Below, piece by piece: positions 1-64,000 of a DNA stretch of 64,000 bases (positions within the stretch are counted from its first letter, which is position 1; each line of letters starts with the position of its first letter). Source of the DNA: Rhizoctonia solani (taxonomy: Eukaryota; Basidiomycota; Agaricomycetes; Cantharellales; Ceratobasidiaceae); the NCBI RefSeq assembly GCF_016906535.1, contig NC_057373.1, positions 3,472,001 through 3,536,000 of the forward strand, written 5' to 3'. The notes beneath the pieces were generated by a model, which saw only the letters and a program-made list of their open reading frames with translations, was not told the origin of the DNA and did no database searches. A program made the translations under genes and the position numbers.

Positions 1-3000
1 CGAGGTGTCGGGCCAGGGGCGGTATATTTTGGTCATTCCGTCCATCGACCGTTTTGTAGTCCCTCCCTCCCTCCCCTTATAGACCCACTGATACTGAAGC
101 GGAAGTATATATAATCCCGCTAAATGAAATGGGCCAAGCTACTTCAGACGGAGAAACATGTGGCTGTGAAGGTTTAAGCGGGGGTGGGTTCTCTTTACTT
201 GCTCTAAAGATCTTAAGAACTTAGGGTTGCGTATATTATACTTGCCCGCGCACTCGGGGAAGAACTCCGACTCTGTAATTCGCCTGATGGAATCCTTTGC
301 TTTCATTAATAAGAACATCAAAAACTTCCTTTACAATCCCACATGCATATATTCCCGATCGGTTTCCTTGAAGCCGTGGTATCTCAGGCCAATGGCCTAA
401 TTACCATCACCCAACATTTAAAGACCAAATTAAAAGGGGAGGATTCGTTCAAACATCCTTCAATTCATTCGTGTTACGCTTTCAGACATATCTTTATCGG
501 TGAACAGCATTCTCGTGGATTCGCACGAGCTTATTGCTCGACCCCTGGAAGGAATAGTCCTTTGAATACGAATTGGGGGTAAGGCCTCATTAGGAATGAC
601 ACTGCGCGTAACCGTTGTATTCTGGAAATTGAGTACCCCTCTTATGGTTGACGCACAAAAGAACATCTGCCAAAGAATACTGCAATTGCAAAAGTTATGT
701 ACGTCTTAGTTCTGGTTTATAATGGGGTCGGAATCCACCCGGATGCCAGGCGCCCCCGAGGATAATTTCGTTTGGACTAGACGATGAGACCTGTCCACAG
801 AAAATGCACCTTGCCCACCCTCGGATGGTATACGAATCACGTCAATAGCATAATTGGTTCTACTCGACCGTTCCGAACTGAGAAGAGTGGCAACCGGTCA
901 TAAAAGGTAAGAGGATAGTAATTAATGTAGTTCTCGTTCCCCTGTAAAGGCTAAAATGAAACCGAACATACACCCTAGTGGTCGATATCACACGTTCGAA
1001 CTGTCCGATCGCAAGCTTCTCCGGATCCAGCCGTTCGATCATGAATACATGATTTGCTACGCGAGGGGTTTGTCGGTTGTTGACTTTGCACATTGCTAAC
1101 TACCTTTGGAAGGCGTCGTCGGTTAATACCATTTTAACGAAAGTGTCTCATAATATTTGGCATACCGCACCAGTAGACTTACCGTCATTTCTATTATGAC
1201 GAACCGAACAGACTCGGTAATAATCCAAATGTTTCCTCATTTCGTGGATTCAAGACGTGGTCCCCGACCATCCTTCGGCCAACTTTTACGAGCGCTCACG
1301 AGGCACCGGCGGAGGCGCCAATCTACCGGGCTTGTGCCAATCAAGAACGATCTAGATACTGATTGATGCATATGACAGGTCATTCTAGGCAATATGAGGT
1401 TTGACTTGTGATTGATCGAGCATGTTGAGGCACCGCCGAGCCATTAAACTGAGGCATTCTTGTAGTATTTTTTTGCCTGTCACTCATATTAGAACTAAAA
1501 GTTACCATAATTATTCGTTATTCGATTGCACAAGACCATTCAACAACCATCAACAGACCTGGCATCTTACTAAACTCGGTGACGCTTGGTGACGCACTAG
1601 CGGGTACTAGATGCGATTTATGCGAGGTCGAAATTTGTTTATTCGATACCATTCTCTAACCCCCCGTGGGTCCGTTTTCATGCCCGCTATGCCGGAATCC
1701 TGTATCCAATGCTTAAAACGGAAAGTTCTTCACGGTGATGCCATTGTAATACACGCCCCTTTTCGCCCACACCACGGCACTAAATGTAGCCAAATGGACT
1801 CGGGGCTTCTTGTCGATCATATTGACGTTACTGAATAAGCCCAAGGCCTCAATCGATGACGGCGCCACAATGTCCGACCCCCTTCTGTGATACACATTCG
1901 TCTCTTCCAGTGGCTGCTTATAAATCAGCCGCATCTTCTGGGGATTGAATCGGGGTCCCCGTTGTTTATCCAATGAGCAAACGAGAAGTGGCATTCCCTC
2001 CGGCACACCAATAACATCATATCGTCGAACACTTTTCCCACCCTCCGTCCGCGCGGGAGTAAGTGACACTTCATTGCGTAGGGATCAAGTAAGGGTGGTG
2101 ATGGTGGTTTGCCAATTCATCACGCTATGTTACCAAAGCTTTTCAAGCTTCGGATTAATTAGTTTGAAATGCGGAGTGATTCTAAACACCTGCAGTACTT
2201 GCCGCACGTTCCATCTTCTTTAACCGTGCCGCAGGTCGGCACAAACGAGTTGAAATCGACTTTGACATGAGGTTAACCCCTGATCGGTGGTTATCTGGCT
2301 ATATCTGAATTTCTAGTCGACTACACTGTGTGTGGGGTACATACTGCATATAGTGATTAATCAAATGCAGAGCGTTTACAATTTTGCGCGCATGGGTCTT
2401 GATTTGGCGGATGGAGCACGAACTTTGGTTATGGAGCCAGGTACTGTATTGCTCATGAATTGACATAGGCTTGTCATGCCCGAACCGCCGGGACTCCCTG
2501 TAGATGCTTGATCGACGATGACTAATTCTTGAAGGTGTGGCGCTTACAATGACAGATGAAGGTTATTCAAACGAGTGCCCTAGGGCCTAGGTGAGTGCGA
2601 ATCTTAGCGCAATTACTCCCATGTTATATCTGAGTGAATATCAGGTAGATACTGAATTTATTAGTATATAAATATATGGTATAATTGGTTTGTTCTAATT
2701 TGCAAAATATTATCTTCACTGTAACCATCAGCCAGCAAAATCAAGGTCTCTTTAGTATATTCTTCCGAAACTTATTGCCTCGTGTCTGAACAGGCAAAGA
2801 ACCAGTTTTATGGGCCTAATAATAATGTTAAAGAAGTGAAGCTCCAGACTATTGCCCTGTACGAAGGCGTCAAGGATCGCGGAGGTTCCCCCGAGGGGTG
2901 TTCGGGGCGGGTTGGCGGGCGTAGTTGTGGCTAACTGGATCGAGTAGCGACTGACAATGATGCCATGTATTGTTCCTTGCCCAAATGCTCCGAATTAATC

Positions 3001-4901
3001 TACTACTCCCGAAATGCCTAATTGGTGGTGGTAACCGAGCAACATATCCAGCTGCGCATGGCCCTGCCCGAGTACCACATGTGTATCACCAAATGACCGC
3101 ACAATGGTGGCGCATATACTAGAGAGGTAGCTGGCCCAACGGTGTGGTGTGCTCACAAAATTCACACTAACATATTTGTGGTAGTCAAGGGCCAGTCTCC
3201 CTGCTACAGGGGGTTTGGTGCAATTTTGGTGTATGCTTTATTGGTTTATATCACAGTTGGTTCGCAGTGCACACGCTCCGGTCTTTATGCGAAAAGGGAA
3301 CAAGACAATACTGATCAGCATGTAATTGCAGGTCCGGCAATCGGTAATGTCATTGGATGCCACCATGTGTTGGGTGTGCCCGGTGCGTGCATTGATTACA
3401 GACTTGCTGGTTTTCCCTATCACATGTACTTTTTTTCGGTCAAAGTAACAATCTCTTAAGGGCACAATGCATCTGCGTGCGACTGCTAACATGTGCGGGT
3501 TCAATTGTACACTACTGTTCGGAGCTACGTACATTCAAATATTCTATTCAAGTAGCCGGGTGAAAGTGAACAGAGTGTGGAGGCGTGTCAGGGATTCATG
3601 ATCTTAGAAGATCAAAGTCCACGAAGGTTATACCCCGGGTAGTAGATACATATGAAAGATCCGAGGGGTGCTGCAAGATTGAGTGTGTGCACAACAACAG
3701 AAGGGACGGATAGTGTTGGAGTCGGGTTCGCTACGCGCTTATCAATCTCAGTGGTGTGGGTACTGAACATAAAGGAGATAGCTCACATCATTGATCTCCT
3801 GGAATTTTGCGTCCTTGCTTAGTCCTTGCTTAGTTTATCTAAACTTTATTCCTGGAAGGAGTACTCGATCCAGCTAACTGGGGAAACTCATTTATAGGGA
3901 CGAGAGCACCTTTCCGTAATTTCTTCCCCCTTCGTAGGTTCGCACAAGCAATACCAGTAAACAGGCACTTTCATGTTCTAAACAGTGCAAAATTCTATAC
4001 GCATGTCGAACAGGAGGTTTTGGGGTGCTGGTCTGACCAGTGACGGGGACAGAGTCTCGAATCGTGCTCCGCCCGATCTAGCATCATTCGGCAACCAGGG
4101 GCTACCAAGAACCCACGTGGGATTGTATATGCGCTCCACGGTAGGTCTTATCAATTAGAAGAAGACAATAACAAGGGGTATACAGAAGAGCCGTATGAGT
4201 GCCAAGTATGAACTTAACACCAGGGGTTGGGTTGAATTCGGGAGCGTGTTAGTTGTTGGGTTGGGCTCGGAGGCCTATCTTTGTAAACGAGAATGGCAAG
4301 GTGGGTGAGACAAACAAGGTGCTTCGTCCCGATATAGTGACGACCTGTGGCATTCGGTGACAATACTCCGGTCAGGTAAACAAACGGTGAAGGCCGCTAG
4401 CGGAGTACGAAACACAGCGTTATCGCCGGATCCATTTGGGCAACCATACATAGAGTTAACAAATGTTCAATCATCTGGAAGCCAGCAAATATTTGGCCTG
4501 GTGAAGTAGGAAAGACGAAATCTAGCATTTACGCGTTGCACATTGATGGGGTCCTCGCGCACAGGCTGCCTGCCCGCTCATGAGTCCTGTCCCACGCCCT
4601 TTCTCTGATAATTTCAATGAGAAATTCATTTATACCACCAAAGTGTTGTGTTTGAAATGGGCCACGTAGGGGACGAGCATCACACCATATGGGCAATGCA
4701 AGCAGACTTTTCGTGATTTATGCACGCACAGGAGTGTGGTCTGAATCAAGCGCCAAATCCGTGGTTGAGTGGCCCCAATTTCATTGTACAGCCACTGATG
4801 GGTGACTGTTGTTTCGGCGGCGTGCGTGGCTTCGGCACTTACGTTCATTATAAAAGTAGTTTATCTAACATTCCGAACAAGGTCGCTACAACTTTTCGAC
4901 A
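1..4901. other. gene-poor left flank
   Basis: No gene is supported here. The open frames are short (at most about 118 codons), overlap on both strands, show no family motif, and are about as long as expected by chance in 5 kb of this composition. No repeat shared with the rest of the window was seen. It may be old decayed sequence or a long intergenic region. Confidence 0.5.
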
Positions 4902-7900
4902 ATGAGCGTCCTTCGCCAAGATTCTTCAAGATCAAACTCTGTTGCTTCCGATGAACAGGTTCCCATGTCACCACCCAAACCAACCACCCTTCGAAAAAAT
5001 CAGGCAGGCAGTTTGCTATTTCGCTACGTCATAATGTATATTTATGCAGCTTGTATGGTTTAGGCATGTCACCAATGCCGCAAACAAAAGCGGGTGGGTT
5101 GTAAGATTTCGTAGATGAGTTGTCAATAACGGAATTGGACCGGGGCCGACTGTAGAAGTGGTGAGCATAATGACAAAGGCTAATTATCCAAGAAAAAGCT
5201 CCTGAAAGACGATTCTAGTGATGCCCGCCGACCTTGCAAATCATGTGTCCGAGCTCATGCGAACGTGATCGCAAATGCAGTTAAACGGGGCAAACCATTC
5301 CCTGCTCGTCCCGATTGCGTATATGACGGGGATTCCCCGGCAATCTACGACGCAGGAGAGACGGTAGATTTAAACGGTAACAAACTGTCTGCCTTGGTTT
5401 GACTTATTAATTATCACTTGGACAGAGAGGAATGAATTAACGGGCAAAATTCTGCTCACATCGTCTTCTGCAGGCTCAAGTTCAGTCGGTGTGTTATCCA
5501 TACTTTAATGAACAAACTCGTTATGACCGTTTTTAACATTGATTGCAGAAAGAACTCCTCAGTCACCGGGATCTGCCCCAAATTTACCTAATTCACTATT
5601 CGCTCAGATTAACCAGCTAAACCAGAATACACAAGCAACTCCTGCTAGTCTCTTGGATTCGTTATGGTCGACTGACCCTTCATTTAACTTACCATTTGAG
5701 GATATAGGCGGCTACGGCTTTGTGCAACCACGCCTTGAGTCGGGAGCGGCTCCAGAAATGTTGCTGGACCTACCTCCACTCGATCTTGTCTGCAGCTTGT
5801 AGGTTGTTCAGTGACTTTGGCAACTATGTACTCATACTCTGAAGGGTTGACGTATGCTTCGAGAACTGGCCTTTTGCCCGTCATATGATTCATATGCCAA
5901 CATTCAAGCAACGGGTAAAACTCCCTCCCTCGGATCCGAACTTCCCATCCATTGCTCTACTTCATGCCCTATGCGCTTTGGGGGCTGTGTATCTTCCGCA
6001 GCCGGGCGCACCATCTGAAGAAATCCAACCCGGAGAGCCTGTGCGAGGGAATATGTTCCGGACTGATGAACAAATTAGCAAAGTCTTGGAGGGTACGGCT
6101 AGTTTTGGGGAGCATCAAGCTATGGTTGCTCAAATCAAAGCGATGAACGATGCTCGAACCGGGAAGAGGTATGTTTGGGTTAAAGTTTTATGCCCTGGTA
6201 GTAATTTTGCCTATATTAGATTATTAGAGAGTTTACAAAGTCAGTATAGTATTATCGTCAATCAATTAATTGCGGAGGGGACTAAGTAATAAAAATTATA
6301 GCTATGATTATCGTTTGTTGGTGGTATATGATCCATACGCGGTATGATCCCCAAGGATTCTTCATAAAACTGGCAACTGACATCTAGTGATGTAGTTGGG
6401 CCGATCTGTGGATCCTAAGTGGCAACGCGATACGTGAGTTTTTGTATTCCGTTTGAAGAGTTCTCGATTAAGTATTTAGGTCTATCAATTCCGCTGGGGC
6501 TTTGCGGGGCGCGCGGCTACGACGAGATTTTGTGGGGTCCCAACTTCGGGGATAAGTCTTACCCGAATTTCAAGGAAAATGTGTTGCCCCCCACCAGTGA
6601 CTTTATCGAACTTGAGACACGCAAACGAACGTTTTGGATGGCCTTTAGTACGTTTTCACCACTATTCATCAATTTTTATCGGAATCTGGCAACGGCATAT
6701 TGCTAATATCTATATAGTTACAGACCGGACTCATTCATCTGCAACGGCTTGGCCAGCAGCGCTGGACGAATTAGACATTGGCCAGACATTTCCCTACCCC
6801 TTGGAAATTTTTGAGGCCGGGGTGAGTGCTCTTTGACATAGCCACGAGTTGTGGTTGAATTGCTTGATGCTCTGGGTCCTTTGCAGCTTTCTCCTGTCGC
6901 AAATGGTTCGCCACAGAAGTTGAGCACCCCTGACATGTTAACAAATCATCCTCTCGGATTTACCGATGACGGGATTTTGTTCCTCAAGTCGATTGAAGTG
7001 TAAGCAGCTAGGTGTCATAGACGATTCATCACGCGCTAAATTCTAGACTTGCTCGCTTCTTTTCCCATCACCTGCATTTGGTCCAACGGAGTAAAGTTTA
7101 TCACGAGTGACCGTGTTCAACAATCGTGTTCGCACACGATATGTGGATGCCACAAATGTACCTGCTGCTCCAGCTTTCAAAGTGCTGGATGAAACTATCA
7201 CAGCGTATCTCCAGAGCATCCCTCACAGTTTTCAGAATGTGATCACCTCACAGGGCGTGGGACTACGTGCTCCAGCATTGGCCATGCCTCATGTGCAAGT
7301 CTATCATTTTGTTACTGAGAGGAATGCTCATCATTTTTATAGAGCTCGGATATTATTACATGATCCTCATTGTAATCTGGACGATTCAAACGATTTTTCG
7401 ACGCTGCAGTGCCTTTTGGCATCCCGAGCAATTTTAAACATAACTTACCAGCTACAAAGCACATCCATCCAGTTTAAACTGCTCCCCCCAGCGTTTGTTG
7501 TGAGTGGCATCTGTATGCTGATAACCTGTAGACCCCGAATATTGATAATCGTACTTTAGTTTATATGGTCGATTTCTGGAAAAAGTTTGCTTCGCAGCTA
7601 TGCCCAGAGCTTGAAAGTAGCTGACTACCCAAATGCGGTAAGCAGTCTGAGGGTGTAGTCTCAAGTTTTGTGATTCTAAACTGCGTCGCCATAGTTAATA
7701 TTCAGGGAGGAGGTTCGGTTCCTCAGGTAAGTTTGGCAGACCTATTTGCGTGGAAACTATCTAACGGTCACTTCCTTGCATCGAATATTTGGACTATAGT
7801 CATAGTGCCATCCGTCTCGGAGAAAGCCTAGCTATTGGGTTAAGACATGGGTTGGTATTACAAGACTTGATGGATCGAGTAGACAAGATGTACCCTTTGC

Positions 7901-7935
7901 CAGAGGGGGGCACCTGGTCATCTCCGAGGGTGTAA
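4902..7935 (+). CDS. Zn2Cys6 fungal-specific transcription factor
   Basis: Likely a nuclear DNA-binding regulator of the Gal4-type Zn2Cys6 class with a fungal_trans middle region. Exon 1 (from ATG 4902) ends in LRKNQ. The zinc-cluster start ACHQCRKQKR lies at 5064-5093, and the second half RRPCKSCVRAH with a distal Cys (PDCVYD) lies near 5228-5325. The long loop before the last Cys is common in basidiomycete members. Downstream are HMPTFKQRVKLPP and FPSIALLHALCALGAVY (about 5890-5980), LGLCGARGYDEI and LETRKRTFWMAF (about 6497-6645), LDELDIGQTFPYPLE (about 6757) and RTRYVDATNVPAAPAF, spread over many introns. The last exon ends at a TAA at 7933-7935. Intron 1 seems to use a GC donor. The third zinc-binding Cys could not be placed cleanly, so the gene may be partly degraded or my intron 2 is wrong. 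The target genes are unknown. Confidence 0.65.
5004..5063 (+). other. candidate GC-AG intron in the transcription factor gene
   Basis: The coding sequence reads LRKNQ up to 5003 and resumes as ACHQCRKQK at 5064 in the same phase. The 60 nt between start with GCAGGC and end with TTTAG. No GT donor nearby keeps the zinc-cluster frame. The join LRKNQACHQC is the usual start of this family's zinc cluster. Confidence 0.55.
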
Positions 7936-8566
7936 CAGATTATGTCCCCCTTGCATTGTGTCTGCTCCTAGATCATCCTTGGGTATATATCATTACATAT
8001 CATTGTATGCGTTCATTATGAGGTCGACAGCTAGTTCCCAACGTAACAATATGAAATCCATGTGCCTGCGAATCGGGTTACTAGATACGGCCAGATCCGT
8101 TTTCTGTCCTTCTAGTTCTTCAGAGGATTGATCATGAGGCAACCGGCAAGGGTAGGCACCTTTCTGGTGACTCGCTCGGAGCAACCCAACCAAAGGGATA
8201 TTGTGCGGTTGGTTTCGGTATACAATCGGACGCTATCTGCTGATCAACTTGAGCAGTCGGCCGGGGAGACTAGTCTAAATCTTAGCCCCTGGGGTTCTTT
8301 GTGTACCTTTACTTTGCAACGTGTACAGAACGACTTTCGATACCGCTCATATAGGCTGCCTTAGTAAAACAAAGGGACTGGCAAGCACCAGGGAAGGCTC
8401 CAAACGCAAGCCCTCAGACAAGCAGAATTCTGGTTGTGTTCTCTGCGGAGGGGTCGTAATCATTTAATATATAGGCAGCAAAAAGGTTCAACTACTCAAT
8501 CGGAATCGTCGCTTCATGTTAGACAACTTGCAAGATTCTACTTTTCATACAAACGGTACAAAACAG
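7936..8566. other. intergenic, tail-to-tail
   Basis: Lies between the end of the transcription factor and the end of the RNA-repair gene, which converge here. It should hold both 3' UTRs. I see no further coding evidence; the short frames do not show family motifs. Confidence 0.5.
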
Positions 8567-11500
8567 CTACGAAAGTCTTAGCACAGTATTCCACCTCATT
8601 TCCTCTTTACCCCAGTGTTCATTCCCAGTAATGAAATCTGCACGCACCACCTTGCCACGTTGCCGTACTGCCAATTCGGTTTCAACCTTCAAGTAAATGC
8701 CTTCCATGGGACCCGGATAGAACCGAGACTCCTGTTGCACCATTTTTGCGAGGGTGTCATTCGCTGGAATGGCCTTATCGGTACATATAATAGGAGTGAG
8801 TTGTATATTCGTATTGATAAGGGTAGCCTCGAGAGCCCTACGTGAAGCAAACGTGTTCGTTGCCCGATCGAACAAGTCAAATGCGTAGAACAAATCGCCC
8901 AGTTTGGAATAAGAAATGGAATGCGTAGCGGCCATCCATTCTCCATATAGAATATATCGTTCCGGGAAGGCATCATCACGGTCCAGTATCGTGTAGAGGT
9001 CCTGGCGATGAGAAGAGATCCAAGAGTCAAGCTTTCTAAATTGAGGGTGATCATGGGAGTTGACATAATGAGAGCGATTTTGGACCCGCAATTCGCGTAA
9101 TGGTGAGAGCGAGAACCCCAAGTTAGCACCGTCAATTTTTTCAGTGATCACAACGAGTTCACCCGCGCGTATCGGAATGGGAGTGCTAGACGAGGACTTC
9201 TCCATAACATCGTCACTTGTAGCCGCTCCCAAGTCAAGTATATGCGCAGTTCGGGGAAATTTTAAGATTTCTGCCGGACAGACTATTTTGCAAAGGTCAA
9301 TAGCGGCCTCAAAGCTAGTTATGTGCGCAAAGCCTTGAAAACCTTCTAGTTTCCACTCGGAAGGAGGCTGAAATGATCGATTCATAGAAGTCACCGCAGT
9401 GAGGACCCGGGGGCCGGGTGTCAACGTAGGGTGGGACTCACGGTCTTGAGCCCTATCAATGCATAACTGAGGTTTATAATCGAACCAAACAACAATGGGG
9501 TGTTGGGCCCAGGAAGCAAGTTTGATCCACAGCCGACGCTCTTCGGAGGTAGGATTGCATCGGTCCAGAACAGCTCGGGAACCTGTCTGTCCCGCGCGGC
9601 TTATGTCAGTCTCGCAGGTAGCCCTACTCCTAGACTCATCTTGGGAAATAATTCGCCACAAACGACCTGGACTACGTGAACCTCCTGAGTCTTTCCCAAG
9701 AAATCCCCCACGTCGCACAATTTCCTGTGAGAACCAGGACTTTCCAGATCCTGGAAGGCCGCAAAGGACTAGCAAGTCCGTGCCTAAATTTACAGAACCT
9801 TCGATGAGAAGTGGGGTTGGATGCGGCTCTAGCGTACGTGGTAGAAGAAGTTTGTTTCGTTTCCAGAGTGCGCTAACCCAAGTTTCGACGAAACCTTCTT
9901 GATGGGCGGTCTCAATGCTACCTGACCTGATCAAACGAATCGCAGCAATCGCAGCGTTTGCTGACATCGCCGGAGTGGCGTCACTTGTTGCATTCATCGG
10001 GATAGGCCCGAAACCAAACGCTGCAAGGTAGCATGCGGCAACTGTACCTGCCCTACCCTTGCCACCACCACAGTGAATAAGGACAGGCGAACCGCCGGGC
10101 TCATGGATACGTCTCAGAATGATGTCCATTTGCTCTATAGTAGGTGGCTTGTAATTGGGGATTGGGACATATGTATGTCGAACGCGAGCAACAGCAACCT
10201 GGCGAAACCAGGTATCTGGCAATGGTGTCTCCTCCGTTAAAGTCAAAATATGACGAATGCCGATATTCGGAGAAGCTAGAGCAGCGATATCATCCACATT
10301 TCTTGGGGTAGACATCAAAGCCATGTAGAACGGTATTATCCAACCGAAGAACCTAGGCAGCCGATACCCGACATACGTAGAAATCGGTCCCTTAGCAGGA
10401 GAACGGGGAAACAACCCAAGATCCGGGGTTGTTGAGAGTGCGTGTTCACCTATGTCTAGACTCGCTACCACATTGACAATGTCATTGACGTGAGGGGAAG
10501 GTATATCCTTGGCATTATTCATGGATATGACAGTGCTCTTTGGTTTGTGCGGAACCAAAGTTAATACCCGGGTTCGTGAATTCGAAGTTCGCTTTGGCAA
10601 CTGACTCGAGTCAGACTCCTCGTAGATACGTTGCAGATATTGCTTCAGAGGTGCTGGCCAGGGCTGGCAAAGATAACTGCGCAACATAGAGTTCGCGGGT
10701 AGTTCATCAAATTCCCCGCTAGCTGTCTCGTCATTCAATAAACCAGTGATCATGAAAATGGTGCCCCAATCTGTAAATTCGGCAGATCGGCGGAGTTGTT
10801 TGAGGCAGTAAGACGAGATCCGATCAGTTTTGAGGTCCGTCTTTGTGGGATCACAAACGTATAAACTTAGGGCGCTACCAAAGCATAGCATAGCAAGCTT
10901 CCAATGATCGCGTTGAACAGATACGTCTCCCAGACAGACAAATCCTCGTGGGTTCGTTGGCTCAGACATAACCAAGAGTTCTGCGGCAGATTGCGCTAGG
11001 GTAAATTCGTACTGAGCAAGCAAACCGTGTATGAAAGAGGCAAGAAACTCTGTTTGAGAAGAGCTCGTCGAATCAATATTATCAAGCCCAAGGATAGTTT
11101 CGACAATCGCGAGTGATGGGTGGACCCAAATTACGCTACTTGGTCCCTGATCGGAGGGTCAATGGGATGTACCCTGACAGCTGTTGGATGGAGTACAAAA
11201 ACCTACCTTGTCTATCTCGTGTTCATCCACAGATGTCAAGGTAATGTGAAATTGTTTGGGTGGTAGGCCCAGCTGGGCGCGGAATCGTTGGCCTAAGGCC
11301 CACACGACAGTAACCCAATAAACTCCCTTTCGGTTAGTTCCGAGGCCATAAATGACTGGAGATGTGTTTGTTTTTTCTAAGGCGCTATTCAATTGATCTA
11401 GCTTAGGAATGGGGTTTGATTCGCCTAAAGCAAGTGTTCCATTGGAGCGTAGTGCTTGAAGTTCGTGTTTGCTCGCGACTGTTATATGATACTCGCCTCG

Positions 11501-11620
11501 CTTCAACTGTGGATTCGTGTCCCCGTTCTGATCTATCAACGATTGGGTATATTCATTGGCAATTTCGTCGATTTTGGGACCAAAAACCCCAAGGTAGCCT
11601 CGACACATGCGCGTATTCAT
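8567..11620 (-). CDS. multidomain RNA-repair enzyme: 2H phosphodiesterase - phosphatase - kinase - RNA ligase
   Basis: Two exons (11620-11207 and 11146-8567; GT-AG intron of 60 nt, phase 0) give about 997 residues. Residues 1-138 carry two H-x-T motifs (YHITV at 44-48, FHITL at 124-128), the signature of 2H cyclic phosphodiesterases. About 180-300 is helical and unrecognised. About 400-560 is a dual-specificity/tyrosine-phosphatase fold with HCGGGKGRAG (Cys at about 497). About 595-760 is a P-loop kinase with GLPGSGKS (about 601), LDRCNPTSEERR and RAQDRESHPTL, as in polynucleotide kinases. About 800-997 is a covalent nucleotidyltransferase RNA ligase: motif I EKIDG (Lys about 808), then YGEWM, MEGIYLK and KVVRADFI. 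Together these could heal and seal broken RNA: open a 2',3'-cyclic phosphate, remove phosphate, phosphorylate the 5'-OH and ligate. Domain identities are from motifs; the combined reaction is inference. Known fungal tRNA ligase Trl1 has another order (ligase-kinase-phosphodiesterase). Another upstream ATG (11666) is in a different frame. Confidence 0.88.
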
Positions 11621-12224
11621 TTTCAAAAGTGTTCAAGTTGGCCGAGGGATAGTGAGTGGTAGTCATCAACAGAGCTTCTGTTCAACTGACTAGAACCCAC
11701 GTGTGAATCAGTAATGACACACATTCCAACAAATGTGGTCAATTGCGGCCAAACAGTACCCGCCTTTGAATAGCCGAGTATATATAAGACCTGTGTAACT
11801 CAGTGAGCTATGGAAATTTACACCACCAAATAGCTAAATATATTGAGTTCCGGATGAAAACAAAAGAGATTCAACCAAATGTCCAACCGCAATATATGGG
11901 TACAAGCTCGGAACTTTAGTCGAATCTTCCAAACCACACGCTTCATAAGCGCGCTCGTTTGGAGGCTACTTAGTTGCTCAGGCCCCAAAAAGTACAAAGT
12001 CGACGAGTTTTAATGAGTTTTTTTTTATGACAAATAGGTTACTTAAGAGGTTCAACGACATGGCGAATACCATAGGCCTAAATAGTAAAGCTCAGCGTCC
12101 CGGCCAAGTTGGAATATTAAATGAAATCTGAAATCGTTATTTTTCACTGTACACTATACGGCCATACAAAAAAAAAACAATACTGTGTAAGCTCCCCCGG
12201 TCAACACATAAGAGACACCTAATG
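11621..12224. other. intergenic
   Basis: Upstream of the RNA-repair gene and downstream of the dioxygenase gene, both on the minus strand. It should contain the repair gene's promoter. No clear TATA box or coding exon was recognised. Confidence 0.45.
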
Positions 12225-13707
12225 TTAAACAGCAGTTTCTCCCAAGTTGAACGAGTGCTGAGCACCCAAGTGCTCCCGACGAGATTTACTCTTGGGGTCA
12301 AAGTAAGGCTTCTCGCCCTGGAGACAGGGTTATTGCTATGTTCTTTTTCGTATCCAAACTGTGTGCTTACCAATGAGACAACACGATCCCCAACACGCAG
12401 AACTTTTTCGTAATCGTAAGTAGCAGTATGGTAATTGCTACGGTTGTCCCAGATCGCAACATCGTTCTATAACATCGGATACAATTTAATATTCAAGGGA
12501 AGCCAAACTTCGATTCTGATGTACCTTGTTCCACTTGAACCGAACTTGTAGATCATGGTTTTGGTGAATCAAACTAAACAAGTAACTGTATGCATTGTCT
12601 TAGCTGCTATTCAGTCTATCACCAAGTGGATGACTTACTTCAGAATGAAATCAGACTCATCCTTAGTTACACCAATAATGCGTTTGGTGAATTCCGGGTT
12701 AACGTAAACGCTCTTCCATCCGGTCACTGGGTTGGTTCTATGCATAGACTTAGTAATTAGATGCCAAGCCCCGCAGTCGAACCCACCGAATAACAGGATG
12801 AACGGCTTCCAATGCATCTCCGAAATTCCCAGGAGATCCTCTGATCTGATCCCGAACTGTATACCCGAAGGCAATGGCAGCATCTCGGAAGAAGTGGGCT
12901 TCGTGTGCTGCAGTCAGAGTCTCCAGATACTTCGCAAACGAAGGGGATAAGCGGTCATAAACTTCATATCCACTAGTACAAATCGGATCAGCTAGGAAAT
13001 GGGGGGACAGGATCACGGAGACTCACGATGCCCAGAGAGTGTCACCTCCAGTCACAGATCCGTTGAACTTGGGGAGCTCACGTAGTTTGAGGATAGCATA
13101 GTCTGAGGGGATAGGCTCAAATGTGATATCCGAGTGCCATCCGCGGCTATAGATTTATGTCAAAGCCAGTGAGAATAATAGCAATAAAAAGCTTGATTGA
13201 AATAGATGTACCTAGCAAGGCGTGAAAAGTCGGGTCGAGTGTAAGATGCACGGCGTTCGCTAGAGATGACGCTGATTTCGTCCCCAAGTTCGGCATTGGT
13301 CTCCGTCAAGGGATGAACGTGGAGCTTCGAGGATTCAGGCTTTCCGGTAAGTTCACCCAATCGAGTGCCTAGTTGTTTTTGTTCCTCAATGGTGATGTCT
13401 TGGTCCCTGAAGAATGCGACACCACGCTCAGAAACTAACAGATATTAGCATGATTCAGTTGCGATTGAATGGATTAAAATGTACTCAGGACACCAAGGTC
13501 GCGGATCAATGTGTCAGAATTCTCCGCTTTTAAAAGCTGAGAGAGTTGAACGCTTTTCCCGAACTCGGTGCCAATGGTTGGAGTAACATCAATTTTGTCA
13601 AGCTTTTCAAGGGAACCAGTCGAACGAATAGGAACAGGGGATCCTGTGAGGGATAGCGATGCCAAAACTTGAGACACAGTCTTCCTTGTCTGGGTTTCAG
13701 TAGCCAT
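12225..13707 (-). CDS. TauD/TfdA-family Fe(II)/2-oxoglutarate dioxygenase
   Basis: Uses 2-oxoglutarate and O2 to oxidise a small substrate; family members act on taurine, other sulfonates or related acids, and the substrate here is unknown. Start ATG 13707 gives MATETQTRK; an in-frame ATG at 13764 would add 19 residues. Exons read ISERGVAFFRDQDIT (about 13430), the HxD iron motif in RGWHSDITFEPIP (about 13130), GGDTLWAS, then the helical block YDRLSPSFAKYLETLTAAHE, HPVIRW, VNPEFTKRIIGV, NDVAIWDNRSNYHTATYDYE with the distal His, and LRVGDRVVSL joined to GEKPYFDPKSKSRREHLG across an intron. The stop TAA is at 12227-12225. No targeting signal is evident. All iron ligands look present. Confidence 0.85.
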
Positions 13708-13764
13708 TTTATTGAAAATGTTAAATGTCAGAAGTTGAGAGTTGAGGGAGGTGAGTTGGACCAT

Positions 13765-14125
13765 GTGCTCGAACCCCAGTTATAAGCTCTTAGTAATTCC
13801 CTCAATTGCGTGATTTGTGTGCGATCAGTATTCCTGCTTAGATTTATCAAAATATTGCACTGATTCTTTTTCTATTCGTTGCCCGGCCTTGCTCGATGGA
13901 ATTAGCCGGTCGGGCCTAATTAAGATTTATCTGACGTGCGATGGCGCGATTTGGGAATTTGGTGGCTATGCAGAAGTACTCAAAGGAGTAAGAATATGCT
14001 TCTTGGTCGAGATGTCCTTCTGGGAAAAGTCAAGTGATCATGTAGGCGTAATTGTATTAGCATAAATAGTGTACTACAGTAACGCACTGCCTCTAACTCC
14101 TCGGCATTATCGTACCTGACATACA
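13765..14125. other. intergenic, dioxygenase promoter side
   Basis: About 360 nt between the dioxygenase start and the ArfGAP stop. No coding signal. It should hold the dioxygenase promoter and the ArfGAP 3' UTR. Confidence 0.4.
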
Positions 14126-15626
14126 TCACTTGAATCCACCCCACAGATCGCCAAAAGCATCATCCTTCTTGGCTGCGGGAGCTGTAGAAAATGATTCAAA
14201 AAAGATGTCCAGACGAGTGTTAATTGTATAAGTACCGTTACCATTGGTTGACCCTCCCCATACGTTACCAAAAGGGTCCGCAGGTTGGGCTGCCGGTGCT
14301 GTTGCTTGGCTGGCCCATGGATCCTGTGCACCAAATAGAGAGTTGGATTGGGCGGGCTGTTTAAATCAGGAACAATTTTCTTAGAAATAACATTGAACAT
14401 ACCTGTTGGGGCGCGCTCCCAAAGTTGCCCCACATGTCATTCGCGGGTTGCTGTGGTTGCTGTTGAGGTGTCCAGCCTGACTGCACCCCCCACAGTCCCA
14501 CTCCAGTTGCACCCATCATACTTGTGCTTTGGGGTGCAGCCTGAGGTTGTACTGGTTGCCCAAAACCACCTAACCCCCCCAGGGCTCCTGTACCTCCTAC
14601 ACCTGTGGAACCGGACGCGTTCCCTGAAGAATAAAGTGATAAAATGTCGGACTTGGTATTCTTGGGGGGTTGGGGTTGCGCTGGGGGAGTAGGAGCATGG
14701 AAGTCAAGACTAAACAGATCATTCTGAGGTGCTGCTGGAGCCGGAGGCGCGACTGGGGCAGCAACTTGGGCCTGGGGTTGAGATGCTTGAGGAACAGCGG
14801 GGCGCGATGTTCGAGAGGCAAGAGAGGTGGATAGTAGATTGTGCTGTTGTGGATTTCTGGATACCGCAGGAGGCGAAGGAAGCGGAGGGGATGCTACTGG
14901 GGCCGGAGCAGCAGGAGCTGGTTCAGGTGCCTGAGTCATTTAATATAATTAGACCCTTAGTTCTCAACGGAATTAGTGATAAGGCGCACGTTCGCCGAGG
15001 ATCCATCCAGCACACTTGGATCGGATGGGGGAGGTCCTTCCATCGCCCAGCGCCTTGATTCATACTTGGAACGAATAAAAGATTCCATTTTACTGATTAA
15101 CCGTAAGCTAATATTCCCGTCGATTACGTAGTGGGACGACTTACTGATCGGGGGGTTGGTGTCCAGGTTTCAAATGTGCTTCCCAGTACAAATTAGCTCG
15201 TCGATTTCCCCATTTTTGGATTGACTTGGCAATAGTCTTGTCAGTACTTGCGACCCATATTGTCAAAAGTAAAGCATTACCGCCATCTGCTCGGGGGTCC
15301 AAACATCGAGGTCCACGGACTTTACTTTGCTAATATGGGTTCCCATACTACGATGGATCCCAGAACACCGAATACAAACGAACGCGCCACTACAGGAACG
15401 TGTCAATCGAAGCCCTCCTTTCCCTGGGGGACAAAACGTACATGTTCCAAGATGCCCATCTCGCATCTAATGAGATCCCAGTATAATTAATTCGAAAAGC
15501 AAAGAACAAAAAAATCGAGCCCACCATTCTTTTTGCAATCGGCACACAGTTTATTATCAGGCTGTTTGACTAGCTCACGTAGTGTGCGCGCGTGCCTCTC
15601 CGTAGTTTGCTTGTCTTGCCGCGACA
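14126..15626 (-). CDS. ArfGAP-domain protein (SMAP/Age2-like)
   Basis: A GTPase-activating protein for Arf-family GTPases in vesicle traffic at Golgi and endosome. ATG 15626 gives [19 protein letters not shown]. The zinc finger is split by introns: [10 protein letters not shown] joins DARWASWNI and then [18 protein letters not shown], i.e. C-x2-C-x16-C-x2-C, with the catalytic Arg finger in [23 protein letters not shown], then [13 protein letters not shown] and [13 protein letters not shown] complete the domain. The C-terminal half (from about 14939) is low-complexity, rich in P, Q, A and G, with [10 protein letters not shown] and WG repeats ([20 protein letters not shown] at the end). Such tails in SMAP/Age2-like proteins often bind clathrin or adaptors, which is inference here. 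The length fits the family. Confidence 0.9.
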
Positions 15627-16699
15627 TTCCAGAAGTGATACAAACTTTAAAGCAGCGTTAGATCGTAGCTTATTAGTATTGTTACTTTTAGTCAAGTAGA
15701 TTTTCAGACAAAAAGTCAATCGCGTGTACGGTGGCGGAAAGAAGCCGTGACGTTCCCGGCGCTAACCATCGCTCCAAAGTCACGTGATATATGTTACCAT
15801 TCTTGACTATCATGGATAGAAAACCGATGAATCTATTAACAAAATACATGTGTACCAAGGGGACATTCATGATATAGTAAGAGCACATTTTATTACACAT
15901 ACGAGATCTTGAAAGTTTCCTTTGTATGAAAATCGAAGGGGTACAAGCCATGCGATCATAACTGATAAAGGCAAACAAATGGATAGTTTGGTATCCAACA
16001 TGCGGCAGCTTTCTAAAATAACAAAGCCTACTTAGGAGTAACGCCCAGATTTCCTGCTTGGGTAAAAGAACTTGTCTTTCACTTGAAGAAGAACGTGGCT
16101 AAGCACGTAGCCACTTGGGCAAATTTATATAGCTGGAGGTCAAGGTGCGAGCCAAGTCATCTCGACCCCATCCCCGCTGAATTTGAGTTTCTCATAATCG
16201 AATCAGCATGCATTCAAGATCGGAAAGCAACGCTTCTGAGCTCAGAGACGACTCGAAATTCGATGATACAAGTATGCCTTCAGAAACAGACATCGACAAA
16301 AGTCATCCGGTAGTAATTGGGTAATTAGTATTCTTTCGTGAAATGTTATAAATAATATGTTTATGTTTAAATGGGGTAGATTGTTTGGCTCAGATAATGG
16401 AGATGACTTGAAGAATAGAGTAAGAACAAATACAATTGATCCGACGAGACCATATGCGCTGTTAACCAGTCCCAATGCACTCCCAGTTCTTCGAGATCCT
16501 ATGCGGCAGCAATGCTCCAACAAACGGAGCCGGGTCGAGCTCAGTCCAACGTGGACAGCTATCAATTGACAAATACTCGGACAGAAACATCCAAGTATGG
16601 AAATTTCCGTCTCTGCACGAGGGGACGTGGCTAGAAAGGGCGGAAGCCTTTTTGTGCGTTACAGCCCATTTGAAAGCTTGGTGAGAGTCTTGTAGCAGA
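15627..16699. other. intergenic; possible 5' exons of the coiled-coil gene
   Basis: The left part is the divergent promoter region between ArfGAP and the coiled-coil gene. Two stretches read like serine-rich coding exons on the plus strand: ATG 16208 to 16309 (MHSRSESNASELRDD...) and, after a GT-AG gap, 16470 to about 16590 (SQCTPSSSRSYAAAML...), both phase 0. I could not join them in frame to the ORF at 16700, so they are kept apart. Confidence 0.35.
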
Positions 16700-18434
16700 A
16701 TGAATATAGATCAACTTGATTTAACCCATACTCAAAGCAACGGGAATCTCCAAGGCGTAGTTTATGCCTATGGTCTAGATGATGACGAAGACGATGATAG
16801 TAACGGCGCATTTCAATTATTTCGATCTCTAATGGGTGACGACACCCTCTCAAAATCAACCATTACCATATCGAGCGATCCAGGCGAGCCTACCATTGAT
16901 TTAGAAAACATGCCACAAGACATCCATCGGACCATCCTATCAAGACTGACTCGGGATACATGTTTCAACCTTATTGATCAATTTTTGGAGCCGAATCTCG
17001 CCCCCACGCTCTGTGAATACCAGCGCGAAATCACAGACAAGAAGTTCATGGGCAGTACCACCGCAGGCCGCCTGTTCGAGCAAAAGATGAAAGATGCACA
17101 AACGATGATCGAACGCGCACTCGGCCATATTCATGGTAGGCCCTTGAGCCCGCCGGCTCCTTTTTCGCCGATATCGCCTATGCCCCGTCGTCGGCCTATA
17201 GCTAAATTGTCTGGACTTGCGAGCGAACTTGCTCAGGCCCGGCGACATTTTGACGAGCTGCAAGATGCCTACGCCGCGTTGGAGAGTAATTGTGCCGAAC
17301 AAACAACCCAGCTGAAGGAGTCGGTCCTTGAGCTACGCACCAGGGATGATAGTTTACGGGTTGAGAATGACAGTTTACGGGCCGAGATAAACGCGTTGAA
17401 CGCTACCCTCAACGAACTCCGGCCAAAACCTACGCACAATCAGGTGGTTGGTCGAGTAAGTACCCTTTCTTACCGCATACAGCCAGCCTAAACATATTCA
17501 ATGGATGACTTGACAGGATAACGCTGTCCAGACTGATCCGCCGCCCGAAGAGAAGCCTACTCGGAGCGACATGCAGGCCGAGGCTTTATCACTGAAAACT
17601 CAGCTTGCTGAATCGAGATTGGCGGAAGCAAAGGCAATCAAGGATGCCGCCAATCTTTTCGAAGAATTAACCAAGGCTAAATCGCCTCTGATGGAGGTCC
17701 AAAGGGCGAATGCTGAACTCAAGAAAAAGGTTGGATTGCTTGAAAAGCAAGCGGAAAATACGACCAAAACGATTGAAGCGAAAAAGGACGAGGTGGAAAA
17801 AGCAAAATCAGAAGTGACGAAACTGCAATCGCAGCTTAAATCCGCGAGGGAAGAACTAGAGAAGGCGCAGCGTCAACTTAAGGAGTCTGCTGCCGCAAAG
17901 TCGAAATTGGAGGATGAAAGATCGAAGGCGATCAGCGTTTCCGAAAGTGCTCTCAAGGCCAAAGAAAACGTCGAGAAGGAGCTTGTCGTCGAAAAGGCCC
18001 GAATCGGTGTCTCCAAGAATGAGAGTCAAAAGGAGATCGATCGCTTGAAAAAATCCATTGCAGAGAAGGAGTCTCATATCGGCGAGATCGCTAGGGCGGC
18101 CAAGGTTTGGACTCTCGCCTCGGCCGAAGCCAAGAGTTTGAAAGAAGAACTCAAGCTTCTTCAAACCTGCGCTGATGCAAGGCAACGTGAAATTCAGACC
18201 GAGCTTTGTGAAGTGCGTGACGAATATAAGCGAGCGACCATCGAGTGGGACTTGGAGCGAACAAGACTCGATTCTTCGATTTTGGCTTTAACTCAAACTG
18301 GTGAAAAAACCAGGAGCGATCTCGACAGAACTATCGAGTTTAAAGATAAAGAAGCCCAGGGATACGCGAAGAGGATCGCGGAGCTAGAGGAGTGGGGAAC
18401 CAGAGGTGGGATGCAATCGGGCGTGACTGTATAA
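16700..18434 (+). CDS. coiled-coil protein of unknown function
   Basis: Not recognised as a named family. Two exons (16700-17455 and 17517-18434; GT-AG intron 17456-17516, phase 0) give about 557 residues. The N-terminus has an acidic run (DDDEDDD). A helical block FNLIDQFLEPNLAPTLCEY and KFMGSTTAGRLFEQKMKDAQ follows, then a proline-rich linker (LSPPAPFSPISPMPRRRP). From about residue 175 to the end it is almost all heptad-like coiled coil rich in K, E, A and L, interrupted at the intron by an acidic and proline stretch. It ends EEWGTRGGMQSGVTV. No membrane segment or signal peptide is visible, so a cytosolic or nuclear scaffold or filament-like role is possible but unproven. Serine-rich upstream exons may extend the N-terminus. 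Confidence 0.75.
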
Positions 18435-18564
18435 TAGCGTAGTATTGGTATGTAATACATGCATGGCCGTGCACACTTTAAAATCTTAGTTGTATGAATC
18501 TGATTGTACTGAGTTTGAACAATATCCAAATAGGGGGTTGTCTAAGAATATAATACAAGCTGCA

Positions 18565-19838
18565 CTAATACCCACCTGCTTTAAAAGATGAAATGAACAC
18601 AGTTATCCCCAGAATAAATATTACGATTGAGAAATCATCTAACAAAATCCCCCCAAGCTTCAATCATATAAGTAAAAGAAGCACCCGGGGTGGTATGGGT
18701 CGACTTACTTTAAGATACTTCATGCTATGGGTTATTATCGAAGGGAGGGGTTGTGGAAGGTGGGGGATTACCATGCCGAGAACACCTGCAGGTTCGGTCG
18801 GAGTCGGATCGTAAAAGATAGACAAGGAATGGAGAATTAGTTGTAGCGTGATGAACACTAGTGTAAAAGGCTAAAAGTATTATCATGTATTAATTTATGT
18901 CCAGCGGAAACATCAATTGCCTCACCATTGGATGCACACCAAAGGAATCAGATTCTCGTCGAGCAAGCATCGCCCATCGCGACCATAGGGAACTCGAGGA
19001 TGAGGCTAGCTCATCTCCCTGTGCAGAAGCAAACGCGCTAGGCTCTCCAAACACAACAAACCACACACAAAGCGACACAGTCGCAATAATGTGTAAAAGA
19101 GGTAGGAATCGTACGAGGAAGGGTTTCGGGCCTGGGGATTGGGAATCGGGTTGGGGCATGGAGGCATCATGGAATGCTTCCTGGGGGGTTTGAACCCATC
19201 CCGAGATTCTTCAGCGCGGGAGGAATGGCATCGCCTTCTTTCCCACCAAGGCCGCCCAACATGTCGCCGAGTGGACCTCCAGGTCCTGAAAACATGGACA
19301 TCATTGCTGCTAAAGGATCTGCCATACCAGTATCCGGAGATCCAGCACCTGGAGGTCCGCCCATGATCCTGCGCAACAATGCTTCTTGCTCTGGGGTCCA
19401 GACAGGCGGAGGGGAATCAAGACCCGAGTCATCGCGAGTTCGGTTGCCCAGATCGGCCATGTAAGACGGAGTAGCCGCCCGGGAAGGACCAGGAGAGGGT
19501 GTGAGGGATGTTATAGGAGTCGATTCGCCCACAAAGTCGCGGAGATTCGAGTCCCGAAATCCAGGCAATGTCAGGTCATTTTGTTGGGCTTGGGCCTCTG
19601 CTTGGGCCTGAGCAAGAGCCTGCGCCTTTTCTTGAGCCTGGGCTAAATAGGTAAATAAATAAGTACTTCAGTGAGCGTGATCGTATGATGTCAATAGCAA
19701 GTACATACCCTCTCGGATGAACGCTGCAGCAGCCTCTTCTCCTCGTGCAGTTGAAGTGAGCTTGGCAAGTCGGTTTGTACGGCCAGATAAAATCGCTTTT
19801 TTGCGGGCTTCAGCCCGGGCCTTTGCTGCGTCGCTCAT
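18565..19838 (-). CDS. GET2-like receptor subunit for tail-anchored protein insertion
   Basis: Get2 forms, with Get1, the ER receptor that accepts tail-anchored proteins from Get3. ATG 19838 gives a basic N-terminus (MSDAAKARAEARKKAILSG, then RTNRLAKLT), matching the cytosolic Get3-binding helix style of Get2. A disordered middle follows, rich in A, Q, G and P (STPITSLTPSPGPSRAATP, then VWTPEQEALLRRIMGGPP). Three membrane segments end the protein: PLLHIIATVSLCVWFVVFG (about 19090), PFTLVFITLQLILHSLSIFY (about 18830, after a 55 nt intron) and FSIVIFILGITVFISSFKA (about 18595, after another intron), then GGY and TAG at 18567-18565. The join between the Gly-rich middle and segment 1 (about 19150-19230) needs a small intron or frame change that I could not fix. 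The family call rests on the layout and basic motif. Confidence 0.7.
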
Positions 19839-20943
19839 GGCGTGAAGGATGGATAGGATATTCCGGTAAAGGTAGGTGTAGGTGGCGCTAGAGGCAGATA
19901 GGCCTAGATTATAGAAGAGGTGATAAGGAGAAGATAAAAGTACACGTCAGAATACAGGACAAGGCAAGAAGCAAGATAGTGGCCTAATTTTGATTTTGCC
20001 CACCTTTTGTCGACTGTCGATGACCTGGCTCGACACGCGTGCAGTACACGTGACCCTACCCCAGTGATTACGAAAGATGGAGCCATTTCAATTGAGACCT
20101 GCACACCCATTTCAACCAGAAGTACAAAAAGAATGGTGAAGCCCGGTCAACACACAAAAAGTTAAATCCTCTTGAAGCATATGGGCCGCCCCCAAGATCT
20201 ATTTAGCCTCTTGGACTTCATTTTACGTCTAAGCGATGGCCGTTCTGACTTTGTACTCCACTTACAGAAACCTAGACGTCATTCCCGATCGTAGGCACAG
20301 CACTGGTCCCCGAGCTTAATTTACGGGGACATACTTTGATTAATCACTCATGTAATTTAGAAATAGGGGTAAGCGTGTATATGCCCATGCCCAAGCATCA
20401 AAGTTGGCACGCAAGCCAGCTAAGAGAACAAGAGATTTGGTGCTTAAAATAGTGAAGTAGAGAAGAAGCAAGTGCGGTTGTTCAACATTATTAACATTAT
20501 TAACTTCTAAGCTCGTGTTCACTGGGGGCTAATAGCTCGGACAATTTGGCCATACTGCGTCACACATTCCCACCTAGTTAGAAATGTGGTGGCATATCCC
20601 CGGATCATGAATGAGAAAGGCATACCCAACCGGGTGAACTTTAGCTTTGTGTGTGAGCACAAAAGCCCACCCAGGATCTTGGCCAAGCGTCTATTATAGA
20701 ACCAGCCGTCTCACAAGTACGTACTTATACAATAGAATGGCCCCCCTCAATAGCGGAGGTTGGAATTGGAAATCAATGGATAAAATGCTGAGATTTCATA
20801 CAACGATTCATTCCGACGACTGAAGCTGGTAGCAATTACCCGGGGGGAAGGGTATAAATTAGTGTTCCGGTCAACCAGTTACAGGGGAGATATTTCAGAA
20901 TGAAAAGAGCAAGCGCGGGAAGAAACAATCGAATACTCGGAAG
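19839..20943. other. intergenic
   Basis: About 1.1 kb between the start of the GET2-like gene and the stop of the type I membrane protein gene, both minus strand. The right part carries the 3' region of the latter, the left part the GET2 promoter. No gene motif was found on either strand. Confidence 0.45.
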
Positions 20944-21785
20944 CTACGGTTTGGATTTCATCTGTTCATGGACGGACAATGCCAGGTTCTTCAAGTACGG
21001 TTTGATCCACCTGAGCGACCATGCTCCAAATGCTCCGGCCACCAAAATAGCCCAAATAACAGGCACGGCGGATTTGGGAATAAAGCCGAGCAGTAGAGGA
21101 TCAAGAATAAGATGGAAGTGGGCTTGGTTTGAAGGCTCGGCGACGAGAGGCGGGAATAAGCGCCAGATCATACCTTGAGGGACCTGGGTGCCCACGTTTC
21201 GGCCACGAATATAGGCGTACATGGTTCTAGTCTGGGGAAGACCTTTGGTATATTGTGTGATGAGCGTGGACCCAGCGCGCGTCTCGACAAATTCATAAAC
21301 CTGCTTGGGGGTGAGTAGCGTGATCGTGAATTGCGATGGAGGCTATTGGCTCTCGGTCAATAATAAACACGTGCAGGGTCAAGTATCCATACCGACGGTG
21401 TAAATGATATCCTTAACGAGTACATGGGCTTTTCATGCTCCTTCACAATTTCCCCTTTATAATTCTTTTCGAGGTCAAGTTTGACAAAGACTTCGTGAGG
21501 GCAACCATTCATAGAGTCACATATGTCTGACCATGCCGATTGGTGAGGAGTCAATTCCAGAGAAAACAGCCGGGTGGAAGACTGAGCGTCTAAGGTGTGT
21601 CTTACTTGTATCCTTGAGTCATGAAATTTCGGCTATCTAACGAATATCTCTTACTGAGATACATTCAACTCGGGAAAGGCCGGCGAGAGTATGGATTCAA
21701 AATTCAAAATTTCCGTATTTCCGTAAACCAAGCTGAGCTGAGAGAGAAGTAGAGCGCAAAACGCTAGGCCAAATCGCAACTGCAT
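20944..21785 (-). CDS. type I membrane protein of the secretory pathway, unknown function
   Basis: ATG 21785 gives a classic signal peptide (MQLRFGLAFCALLLSQLSLV, cleavage likely near YGN). A lumenal domain follows with SSTRLFSLELTPHQSAW, two close cysteines (SDICDSMNGCPHEVF), KLDLEKNYKGEIV and, after introns, LPQTRTMYAYIRGRNVG. One hydrophobic helix near the end (SAVPVIWAILVAGAFGAWSL) is followed by a short basic tail ending MKSKP. The layout is that of an ER or Golgi type I protein of about 230 residues. GPI-anchor or glycosylation accessory proteins have such layouts, but I see no decisive motif. Exon borders are approximate. Confidence 0.65.
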
Positions 21786-22759
21786 GTGTATCACAGGACC
21801 AGGTTAGAGGTTCCAATAGTTTCCTTGCAGTGGGTGTGATGGTTTAACAACCTCGATTCCAAACACGTCGGGCGCTTGTGCGATGCAATTAATCTTAGTC
21901 AGCACACGAACCAAACACTTGCCAAATGTCGACGCTCGCTGTTGTCAACTAACGGTATAAGGGTACCTGTACTCTGTCCATAGGTATCCCTAACCGATCA
22001 AAATTCCAACTATCGGAATGCGCTAACTCTATCGAACGAATATTCCGGCGCAGCTCCTATAGATGGCGCTAGGCTAGAATCTAGATGCAGCGGTTGAAAC
22101 TTGAAAATGTCTGTTGGCGACTCGCCTTATCTGATCGGAGAGATTCGAGTCGATGAATTTGTTATACATGTGACCTGAGTCTCGCCACTTACATGGCCAC
22201 CGACGACGAGGAAGTGATGAGGAGTCGAACTTTAGGCAACCTCGCGGTTATATCCCCTTGATCTATCAGGAGGGAAGAGGTGCGGAGAAACGGGCCTGAC
22301 TGCCACCACGATACTAAGTAGCATGCAAAAGCTACATGAGAATCGGCGAGTGCTCTCATCACTATCTAATAGTAGTTTAATATGTGAATCGGGGAGATAT
22401 GTACGTTTATATGCGCACACATCCTGCTAAATGAATAGCCATTGACATGTCCTTCAGTCATCACAAATACTTGAACTTTACGTAGCTCAGTCACGGCGCA
22501 CATTCATTTGTGATAAGGGGCGCGCAATATCCATCGACATTATAATTATTGACTTATGTGGGAATTTCAAGCTCGTTGCCAAAGGAGGACTAGTGGACTT
22601 CCCGTGCTCAAAGAACCCGGGCGTACCAATAGCAAGGGCATGAGGTATCGCGTGTAAACGTGGTTGGTCCCCTAGCGCATGATCGATTGTGAGTATAAAT
22701 ACTAGAGCCTGACCATCCCCATTATCCTCAATCTACCTGTCGAACACTGCTCACTTCCC
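21786..22759. other. divergent intergenic region
   Basis: About 970 nt between the divergently transcribed type I membrane protein and P450 genes, so both promoters lie here. A TATA box for the P450 is at 22694. No other gene signal was seen. Confidence 0.5.
22694..22701 (+). promoter_or_regulatory. TATA box of the P450 gene
   Basis: TATAAATA lies 59 nt upstream of the P450 start codon, a usual distance for a fungal gene with a short leader. Confidence 0.55.
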
Positions 22760-25027
22760 ATGTCAGATATTGGCGCTCTCTCTACGGAGCTGCTATTAAC
22801 GAGTGTTGGCCTTGTACTGGGGTACTTGGCTCTTCGTAAGCTAAGCCCCAGACGACTACCATTGCCCCCAGGACCCCCGTCCTATCCAATCGTCGGACAG
22901 CTCTTCTCCATGCCCAGGTCCTCTGAGGGGCACGCATTCATGGAACTAAGTACAAAATTAAATTGTGAGCAAAATAATCCAACATCAACGGGCACTATTC
23001 GATGACGTCGCTAACTTTCACGCACTAACTTTCACCGCCATTCAGCTGATATCATTTCATACAGCTTCCTAGGGAATACTATAATAGTTTTGAACTCAAA
23101 CGAGGTCGCACATGATCTGCTTGAAAAGCGCTCTATTATTCACTCGGGCAGATACTGTGCCCCCATGCTTGCATCTCCTAATCTGTAAGCAAATTTCATC
23201 AGCATAAATAACTGGTCGTGAAGACTATTTGAAGCATGAACATGAAGAATTTTCTACCCTTCATGAATACGAACGAACTATGGAAGAAACAACGTCGAGC
23301 CATAAATTCTCGGCTCAGTAGCCACGCCGTGATGACGCTCAGAGCTGCACAAGATTCGGAAGCAAGGAGGTTGCTTGATCGCCTTCTCGCAGCCCATGAA
23401 GAGCCAATGACTTCAGAGCACCTCAACACAGAGTTTTATAGGTAAGGCAACCCACCTAAATTCATGATCACGAACAGAGCGCCATATACAAACATATCAA
23501 AACAGAACGACTTCTGCATTATTTCTTCAGTCTGTTTACGGATATGAACTCAAGTCCTCCGAAGATCAGTTCCTTACCGACATTATTATCCTGAACTCGG
23601 TCCTAAACCAAGCGTCTTTACCCACAGGTATTGTATATGCATAATGTCCCCCTTCACTCGAGTGTTATCTTACCTGTTGTACCCCAGGTTTTCTAGTTAA
23701 CGTGTTCCCTTGGATGGAGCATATTCCGGACTGGTTTCCAGGCACTGGATGGAAGCAAACAGCATATCAGTGGCGAGCGTGGAAGGATCGAGCAATAGAC
23801 AATGTCTATAATTGGTCCAAACAACGCATTGTAAGGTACTCGGTGGCATATAAGGGTGTTGCTCTAATATCAGCCCCCTTATAGATTAATGGCCTTGATG
23901 ATAGCTCGGTTGTGTCGCATATTTATAGAGATGCTCGGCAGACGGGCTTCAATGAAGCCGATGCTGACGATTTCTGTAAGAACGTAGCCAGCATATTAGT
24001 AATGGGTGAGTAGCGTTTACTGATATTTTCTCAATATATTGACTCAATTCTATCTACTCGTACGAAGGGGGCACAGAAACAGCAAGTAATTTATGTTCAA
24101 GCTAAATATTTGATGCTAATGCCAATTAATTTATAGTCAACTTTGGCTATGCTGTGGTTTGTAGTGGCGATGGCGATGTATCCGGATATTCAAGAAAAGG
24201 CTCAGCAAGAAATCGATCAAATTGTTGGGACAGATCGATTGCCAAACGTCGAAGATCGTCCCAGTTTACATTACGTTGAAAGATTGTTGACTGAAATAGT
24301 GAGGTGGTATCCCAGTGCGCCGTTTGGTAGGTACTTTTTCCAGTTTTTTTTTTTACCTTCAGAGGCTCATGATTCTGCCTTCTCGAGGTGTGCCGCATGT
24401 TTGCACTGAAGAGAATGAATACAGGGGATACAGAATCCCCAAGGGTGCAGTTATGTGAGTAGACTCAAAGGGTGGAAACGAAACTTCTGACATGAGATAT
24501 TTCATTTAGGATTGGTCATATCAGGTAGATTTCCCCTACAAAACTAATTCGAATCGAAACTAAGTCGAGATATCTGCAGGGCGACCGTCAGAGAAGAACA
24601 TGTTTATAAAGATGCCGAAGAGTTCAATCCAGATCGATTTTTGGATCCAACAGTGCCACCTCCGCAGGCTTTCGGGTGGGGGTTGAGGCGAGTAGATAGT
24701 TTTCTTTGGATTTGAGCGTAACTCCAATTTTGTCTACAATAGGATCTGTCCCGGACAACACTTTTTCAGAGAAATGTTTTATATTGAGGTGGTTTTGATT
24801 CTCGCAACTATGAAGGTCGAGAGATGTAAAGACGAGAACGGTAAAGACATCGTACCCACCGCCGAGACGACGGAGAACAACGTGATTTCGTAAGTTCAAA
24901 TACGTATATTGGGCTGTTCTGGATAATTGATATTACATATGGGTTAACCAGACGCCCAGTACCCTTCAAAGTCAAAATTGTCCCCCGTTCTGAGCACCAT
25001 GCAGAACTCATACGCACGGCAGTGTGA
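22760..25027 (+). CDS. cytochrome P450 monooxygenase
   Basis: A membrane-anchored haem monooxygenase of the ER. ATG 22760 gives an N-terminal anchor (ELLLTSVGLVLGYLALRKL) and the proline hinge LPLPPGPPSYPIVGQL. Then come helix-C WKKQRRAINSRL (about 23285), an I-helix ending just before ILVMGGTET (about 23995-24080), the K-helix ExxR as TEIVRWYPSAPF (about 24290-24325), the PERF-like FNPDRFLDP (about 24625) and the haem loop FGWGLRICPG. The haem Cys is in ATCTGTCCC at 24744. The motif is exact only if the intron at 24688-24742 uses a GC donor. About ten short introns break the gene. It ends HAELIRTAV and TGA at 25025-25027. The sequence style resembles basidiomycete P450s often labelled O-methylsterigmatocystin oxidoreductase, but the substrate cannot be told. 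Confidence 0.9.
24688..24742 (+). other. GC-AG intron through the P450 haem loop
   Basis: Exon text TTCGGGTGGGGGTTGAG ends at 24687 and GATCTGTCCCGG starts at 24743. Joining them gives FGWGLRICPG, an exact FxxGxRxCxG haem motif. The 55 nt removed begin GCGAGT and end ATAG. The nearby GT donor at 24691 breaks the frame. Confidence 0.8.
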
Positions 25028-27531
25028 TTGCTGAGACTGCCTTCGATCCTGATCCAAGGTATGCTTTCTTGAACTTAATTTTATCTCGCTTCGAGCTTGT
25101 GGTTATATGCACCGATACCCAATGTAATTTGTATGAAAAGCATTTTGGGTTATTTATTCGAGTTTCATACTATGTTGGTGTAATATTCTACATCACAGGA
25201 CTACACAAAACCTTTGATGTTCTTTTGTTTGCCAGTGTCGACACCAAGTCAAAGAACCCGACAATTACTTCTAATGATAGCTAAATATATGTATCATGAT
25301 GGATCGTGATAGATAGGGTCAATTGATCCCGTGGCTATAAGACACGCACGCACAGTGATTCAAATACCCAAGGGCTCTATGTACTCACGCACCCCCTCAG
25401 TGGTCAAGCACAACTGGGGGGCCCAGAATAATATGGTGATGGCCAATTAAACTCAAGAATTTGATATCCCACAAAGACATTGCTTCACAAGATACAGTTG
25501 AGCTACGGTAGTTTTTAGAACTCTCAATACTTCGGGTGACGCTATTGTGCAGAGATACATAATCCCACATTCAATCAGCTTTGCGACACATCCAAGGTCC
25601 TGGACCGGCAACGACTTAGTTGCAATTGTATAGCTGAACTGCCTCTAGGCGACCTGTTGGGAACTTCACGCGAGGCTTTAGAGCTAATTGCAAAAGAAGA
25701 GCTAAGTTAGGGATGCTGATATATTGGTAGAATGCACGTGGTGTTGAGTTCTGAGGGCGACAACCAAACCAGCGGCATATCTCATGTAATCAGATTGTGG
25801 GGCCACAGCACCACCACCGGCAACCTCTAGAGTTATGGTAATTGCTGCAACTTATTCGTACTCTTCCTACGTGGGCGGTGCGTGGAAGGATGGATAGAAC
25901 TCGGGGGCCAGAAAACTGAAACCATCAATGGCATGCCAATCCGAGTAAACGGGTATCCGCCTTATGTTCCTGTGCATATCAGGCCTCGATGACAGTGGCA
26001 TTCAAAATAATTGAAATAATCAACTGTTAAGCTACCAGTTGAGTCGACCATTTTAAACATCACCAGATCACTTGCCATTTTCGCCAGTCATATAGTTTGG
26101 AGTCCAAGCCAAGGTCAACACCTGTAGACAAATCATTCCTTATAAGCTTCCATACCCAAATGTATGGTACCTGATTTTCCCATGCGCCCAAGCCACGTTC
26201 AAAGCCACCAATGGCGTGCCCGCGCAAACTTTTGAATGCGATTAGGGAAATCCGAGATATGGCCACCCCCCCGACCCGAAAACACTGCCCGCATAAAAGG
26301 CAACCCGGAAGCCCCAGATATGGGATTCCCAGAGGTGCTTGTTGAGCAAATGAATTGTGAATATCAAATACCCATTAGGAAATGCGACCATCATGTACAC
26401 ACCGAGTTGTATCAGAGTCCGAGCCTTGCGCAAGCGAACTGTCATCTCAGAGAGGACCCGCATGGTGTTTTGCACGTTGCCACGCTTCGGTCAAGTGATG
26501 AATTGCTTCCCAATTATCCTTCAGGTGCTACTTTCCCCCACAGACTGATTCAGCCGTGCCATGCTACCCAAAACCAAACCGCTCGTGAGTGATCATGCAC
26601 GAGTACAAGGGTCCTCGTAAAACGCCTGGACCATAGGAGTGTATTCGGACTTTTGACCACGTCGCTTGATAGTTTTCTCCGGTTCCTTGAATTCTCTGTT
26701 TCACAATACTTCATGGTCGAGAGTATGATCTTGTATCTCGGCTATCTGTGCTGGCCGCTTTGGCCCTCGCCATCAAGAATCACTTGGGGTGAAGTGTATA
26801 CAAGGGTTCTTCCGGGCGCCTTGTGGATGATTCAATTCATGAATGATCGCTAAGCATTCCATGAGAACATAAAGCTTACTACGATCCGTGAGTACTTTTT
26901 GTTCTTTGGTAAGCTTTTTTTCCACTCCTTGATGGGACTTGGAGCCCAGGTACCGAGGGCTCCCCACTAAGGTTCTTGGTAGTTATTGAATAGCGCTGTG
27001 GGGCTAGGATGTGGTACATCGATCATGATTGAGCTCAAATGTATCATTCTCGGTACAATGGTGATGTGCTGCCAGAGAATCGTTTCGTGCCACTATATTA
27101 TTTTGAAATACCTTGTGAGGCACCTTCCGGTTCTCCAGCTTTGTCCGGGTCCCAGATGCCCTTTCTGTACTTGAATTCAACAACTATTTGATGCATCCTA
27201 TTACAATAATAATAAAATACACCCTTGGGCATGACTGATCACTTTAAAGGTTCATATGATAAAGGTTGAAATTTGCTTATCTGAAGAGCGTATCCAATTG
27301 GACATACTCCCTTTCCCATGAAAGGTATCGCCATCCGTAGACGCCTCAAAGCGCCACCTTTTACGCATACAATCACACATCACCAAAAAGGCAGCAAACA
27401 AGGCTACTATTATTAAAAATCCCAATCCATAAAAACAAGAGAGGAGCACAAAACCTAAGGTACTTTAAAAAAGGAAAAGAGTGACATCAATGGGCGGTGG
27501 GGGGCATGAAGTCATACACAAGCGCGCTCTC
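25028..27531. other. 2.5 kb gene-poor region, possible decayed coding on the minus strand
   Basis: No intact gene. On the minus strand, 26980 to 26050 holds a chain of open stretches in changing frames with protein-like composition (for example KKLTKEQKVLTDRSKLYVL about 26920, then VRLRKARTLIQLGVY about 26430 and YIWVWKLIRNDLS about 26150), broken by stops. This looks like a decayed gene or transposon-derived reading frame, but I recognise no family. Confidence 0.35.
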
Positions 27532-28591
27532 TTAGTTCTGCCTCTTGGGGAGCTCGCCGACAGGGAGGTGCAAGTAGCCGGTCTCGGGGCTGTACAAGGC
27601 GGCGGTGGCGATGTAGTAAGAGATGAACGAGGTGATGGCACCAAATACACCGGCGGCCTTCATGACGGAGACTATTGGAATACGGTGGTTAGTTGAGCCG
27701 GAAGGGTTGTGGAGTAAGGCGGGTGGACTTACGCTTCTCTTGGTACTCGCCAATCATGAGCAACAAGAACGTCAGGGTGAGGAAGCCCAACATCGAGGCG
27801 AGAGCGATCGAGGAGCGGAAGGTACCGAAGAAGATAAGAAGGGACAGGATGAACCAGACCAAGAACTAGTAGTTGGATTAGTACGAGTGGACTGACAGGG
27901 GGGGCAAGGGCTCACGAAAACACCCATGGCATCGTTGAGTTGGTTCGCGGCGTTTCCAGTGTAAGACTCGAGGATACTGTAACACACGAGCTCAGTCGAG
28001 TTCGATGAGTAGAGATAGAATGTACCTACCCAGTGCCGGGCCAGTTGATGACAGCGTACGAGAGCCAGAAGCCTCCATAGCAGCTGAATCCAGTAGCTCC
28101 CAACGAGTTGCCCTCGGCGAACTCCCACATTCCAGCCAAAAGTTGAGTCAATCCACCAATCGCCATAGCCATACCAACAACCACGTTAGTCTGAACCAGG
28201 CATGTAAGTATACAGTCGATGCAGTTAAACTATGGGACTTACAGCCTGGATGTGACGAGTACGGAGCAAGTACAAGCTGTACATCAACAAGGTCGAGGCA
28301 AACGACATCAATCCAAGCGGGCTGGGGTTACCGAGCTTCCTGTGAGGGCTGAAATTGGGGAAAGACGATCAGTCCAGTTCAACGATGCAACGTCCCAAAT
28401 ACGCACTAAACGGGGAAGGCACGCTGCGTATCGCTGGTGCGGACACGCTCGAGCTCGGTTCCGTCGTATTCAGCCAATGGGCGGGTGATGCTGCGAGGAG
28501 TCGGGTTGACAGGAGCAGGAGCGGGGGCGTCACTGCCAGTTCCGACGGGAGCCTCGTCGATGGTCTTGGGTTGCTTTTCGAGATCGGCCAT
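27532..28591 (-). CDS. GPR1/FUN34/YaaH-family acetate/ammonium-type transporter (copy 1)
   Basis: Six-helix plasma-membrane protein of the AceTr family (yeast Ady2/Ato), linked to acetate uptake and ammonium export. ATG 28591 gives MADLEKQPKTIDEAP and a proline/alanine-rich cytosolic N-terminus. Diagnostic parts follow: KLGNPSPLGLMSFAS (the family NPAPLGL signature), TNVVVGMAMAIGGLTQLLAG, MWEFAEGN, CYGGFWLSYAVINWPG, NQLNDAMGVF, FLVWFILSLLIFFGT, FLTLTFLLLMIGEY and SYYIATAALYSPETGYLHL, ending LPVGELPKRQN. About seven short introns are present. A second paralogue lies at 52916-54125 with the same exon order and tail. All family motifs are intact. Confidence 0.92.
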
Positions 28592-29052
28592 TGTAAATAA
28601 GGTTAATGAAAAGTGTTAGGTAAGTAGTAACTTGTGTAATTAGAAATGGCCGAGCGAGAGCGAGAGGAGAAGAGGTAGGTTGGGAGGAGAGAGGACTGGG
28701 TCGTCACAAGGAAGTTGAGACAGAGAAGCTGGTGGTTCATATACCTCTGCAAGAGGAGTATTGCGTTGTTGGTAGTGCGGCCATGGCTAGATTTCGGGCG
28801 GTGTTTAGGGCTCGGCACAAAGGCGACAGCTCGCTCGAGACTTGCTTAATGGGGTGACAGCTGGGACTGAGGCCACTGACACCTAGCCACAGGATAAACT
28901 TGGGTGATTAATACGGTTTAATGAGCGCATGTTATGATGGGAACAGCAACGATAGCTCAGATCTCGTTAGGGTGGGAACAAACTAGGCATGAAGTTGGCG
29001 CTTATCATGGCACGTGACTAGTCGCTCATTCCTGACTTGGCTTAACTTTTCA
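28592..29052. other. divergent promoter region
   Basis: About 460 nt between the divergently transcribed transporter and ribosomal protein genes. Both promoters should be here. A pyrimidine-rich stretch (on the minus strand a purine-rich one) near 28650-28700 is likely transporter leader. Confidence 0.4.
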
Positions 29053-29849
29053 ATGTCACTTGCACGACTCCGCATTGTTGCTCCCCGACTAACATGCCGG
29101 GCGCTTTCCTCTAGTACTCCGTTGTATAACAATACATCTCAAACTCGGGCTCCGAACCCTGCTTCATCGCCCGATCATGAAAGTCCTAAATATGCCTTGG
29201 GATTTCTGGATATGCTCGCTCGGCCTCCAGAGGGAGATACATATGCGGGCCCGGGTGGGCGGTCGGCCCTTCGTGGAGAGCGATACTCTCATCCGGAAGA
29301 TATCGAATATACTCGGCAACTCCGTCCAGGTTCGACCGATCAAGTTTACCGCATGTATGTCAAGTCGACCAGCAACAATACGATTATTACCTTGACGGAC
29401 CCTGAGGGAAATGCGCTCAAGGGAGGATCCGCAAGCGGTGGGAGTGTTGGATTCAAGGGCGTAGCTCGTAGCGGTATGTGTGATACTTCGAGTAATAATG
29501 GATTTGCCTATATCAATCGGTTTCACTAGGATACGAGGCTGGTTACCAATGCGCACTGCGTATCTTTAGCCGGATCAGCGAATTAAAAAAGACTGTGAAC
29601 CCTGCCCTCGGCGACCTCAAAATCGAGCTACTCTTGAACGGAATGTTGGGACAGGGGCGAGAGGCGGTTTATCGTGCATTGATGACACAGGACGGTGAGC
29701 ACCTCAGAACATAAAAAAGAGTCAAGTAATGCACCTGACATTCATCATGACGGATAGGTGAACAGGTGCGCAACCTCATCTGCAGGGTAACGGATACGAG
29801 CCGGATTCGCGTTGGAGGTACTCGTCCAAAGAAACGCCGGATTCTTTGA
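29053..29849 (+). CDS. mitochondrial small-subunit ribosomal protein uS11m
   Basis: The S11 protein of the mitochondrial ribosome small subunit, sitting in the platform near the 3' end of the rRNA. ATG 29053 gives a basic, hydroxylated mitochondrial presequence (MSLARLRIVAPRLTCRALSS). The S11 core starts at YRMYVKSTSNNTIITLTDPE and KGGSASGGSVGFKGVARS, splices at 29474 (GT-AG) to GYEAGYQCALRIFSRI, continues LGDLKIELLLNGMLGQGREA and after a second intron EQVRNLICRVTDTSRIRVGG, and ends with the family's RPKKRRIL and TGA at 29847-29849. The start at 29053 is preferred over 29014 because it begins the presequence. Confidence 0.93.
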
Positions 29850-30534
29850 TGTGGATCACCCTTGTGCATTTTTTTTTATACTTTGTCTTCGCCTGGCACA
29901 TGTGCATTCCCGAGCTTTTATCGCATTACGGAACTGGGTCAATTCAGACTATACGAAGGACAATGGTCTATGCCATATTCAGTCGCAACGCGTAAGAAGA
30001 TGGAGCTCAATTCATGCTCTAGGAATTCCAAAGAATGATATAATTAGCGATTCGAGTCTAAATTATATGCTCGTCCTTATTCTTGGGGAGCCATGTGCTA
30101 TATTTGTCCTGAATTAGTCAGATCGGAGTCATGGCAATCGCATAGAAAAGGCAACAGTTGTGAAGACTGTTGCTATCGACCGGATGTTCTTTTCTTGCCT
30201 TGCACGTGCAGTACAATTGATCAGGAACTTGGCCCATTAGCGATGAGATAATGAGGGGAAACATCTCCAAGGCATCCTTTTCGAAGATCGCGATGCGTCG
30301 AGCCACTGATGCATTTGGGAATCCTTTCGGCACTAGATACGATGGCTGCTATATAAAGCTCTAGTGAGGGCTCTCCAAAAGATCACCTTTCGGTCCCCCA
30401 CACGTTCTACAGTCAACTTTCTTCATTTTCACCATTTTACATCTGAGGCCGGTCCCTCACACTCTTTGAAATTATATCCGTTATATCTACTTGAGCACTC
30501 GTTTTCACTTGACTTTGATATATTGGTCATCATC
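29850..30534. other. intergenic, promoter of the secreted protein gene
   Basis: About 685 nt. The right end holds a TATA box (30350) and a pyrimidine-rich leader for the Egh16-like gene. The left end is uS11m 3' UTR. No coding evidence. Confidence 0.45.
30350..30357 (+). promoter_or_regulatory. TATA box of the Egh16-like secreted protein gene
   Basis: TATATAAA lies 178 nt upstream of ATG 30535; a pyrimidine-rich leader lies between. Consistent with a strongly regulated fungal promoter. Confidence 0.5.
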
Positions 30535-31349
30535 ATGTTCTTCGCCAAGACTTTCCTTGTTCTCGCCGCCTTGTCTACCTCTGTCCTCGGCCACGCTGCC
30601 GTTGCACCAGCTCTTGGTGCAAAGGGAACCACCGTTGCACGCAACAACGCAAGTTCAAGTTTCAATCCTACCCAACTGCATACAACTTACTTAACCTATT
30701 TTAGGCACAACGTCCGAGCAACGCCAAACCCTGCGGCAACACCGCTCTTTCGGCCATCGACAGCTCCAACGCCGTGACGCTCAACGGCAACTCGTTCACC
30801 GTGACGGCGACCAACTTCAACGGCGGACGGGACGGCTCTACCCAGTTCACCGCCCAAGTCGACCCCACGGGCAAAGGAACCGGGTTCAAAGCCGCGACGG
30901 TGACGAAAAACGGCGAGGCCGCGCCCAAGGGAACCGGTAACGTCCAAATCACCGTGCAGATGCCGGCTGGTACCAAGTGTACGGGCGGAGCTGCTGGGAA
31001 CCGGTGCCTTGTTTCGTTCAAGTCGGCCGGTGGATTTGGCAATTGCGTGGTAGTCTCTTGTGAGTTGAATCGATGTTTGTGGTTCGTTGGAGCTCGGGCT
31101 GATCGGGTTTTGTTGTTATTGTAGCTGGTGGAGGTAACGCTGCGGCTGGAGCCAAAGCTGGAGCCAAGGGAACTAAGAACACACGTAGCGTAAGTGGTGG
31201 TGTGATATATAGATAGGCGAACTGGTATCTGACCGACCTGTGTTTCTCAGCGCCTTCATGCTCGTGATTTCCTTGCTAGTCTTGAGGAAACGGGCGAGTA
31301 CGCAAAGCGAGTTATTTCGCGTGCATGGGTGTCTCGTGACACTGCTTGA
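30535..31349 (+). CDS. secreted Egh16/Gas1-like protein
   Basis: A small secreted protein of the group often named GEgh16 or Egh16-like virulence factor; members in mildew and blast fungi are made during host penetration. Function here is inferred from similarity in style only. ATG 30535 gives a signal peptide (MFFAKTFLVLAALSTSVLG) cleaved before HAAVAPALG. Exon 1 ends ARNN at 30648; exon 2 starts AQRPSNAKPCGNTALS at 30705, so the intron between uses a GC donor. The core has TLNGNSFTVTATNFNGG, TQFTAQVDPTGKGTG, QITVQMPAGTKCTGG and CLVSFKSAGGFGNCVVVS, with four cysteines that can pair. A Gly/Ala-rich tail, then RLHARDFLASLEETGEYAKR, ends in TGA at 31347-31349. No membrane anchor or GPI signal is visible. 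Confidence 0.75.
30649..30704 (+). other. GC-AG intron in the Egh16-like gene
   Basis: The 56 nt start with GCAAGT, the commonest GC-type donor, and end TTTTAG. Joining the flanks gives RNN then AQRPSNAKPCGN in phase 0; other donors here break the frame. Confidence 0.75.
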
Positions 31350-31609
31350 GAATAGGATAATTGGATTCATTTAACGCATGTTTTCAAGAGTGTATTTTGT
31401 GGTATTAATGATATACTGCTATTGTTGTGGGGTAATTTGCGGTCTGAACGAATCTTTCAGTATTACAGAGGGGGTGATTACTCGTTGGCTGCATAATGAC
31501 TAAATTTGAGTTACAACGGTGATCGTCGTGGATGACGCAAGGTAATCGAGGCGCTTGAGGCCAAATCACGTGGCAAATTGCATCTTGTATTTTACCACCG
31601 AATGCCAGT

Positions 31610-34552
31610 ATGGACGACGATGGGGGCGACGTGCGGGTCTATGTCGAACCCGGGGCATCCCACTACCATGCTGGAGAAATAGCTACGTTTACAATCAGCT
31701 TCACCAATACCCGGACTGTCCCAACTCAGACACCTCAGACCATTCGCCCGCTCATTGCTCGTAGGAAATCCGAAGATCAAATAAATGCATATGGCCGCAC
31801 TAGGGGACACAGAAAGGCTTTCAGCTCGGTCAGCGAGGCGAGGATGGCTAGGCCCCCCACCAGCCCTGGAATTCGTCGAGTCACACCCCCTCCAGTTGCT
31901 AAATATACACCATTGACTTCCTCGTCGCTATCTCAGCCAACCGTCACTAGGAAGGGTCTTATTGGCGTAAAGAAACAATCCAATGGCACAGTTTCGTCAG
32001 TTATCGCGGCTCCTGGGCGTTCACTTAGCATCACAATTGCTCCCCGTAATGGCGAGGATGGTTCATTGGCCATAAATGGTAATGGAACACCTACAACTCC
32101 GATACATCGAGGCAGGTTTCTTCACACCGGTCTTGTTTTTATTATCATTCTTACTGATTCTCTAGCTTCTCCTCGAGCCACTCGCACCAAGAACGGAATT
32201 CCACTATCTCATCCCCATGCTCGCAAACAATCCGCAGCCCTGGACGGCGCATTCCCGGTAGTCTCGTCTCATCTCCATCGCATACCACCCACAACGCCTT
32301 CCACCGCCTCCTTCTCGTCGAGCCTTGCGCCCATCACAGAGTCCACCTCGCTCGATACAATAGCAACTCCAGACACACCCCTCAAACGAACACCCGACGT
32401 ATCCGGCTCATCCACTCCGTACCCTGATAGCCCTTGCACACCATCCCCAGACGACAACTCGGCACTCATCCTTCTCGCACATGCCCAAGTTACCGGGACC
32501 CTCACCCTCGAACCGCCCTCGGCCGCCTTGGCCGCCAGTTGGCGCGTCGCAGAGCTAGGCTCCGGTCGACGCGTTGTGGGCGGGGGACGCATGGGAATCG
32601 GAGTCGCCCCTCGCCCACGAGCAGCATCCGGTGTCGGCGCATGGCTGGGCATGTCCGAATCCAGGAATGGGCCGAGCGTCCGCGCCGCGTTAGGGTTGGG
32701 CGGACTCGCGTCGGCCGACTCGAGCACGGCTTCTCTGGCGAGTGCTCCCCCCGACTCGCCTCCGAGTCGACCGTTCAGAAAAGGACACCAACGGGCGACG
32801 TCGATGGCTAGTTATATTCCGGGGATGTCGAGTATTTCGGCGTTGTTGAGTCCGTTTGGGGATGATACTGCCGTGGGAGCTGGTGGTAGCCGGCCTAGTA
32901 GTCGGGCGAGTGGCCGAGCAAGTGATGCGCTTGGTCCTGGGACTTTGGTACTACCAACTGGAGGCGGAGCGGGGGCCATGGATATGATGGGATCGCTAGG
33001 CACGGTGGAACAGGGTGTATTTCCAGTACTGGAATCCCAGCCCAGCGTCCTGGCTGTGGACTTGACGTTGAAGCCAGGAGAGACTCGGAAGTGTGAGTTT
33101 TGACCTTTGTAATTTTCTTTCTTCGTTTTCTAATCCATCTTTCATAGATACTTACTCTGTGTCACTCCCCGCGGCACTTCCACCGTCTTTCAGAGGGAAA
33201 TACTTTCGTTTGACTTATTTTCTTGTCATTGGAACGACCAGACCAGACTCGGAAGCTGATGCTGGCCAGTTGCGGCGGGTCATTCGTGTGCCAATACGGA
33301 TGTATAATCACGTTGCAGGTATGTTTGTATATTCGAATATTTATACCGAATTATCAATACAACGTCATCCAGTTGGCCAAATACCAAGATCATATGATTT
33401 GATGTGGCCGCTTGCCAGAAGGCGGGATGGAGCCATGCTTGTCGGAAGTGTCGAAGACAACAAGGCGTCACTGGCAGGTTTCGAGAAAGGTGCTCGTAAG
33501 TATCTCGATATTTCCCTCGAACCATACTAACCAAACGCTAGCCCACCCAGCGCCAAACCGATCTTTAGCAGACAAGATAAGACTGACAAGGTCGGAACTC
33601 GAGTCGTATGCACGTAAACTATTGGTCGAATCGAGTCCCAACACTCTCGCTGCCGAACTGAGCAAAATGCGACTCTCGCCGGGCGGGATGCGGAATGATG
33701 ACGATATCGAGGGCGCGAACATGAGCTGTCGAGATGCGGTGGAAGTTGTGACAAGGCATTCCAAGAAAGGTCCGTTCAAGATACTCACCTGGTCAGGAGT
33801 GTTTATTGAAATTGGGCTATTAGTATCATATGATATTGCCAAAGATGGAAAAACTGTCGCGATTATCACTTTTGTCAAAGCATCCTATCGGTTGGGCGAA
33901 ACCATACTTGGTGCAATCGAGTTCAATAACCCTAACATGGATGGACAAGTTCTCAAGGTATGTTCGGCGCTCGTACGTTCTAGTCGAATGCTAACAATAT
34001 CCTGCACAGTACTCGGCAACACTCGAATCAACCGAATCGTTCCCACTCCATACCCCTGCTCCTCAAACCCGAAAGCACGCAGAACACCATGTAGCATATG
34101 CATCGGGTGCCCAAAGGGCTGCGTTTTCGCTTGACATTCCATCAGACGGTACACCCACATTTGTCCTTCGCACGGGCGAATCGGCTGGACGAGGGACTAT
34201 CGAAGGTGGCTTGCAGTGGCGAGTGCGTATGGCCTTGGTGGTATGTATGGCTCCCGCCGGACGGGTGCGATATCTCGAGCCAGACGGGCCAGGAAACGAC
34301 TGGGGCGAAGCGTGGAAAGCATCTGGCGATCCCGCTCCTCTGGGACCTGTGGACCCGAAAGTGCCTCCGGCTACCACAGAAGGATGGGGCTCGTTCTTCC
34401 GAGGCTGGACTGGGGACGAGGAGCCCGCGAACCAAGAGTCTGATGAGGGATGGACAAGACTTAGGCCCGAGACTATCGAGTGTGAGTTGCCGATTGCGGT
34501 GTTTCCGGGTAGTACTGCGTATCAGCCCAGCGGGTTTGATACGTGGGCCTAG
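31610..34552 (+). CDS. RGP1: Rgp1-family protein, partner of Ric1 in a Ypt6/Rab6 exchange factor
   Basis: Rgp1 with Ric1 activates the Golgi GTPase Ypt6/Rab6. ATG 31610 gives MDDDGGDVRVYVEPGASHYH and AGEIATFTISFTNTR, the arrestin-like N-terminal strand set typical of Rgp1. A long Ser/Pro-rich disordered insert follows (about 31740-32960). The conserved part resumes at VFPVLESQPSVLAVDLTLKPGE, and after an intron SVSLPAALPPSFRGKYFRLT, YFLVIGTTR, RVIRVPIRMYNHV, then PFKILTWSG-side repeats, VAIITFVKASYRLGETILG, EFNNP and the C-terminal YSATLE-type strands. The final exon ends EDSIECELPI-like text IECELPIAVFPGSTAYQ and PSGFDTWA with TAG at 34550-34552. Several GT-AG introns are present, and one candidate GC-AG intron lies at 32112-32165. 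The insert is long for the family but common in basidiomycetes. Confidence 0.85.
32112..32165 (+). other. candidate GC-AG intron in the Rgp1 gene
   Basis: The 54 nt start GCAGGT and end CTCTAG, with a branch-like CTGAT near the end. Read through, it encodes a hydrophobic stretch (GLVFIIILTDSL) inside a Ser/Pro-rich region, which is out of place. Removal keeps the frame. Retention also keeps it, so this is less certain than the others. Confidence 0.5.
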
Positions 34553-35108
34553 CTGTATATGTAGTATGATTGTTGCTCTTTCGTTGGGTGGGACTTTTTT
34601 GTGGTATTCGTGTCGAGATGCTGGTTTGTATTGTAGTTCTGTTAAGTTGAATTGACGCTATGGTTGAAGACTCGCTATGAAAATCGGCATTTATTATTCA
34701 GCAAGTCAAAAGTGTAGCACAAGGGGACAAGCTTCATATTTGTTTCGTCTAGGAATGGTATTATTAACCGAATTAAGCGCTCGGTAGAAGTAGTCTCGTC
34801 CAACACTCCTCATATTTTATTAGCTTATATCAAACGCATTTTGAAGACTATGCACACGTCTCTATGGCAAACACAAGGTCAAACTCTTGAATCAATGACG
34901 CATATATGCTCCACTTCAAGAGTATAGAACCAACTATGAATCAAAAGTTAGTTCATGCCATGGAAAAACGAATTCATTGTTGGCACCGAAACATACAGTC
35001 GCATACCACCGCGCCCAAAAATCAGATCACCGCTTCACAAACGCTACTGCGACCTAAATCTACATACCATCCCCAATGCAAACCATTTGGTGCATCGTAC
35101 CTAAACCG
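34553..35108. other. intergenic
   Basis: About 555 nt between Rgp1 and the left copy of the 1.3 kb repeat. It should hold the Rgp1 3' UTR. No coding signal seen. Confidence 0.4.
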
Positions 35109-35116
35109 ACCTAACG

Positions 35117-35188
35117 AAAAAAGGGCCGGATCTACGCAGTGGTAGCCAGTTTGCACTGACTACACCCGCGTAAATCGGGCCCTTTTTT
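35117..35188. repeat. foldback hairpin, copy 1
   Basis: Two 34 nt arms (35117-35150 and 35155-35188) are inverted complements with about five mismatches around a 4 nt loop. The arms start AAAAAAGGGCC and are flanked by CCTAAC and TTAGG, which also pair. The same structure is in copy 2. It could be the inverted-repeat tip of a mobile element, or a strong RNA hairpin. Confidence 0.8.
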
Positions 35189-35284
35189 GTTATTAGGTCA
35201 CACTCAAGTTGGATATACTGCACCTGGTTACTTGTCCTTCGGCTCCAGGGCCTTCAGATCTTGAGACCTCGAGGACGCCAGACA

Positions 35285-35345
35285 GAGCTAGAGTCAGAGC
35301 TAGAGCCAGCGTGCCGCCAGAGCCAGAGATTACCCAGAGAGTCCA
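35285..35345 (+). repeat. minisatellite inside repeat copy 1
   Basis: Short direct repeats built on AGAGCTAGAG, AGTCAGAGCTAG and AGAGCCAG. The matching place in copy 2 (42820-42900) has a related repeat based on CCAGAGTGCC, so the array evolved separately in each copy. Confidence 0.6.
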
Positions 35346-35768
35346 AGTGCCAGATATCCAAGGAGCCAAAGAGAGTCGAGTAGCCACAGATAACCGGTAC
35401 GTCCCAGGTCGGAGTCCAGAGAGGTCCAGACACAAGAAACGTCCAAAGCACAACGAGTGCGAATACAAATAAAAGTGAACATCCGACTCTTTTTGTACTT
35501 TGTGTTTCAACTTTTTTTGTATTTTATGTTTTGTATTAATCCAAAGCCCAGACCAAGAGCCAAGTCCAAAATCTATCGCAAATCGAAAAACCCCCCAGAA
35601 AGATAAAAGAAAGATAGAAAAGATTCAAAAAGATATAACATATAACATATAAAGAGAGGACAAAAAAAAGGGGGTATAGCGCAGCCAGATCTCTCTGGCT
35701 GCACACTCCACTCATTGCGCACCAGCCAACCCGGACCCTACGGTGCTGTTCATGCTCAGGCTGCTCTA

Positions 35769-36121
35769 CTACCACACTCGTTCCTCTCGCCGCTGCTCAA
35801 CACCACTTGTGTCAGACTCGAAACGCGGTCGACAGTCACTATCACAGCTACTTATAGCCCGTCCGAGCTCTGCGTCCACTACCGCTATTGCCAATTGGCC
35901 ACCCACACCCCCCTCCTCCTTCATCTTCCTTCCGAACACCTTGACACCATGCGTCACACCTCAGCAAACGGCTAATCGTACACGCTGCTTACAGTCTGTC
36001 CGCGCTTGAGCCCTGCCTTCATATGAGTCGGCGCCAATTGGCCACCGCTCGCTGTGTTTGTTTTTATGCTGTTGAGCCAGGTGCGCATAGGCTCGATGGC
36101 TAGTGTGTAGGTAGTTGTCAT
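35769..36121 (-). CDS. small protein of repeat copy 1
   Basis: ATG 36121 gives MTTTYTLAIEPMRTWLNSI and KTNTASGGQLAP, with exon 1 ending AGLKRGQT at 35993. A 53 nt GT-AG intron (35992-35940) joins VFGRKMKEEGGVGGQLAI, VDAELGRAISS and a tail ending RREERVW with TAG at 35771-35769, about 100 residues. The same gene with the same intron is in copy 2 (43437-43801), with mostly conservative differences, which argues for a real protein. The intron place and length match exactly. A TATA-like TATATAT lies 100 nt upstream. No known domain, signal peptide or membrane helix. In copy 2 a GT donor follows GRA where copy 1 has AT, so a further splice may exist there. Confidence 0.5.
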
Positions 36122-36221
36122 TGTGAGTGTGGATATGTTGGAAGATGTGAGAGTGTGTGAAGGCGAGAGAGATGTAGATAACGTGGCCAGGGCAAGGCGT
36201 CGACCCAAGGGAAGAAGGAGG

Positions 36222-36229
36222 ATATATAC
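36222..36229 (-). promoter_or_regulatory. TATA box of the repeat copy 1 small gene
   Basis: A TATATATC-type box on the minus strand about 100 nt upstream of ATG 36121. Copy 2 keeps the box at the same distance. Confidence 0.45.
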
Positions 36230-36450
36230 TCGGACGCGACGGATGCAGAGCTTGGCCGGGGTGCTAGCGCGTACTGGTTACCGATCAACTAGGGGGTGGA
36301 AGTATAGGGGTGTATAGGGGTAAGGCGAATATATGCGAGTAGAATATAGTGAACTAACCGGAGGCAAATGCTGAGCTGGAGATGCGGAATAGTTGACGCC
36401 GGAGTGCGGATGCTATAACTGGTGGTCTATTTCCCCCTTCGTTTAGCGTG

Positions 36451-37242
36451 CCATCCGTCACCTGCATCATATTTTATTAGATCATCAGGCTTTTTGTGCG
36501 ATACCTTCTTGATTGAGCATGGTTTGCGGCTCTGTTGTTCGCAATCTCTTTACATTTGAGGCTGTAATCCGGAATCCGGAGCCTGAGGAGGACCACAAGC
36601 CAAGACTTATGCGTATAGGCTTATAAGATTGCGTAACCGTGACTGTGGGCAGTCATCTACATTGTAATGCGTACTGCCCTCTCGTTCGCACGCTTATAGT
36701 TCATTTTATCCCACCCTCCTTTCCTCCTCATTCTACAGAGTTTCTCTCTTGCTATCTTTCATCTCTCACCTCCGACCCGCCTTAGAGGTCCTCCTTTCTC
36801 ACACCACCACTCTTCCTTACCATCAGGGATAGCCACCCGACCTGCGAGTCATGCTTGCGTCTCGGCTCCCCACGCTCATCCGGGCGCTACGCGCCGGATC
36901 CCCCATCTCTTCTGGTTCCTGACGGCCAAGACCTTTCGATGTGCTTATCCCCTACCATTGATATATTCCATCACCTCTTTCTATTCTACCGATACGATGG
37001 CCCGCAACAGAGCCTAAACCCCAACTTTAGATATATACAGCCTTTTAGGTAGAGGTATCTGAGTATTTTTGCCAAGTAATGAGCGCTCCGTGCGGTAACC
37101 CATGAGCCTATCTTTACATCGCATACCTCACAGGACATCAAATTTAATGTATTTATACGAACCATCTTTCAATGTAAATAGAAGCATAACGCAATGGTCA
37201 CAAACTACTTATAAATCTACTAATGTCATCCCTTTAATGGAT
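36451..37242. other. intergenic
   Basis: About 790 nt. The first 120 nt keep faint similarity to the sequence right of repeat copy 2. A pyrimidine-rich stretch lies at about 36710-36800. No convincing gene; a 65-codon frame at 36855 lacks any motif. Confidence 0.4.
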
Positions 37243-38542
37243 TTACCTATAGACTCCTGTCCAACTTCGTGATAGCGTGAATCCTATAGCAATCCCCACA
37301 ATCAATCCAGGACCGCCAATTACTTCGGCGATCTGGCACGCCTTGTCAGCTAGCTTGATCGCAAAGTTTCTGTGACTTATATCTTGGTGAAATAGCTTTT
37401 GGTCCTCTTCTACAGCTTCGGGTGGTAATCCGGCTAGTTTACGTGAATAAACCATGGCAGGTAGTCCTATATATGGTACGTCAGAGTTATCTTAAGGGGA
37501 CATATAAATAAGTTTACCGTCAATAGAACGGATATTATGCTTGCTCCAATAGTCTTTTATTCCTTTCGGTGTGTGATCATCTTTGGAAGGGTCAGATTCA
37601 GAAGGAATGAAGTCAAAGTGAGAAAGCGTCGATGTTGCCTCAAACTCCTCTATTCACATCTCATCATTAGTTCTATAATATTTAAGAATGAAACACTACT
37701 TGACCCGCCTCGGTTGTTTGCAAAGTAACGATCAGCTTCTTCAAGTGGTGCCGCGATTCTCTGCAATAGAGTGCGTTCTCCGGCAGGCTCGTAAAGTGGA
37801 ACCGAGTAACCGCAAGACTAGGGAAATTTTCTATAAGGCTTCACGGAAACGCTCGAGAGATTTGTATTGCCTACAGATCCAACTTTATGAACATTGACCA
37901 CTACGGCAGCCCGAGAGCCAACGATTCTTTCTTCGGGAGGTATAAGTTCGTTGTATCGTGGCGAGCCGAGTTCGTGAACTTGACCTAGCACTGGATTGTT
38001 AGCTAACATCAATTCAAGGGGGCTGCATCAAATTCCGACCAGTTCCAAAAAGACGAACGATCCGAGGTGGCCCATCAAAAGCGTTGAATCTGTAGACAGC
38101 GTCCGCTAGTATCTTTTGGTCAATCTATACACTGACATGTAGTTACTTACAGCACCGTAATTCGTTGGTTCTCCCGGAGGTGTGAAGCAGTCTCCACGCC
38201 TACGAATGAAAGATGTGCCCTCAGCTCTGCAACATGATTTGAACCGTACCATCAAAACAAGTCTACTTACCTGAGCCGGTCAAGTCTTGCCAAAAGAACG
38301 TTTTGTTGTCTATGATCTTGAAAGTTCCCAGTACACCCTTGGGTGAGATGTTGATGTGCCCGTTCGCACTGAGCGGTGCCGTTGCTACCCAGAAGCATCT
38401 CTGTTCCTGGATCCACCTAAGAGAGACACAAGTTTGAGCGTGATTCATTTGGTCTTCAAATACAACGATAAGATTTGACGACGTCGTCGTGTTTGACTCA
38501 CGGTATCAAATTATCAGGTATAACATCGAAGAATTTACCCAT
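37243..38542 (-). CDS. pyridoxamine 5'-phosphate oxidase-like FMN-binding protein
   Basis: A split-barrel flavoprotein of the Alr4036/PNPOx-like group; the reaction is unknown. ATG 38542 gives MGKFFDVIPDNLIP, spliced to WIQEQRCFWVATAPLSANGH, NISPKGVLGTFKIIDNKTFF and WQDLTGSG, then RRGDCFTPPGEPTNYGAVS, VYRFNAFDGPPRIVRLFG, VLGQVHELGSPRYNELIPPE and SRAAVVVNVHKVGS, CGYSVPLYEPAGERTLLQR and DYWSKHNIRSIDG. These match the order of family motifs (ATAPL, SPKG, LTGSG, FNAF-GPPRIVRLFG, CGYSVP). The last exon adds LPAMVYSRKLAGLPPEA and a C-terminal hydrophobic helix (VIGGPGLIVGIAIGFTLS), stop at 37245-37243. The tail helix suggests membrane attachment. Many short introns are present. Confidence 0.85.
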
Positions 38543-40221
38543 AGTGCAAGTGTGCTCGTAATCGAAAGGATAGATGAAGCGGTATCAACTGGAGGTATAT
38601 ATATATCCAGCTTATATAGGGCATATCTTCAAATGGGCGCCACGCGGGATGCAATGTTAGGACACATGTTCAAAGACCTATCTCCGGAACAATTAGTCAT
38701 GTGGAGGTTGCTGTCATTACTAAGAGCTTAATATTAGGATCTCTTGGCGAAGAATACTGAAATATATATCCCATGACTTGACCAAATTGCGCTCAGCTCA
38801 GGACCACACCGACACGTGCTAGATCTATCTCAGGCTTAATCATAGATACGACATATAGTTTGGAAGGTTGATTTATCACATTGAATTAGGTAAAATAGAC
38901 ACATATGCCTTATTTGATGAGTATATGCGCGCATCCACTGGTAACATTTCAGCCTTAATTATCCGGTGGCCGAAGCACCCAAATGAGCCAGACAGCACAC
39001 GGCGCTTACATAGGCAATATTATCATTTCTTCTTGCTGGGATCGGATGAAATACAGCGGTGATTTTATCCGTCTAGATGGTTAACGTTAATTATTCCACG
39101 CCACGCCGAGTCACATTCACTGCACAATTCGAATATAGGGACCCCAGCGACTCCTTTCGGTTTGGAGCAGATCAAATGTGAGACTCGCATGGAAATTGAT
39201 ATTAGATTCTTACTACAACCAGATAAACAAATACTGCAGTCAAACATTGCAGTGAAATGACCAGAGGTGGTTTTAGAACTACTTTGGGTATGTGCAAATT
39301 TATGGGTCAGCGTGAAGCGGAGGCAGGTTTGTTCTATAATTAGTTTCTATTCGATCTTTATCCTACTGGACCATACACACACGTACCATATATGAAGTAC
39401 TCTCCGATGGTCTTTATGATTATACCTTGTACTTTTGATGACACTAACTACATTATGACCCAAAAAACTGTAAGTTTATCTTTAGTATATTTTTCCTAGC
39501 GAGCAAATGGTCATTTGACAGGATTTTAAGTGTGCGGCTCAACTGCAAATGTTCAAAGTCCAAATTCTTCGTTGGGCTTGCGTCCGGGCGATATTTTAAG
39601 TAGCCACAAATATAAATGCCTCATTCAGGACGATCTGGGAGTGGAACGGTACATAACGGGCAGAAATGACCTCGTATAGACATGCTTCATGTCAGACAAC
39701 GGATCCCCAGATCCCGAGGAAGCTACACTGCCACCTCTGGGGAATGCCCAGGATTTGATTAAAATGACCAATTACTGTGTGGAGCGGCTCCGTGAACCGC
39801 ATGCTATTTATCTTGTATGAAGCTAACCAATAGTTGGACACCAGCCCGTCACTTCACTGACCCAGTTTGAAAACACTCGCCATAAATGAGCGCAACCTTA
39901 AAGTAAATGTTACGGCCCTTGGGCAAGTAACAAGTTTAAACCCTCACGCGTAGTACATCCATAGAGCATTGGCCGGTTGATACACATGAATCTTTTAAAT
40001 TATTCCCAATGTATATTTCCTCTGCTGCTCAAAAGTACTATATATTGAGTCTATTGAATAACTTATGAGCATACATGAGTAAACGATTATAAGGAGAGAC
40101 CTGGAGTGCTCAGGACCTCCAATCTCTAGATCCGAAATGTACGCTGAGATTTACCCGGTCAGCGAGCCCTTGGGAGATTTTCGAGTCCCTGTATAGATAC
40201 CTAGTGTTAAAGCTCAAAAAA
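38543..40221. other. intergenic, 1.7 kb
   Basis: Between the starts and ends of two minus-strand genes. AT-rich with short unrelated frames on both strands. It should hold the promoter of the flavoprotein gene. No gene, RNA or repeat was recognised. Confidence 0.45.
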
Positions 40222-41846
40222 CTACAGATTAATCATTTCAGACTCCCAGTCATCCATTTTCCTTGTCAACGGTGGAAGGTTCCGTATTTCAACCCAATCG
40301 TTGCTCGAAAGCGCTCCGCAGTTCTTGCGTTTGGGAAGCACAACCCACCAAGGTGCGAATTCCGATGTCCAGCTGTGCCAATCGTGGGTAGGTGGCGAGC
40401 GTGCTGGCTCTGTTCTGTACCTCAATGATTCCGGTGAGTCGTCCGTTTGGGGTTCCGGAAGTGGGTCAGATTGGCGTGCAGTTTCGACGCTGGTAATCCA
40501 TTTGGCGAAATCCGGCCGCTCGGGTATATCAAGAGATGTATAATAGGTTGAGCGACTTGATTGTGCCGGTTCGACAGAGCCGGAATGTAGTGAATCACCG
40601 CGGATCGAAAAAGATATTGACGCACGAGAGTAAGCGTCACGGAAGTTTAGTATATCGCATGACTCTGCCTCGGAATCATCAGATAGATTATTGTAAGTGT
40701 CGACTTCATCAGTATAGCTTTCCTCGATTGCATTTGCGGGTAGGCGAGTAGGGTTTGAAGAAGTCTCTTGTATCGATGGATGGTCCACGCTGTGGTCTGA
40801 AGAGCGAGCGATCATCAACCGGGTTGAGATTGGAGTTGTGGGATGTCCATGGGATGCGGAATCTTCCAGTTGATCTGTTCTGGATGGTGCTTCCTTCCAG
40901 GCATCCATGAGGGCATGATAAATGATGGAGAGGTCAGAAAAGAGCTCCCTGGTTATCGGGAGTACCTCTCCAGGGATGTCCATATGACTTTCGATTTTCG
41001 GTACTGCGTTCAAAATTACCGCGTACGGGTGAACATGGGAGCAAAGCACAGGAAAGTTGGGATATGGGGGATAGTGCAAATCGCGAACTGGGTGGCCAGT
41101 CGTAGTGGTTTGCCACTGACGGCGAACGATAGGGACCTTCTCGGTATTCAACAGGAGTGGAACAAATCTATACGAATAACCTGATAACCTGGCGGGAAAC
41201 CACTACTCCAGGATTCAACAAGTTAGCCCAATAGTTCAAGTAATTTAGCACGTACATCGGGGCTGCGAAAATCAGGCCATGGACCATCTATAGATTCCCT
41301 TCTCCGTTCGTCTATGAGAGTAAGTATCTTACCCTTAATTCGACGAACATCCTCCTCGATGGGGATAAGAACCCAACCACTCGGCGTGGCGTCAAAGGAA
41401 CAATGAATGTCGGATCTCACTAGCAAGTGGATGAGGAACAGGGAGATTAATTCAAACAAGATGCTTACGAAAGAGATTGAACCAACGACTGTTTGGATTT
41501 ATCTTGCGACCTAGGGCGTATTGAAGGCGGGCCAACTTGGACCGCCAGGTCAGCTATTTTGGAATTGAAAACGAGAAAATACCAGTACCTGCGATGCTTT
41601 AGTTTCATTGGCTATCAAACAGGCTATTATGATAGCAATACTAGGTGCTGTTTCACCCGTAATTAAACAGCGTCGTCCATGGAGTGAAACGCTCTCTACC
41701 GCATTGTACTCTTCCGCCCGTACCGTTGCGTTATTCACCGAGTGCGCATGCCGCCACCAGTCGACAGATAGATCTTCTATACCTGGATCTGAGTCTACAA
41801 TGTCGTCATCGGTTATGCGAATTGGCGTCTCAGTTGTATCAGTCAT
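40222..41846 (-). CDS. HNH-type nuclease-like protein with VHPY region
   Basis: ATG 41846 gives MTDTTETPIRITDDD and VRAEEYNAVESVSLHGRRCLI. The HNH-like block reads CLITGETAPSIAIIIACLIAN, then after a 35 nt intron WRSKLARLQYALGRKINPNS, RWNLF, and after another intron RSDIHCSFDATPSGWVLIP. Family members usually have AH at the place of AC in IIACLIA, then N and DIH; so the first catalytic His seems replaced by Cys. The 3' exon (41151-40222) continues with HYPPYPNFPVLCSHVHPY and AVILNAVPKI, which in fungal relatives follows the nuclease block, then a long Ser-rich disordered tail. It ends KMDDWESEMINL. The intron at about 41152-41222 joining the two parts is inferred. Such fungal proteins are numerous; their function is unknown. 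Confidence 0.7.
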
Positions 41847-42610
41847 GGTTGATTTGGAAGCACGGAGCGCGCCGCGTATGTAAGCTTGGCGCCTAATTAT
41901 AAGTAGGTCACCCTTGAACCACAACGGTTGTGCAAACAAGTAGTGCATCGCGTGTGAGCACCTTGAGTCCACAATAATTCTCTATCCAGTTTTTCTAAGA
42001 AGCTTTAATCCATTTTAACTATAGTACTTGCGCCGATATGCTGGGCTGTATTTTATTCTTGTTAGACTGGATCTACATTATGGTTGGAGCCTTTGTTATG
42101 GATGTCAGCGACTGTTCAATAGCAACTAGGTTTAGATGATTGTACATATACGAATCTTTCGGCCAATCATGATGGGTGCCTTGCTTAACAATTATTGGGA
42201 GATATAATAGGTCGCTTGGCATTTCAGCGCAAGAGTTATTTCTCATCTCTGATTTATCTGATAGTTATTAGCCAAACTGGGCAATTGGTAGAAGCAGCCC
42301 CCGTGTCTTTGATGTTTTATTGGTGGTTTAAGACAGACCTGCTTCGAATGCTATGTACATGTTTTTATGATAACATAATGTAAGTCTCTTGAAATATAGA
42401 TGCATGTATGCGCCGTTTCAAGAGGGCGGTACTAACCATGAATCGCAACTTGCACACCATGAAATAATAAACTCAGTGTTGGGAGCTGGAACATGTACTA
42501 GCGTACTACCAAATCTCGACATCAGGCCACAACTCCACAAAAGTTGCCTCAGCTTGAAGCCAAACACCGTCTTCAATGGGGGCCTTTTAGCGCAAGATTC
42601 CTAAGTAAGA
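41847..42610. other. intergenic
   Basis: About 760 nt between the HNH-like gene start and repeat copy 2. It should hold the HNH gene promoter. No coding evidence. Confidence 0.4.
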
Positions 42611-42620
42611 TGACCTAACG

Positions 42621-42694
42621 AAAAAAAGGGCCGGATCTACGCAGTGGTAGTCAGTGAAAACTGACTACAACCGCGTAAATCCGGCCCTTTTTTT
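42621..42694. repeat. foldback hairpin, copy 2
   Basis: Two 35 nt arms (42621-42655 and 42660-42694) are inverted complements with only three mismatches around a GAAA loop. The arms start AAAAAAAGGGCCGGAT. It is better preserved than copy 1, so copy 2 may be younger or closer to the source. Confidence 0.85.
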
Positions 42695-42819
42695 CTTATC
42701 AGTGTCAAGCTCAAGTTGGACATACTGCACCTGGTTCGTCCGATACTACCTGTCCTTCGGTTCCAGGGCCTTTGGATCTTGAGGTCTCGAATCCCAGAGA
42801 TAAAACCAGAACCAGAGAG

Positions 42820-42900
42820 TCGCCAAAGTCAGAGAGCCACCAGAACCAGAGAATCGCCAGAGTGCCAGAGTGCCAGAATGCCAGAGTTTCAGATAGCCAA
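42820..42900 (+). repeat. minisatellite inside repeat copy 2
   Basis: Short tandem units based on CCAGAGTGCC and AACCAGAGAATCGCC. It sits at the same place as the array in copy 1 but has a different unit mix. Confidence 0.65.
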
Positions 42901-43436
42901 GGAGCCCAAGAGAGTCGAGTAGCCACAGATACCCAGTGCACCCCAAATACAAGTCCAAAGAGGTCGATAGTATAGCCAAGTTGGGTATCCAGGTCTTCAT
43001 GTCCCAATGTCTTCATGTCGAATCCGGATTCCTATGGATCTCTGCGAACAAGCGGTTAGTCTCAGCAAACAAGTCCGAGTCCACAAACATCAGCGTGCTA
43101 GACAGACATAGGAAATGTCCAGAGTACAACGAGTGCGAATACAAATACAAGTAAACATCCGAGTCTTTTTTTGTACTTTATGTTTTCGACTTTTTTTGTG
43201 GTTTTGTGGTTTTGTGTCAGTCCGAAGCCAAGGCAGAGATCCAAGTCCAGAGTCCATCATAGATCGGAACGAGAAATGAGAGAAAAATAGATAAAAGATA
43301 AAAAGAAATGAAGAAAAGATAAAAAAAAAAAAAAAAAAAGATAGGGGTATGGCACAGCCAGAGAGATCTGGCTGCGCCCACTCATCGCGAGTCAGCCCGC
43401 GCCGGACTCTACCGTAATGCCTACGCTCAGGCTGTT

Positions 43437-43801
43437 CTACCACCACACACGCTCCTCTCGCCGCTGCTCAACACCACTTGTGTCAAACTCCGAATGCGGT
43501 CGACAGTCACTATCATAGCTACTTACAGCTCGTCCGAGCTCTGCCTCTACTACCTCTATCGCTACTGCCAATTGGCCACCTACATCCCCCTTCCCCTTCC
43601 TCGTCTTTCCAGACAGCTGCTTGATACCGTCCGTCACATCTCAGCAAACAGTTGATCGCATACGTTGCTTACAGTCTGTCCGCGCTTGAACCCTGCCTTC
43701 ATACGAGTCGGCGCCAATTGGCCACCGCTCGCTGTGTTTGTTTTTATGCTGTTGAGCCAGGTGCGCATGGGCTCGATTGCTAGTGTGTGGATAGTTGTCA
43801 T
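43437..43801 (-). CDS. small protein of repeat copy 2
   Basis: Paralogue of the small gene in copy 1. ATG 43801 gives MTTIHTLAIEPMRTWLNSI and KTNTASGGQLAP, exon 1 ending AGFKRGQT at 43673. The 53 nt intron (43672-43620) joins QLSGKTRKGKGDVGGQLAV, VVEAELGRA and, if unspliced, a tail ending RREERVWW with TAG at 43439-43437, about 104 residues. Both copies keep frame, intron place and length. No recognised domain. The strongest identity is in LAIEPMRTWLNSIKTNTASG and GGQLA. Confidence 0.5.
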
Positions 43802-43902
43802 TGTGAATGTGAATATGTTGGAAGATGTGAGAGCGTATGAGAGCGAGAGATGCAGATAACGTGGCCAGGGCAAGGAGTCGACCCAAGGGGAGGGGACAGG
43901 AA

Positions 43903-43910
43903 TATATATA
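43903..43910 (-). promoter_or_regulatory. TATA box of the repeat copy 2 small gene
   Basis: TATATATA about 100 nt upstream of ATG 43801, matching the place of the box in copy 1. Confidence 0.45.
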
Positions 43911-44133
43911 CTCGGACGTGACGGATGCAGAGCTCGGCCGGGATGTTAGCGCGGACTGGCTAGAGATGGAGTAGGGGGTAGAAGTATAGGGGTGTATAGG
44001 GGTAAGGTGAATATATGCGAGTAGAATATAGTGAACTGGCCGGAGGCAAATGCGGAGCCGGAGATACGGAATAGTTGACGCCGGAGTGTGGATGCTATAA
44101 CTGATTATCTAGCTTGTCCCTTCGTCCAGCACG

Positions 44134-44814
44134 TTGTCTAATAGCTTTACTATGTGTCAATAGGTCCTCAGGACTTCCGTGTGACACACCCTTGATTCAA
44201 CACTATTTGTGGCCCTTTGAGACTGTGACTGGGTCGTTCGCCATCCTTTTGCATACTTCGATATTGGCTTTTGGATGTATTCAGTGGTAATCAAACACCG
44301 CAGTGAGGCGGCCAGATTACTGTATACCCATATGTACAAAACCTTTTAAATTGGAATGAGGCAAACGCATACCCGCTTTATATTTAGCGTTATGTACTGA
44401 AAGTAGAATTGATAGAAAATACAACTAATAAAGTTACGAGACTGTCTTCCGTAAAGTCTTACTAGCCAATTTATGGATGGGCGACAGCATTTCAAGCACC
44501 ACATCCCCGAAATGCCCAAAGTCTGAACCCGCCCATTGGTCCTGTGCCCAAGCGATAGTTTAAATAATCCCGAAACAGACAAGTGCGACCAAAGGGCTTC
44601 ATTTAGGTCAATTTGTGAGTTAAATAACATTTGGCGGTCAGAAACGCCCCCATATGAACGCGTCCATGGCAGAACCTGGCAGCGGATCTCCGGCCTCAAG
44701 GAAGCTACACTGCTACTGCACGTGACGAGATAAACGTGACTTGGTATAACGAGAGTGACGAGACAAGGATCTTCGCCCACCCATCCCAACCACCATCCCT
44801 AGATTTTGCCCAAG
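44134..44814. other. intergenic, promoter of the Gdt1-like gene
   Basis: About 680 nt right of repeat copy 2. The right end is the leader of the Gdt1-like gene. A 147-codon minus-strand frame (44789-44346) has no motif and is not supported. Confidence 0.4.
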
Positions 44815-45916
44815 ATGGCGCCTCTTCCTATCGAAGTTTCAGAAGACAATCTGCATGCACTCTCTTCGTCGTTTCTGATGATTCTTGCGTCTGAAGTGGG
44901 AGACAAGACGTTCCTCATTGCTGCGATCATGGCCATGCGACATCCGCGCCTCATTGTTTTCTCAGGCGCATTCGGGGCGTTAGTTGTTATGAGTGCTCTA
45001 TCGGCTGCCATGGGACATCTCTTGCCTGCGCTCATCAGTCGACGATGGACAACACTTGCTGCTGCCGGCCTATTCTTGGTATTCGGTGTCAAGGTCTGTA
45101 CAACGTGTGTGAGAACCAGGGTCACGGGCTAAATTTATCCTATAGATGCTTTTGGAAGCCAGAGAAATGCAAGCCGGACAAGATAAGATCCAAGAAGAGC
45201 TCAAGGAGGTGGAGGAGGAGTTGGATGCTGCAGAGGGTAACATTCCGATGAGAAACATGGAGGAAGGTAAGCATCTTCTTTGCAATCTCCCAATCTACTT
45301 TGTTGTTTACAACGAAACCTAGGAGGACGCAACTCTGACGAACCTGAACCTCTCACACCGGCCCCAAAAGATTCTTCACTTGCACAAGGAGCCAAGAACC
45401 TGTTTGGAATGTGCCTAGGTCCCATTTTCGTTCAGGTATGTAACTTGCTCTTGTGTGTCTGCTCCAGTTTTAAACCAACCAACTTTTCAGACGTTTATCT
45501 TGACGTTCTTGGGCGAATGGGGAGACCGCAGCCAGATTGCAACCATCGCTCTTGGAGCAGCTCATGTCAGTATATCCCACACTTTTGATCATCTGACTCC
45601 GTCATGCTGAGCCATTCATCTTTGCAGAACGTATACATTATCACCATTGGAACAATTGCTGGCCACGCACTTTGCACCGGAGTAGCCGTCCTTGGTGGGC
45701 GTTGGTTGTCAACCAAGATTTCAATAAAGCACGGTGAGTGATCTAACTCTTGGACCCTAAGCCGACTATTTAAGCTCTCTGTCAACAGTGACCCTCACGG
45801 GCTCTATCCTGTTCTTATTATTTGCTGTTATGTACTTTTACGAGTCGTGGACATTCGTGCCCGACGTACCCTCACTCGATTTGGACCTTCCCATGAAGGC
45901 CGTAGAGCGGAGGTAA
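44815..45916 (+). CDS. GDT1: Gdt1/TMEM165 (UPF0016) family Ca2+/Mn2+ transporter
   Basis: Golgi membrane cation/proton exchanger of the UPF0016 family, needed for Mn2+ and Ca2+ supply to glycosylation. ATG 44815 gives MAPLPIEVSEDNLHALSS. Both family signatures are present, E-x-G-D-(K/R)-(T/S): LASEVGDKTFLIAAIMAMRH in the first helix set and LGEWGDRSQIATIALGAAH in the second. Between them are ALISRRWTTLAAAGLFLVFG, a cytosolic coiled-coil and acidic loop (EMQAGQDKIQEELKEVEEEL) and LTPAPKDSS. Helices continue with NVYIITIGTIAGHALCTGVA and VTLTGSILFLLFAVMYFYES. It ends MKAVERR with TAA at 45914-45916. Five short introns. An N-terminal signal peptide, seen in some members, is absent from this model. 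Confidence 0.92.
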
Positions 45917-46180
45917 AACCCTAGACTGATGAGGCTTAGGTTATGTATAAACTCTTGCACCCGTATTGTTAGATTCTTGCATATGTTGTAGTATGTTGAC
46001 TTGTTGCATCTAGCATGTATACGCAACGCGCGATTTGTGCAATAATAATTTCCGGATTTGGAACATAACCCTTTTATCAAGAAACCATGAAAAACACGTT
46101 CATTAAAAGCTAGGTGATCGTACAAAGATAAAGCGTAAACCCCGTAAGTATGACAATAACTTGAAATCGTAACTATAGGT

Positions 46181-47524
46181 TCATGCATAAATGTAGCAGT
46201 ACTCGCCACTCCCCAGAGTGTTCAGGGTGCTCAAGATGGTAGGCTGAGGGAACAACCCATCGGTAGGCAACTTGTCAGTGACGCTCAACCATGGGGGGTA
46301 TCCGTTGGGGAAAGCCGGGTCGGTGTAGGTCATGTTGGATCCGCCCTTGAAAGCAAAGAGGTTCCTGATAGACTTCATCTGCCAGAGCCACCAAATACGA
46401 TCGATATTGGCATGGTGCAAGAAAAACATGGGCTAAAATAGAGGGGGGGGGGCGATCAGTATCAGATCCCGATCCTGAACCATCTCGATCTAAACTTACG
46501 TCGCTGGGCGTCCAGGTCGATCCTCCTTGGCATGTGGAACCAGCAGCTTTCGGGCAAGTTCCAGCCAAGTCACCACCCATGATCATATGCACATTCGCAT
46601 GGAATGCCTGGGCCTTTTCGGTCGCGTTTTGGAAACCCATAAAGTCGCCTTCGTAGCCGTTGATCGCATCGTCAACAAACGACTTTTGCATCCCGACTAC
46701 GGCTGCCTCTTGGGGCCTGGGAACCCACCACCAACTAAGGTAAGGATAAGGCGTATATTGACGGCGAATTCCGCGTTTGCTGAAAAATAAATAGAAAGTG
46801 TTAAGTAAAAGGAATTTGGACGGTACAATATCAGAGTGACGTACATTGGGTATGAAACCTTCATGTCCTTGAACCCGCCGTTATTGACATAGTAGTCGTT
46901 GTTAGGGTCTCCGAAACCTCCAAGACCAGAGGTAGGATCGGAATCCCACATGGCAGACGTATTGAACGACGCAGTATCCTTGGACCAGTCCCAGTAGGGC
47001 ATAACACCCTTGTATCCGCACTGCTTCCTCAACTGAGTAACATGTTGATTGGTGTACCAACGATGCCACGGCAGGAAAAAGCCAGTGTAGTGGATCTGGT
47101 TGGTGAGGTCCATATGAATATAGGTCATGTCATCGTAGAAGCTCGAGTTCTCGTTGATAGGAGGCAAATCGGCGCGCGGGTACGATGCCTTGAGGAGCTT
47201 GCTGTGGGGGCGCTTGGCAAGGCACTATGACGAGTTGTGAGTAGGGTGTTGCAGAGCGACTGAGGCAAGGAGGGAGATGGCTCACGTTTACAGCCGAGAT
47301 GTATGCTTCCTTTTCCTTCTTGGAAAAAGTCCTCCATTCTCTCCGAACCTGTTATTGTACCAAGGTGAGTAAACCAGACGGCGAAGAGATCGATTTGGAG
47401 CTCGTACCTCTGGGTTCCAGCAAAACCAGCTTTGAAGAGAGCTCAATTCGGCATCAGCAGCGGGGGCAGCGCCAACGAGAGCAGCGCAAGACGCGAACAA
47501 AGTCAAGAGAGAAACGGCACGCAT
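46181..47524 (-). CDS. secreted short tyrosinase (type 3 copper)
   Basis: A binuclear copper oxidase that hydroxylates phenols and oxidises diphenols, feeding melanin formation. ATG 47524 gives a signal peptide (MRAVSLLTLFASCAALVGA). Copper site A: YIHMDLTNQIHYTGFFLPWH with RWYTNQHV following. Site B: AFHANVHMIMGGD and, after an intron holding a G10 run, DPMFFLHHANIDRIWWLWQ. Also VMPYWDWSKDT and the conserved LGGFGDPNN region. It ends SGEYCYIYA, TGA at 46183-46181. Length is about 380 residues, lacking the C-terminal lid domain of long fungal tyrosinases, so it belongs to the short secreted group seen in many basidiomycetes and bacteria. All copper-binding histidines that I can place are present. 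Confidence 0.9.
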
Positions 47525-48436
47525 GATGAAGTCGTCAACTTGTCGTACAGTAGAGAAGAGGGGAGGAGGGGAGAGAAAGGACCACCGAGCCCGATGGATG
47601 CCATCCACAGCTCATACCAATCCCACCTTTTAAGCAAAAGAATTACCTTTGCCACCCGGTGCTAGGAGGTTAGAAATAGCGCACTGCAGAATGTTTATGC
47701 GGCCGCTGAGCCAGGGACAAGAGAGGGGGAATCGCGTGCCCAGTCAAACGGGCCAGTGTAATCGCCAGGGCATAGGCCGCCGATTCGCTTACTTCATTGG
47801 ATCTGATCTTCCCACCTAGGCTGGTTCGTGCCACACTAGCACTGTTCCTGCCTCGGCATCTGGGAGTGAGCTTGGTCCTATGCTCCAGGCCTGTCAAAAA
47901 ACGCGTGTTTGCAGATCGATCGATTGACCATTTGGGTCTCTATCCATTAAAAATCTCGTCGGTAGACAGTCCTATTATGGATCTATCGCTCGCATGAGTA
48001 GCACATTTACCGGCTTTACAGAGAGAATTCGAATGTTCGAACCTCTGTTGTTGACGTTCGAGTTCCTTCGAAATGAAGAATTTACAACCGAGCGCGTGGC
48101 GCGGAGATCGGCAGGTCCAGGACCCAGCTTCGGGACCCCAGGAACCGTGGATACACACGTGCCTTGCTCGGCCAAACAAGACCTTAATTAACCTGAAACA
48201 CCTATCAAACTCGGCCAGCGCGGGGGTAAAAAATGTCTGTGATAATCACGGTTTATTTCGACAAACTACTGTACACAACATAGCGATAAGAACAACAACA
48301 ACAAAAGGCACAGTCCAATGACAATTTATCCCACATTCAAAGTTGAAACGAAATGAAAGAAAGACCAAGAGGAAGGCAGAAAAACATAAGAAGTTCGTGC
48401 ATATGAATTGACCGGAGAAAATAATACTTTTATGGT
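47525..48436. other. intergenic
   Basis: About 910 nt holding the tyrosinase promoter and the 3' region of the DUF6534 gene. The minus strand near 47632 has a TTAAAAG box that could serve the tyrosinase. No coding evidence. Confidence 0.4.
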
Positions 48437-50307
48437 CTATACGGCCGATCCTTTACGATAGGACGAGGATCCGTCATCATCACCATCGTCGCCGGTAAGA
48501 GCAACGACCTTGTGCACGGACCCTTGGTCCGAAGTATAGACGTTGCTCTCTTTCGCATCGAAAGTCTGTACCCCATTGCGCGACGACTAGAAATTTCCCC
48601 AACAAAACATCGGTTAGAGATACATTCCTACAAATGAAATGTGAGGGGAAGATGGTTGCTTACAATAGCGTCCACGTGGGTCTGTCGGCTGATGTAGACT
48701 TCCGGCCGGGTCGTCTCTTGATCCCGGGACGCAGGCTATACCAAAAAACGAGTTTAGTAAATGGGCCGCCGGGATTGTATACGCGAAGCTTGGCTGAACT
48801 TACCCCTGTGGGGTTCCGGTTACCTGTGCGCATCTCATACGCGTTTCCGCCCGTTGAGTAACTAGTACCAGATCGCGATACGCTCGCACGTGAATTGAGA
48901 GTGAAGACCATGGAGCAGACGTAAAAGAATGGCATCTAGTATGTAAATGAGTATGATGCCATGGTCGAGTGAGCTGGTTAATCCTACCAAGGAGTTGAAA
49001 AAATTAACCCAAGTTGTTGACGCTGCGCGGGAGTTCCAATACAAATTAAGGATTGCGCTTGATAACGGTGCAAGTCAGCGAACTGGGAATGCAAGCATAC
49101 ATGGCGAGGGAAGTAGCTTACCAGATCGTTGGGGGCAAGGCAGACTGGATAGCCGTATAGAGAAGACGGGTAATCAAGTTGTTGGTGGCAGTGAAACCAG
49201 TCTTGGCCTAAGGGTGGGAATAAATTTGACATTTGAGATTGTTCCGAAGAAAAGGACCTACCCGGAGAAGGTACCAGCAAGTGAAAACCGTGATAAAGAC
49301 ATCGCAGATCACGACGCAAGAGACCATCATGTTGGCTAATCAAGTGTATTCAACTTTAGTTATACGAACAAGCTCACTCGGTGGGAGAAATACGTACCGG
49401 AAGCATTGAGTAGGACGCCATTTTTGGTAAGTAGTTTAAGATCAAACACTAGGATCGTCTTCAAAGCAATCAATTTATGACACATGGGTCAAAGAAATGC
49501 CACTGACCAGAATCAGTGCCCCCGCAAGACCAAGGAGGAGTGTTGGTATGGTCAACACGAGGAAGATCCAGTTGCGAGAGAGAACGAATGTCCTATGTAT
49601 AAAGAATGCCTGCGCATACAGTCAGCTTCAGAGCTCAGTAGATGGGTTCTTCAACATACTTGGATCATAGCCCCGATAATACTTGACTCGAGTCCAGTGA
49701 GCTTAACACTTGCAGTGGGGATCGATGCCTGAATAGGTAATCACGCCATAATTTAGACTGTGTCATGAAAACGTCGGTGGCGCTCAGTTTACTCACCGAA
49801 AGATAATTTCCAAAGTGTGCGACTGACAAATCGGATAATTAATCAATTGAATATCGTCTTTTTTCAAACAAAACATACTGAAAAAGTCCCACTAAGGTAT
49901 AAATAAATCAACAATACCCCGGACTTCTATGTCTGCAGGCTGAACTTACCGAAATGTATATCATATGCCCCGCTTTGAACGAGCAGAACAACACCGATAC
50001 ACCAACAAGTAGACGAAGCATAAGACGGTCATGTGGGTATCCAACTGCATAATTGAACGTCTATGATAGGGGTGAGAATTGAGCAACAAAAATATCCTAT
50101 GATACCAACCTGACACAGAAGGATACCCTCCATCATGAGACAGAATATCGAAGCCAACAACCATGGTCTGCAAAATAGTTAGGGCACACCACTGAAGAGA
50201 CAATTGGCCAGTACTCACCCCAGCATACCCGCCGTATTATTGATGTATGGCAGCTCGATTGAGATCGGCTTATAGTTGCTGTTGAGGAAACCCGGATATG
50301 TCGACAT
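48437..50307 (-). CDS. DUF6534-type seven-helix membrane protein
   Basis: A basidiomycete-expanded family of unknown function with receptor-like topology. ATG 50307 gives MSTYPGFLNSNYKPISIELP and YINNTAGMLG. Helices then come in short exons: PWLLASIFCLMMEGILLCQ, YAVGYPHDRLMLRLLVGVSV, LYAQAFFIHRTFVLSRNWIF, FLVLTIPTLLLGLAGALIL, MVSCVVICDVFITVFTCWYL. The conserved block KTGFTATNNLITRLLYTAIQ, then FFYVCSMVFTLNSRASV, matches the KTD-INRL...YSNSLLATLNAR pattern of DUF6534. A Ser-rich cytosolic tail (SGTSYSTGGNAYEMRTG, VYTSDQGSVHKVVALTGDDG) ends in SSSYRKGSAV and TAG at 48439-48437. At least ten introns; internal borders are approximate. Confidence 0.8.
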
Positions 50308-51033
50308 GGTTGACTCGCCTGCAACCAAGACCAGGATTATCGGCGGATGGGAAGAGGTGGAGAGGATGTGCGAATGATGTTCGCAGGTCGAGCCATATAA
50401 GATCTCAAGCAAAATATGCGGACCTGACGATCACACTCAAAAACAAACTGTTGACCTGATCATTGGGCTTCTTAGGATATGCGGAGCCAATAAGAACTAG
50501 TCCTCATTCGCAAGTTGCGGGTTACCGAGATGGATTGCTTAGAGTGGAATTTGCGCTCCTGATGGGAAAGGGACCAAGTCTCACATCATTACGGCCCCGT
50601 TACCGGAAAACTGTAGCTGGGTCCAAGGAACAGGGTGCGTATATGTGCGTTCTTGGCCTGACCGTGGGTCAACAGGCAACCGTCATCGGTTCTCAGCAAG
50701 CAGCGACAATTGCTACCCACAACCAGTCAGGATGAACAGGTTGTTTATTATTGTCGGCTCATATGTTTTCAGGTAGGTTACCCGAGTTGCGCAGTGTAGT
50801 GGTTGATATTGGCAATCAAGACAACCGATGAGCGAATGTATCCTCTAATAATTTCACCGAACAACTGCCGTTTCTGGCTGGTTACCTCGACCTGAGAGTC
50901 TTGTGAGGCACGGAGTGAGCCACAGAATGGCCCAATTGGGTGATCTCAGCCACCCGCGGCACGAGGATGACGCTTCTCTCGGCGGTTATGGCAGCCGAAG
51001 TGGCGTCCGTAGTCGACTTCCACGCTCTCCACG
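50308..51033. other. divergent promoter region
   Basis: About 725 nt between two divergently transcribed membrane-protein genes. An ATG at 50985 (MAAEVASVVDFHALHDD) reads into a stop after about 23 codons and might be an alternative 5' exon of the right-hand gene. Confidence 0.35.
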
Positions 51034-52358
51034 ATGATGGCCTCGCCGGGTTTAGCTAGGGGAATCTTTACATCATATTTTGTGCTTATTATCGCGCTAT
51101 TCATCCTTATTCTGGGCTCTCTGCAGAGGCGGATCACTTCCATTGGGCATGTTCCTCCCTCTGCCTTAGTGTTTGGGGCACTGGCAATAGGATCGTTCTA
51201 CCATACATGGTACTGTGAGTAAGCTGCTGGACCACAAGTGATTGTTCTTGGACTGATCCTGGTGGCTGGATTTCCACAGATATGATCAAGTTCCTAGAGG
51301 TAAGTCTTCGTACCCTTTCTTGGGAGAAACTTGGAAACAACCTCGGTTGATAGTGGAGCTTCCATGACTTCGAGTCGCACCAGCTCATCCTCGAAAAATC
51401 CCTGCTTGACCGAGTAACACAATGGTTGATGGGAACCGACCTCTTTGAGCAAGCTTGGAGACACGTCTGCGAAGGTATGCCCCACATTTGGCTTTGTCCT
51501 GAATTTCAGACCAGACCATAATTTCTCTTGCGCTGGCTTTGAAAATAGGACCACTAAATTGGTGGTGGAGTCAACAGTTATGCATCCTCACCGTCGGTGT
51601 ATGGACCACGTTTCTTTTCGCCCAAGGTGCGTACGGGATTTCGGCGTTCTCCGGTCCTTCCCCGATATAATTCCCCATTCGCCCATATGACCGCCTCCGC
51701 CTTTGATGAGGTAATCTGAAACATATTAACATGTGTAACAGGCTCACAGAGACGCATACCTTTCGTGTGGGCATACATGCTTCTTGGACAGCTGGTAGCT
51801 ATTTCGGTCGCTACCAATATTTTCTTTGCCGCTGTTATTCTCTACGATGATTTGCCCTCGGAGCGGAAATCGAAATCGAGACCCCCATCACGTACGACCC
51901 AGGTTCCAGCTGGGGTATATCTCCCGATATTTCTTTCGCACTTGACCATTTTGCTCTCTCCGTCCGTAGCTCAGCCAGATTGCAAATGGTTCCTGCCTAA
52001 CCTCTTGACTATGCACCTTCTGATTGTCCTCCCGTTATTCAACGTGAGATATCGACCCGTCACTGAAAATCGAAGCAGCCTCAGCCTAGGCACCTTTTAC
52101 ATCGTTCTCGCCGCTCTTGCCTTCATTCCACGCGCACAAACGTACCTCTCGCTTCCGTACCAAGACCTTTCGAGTCTAGTACCTCAACTCCTGGAGACAC
52201 TCTATTCTCACCCGGCCCAAGGCTCTATCGGGTTCGATGTTGTATGGACAACTGCCTCGTTCACGCTATATTGCGCCGTCGCTGGAGGTCTTGGCCTGGG
52301 TCTTTTAGGGCTAGTTTCGCCAGGATTGGCCCTGTACCTTGATACTGATCATCATTAA
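51034..52358 (+). CDS. multi-helix membrane protein, unknown function
   Basis: Not assigned to a named family. ATG 51034 gives MMASPGLARGIFTSYF and a first helix (FVLIIALFILILGSL), then SALVFGALAIGSFYHTWY, after introns YMIKFLEWSFHDFESHQLI, LEKSLLDRVTQWLMGTDLFE and QAWRHVCEGPLNWWWSQQLC, ILTVGVWTTFLFAQ. The last large exon (from about 51741) has WAYMLLGQLVAISVATNIFF, a loop with basic residues, LPIFLSHLTILLSPSVAQP, LPNLLTMHLLIVLPLF, SLGTFYIVLAALAFIPRAQ and LYCAVAGGLGLGLLGLV, ending in YLDTDHH and TAA at 52356-52358. Eight or so helices and a glutamate/aspartate-rich first loop. Basidiomycete genomes have many such proteins beside metabolic genes. The true start could lie upstream at 50985. Confidence 0.65.
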
Positions 52359-52915
52359 ACTCTGTATGCGACTGCGATTGGAGTTGCAATGTTCCCCTGT
52401 GGTTCTCCTAATTATGTAACCCCTCTTGTTGGTGCGGGGTCCGCTTGTGTGAAAAAACAATGAACTGAATTCCAAGTATCTTGGCCCAGCCGGGGTGTGA
52501 TGGGGAGCTGACCTCGGGATCAGTTGCGGGCCGTGTACGGATCCAGCTCCTGTCAAAGTTGCAGGCCTGCCAAATTAATTGACTGACAGAACACGATGGT
52601 TTGATCAGGCTCAAGTAAGTGATTCATTCAAGCTGGGTCACTCACCAAACCGCATTAATCTCTGCGCCACTAACAGACCCGGAATTATGGCCAAACGGGC
52701 AATCAAAAAAAAATCAAGTCCAAGAAGGGGGGATCATGTGCAGCCAGCTGTCTAGATACAAATTAGGTTGGCCAGAGCTCGTCATCGATCGGTTGTCGCC
52801 ACCCGGTCTCTCAGATTTATACTAAGCTCAAAACGCATTATATTTAATCCAGTAAATACGGTTGCAAAGCCGACCCTTTTGAATCCCCACATGGTATACC
52901 CCAAACAAGTGCATC
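52359..52915. other. intergenic, tail-to-tail
   Basis: About 557 nt between converging genes. It should hold both 3' UTRs. No coding evidence. Confidence 0.45.
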
Positions 52916-54125
52916 TCAAGCCTCCTTGCGTTTTGGAAGATCTCCAACAGGGAGAATAAAGTATCTGATGTAGCGTCATTGGTAAGCCGGAGATGTACGG
53001 CTGCACAAGGACCGGTAAGGGGCACTTACGATGCATCGGGACTATACAAACCCGCGGCACCCGTATAGAACGCGATAAACGCGGTGATAGCTCCTATAAC
53101 GCCACCGGCTTGAGTAACTTGGGCTATAGGGAATTAACCGGAGTGAGATCGTCAGTAGGATTCCGTGCATGAGTACCGTTGGGTCATCCTTACTTTTTTG
53201 CATGAACTCGCCAATCATGAGTAATAAGAACGTCAAGTCGAGGAAAAAGAATAAGGCTGCAAGGGAAACCGATGCTCGGAACGTGCCGAAGAACATGATG
53301 AAGGTGATGATGAACCACACGAGCAACTGGAAGTTTTTTTCGGAGTCAATCAGGGTTCGGAGTTGGCCTGATCGTGAGTACTCACAAAGATTCCGAGAGC
53401 GTCGTTGAGCTGATTAGATTTGTCACCATTGTATGCGTCGAGAACACTGATGCAAGATAAGGGACAACAACCGGGAGTCAGTAATTAAGACGTACCCGCT
53501 TCCAGGGTAGAGGATGATTCCGTATGAGAACCAGAAGCCACCATATGCGGAAAACGCTAGGAATTGTTGAGCTTTATGCTACTGAAAGGAGAAACGAGCA
53601 TACCTGTAGCACCAAAAGTGTTTCCTGCTCCAAACTCCCACATACCAGCCAACAATTGAGTTAATCCACCGACGCCAAAGGCCATACCAACTACCACATT
53701 TGGCTAAACGCAGAGTGAGGATTGACCGCATGAGCTTTTGAATTGTTGGTACATACCACAGTAATGTGACGCGTCTGAATATTATACAAACTCAGCATAA
53801 GGGTTGTAGCAGCGAAAGAAATCAGGCCGAGCGGTGCTGGGTTACCCAGTTTACGGTGGCTAAATCGAGTTGGTACAGTTTTGACTCGGATTTGGCAAGA
53901 CTTACTATACTGGGAAAGCTCGCTAGAAAAAGTATGTATTCAATTAATTGCCTCTATCTCACTAACAATTTCGCTAACCTGTGTGTCATGACTGATCGTG
54001 TGTTGGAGTGCTGGTCCGGCAAAGTATCCTCCAGCAGCCCCGTTACCGCTTGGTCCACTTGGACCAGATTCGTCACTTGTTGCACGAGAAACAGGAAGGC
54101 TGACTTGTTTCTCGATATCGGCCAT
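52916..54125 (-). CDS. GPR1/FUN34/YaaH-family acetate/ammonium-type transporter (copy 2)
   Basis: Paralogue of the carrier at 27532-28591, same six-helix fold. ATG 54125 gives MADIEKQVSLPVSRATSD and a Gly/Ser/Pro-rich N-terminus. HRKLGNPAPLGLISFA carries the exact family signature NPAPLGL. Then come NVVVGMAFGVGGLTQLLAG, MWEFGAGNTFGAT, YGGFWFSYGIILYPGS, NQLNDALGIF, LLVWFIITFIMFFGTF, FFFLDLTFLLLMIGEFMQK and VTQAGGVIGAITAFIAFY. The last intron joins SPDAS to YFILPVGDLPKRKEA, stop TGA at 52918-52916; this tail parallels copy 1 (HLPVGELPKRQN). A TATA box lies 80 nt upstream. The two copies share strand and exon order but differ in the N-terminal tail, so regulation may differ. Confidence 0.92.
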
Positions 54126-54636
54126 TATGAGCTTCTGTGGAACGCTGAGCCGGAATGGGGTGGGGGTAGAAGGATGCTTTCTTCAATTAATGCCGAACAG
54201 AGCCTTTTATACCATAGAATCCGGTAGAACGCCTGCGCCAATAATCCTTCAAGCAGAAGACGTGAGAGTAATGGAATTCTATCAAATTGATTTTGTTTTC
54301 ATTTTGCGGAGAGCCCTCGGATGAGCCATTGCTCCTCGTATCTAGCATAGGAAGTATCGAACAACATGCTCGGTGGAATGTTCAAGTGAGATCAGGCTTC
54401 GGTGATGTAGCATACGAAATTCCCAGAGCATATTAGAACACTATATGCTAGGGGAAACATGTGATGTTGGCGGCCGAAGCTCCAGGTCCCAAGTGCGAGC
54501 GATAGGCAAGTGCTGGATTAGTTGAGGTTAAAGTCAGTATACCCAGGCCCGATCAGGAAGCCGTGATCATGAGCTGGGGTAATTAACGACAGGCCGGAAT
54601 AGGCGCCCGGCGCTGGATCGTTCTCTTGACCTAAAC
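54126..54636. other. divergent promoter region
   Basis: About 510 nt between the divergent transporter and Trs33 genes. Besides the transporter TATA box, nothing was recognised. Confidence 0.4.
54205..54211 (-). promoter_or_regulatory. TATA box of transporter copy 2
   Basis: TATAAAA on the minus strand, about 80 nt upstream of ATG 54125. Confidence 0.55.
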
Positions 54637-55563
54637 ATGTCTCGCCCAACTGGAACTCCATCATGGGCACCGAGAGCCGGAAGCCCAGCTAGCCCCGCAA
54701 CACTTCGTTCTCTCGCTTATCCTACTCCGAAACAAGTGGATGGAGTCGTATATGATATATTGCTCATTGAGATGGTCCGCACGCTTCGTGATTCGGCAAA
54801 GGTAGCACGCAAACGAGAGACGGAATTGGAAGAGGAAATGATAGAGAACGGTCTGTTGGAGAGAAAGGCGCCTGCAGCCACCGCCTCTAAAGGAGACAGC
54901 GTCAGCAGTATACCTGCAGCCAAGGGTACAGTCGACGAAGACGAGGAAGCCTTGAGGATACGGTTAGAGTCAATCGGTATGCACGTTGGTGCCAACTTGG
55001 CTGAGAGGTAAGTATACAGTATAGCGTTTACACAACTCCTCACGCTGCCGTTATTTCAGGATATCAAGGGACCGCCCCCGGTTTACGGACACGCTTGATA
55101 CAGTCAAGTTTATTTGTAAAGATCTTTGGACTACTGTCTGGGAGAAACAGGTCGAGAATCTTAGGACAAATCACCGCGTGAGTTGGGTTCGTTCTCCTTG
55201 GCATGCTATGTCTATAATATGACAACAGGGTGTTTATGTCTTGACGGACTCGCCATTCAAGCCGCTTGTTCGAATATCGGCCTATGGAACAACCCCAGAA
55301 ATTATACAAAAGGCTAGGGTGGTATGTAAACTAATTCCCGCTCGAGCATGATCCGGGAATTCACATCCACGGACCAGTACGCCTATGTACCAGCGGGAAT
55401 CATACGAGGGGCACTCGCTCGCCTTGGGCTTCAGGGGACAGTGACGCCGGACATCAGTGACTTACCGCGATGTGAGCCAACTCCGTTGTTAGAGATCAAC
55501 ACAGTTCTGATTCTTCCTTCCGCATCAGGTACCTTTCAAATTAAACTTGCGAAAACAGGCTAG
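54637..55563 (+). CDS. TRS33: TRAPP complex subunit Trs33/TRAPPC6
   Basis: A Bet3-family subunit of the TRAPP tethering and Rab-exchange complexes in ER-Golgi traffic. ATG 54637 gives a Pro/Ser-rich start (MSRPTGTPSWAPRAGSPASP) and YDILLIEMVRTLRDSAKVA, a basic/acidic insert (KRETELEEEMIEN...), EEALRIRLESIGMHVGANLA. The conserved core follows across introns: RDRPRFTDTLDTVKFICKDL, WTTVWEKQVENLRTNHR, GVYVLTDSPFKPLVRISA, then YVPAGIIRGALARLGLQG, TVTPDISDLPRC spliced to TFQIKLAKTG, TAG at 55561-55563. The ending (IRG-L-LGL...C-F-I) is diagnostic for Trs33. The insert near residue 60-100 is longer than in yeast but common in fungi. Confidence 0.9.
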
Positions 55564-56339
55564 TCGTGGGAATTTGTGGTCATCTCATTCCTCTGGAAGT
55601 CCTCTATTTAAGTTTGCACAAATAATAAATGTGAAGTAGGCATAAATCCAAAGAACTTCTATACACTGGTTTGACTTCGTATGATCGTGGGCCAGGCCTC
55701 GTGTTCAGTCTCATAGAAACATCGATCATTAAGCAGAATTGATGGTTGTGCGACGTTGTCTACTGCGTAGCATACAGATCCAGCCCAAGATAAATAGCCC
55801 CGGCTTCCACAACCAGACAAACATATGGGTCCAACGATCTGTTGGGTTCAATACCAATCATTTAACAGAGGATGGACTCTACTTAATACTATATCATATC
55901 GACATATCATCATTGGCGGCCGAGTGCTCAAAAGTTACGAGAATACAATTGAAATATTCTTCTGGTTGTAATGACGCAAATACCATATAAAGTAGGGATC
56001 AGGGTTATTTCAGGGAAGAGGAATACGGGTTGGTTTTATGCCTAAAATTAGCCTATCGTGCCATATATGAAAGGGGGAATGTGTATAAACAAGTGGGGTG
56101 CTCGGACTATTTGCACCTGCTAAACCGCTGCGGGTCGGATATGATTGACACTGTCCCAATATATCACACTGTGGAGCCTAAGAATTTTAACAGGCAATCA
56201 AATGTCGAAACACCAGTTAGGCTCGGGCCATGGCCCAATTTTCACTCGACCAAATCTGATATCCGGTCCAGATGACCTCTATAGGTATTAGTGTTATACA
56301 CAGGTGCAGGAATGATAAACAAAAGCCGATAGAAAAGGT
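55564..56339. other. intergenic, tail-to-tail
   Basis: About 775 nt between converging genes. Short frames without motifs. No gene seen. Confidence 0.45.
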
Positions 56340-58381
56340 TTAAAACAAAAGATTGAGAGCATAGGCAGAGAGAGCGGTCATGGTGATGAACACTATCGAG
56401 TCATCGTTAGTGTTCTACACCTAGGATAGGTCTTGACATGGATACTCACTCAGGGCATATTGAGGGATGAGGAAAGCGGAGACGTGTGACGCGGAGCCGT
56501 CAGGGGAGTAGATTTGGGTTAGATAAACCTACAGATAATCAAAATCTTGACCATACCAAACTTAAGCTAGGGTATGCGTACCTGGGTTGTGGCCGTGGGC
56601 ACACCAGCAAAATAGATGCACACAAACCGAAGGACTTTATCGTTGGGATCGATGAGGCTTGTGTGATGCGTCAAAGCCTCGACAACAAGCACCCCAAACA
56701 CGGGACCAACCACCATCTGTGCATATGAGTTAAGTGGGATTCGGTGGAGTACCCTAAAACTTGCATACCTTGAGTATGGAAAACAGAGTGATAGCACCCA
56801 ACGGTGCCCGACTGATCGGTTTTGGGACTTGGAGTCTAGCGAGAGCACTGCCAAGGCAAATCAAGCCTAAAGGAACACTAGCATTTCCGATAAAAGTTGC
56901 AGTGTCCATAATCATGTTCAAAGGGGGCAGTCCATCTGGAGCATGGTGAATATGGATATTTGATCCTGCGGGCGGGGCGATAAACAAGGCCTTGAGCTGT
57001 GGAACCAAAGCAACTATGAAAGACACGACCATGGAGCTCGTCGCGGGCGATGCGAGGGACTTCAAGAACGCTCGGGTTGACAGGAGCGCACGTTTGAATC
57101 GACTCGATCTGATTTCGGGCGTAGAAGCAAGTCCAGTCTCCGTCGACACCGGGACGACCCTAGTTGAGTCTTTTGGATTTTGCGACATGGTGTTGTGGAT
57201 ACCTTCGACGACAGTCGGAGCCGGCGAAACGTGTGCGGATGGAGGACGTGTGGATTGGCCGCCGTCAGGTCCATTGTATGCGGTGGGTTCTGATGGGTTG
57301 AACGAAACGTGTCGAGATAATTTGGGTTTGGGAGTCGCAATCTAGAAATGCTGTATAAGAACCGCTGTTGTAGTATAGTGTGGTTACATCTCTTAATCAC
57401 CTCCGTAACTTTTTCATCTTGTTCACTCGCTGGGGACCCTTCAATGTCTGAATCAGCAACAGCTCCGCGCCGATTTTGGATTGCTATCTGAAGCCGACCC
57501 CATCGACGACGAAGGCGTGACGAAGCTGATTCTGGAATCTCATCATCGGCATCTACCGGAGCGGATTTATCCATGAAATCTTTTTCGATTATACGACTGC
57601 CGCCAAATGGAAACAGTGTAACCTATGTTAATGATCGACTTGAGTCATTCGTCAAGCTAGTTGTTATCGAGAACTTACGAAAAAGACGAGAATAAAGGCA
57701 GAGAGATATGCAACGGCAACATCCGAATCTCCAGGAGAGAATGGGGCCGAGGCAGTCATGGACATGATAACAGCGGTTGCTGGATAAAGGGCTCAATGCT
57801 GATTTCTAAATTGGGAGTCGAAGTCTACTCACGAAGGTCGCCCCAATTGCTCCAAATTCCAGCAGCCAGGATACCAGAGTGAAAGCGGCGTGGTACCCAA
57901 AATATTTTTCTGGTAATCCAAGCAATGACGAGACCATAAAGTTGATAGATACATGCAACTAAGATAAGCGGGCCTGAAGAGAGTATCAGTATCAGTATCA
58001 GATTTAAAGTTTTCCAGCTTGAAGTAGAAGTCTTACCAAGTGCTACAATATTTTGTACCGTGTATCCTGGAACGATTTTTGAAAATAAAAGCGAGGGCAA
58101 GAATATGTTCTGAAAGAGGTAAGACAGGTCATTTATGGTCAGCATATTAACCCGGCGTGTGGAGCTTACAAGCAAAACCTGTCCCGCCCCCCTTGCTGCC
58201 GCAGCACTAAATAAGTCGGCCTTGGTCAAAAAAAATCCGAAGGACGTGGTTATAACCCTAAGGCATAGAAAGCGGCATTGACTCAGAGTTCTGCCCCAAA
58301 AAAGGAAAACATGATTGTATTAGCTTACAGCTTGAGCAACGGTTTGGCCGAGATCCAAATTAAAGCACCAGCGGTTGGCAT
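56340..58381 (-). CDS. auxin-efflux-carrier-like membrane transport protein (PIN-like, Ecm3-type)
   Basis: A ten-helix carrier of the membrane transport protein family found in fungal ER membranes; substrate unknown. ATG 58381 gives MPTAGALIWISAKPLLKL, then the N-terminal helices with TKADLFSAAAARGAGQVLL, NIFLPSLLFSKIVPGYTVQN, PLILVACIYQLYGLVIAWI and VPRRFHSGILAAGIWSNWGD, the family's first conserved half (NIFLPSL-F). A long hydrophilic loop (SASSRLRRRWGRLQIAIQ, SDIEGSPASEQDEK) follows. The second half has ALLSTRAFLKSLASPATSSM, VSFIVALVPQLKALFI, NASVPLGLICLGSALARLQV, VVGPVFGVLVVEALTHH and a last helix ending ALMFITMTALSAYALNLLF, stop TAA at 56342-56340. Seven or more introns. The layout of two helix bundles around a loop fits the family. 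Confidence 0.87.
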
Positions 58382-58990
58382 TTTGGAAGTCTAGAAGGTA
58401 GTCGACGTGTCGGACCTGTCTTTTTGCAGTCAAGACAGGTGAAGTGTGCTGGTACTGTGGCAGTTGGGACCAGGAGACGTCGCCGTTTTCTCATGGATAT
58501 CATTCTACGTCAAAAAGACGAGACTCGAGCCGGGGTTCCTCTCGAGTCACCTGGTATTTGATATAATTGGATAATTTGCCGATCAAATTGCAAGGTGGTT
58601 ACGTCCCAAGGTGTGTACCGTCTGTATTAACGCCTAGACCCAGGCACAAGTTAGTTCTGGCCGACATATGCATGGTGACAATGAGCGCAACCAGAACACG
58701 TTCAAAATACGGCGTGGAATAGCAAGGGCTGTATCGTCATTCGAATTCGCAGGTGACCTTGTGGGAATGAATGCTGCCAAGCAAGATTTCAGCCAAGTAA
58801 TGATACATTGTTCACCAAGTAGAATACATGCCACGACGGACGCTGTCTCGTAACTGTATAAGGCAATATGTCGACATAATTTATCCCCTTGGATGTCCCT
58901 TCCGACGTGTTTCTGCCCTCGTACCTCCGGATGTACCCCTACCAAGATAGTCAGATATGTCGGGAATTTATGAAAAACTTTCAATATGGC
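58382..58990. other. intergenic
   Basis: About 610 nt holding the carrier promoter and the 3' region of the CSN7 gene. A 116-codon minus-strand frame (58984-58634) has no motif and is not supported. Confidence 0.4.
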
Positions 58991-60006
58991 TCACTTTCTC
59001 GTACTAGTTGAGCGCTGGGCGTCAGCTGACGATCCGGAGGGTGCGCCACCGCCAGTAGCCATAGCGTCTTCGACAACTTGCTTACGTGGTTGCTGGCGGC
59101 GTTGCTGTAATGACGTCAATAAACAGCGATCGGCTGGTCCAGAACAAGTACCTCGGCTATTTGAGTAGCCATGGCCACCCTTTCACCCTCGTATTCCTTG
59201 GCTGCATCAGCAGCGCCCCTTTCATTATCTTTGATCCCCTGGATCTGAACATCTAGCGCCTGTATCACGGTTGAGGTTCGGTTCGACCATTCACGAAGTT
59301 TGCTGAGAAGAACCTGAAGCCCAGCAGCACCAGGTTCCAGGTCCCGACCAATAGTATACTCGATTTCGATCCGTGCTTCTTTTTGGTCAAGCTTGCCTTT
59401 GAGCACATCCTTTGAAAAAAGTGAATAAAATACGGATTAAACCCCAACGGAACGTACTTGGTACATCGCGTCTATAATTAAATCTTCAAGTTGGCGTACA
59501 GATGATATATCTAAATATGAAAGTAATTCCGAGTACGCCAAGATCTAATGAGCAGGCGTAAGGACTGTGTAAGTAAGAGCAGGAGCGGATACTTGCCCTG
59601 CTACGCTCCGCTAACGAGACTATTGATAACTGTTTCAGTTTCGTGGCTTGCGCTGGGTTGAGCTGAGGCAAGGATCCACTGAGCTCTAGGAAATGAATAA
59701 TAGGTATTGTAGGATGAGTTCTTCAAATCGTATACTGATTGTGGCCATACGTTTATAGTCGGTCCATGTCCGGTAAGAGAACACCTTTAATAATTCTAGC
59801 CATGGTGCGTGTTGTTCATTGGTACCCAACTATCCACCAGCGATAGTGGATTAATGAAACTTGTTTATCAAAGGGTTCAAGTCCTAGGTCCTCACCTCTT
59901 GGATGTTTGGCATTTCCAACAATTCTGCAAATACATATGTCCCCGGCGCGCTTGTGGCATCTGCGATAAGTTTCGTCGCCCCAGCACCCTTTGCAGACTT
60001 TGCCAT
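58991..60006 (-). CDS. CSN7: COP9 signalosome subunit 7 (PCI domain)
   Basis: A subunit of the COP9 signalosome, which removes Nedd8/Rub1 from cullins. The start used is ATG 60006 ([20 protein letters not shown], then [17 protein letters not shown]). Next exons: [49 protein letters not shown] joined through a GC-AG intron to [47 protein letters not shown] and a coiled-coil tail ([19 protein letters not shown]). The last intron joins ATQIAE to [15 protein letters not shown] and a Gly/Ser tail ending RSTSTRK, TGA at 58993-58991. These are the winged-helix PCI motifs of CSN7. An upstream ATG (about 60052) begins [14 protein letters not shown], which would lead into this frame if one T were added in a T4 run. 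Confidence 0.88.
59545..59596 (-). other. GC-AG intron in the CSN7 gene
   Basis: The 52 nt start GCAAGT after AGG (the ideal AGG|GCAAGT) and end ATTAG. Joining gives AERSR then ILAYSELL, in phase 0, matching the expected CSN7 run; the GT donor four bases inside breaks the frame. Confidence 0.75.
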
Positions 60007-60502
60007 CAACAAAATGGCTCAAGCGATCTTAGTGAGTGGTTTCCGGCGTCCATTGTAAATTTATAAATATAATGTTAGTCGTGGTTGAATGAGGCTGGAA
60101 GATAGAATTGATGGCAGACTCGACAAGGAGACACGCGATCGAGGGTCTTTATTGAAGGTCACGTGATACTGATGGTTAATTCAATTAACTTGAATTAACT
60201 ACATCTACACTAAGTTGGCCAGGACTATTTTTACTATGCCACTAATATCCTCGGCCTCGGAATTTAATATATTCTTCTGTAGTAGCCTCCAAAGAATTCA
60301 TTTTCAATGATGTTGTCCGCGAAGGAGCCGGAATGCACGGCACGAGAGAAGACCTCCCCAAATTCTAATGACGGGCGACTGGAGTCACGGGAGACTCTTT
60401 ACGAATAATTAATAATTGGAATCTGCTATCACGATGAAGTCGTGTCGGCTATAAAACTTGAAAGATCGAAGCCGATAGCTCGGACTCCACAATCCTACCA
60501 CG
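60007..60502. other. divergent promoter region
   Basis: About 495 nt between the CSN7 start and the alpha-glucosidase start. It contains the TATA box of the glucosidase and probably the true CSN7 N-terminal exon (near 60052). Confidence 0.45.
60450..60456 (+). promoter_or_regulatory. TATA box of the alpha-glucosidase gene
   Basis: TATAAAA lies 47 nt upstream of ATG 60503, a usual distance. Confidence 0.6.
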
Positions 60503-62806
60503 ATGCCCGGACCTCTAAGCTCAGATGCATTCAAGTCTTACTGCGTCTACCAGATTTATCCTGCTAGTTTTGCTGACGCCAATGGAGATGGGATTGGCGA
60601 TTTGGCAGGCATAGAATCCAAACTCGAATATATCAAACGACTCGGTGCTGATGTTGTATGGCTGTCGCCCATCTACCGTAGTCCGCAAAAGGATATGGGG
60701 TACGACATCAGTGATTACCAGGATATTGATCCCACGTATGGGACTCTGGATGATTGGGACTCACTGCTCAAAAAGACACACGAGCTAGGAATGCGCCTTG
60801 TGTGAGTCTATTGGACGCACGAGTATGAGTTGCTGTTTACTGATTTTATCCGTTTAGCATGGACCTTGTTGTGAACCATACATCAGACCAGGTGAGATAT
60901 TGCTATGGTCATAAACTGAATTAGGTCTGAATTCAGAGTGTAAAGCATGAATGGTTCAAAGAATCGAGGTCTTCCAAATCGAACCCAAAGAGGGATTGGT
61001 ACATATGGCGCCCCCCGAAATTCGATGCTCAAGGAAATAGGAAGCCCCCAAATAACTGGGCAGGTCTGTTTGGAGGTGAGACTTCCTCCACTGAAACTTG
61101 TACCCATCTGACAGCCCTACAGGTTCGGCTTGGGAATGGGATGATAGCACCCAGGAATACTACCTCCATCTCTTTGCCATAGAGCAACCCGATCTCAATT
61201 GGGAAAATCCAGAAGTGCGGCAAGCAGTATGGAAGCTTATGCGATGGTGGATGGACAAGGGGTGCGACGGATTCCGAGTAAGTTGAACAAGAAAATTTTA
61301 GACTCGGCACCTCGCTAATAGAAATACAGATGGACGTTATCAACATGATCTCAAAGGTCCCTGGGCTTCCGGATGCACCGGTTACACAACCTGATCGAGA
61401 GTATCAATCTGGAGCTAACTATTTCTGCAACGGGTATGATGTCGACATATTTATGCACTCATTAGCGCACTTATCAATTCATATGTAGTCCACATGTACA
61501 CGAGTACATACAAGAAATGAATCAGGAGGTCCTATCACGTATGTATGCGCTATCGGTAGGGCTCCGGTCCACTGACCGTCAAATAGGATATCCAAACTAT
61601 TTCACCGTTGGAGAGTCGCCGCTCACACACGACCCAAGGGATTTGTTACTCTACGTCCTCCCGGAACGCAAGGAACTCCAAATGATGTTCCAGTTCGAAC
61701 TTGCGGATGTTGGTACGTCTGTTTACCCGTATGATTTCCAGCGTCTGACAAATCACTTTCAGATGGCACATACCATCCACTCATCCCACGCAACCCTCGC
61801 CTTTCAGAGATCAAGTCCGTGATAAACAAATGGCAGACGTTCATGTTTAACAATGGAGGGTGGAATTCGCTTTATATGGAGAACCACGACCAGGCCCGGT
61901 CGGTTTCAAGGTTGCTCGGGTTCGGTATATCGGACGACAAAAAAACCTTTGACTATGACCTTTGCGAGGAAGACTTGAAGAAATTTTGGGAAGCTGGAGC
62001 AAAGCTTCTTGCAATCTTACATACCACACAAGGTGGAACAGTTTTTTTTATCAAGGAGAGGAAATTGGAGCGACCAATGTCCCAAGGGAATGGGGTATTG
62101 AGGAGTATAAGGATATTGCAACTATTAATTTCTACAATGAGTAAGCGGCTTCTTTGACTATGAGACAAGGTTGAACCTCTAGTCTATAGGGAGCTCCAAC
62201 TTCGTAAAGGAGCTGGAACCGATGAACCAAACATGTCAGACATTATGGATGGGATTAATCGCAAGGCACGAGATAATGCGCGTGTTCCGATGCAGGTATG
62301 CATATCACATCATCTCCTGGAATTTCAACTAAATCAGTCTACAGTGGGACGATTCCGCGCATGCGGGATTCACCAGTGGAAAGCCATGGATGAGAGTGAA
62401 TGACAACTACAAGCAAATCAATGCAAAGAGCCAAATTGATGACGAACGTTCAATCTTTTCGTTTTGGAAGAAGATGATAGCCGTGAGGAAAGAGTACCCT
62501 CTGCTTGTCAGTTTCTCACCCTCGGAGGCGCTGTATTTGCTGACTGGATCAATATAGGTGCACGGTGACTTTATTCTCCTTGCTCCAGAGGACGAGAAAA
62601 TTTTCGTATATACGCGCGAACATAATGGAGAGAAGGTTCTCGTCCTTATGAACTTCAGTAGAGACGAAGTGGATGTTACGCTACCCGAATCTTTAGGTAC
62701 CAAAGCCAGATTCATCGTTGGAAATCTTGTTCGAGGGGAACCCAAGTTTGAGACCAGGACTATGCTAAAGCCGTATGAGGGACAAGTATGGCTGTTGTCA
62801 TCTTAG
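60503..62806 (+). CDS. GH13 alpha-glucosidase (maltase/oligo-1,6-glucosidase type)
   Basis: Hydrolyses alpha-glucosidic bonds of maltose or isomaltose; no signal peptide, so intracellular like yeast maltase. ATG 60503 gives [20 protein letters not shown] and [21 protein letters not shown]13 regions: [24 protein letters not shown] joined to MDVINMISK (catalytic Asp), FTVGESPLT (acid/base Glu) and [15 protein letters not shown] (third Asp). Other marks are [40 protein letters not shown] and [18 protein letters not shown]. The C-terminal domain ends [16 protein letters not shown] at 62804-62806. Ten introns. At 62042-62049 a run of eight T puts FFYQGEE one base out of frame; nine T would be in frame. 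Either a sequencing slip or a real mutation that would cut the enzyme short. Confidence 0.9.
62042..62049 (+). other. T8 run with apparent -1 frameshift
   Basis: Upstream frame reads [12 protein letters not shown] then IKERKLE; downstream the GH13 sequence [12 protein letters not shown] is in another frame. One more T would join them. See the alpha-glucosidase entry. Confidence 0.7.
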
Positions 62807-63482
62807 AGAGCATCTGGCACAACGTAGTATTCTTAGTAAATGACATAGATAAATAATATTCATGAGAAACGTTTTACAACATAAAATACAGCGCTGAAAT
62901 ACTTTTATTACACATTTGGCCTTGGGCCGGGACAGCGAGATGGGGGGGGGGATACTAGGACAGTGGGTGAGATAAACGACCGGGACCAGCGGGCGAAGAG
63001 GGGTGGAGACCGAAGAGGTGGTACGCCGAACTGGGGAGCCACCGGGCCGCGCCACCGAACGAGTTGGGTGGGCGGTCAAACCAAGTCGTATGCGAGTAGA
63101 GGTGTGGGTGGGCGGGATGAACAGAAAGAACGGGAGAAACGGGTGAGTGATGCTGCGAGCAACAGCGGGCTCGCAAGGATGTGGTATGGGTGTGGTATGG
63201 ATGTAGTATGGGTAGAAGGAAACGGAGGCCCAAGCGCCAAACCATAGTGCTAGTATTACAAATGGGTCACAAATATAATACAGTACACGACAACGAGCTA
63301 ATACCCCGGCCTGGGCGGCCTAGTATAAGTTTTGCGGCCTCCACAGGCTCCATCGCAAAACTCCGCTGAAGAGAAATGAGCGGAATCAACCCGAATTATA
63401 CATCGTAGAAGCCAGTGTATATGCATATAGCCCGGTTCAACCCGACTATAACAGAATTGGGAGAGATCAAAATATGGTATCT
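62807..63482. other. intergenic, tail-to-tail
   Basis: About 675 nt between converging genes, with a G10 run at 62942-62951 and GC-rich sequence to about 63240. The frames on both strands there are low-complexity and unsupported. Confidence 0.45.
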
Positions 63483-64000
63483 TTAGGCGGCGTGATGGTC
63501 TTGACCGACTCTGTCTGGAGCTCCTGCACTATCATCCTGCGCATCTGTAGGAGTTAGTGGCTCAGAAACTCCAGACACAGGTACTACGTCAGTGGCCGTA
63601 TTCGTGTCCGGGGCCAATCCTAACTTCTTATTTGCCATTCGCGTGCGTTTATAAACCGAGAGCGCCCTTTCGACTTGTGGGTAGAGTAGGACCAGCGAGA
63701 GCGTTTGCCCGTATGACCACTCCATGGTTTTATTATTGGGGTCGTTCAAACGGATGGTTCGTTCAGTAAAAACCATTAAAATCACGAGTATTACAATAGC
63801 CATTGATTGAATTATCTGCCTAATCTGGGGTTCTGATCGAGCATAAGTGGCCCGACTAAGGTATGAAAGTAAGATACATACGTGTTTCGGGTTTCAAGGT
63901 TGGATTGGTCTCCCCAGGTGCTGGTGGCCCCATTAATACTAATCCGGTTAACAGCTGTAAAATTGCCACAGAAAACCCAATGGTGACTAACACGAATGCT
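63483..64000 (-). CDS. membrane protein, 3' part (5' end beyond the window)
   Basis: Partial gene cut by the right edge. The edge exon reads AFVLVTIGFSVAILQLLTGL and VLMGPPAPGETNPTLKPE, then a GT-AG intron joins QPQIRQIIQSMAIVILV, ILMVFTERTIRL, MEWSYGQTLSLVLLYPQVER and ALSVYKRTRMANKKLGL. It ends in an acidic cytosolic tail (SGVSEPLTPTDAQDDSAG) and TAA at 63485-63483. At least two membrane helices are visible near the C-terminus. The family is not recognised; related proteins with a helix pair and a YPQVERALS-like loop occur as hypothetical membrane proteins in basidiomycetes. Confidence 0.65.

Follow-up and report, generated by a model that had tools for sequence, protein, structure and literature searches.

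A gene of Rhizoctonia solani probably encodes a 'Swiss Army Knife'-type enzyme that unites RNA healing and sealing in one chain

The window, a stretch of 64,000 nucleotides that is part of contig C4 in a genome searched over 40.7 Mb and 16 contigs, carries on its minus strand a gene whose predicted product is ordered as a 2H phosphodiesterase, a middle region of about 260 residues, a cysteine phosphatase, a P-loop kinase and an RNA ligase. The coordinates proposed in the initial annotation, 8567 to 11620, were accurate to the base, 11620 being the A of the ATG and 8567 the last base of the stop codon. The gene and its parts are as follows:

8567..11620, minus strand: spliced gene, ATG at 11620 to TAG at 8569-8567; two exons and a putative intron, 997 residues
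11207..11620, minus strand: exon 1, 138 codons; entire 2H phosphoesterase domain
11219-11599, minus strand: 2H phosphoesterase, Pfam stretch; PF22547 2H-SAK, E 2.6e-23, profile 1-124 of 124
11147..11206, minus strand: putative intron, 60 bases, phase 0, GTAGGT...TTGAC...TCAG
8567..11146, minus strand: exon 2, 859 codons plus TAG; middle region, phosphatase, kinase and ligase
10358..11146, minus strand: middle region, residues 139-401; one weak TPR-like stretch
9887..10357, minus strand: cysteine (DSP/PTP) phosphatase, residues 402-558; PF22784 PTP-SAK, E 5.7e-52, profile 1-153 of 153
9362..9775, minus strand: P-loop 5'-polynucleotide-kinase-like domain, residues 596-733; AAA_33, E 1.1e-9, profile 1-143 of 143
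8570..9286, minus strand: RNA ligase nucleotidyltransferase domain, residues 759-997; Pfam stretch 803-972

Six-frame translation yielded open stretches of 157 codons (11632-11162) and 863 codons (11158-8570). For comparison, when the 4.6-kb region was shuffled 200 times by mononucleotides, its longest stop-free run was 281 codons. Together with the E-values of the Pfam profiles, the 863-codon run ruled out that the motifs had arisen by chance. Whether the two frames form a single polypeptide depends on one putative intron, which has GT and AG ends and a branch-like TTGAC, with its A 12 bases before the intron end. Left unspliced, it would bring in an in-frame stop, and splicing to any of the five alternative AG acceptors found up to 90 bases from the donor would yield just 138-161 residues. 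The frames might instead belong to two adjacent genes, for a free 2H protein (155 aa from a TTG or 153 from an ATG) and for a phosphatase-kinase-ligase protein starting at ATG 10969 or later; exon 1 holds a complete 2H domain with the intron sitting just after it, the fusion is carried by that single intron, and a 2H-SAK frame lacking the remaining domains occurs in a bacterium. We nevertheless regard two genes as very improbable: the 60-base stretch joining the frames combines donor, branch-like and acceptor signals with phase 0, exon 2 has no ATG before its codon 60, and the 2H and phosphatase models both bear the label 'Swiss Army Knife' in Pfam. Inspection of the surrounding open frames by eye revealed no related gene cluster. 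The same-strand upstream neighbor (about 12228-12900, minus strand) resembles, by eye, a TauD-type dioxygenase, and open frames farther away look, on the same visual reading, like genes for a tyrosinase, a transporter and various household functions.

The initial annotation had placed the domains for four activities in one chain and had proposed profile searches of its segments. In these searches, each of the four was matched by its own Pfam profile in the order phosphodiesterase-phosphatase-kinase-ligase, and the N-terminal and phosphatase segments fell into 2H-SAK and PTP-SAK, respectively. The 2H domain scored 83 bits against a curated cut-off of 27 and carries the motifs HITVAS (residue 45) and HITLTS (residue 125), with codons for His45 at 11486-11488 and for His125 at 11246-11248 (minus strand); by sequence, all rows of its PDB search had E-values of 0.63 or more. 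PTP-SAK scored 176.3 bits, again with a curated cut-off of 27, and the HCX5R signature is present as HCGGGKGR (496-503) within HCGGGKGRAG (starting at 496). The codons of interest in the phosphatase, all on the minus strand, lie at 10070-10072 (Cys497), 10052-10054 (Arg503), 10154-10156 (Asn469) and 9911-9913 (Glu550). AAA_33 and the RNA_ligase profile PF09414 (E 2.8e-29, profile 3-171 of 171) share the open frame with PTP-SAK. The kinase shows GLPGSGKS at 601 and DRCN at 666, with the Lys607 codon at 9740-9742; the ligase shows EKIDG at 807, YGEWM at 872, MEGIYLK at 952 and KVVRADFI at 970, with the Lys808 codon at 9137-9139. All named motifs that we looked for were thus present in the spliced protein, and the residue numbers offered as approximate for the phosphatase cysteine (497) and the ligase lysine (808) were exact. 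Kinase searches against the PDB returned 9drz (E 7.4e-16) and 9d8a, named as a Rhizopus azygosporus kinase (E 3.3e-15), and NCBIfam gave weak polynucleotide kinase (Pnkp) rows far under their cut-offs. A PHROGs search matched phage RNA ligases and a kinase, and a PADLOC search gave one row (E 0.044).

Three features had been absent from the initial annotation, namely the middle region, an asparagine at the place of the general acid in the phosphatase, and the bacterial kin of the ligase that sit next to candidate-defence genes. The middle region gave no Pfam row at E<=10 (262 aa searched), and its first 203 aa matched no sequence of the PDB at E<=10. At about residues 204-237 it weakly resembles TPR (NCBIfam LcrH_SycD, E 0.093), and this stretch agrees with a TPR-like pattern at 8 of 8 positions, a value equaled by 1 of 300 shuffles; since the pattern was shaped after viewing the stretch, we take the likeness as a hint only.

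With regard to novelty, the initial annotation had considered the combination undescribed. This suggestion falls, as models of the 2H and DSP-PTPase domains labelled 'Swiss Army Knife' already exist in Pfam and fit here end to end; judged by its sequence, the protein is a well-preserved member of this known kind and not a new architecture. Swiss Army Knife proteins were reportedly surveyed by Burroughs and Aravind in 2016. Both 2H-SAK and PF09414 match the genome once, at this gene. PTP-SAK has five matches, this gene scoring 180.6 bits in the genome search and the other four 25 to 37.1 bits, and is not a specific model, as it also matches in 8 of 14 control genomes; 2H-SAK matched none of the 14. 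A further domain of some Swiss Army Knife proteins, HAD_SAK_1 (PF10307), had no match in the genome, in a search that lacked a positive control, as no control genome matched either. Among bacteria, 2H-SAK was found under its cut-off in 1 of 377 genomes of one phylum, at or over it in 2 of 395 genomes of another, and in none of eight genomes having related ligases. One bacterial 2H-SAK frame (L153:859-1977, E 3e-25) lacks the other domains, and the frame next to it resembles, by eye, a polyprenyl synthetase. No second source of the multidomain form was found in the prokaryotic, plasmid and viral or phage sequences searched. Exon 2 had no relative in the viral contigs or in the genome contigs (prokaryotes only), nor did the phosphatase and 2H domains in the viral contigs. 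A tblastn search with exon 2 returned five phage and 19 plasmid records, with the best place of each only in the ligase part.

We then turned to the ligase, with whose catalytic domain the chain ends, directly preceded in domain order by the kinase. A structure of exon 2 predicted without an alignment had a mean pLDDT of 30.9 and was discarded; the ligase was instead folded with 49 hand-picked rows, comprising the window sequence, 33 of 80 bacterial loci and 15 of 53 viral loci. In the resulting model the ligase is Rnl2-like, its predicted fold being nearest to Naegleria ligase and Rnl2. In an alignment of 49 sequences, 17 columns are invariant, including E49, K50, D52 and G53 of the domain, and the covalent-lysine motif is present along with the other nucleotidyltransferase motifs. 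Scanning the genome contigs with a ligase alignment returned at least 590 stretches and at least 551 relatives, and from these we retained the best 80 loci; among the matches listed, the closest prokaryotic ligases are 32-39% identical to this domain. Adding three plasmid loci gave a bacterial set of 83 loci, 82 of them distinct (L018 repeats L010). For a tree of 111 rows, we omitted L018, rows longer than 420 residues and viral rows with E>1e-10, retaining 80 of the 82 bacterial and 30 of the 53 viral loci. The window ligase joined a bacterial group with an unstarred support of 89 on an end branch of 3.81; because long branches meet here, as the program warned, we draw no conclusion on the origin of the ligase.

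The same genome has a separate Trl1 on contig C6, which matches profiles of the tRNA ligase of fungi and is composed of a PF09511 ligase followed by a kinase and a CPD domain; this makes the four-domain protein a parallel enzyme beside the usual splicing ligase. PF09511 matches at C6 and nowhere inside the window, and the frame of the gene studied here gave no PF09511 row at E<=1. The genome search further revealed a Tpt1-like gene on C2. Alongside Trl1, an RtcB-like gene is also present (C13, 1324806-1325759, minus strand; L149-L151) in the form of three exon-like matches, profile positions 65-223 being unmatched; to our knowledge, RtcB is uncommon in fungi.

Searching the phosphatase against the PDB returned 25xa (E 5.7e-19) and human DUSP23 (4erc and 2img, E about 5e-14). 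In the alignments, available for 4 of the 10 matched sequences, Asn469 takes the place of the general-acid Asp in the IPD loop of 25xa, DUSP23 and 9e9l, whereas Glu550, part of a GSIET motif, is common to 25xa and DUSP23; the 9e9l alignment stops short of it. By itself, Asn469 could signal weak or altered chemistry. In human VHZ (DUSP23), however, the Glu is said to be the main acid and the Asp a reserve. Considering this chemistry, the exchange at 469 and the retained Glu550 suggest that the phosphatase may have a VHZ-like activity or act on a substrate with an easier leaving group.

Complementarily, we inspected the neighborhoods of the related ligases. Around the 83 bacterial loci (best 80 plus three plasmid loci; flanks of up to 6 kb, often clipped at contig ends), no relative of the 2H domain, phosphatase, kinase or middle region was found at E<=1e-2, and none at E<=1, so the bacterial context gives the coupling of these domains no support. 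What recurs there are relatives of the candidate-defence pair HEC-03, identified by comparison with plasmid copies to which PADLOC gives the names HEC-03A and HEC-03B: at E<=1e-5, the small protein is found in 59 of the 83 loci, the ATPase in 67 and both in 54. Setting the repeated locus aside, both HEC-03 genes accompany the ligase in 53 of 82 loci, and among the matches listed all 53 three-gene loci have the same order on one strand:

L010:4224-6684, L011:4062-6690, L012:3072-5690 and 50 loci among L016-L095: HEC-03 three-gene unit of HEC-03B-like ATPase, HEC-03A-like small protein and RNA ligase, in this order on one strand

PADLOC had no model for the L010 and L011 ligases and just a weak Cas11 row for that of L012. 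Of the 53 viral ligase loci, three carry the HEC-03 pair as well. Across this viral set, weak matches to the kinase came from six open frames (best E 3.1e-5) and to the phosphatase from one (E 0.012).

In 50 rows of the small protein, counted without selection for the DTN motif, six acidic residues are near-invariant (D 48, D 49, E 49, D 49, D 50 and D 50). For profile searches, we took 24 members, every second of 48 rows chosen for the DTN motif and hence invariant in it by choice. PIN_3 matched 5 of the 24 (best E 0.0043), and TRS130_4HB, an unrelated family, reached a better E-value (0.0013) in 2 of the 24; against the PDB, the small-protein profile found no PIN protein, and its best row was a designed TIM barrel (E 0.0004). 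The near-invariant acidic residues and the weak PIN matches suggest that the HEC-03A-like protein may be a PIN-like nuclease. PIN nucleases leave 3'-OH and 5'-phosphate ends, which can be sealed without healing; a PIN-like small protein would thus explain the missing phosphatase and kinase and, with a ligase as its partner, would point to RNA cutting that can be reversed. Immediately upstream of another related RNA ligase, on a Verrucomicrobiales contig, sits an AAA_13 protein of 737 residues (L020:1453-4422); AAA_13 is the family of the anticodon nuclease PrrC.

Overall, the gene product is probably a 'Swiss Army Knife' enzyme that would both heal and seal RNA ends within a single chain. The observation made in the initial annotation was confirmed, and the biochemistry that it proposed is the most likely. 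We infer the following scheme for the catalysis, including the sequence of its steps, the substrate and the biological occasion on which it is needed. The substrate would be RNA cut by a metal-independent ribonuclease, bearing a 2',3'-cyclic phosphate and a 5'-OH. The 2H domain would open the cyclic phosphate, yielding a monophosphate that the cysteine phosphatase would then take off to leave a 2',3'-OH end; the kinase would phosphorylate the 5'-OH, and the ligase, carrying AMP on Lys808, would seal the 3'-OH and 5'-phosphate ends. Compared with Trl1, the outcome would be a junction with no 2'-phosphate scar and no need of Tpt1. Against this scheme stand Asn469 at a place where three kinds of solved relatives have Asp, a ligase that is modelled as a nucleotidyltransferase domain alone, and bacterial ligase loci with no detectable 2H, phosphatase or kinase relatives. 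A more specific proposal is one we put forward tentatively and with appreciable doubt: the phosphatase would be a working RNA-end enzyme of the cysteine fold, using Glu550 instead of Asp as its acid to remove the 2'- or 3'-phosphate from the 2H product; sealing would be scarless compared with Trl1; and the ligase would be kin to bacterial ligases beside candidate anti-phage genes.

Two other roles for the phosphatase have to be weighed, both of which we consider unlikely. Acting on 5' ends, it would dephosphorylate 5'-triphosphate RNA for ligation and leave the 3' end to the 2H domain alone. Cysteine-type RNA 5'-triphosphatases have the same fold as this phosphatase, the general acid is dispensable in those of the baculovirus type, and the loss of the usual acid at Asn469 fits the cleavage of a phosphoanhydride. 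In that case, however, the 2H product would retain its phosphate, and an Rnl2-type ligase cannot use an end that does so; moreover, the retained Glu550 could serve as the acid, and no RNA triphosphatase is named among the 10 PDB matches with E<=0.001. Were the phosphatase instead protein-directed or regulatory, as its DUSP23-like matches would allow, the 2H, kinase and ligase domains would work like Trl1 and leave a 2'-phosphate junction for Tpt1, of which a candidate gene is present in the genome. Such a Trl1-like route fits poorly with a ligase that gives no PF09511 row and whose predicted fold is nearest to Naegleria ligase and Rnl2, not to Trl1. Removal of the monophosphate by the phosphatase remains the reading we prefer.

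If the domains work as read, the fungus would have a scarless one-chain RNA-repair enzyme beside Trl1, providing a test case for whether eukaryotic microbes repair ribotoxin-cut RNA and whether a tyrosine-phosphatase-type fold can heal RNA ends. As the kind is already named in Pfam, the interest lies in this putative chemistry, not in the architecture.

Among known systems, Swiss Army Knife proteins share both diagnostic domains (PF22547 and PF22784), each matched here over the whole profile. DUSP23/VHZ, the nearest solved human relative of the phosphatase, has the GSIET motif in common, but carries the IPD-loop Asp where Asn469 stands here, and the fungal phosphatase is fused to RNA-repair domains. 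Rnl2 has an extra C-terminal domain and Naegleria ligase an N-terminal OB domain, whereas the ligase model here covers a nucleotidyltransferase domain alone. The HEC-03-linked bacterial ligases are encoded separately, next to genes for an ATPase and for the small protein that may be PIN-like, in contrast to the fused domains of the fungus. T4 repair relies on T4 Pnkp, whose phosphatase is HAD-type, together with T4 Rnl1 or Rnl2; here, a single chain includes a 2H domain, and a cysteine phosphatase replaces the HAD-type one. Trl1, finally, likewise unites a 2H phosphodiesterase, a P-loop kinase and a covalent-lysine ligase in one chain, but with a PF09511 ligase in place of PF09414. The initial annotation had further set the protein apart from fungal Trl1 by a reversed domain order and an added tyrosine-phosphatase-type domain, and both differences hold: Trl1 of the same genome reads ligase, kinase, CPD, and PTP-SAK matches the added phosphatase over its full profile.
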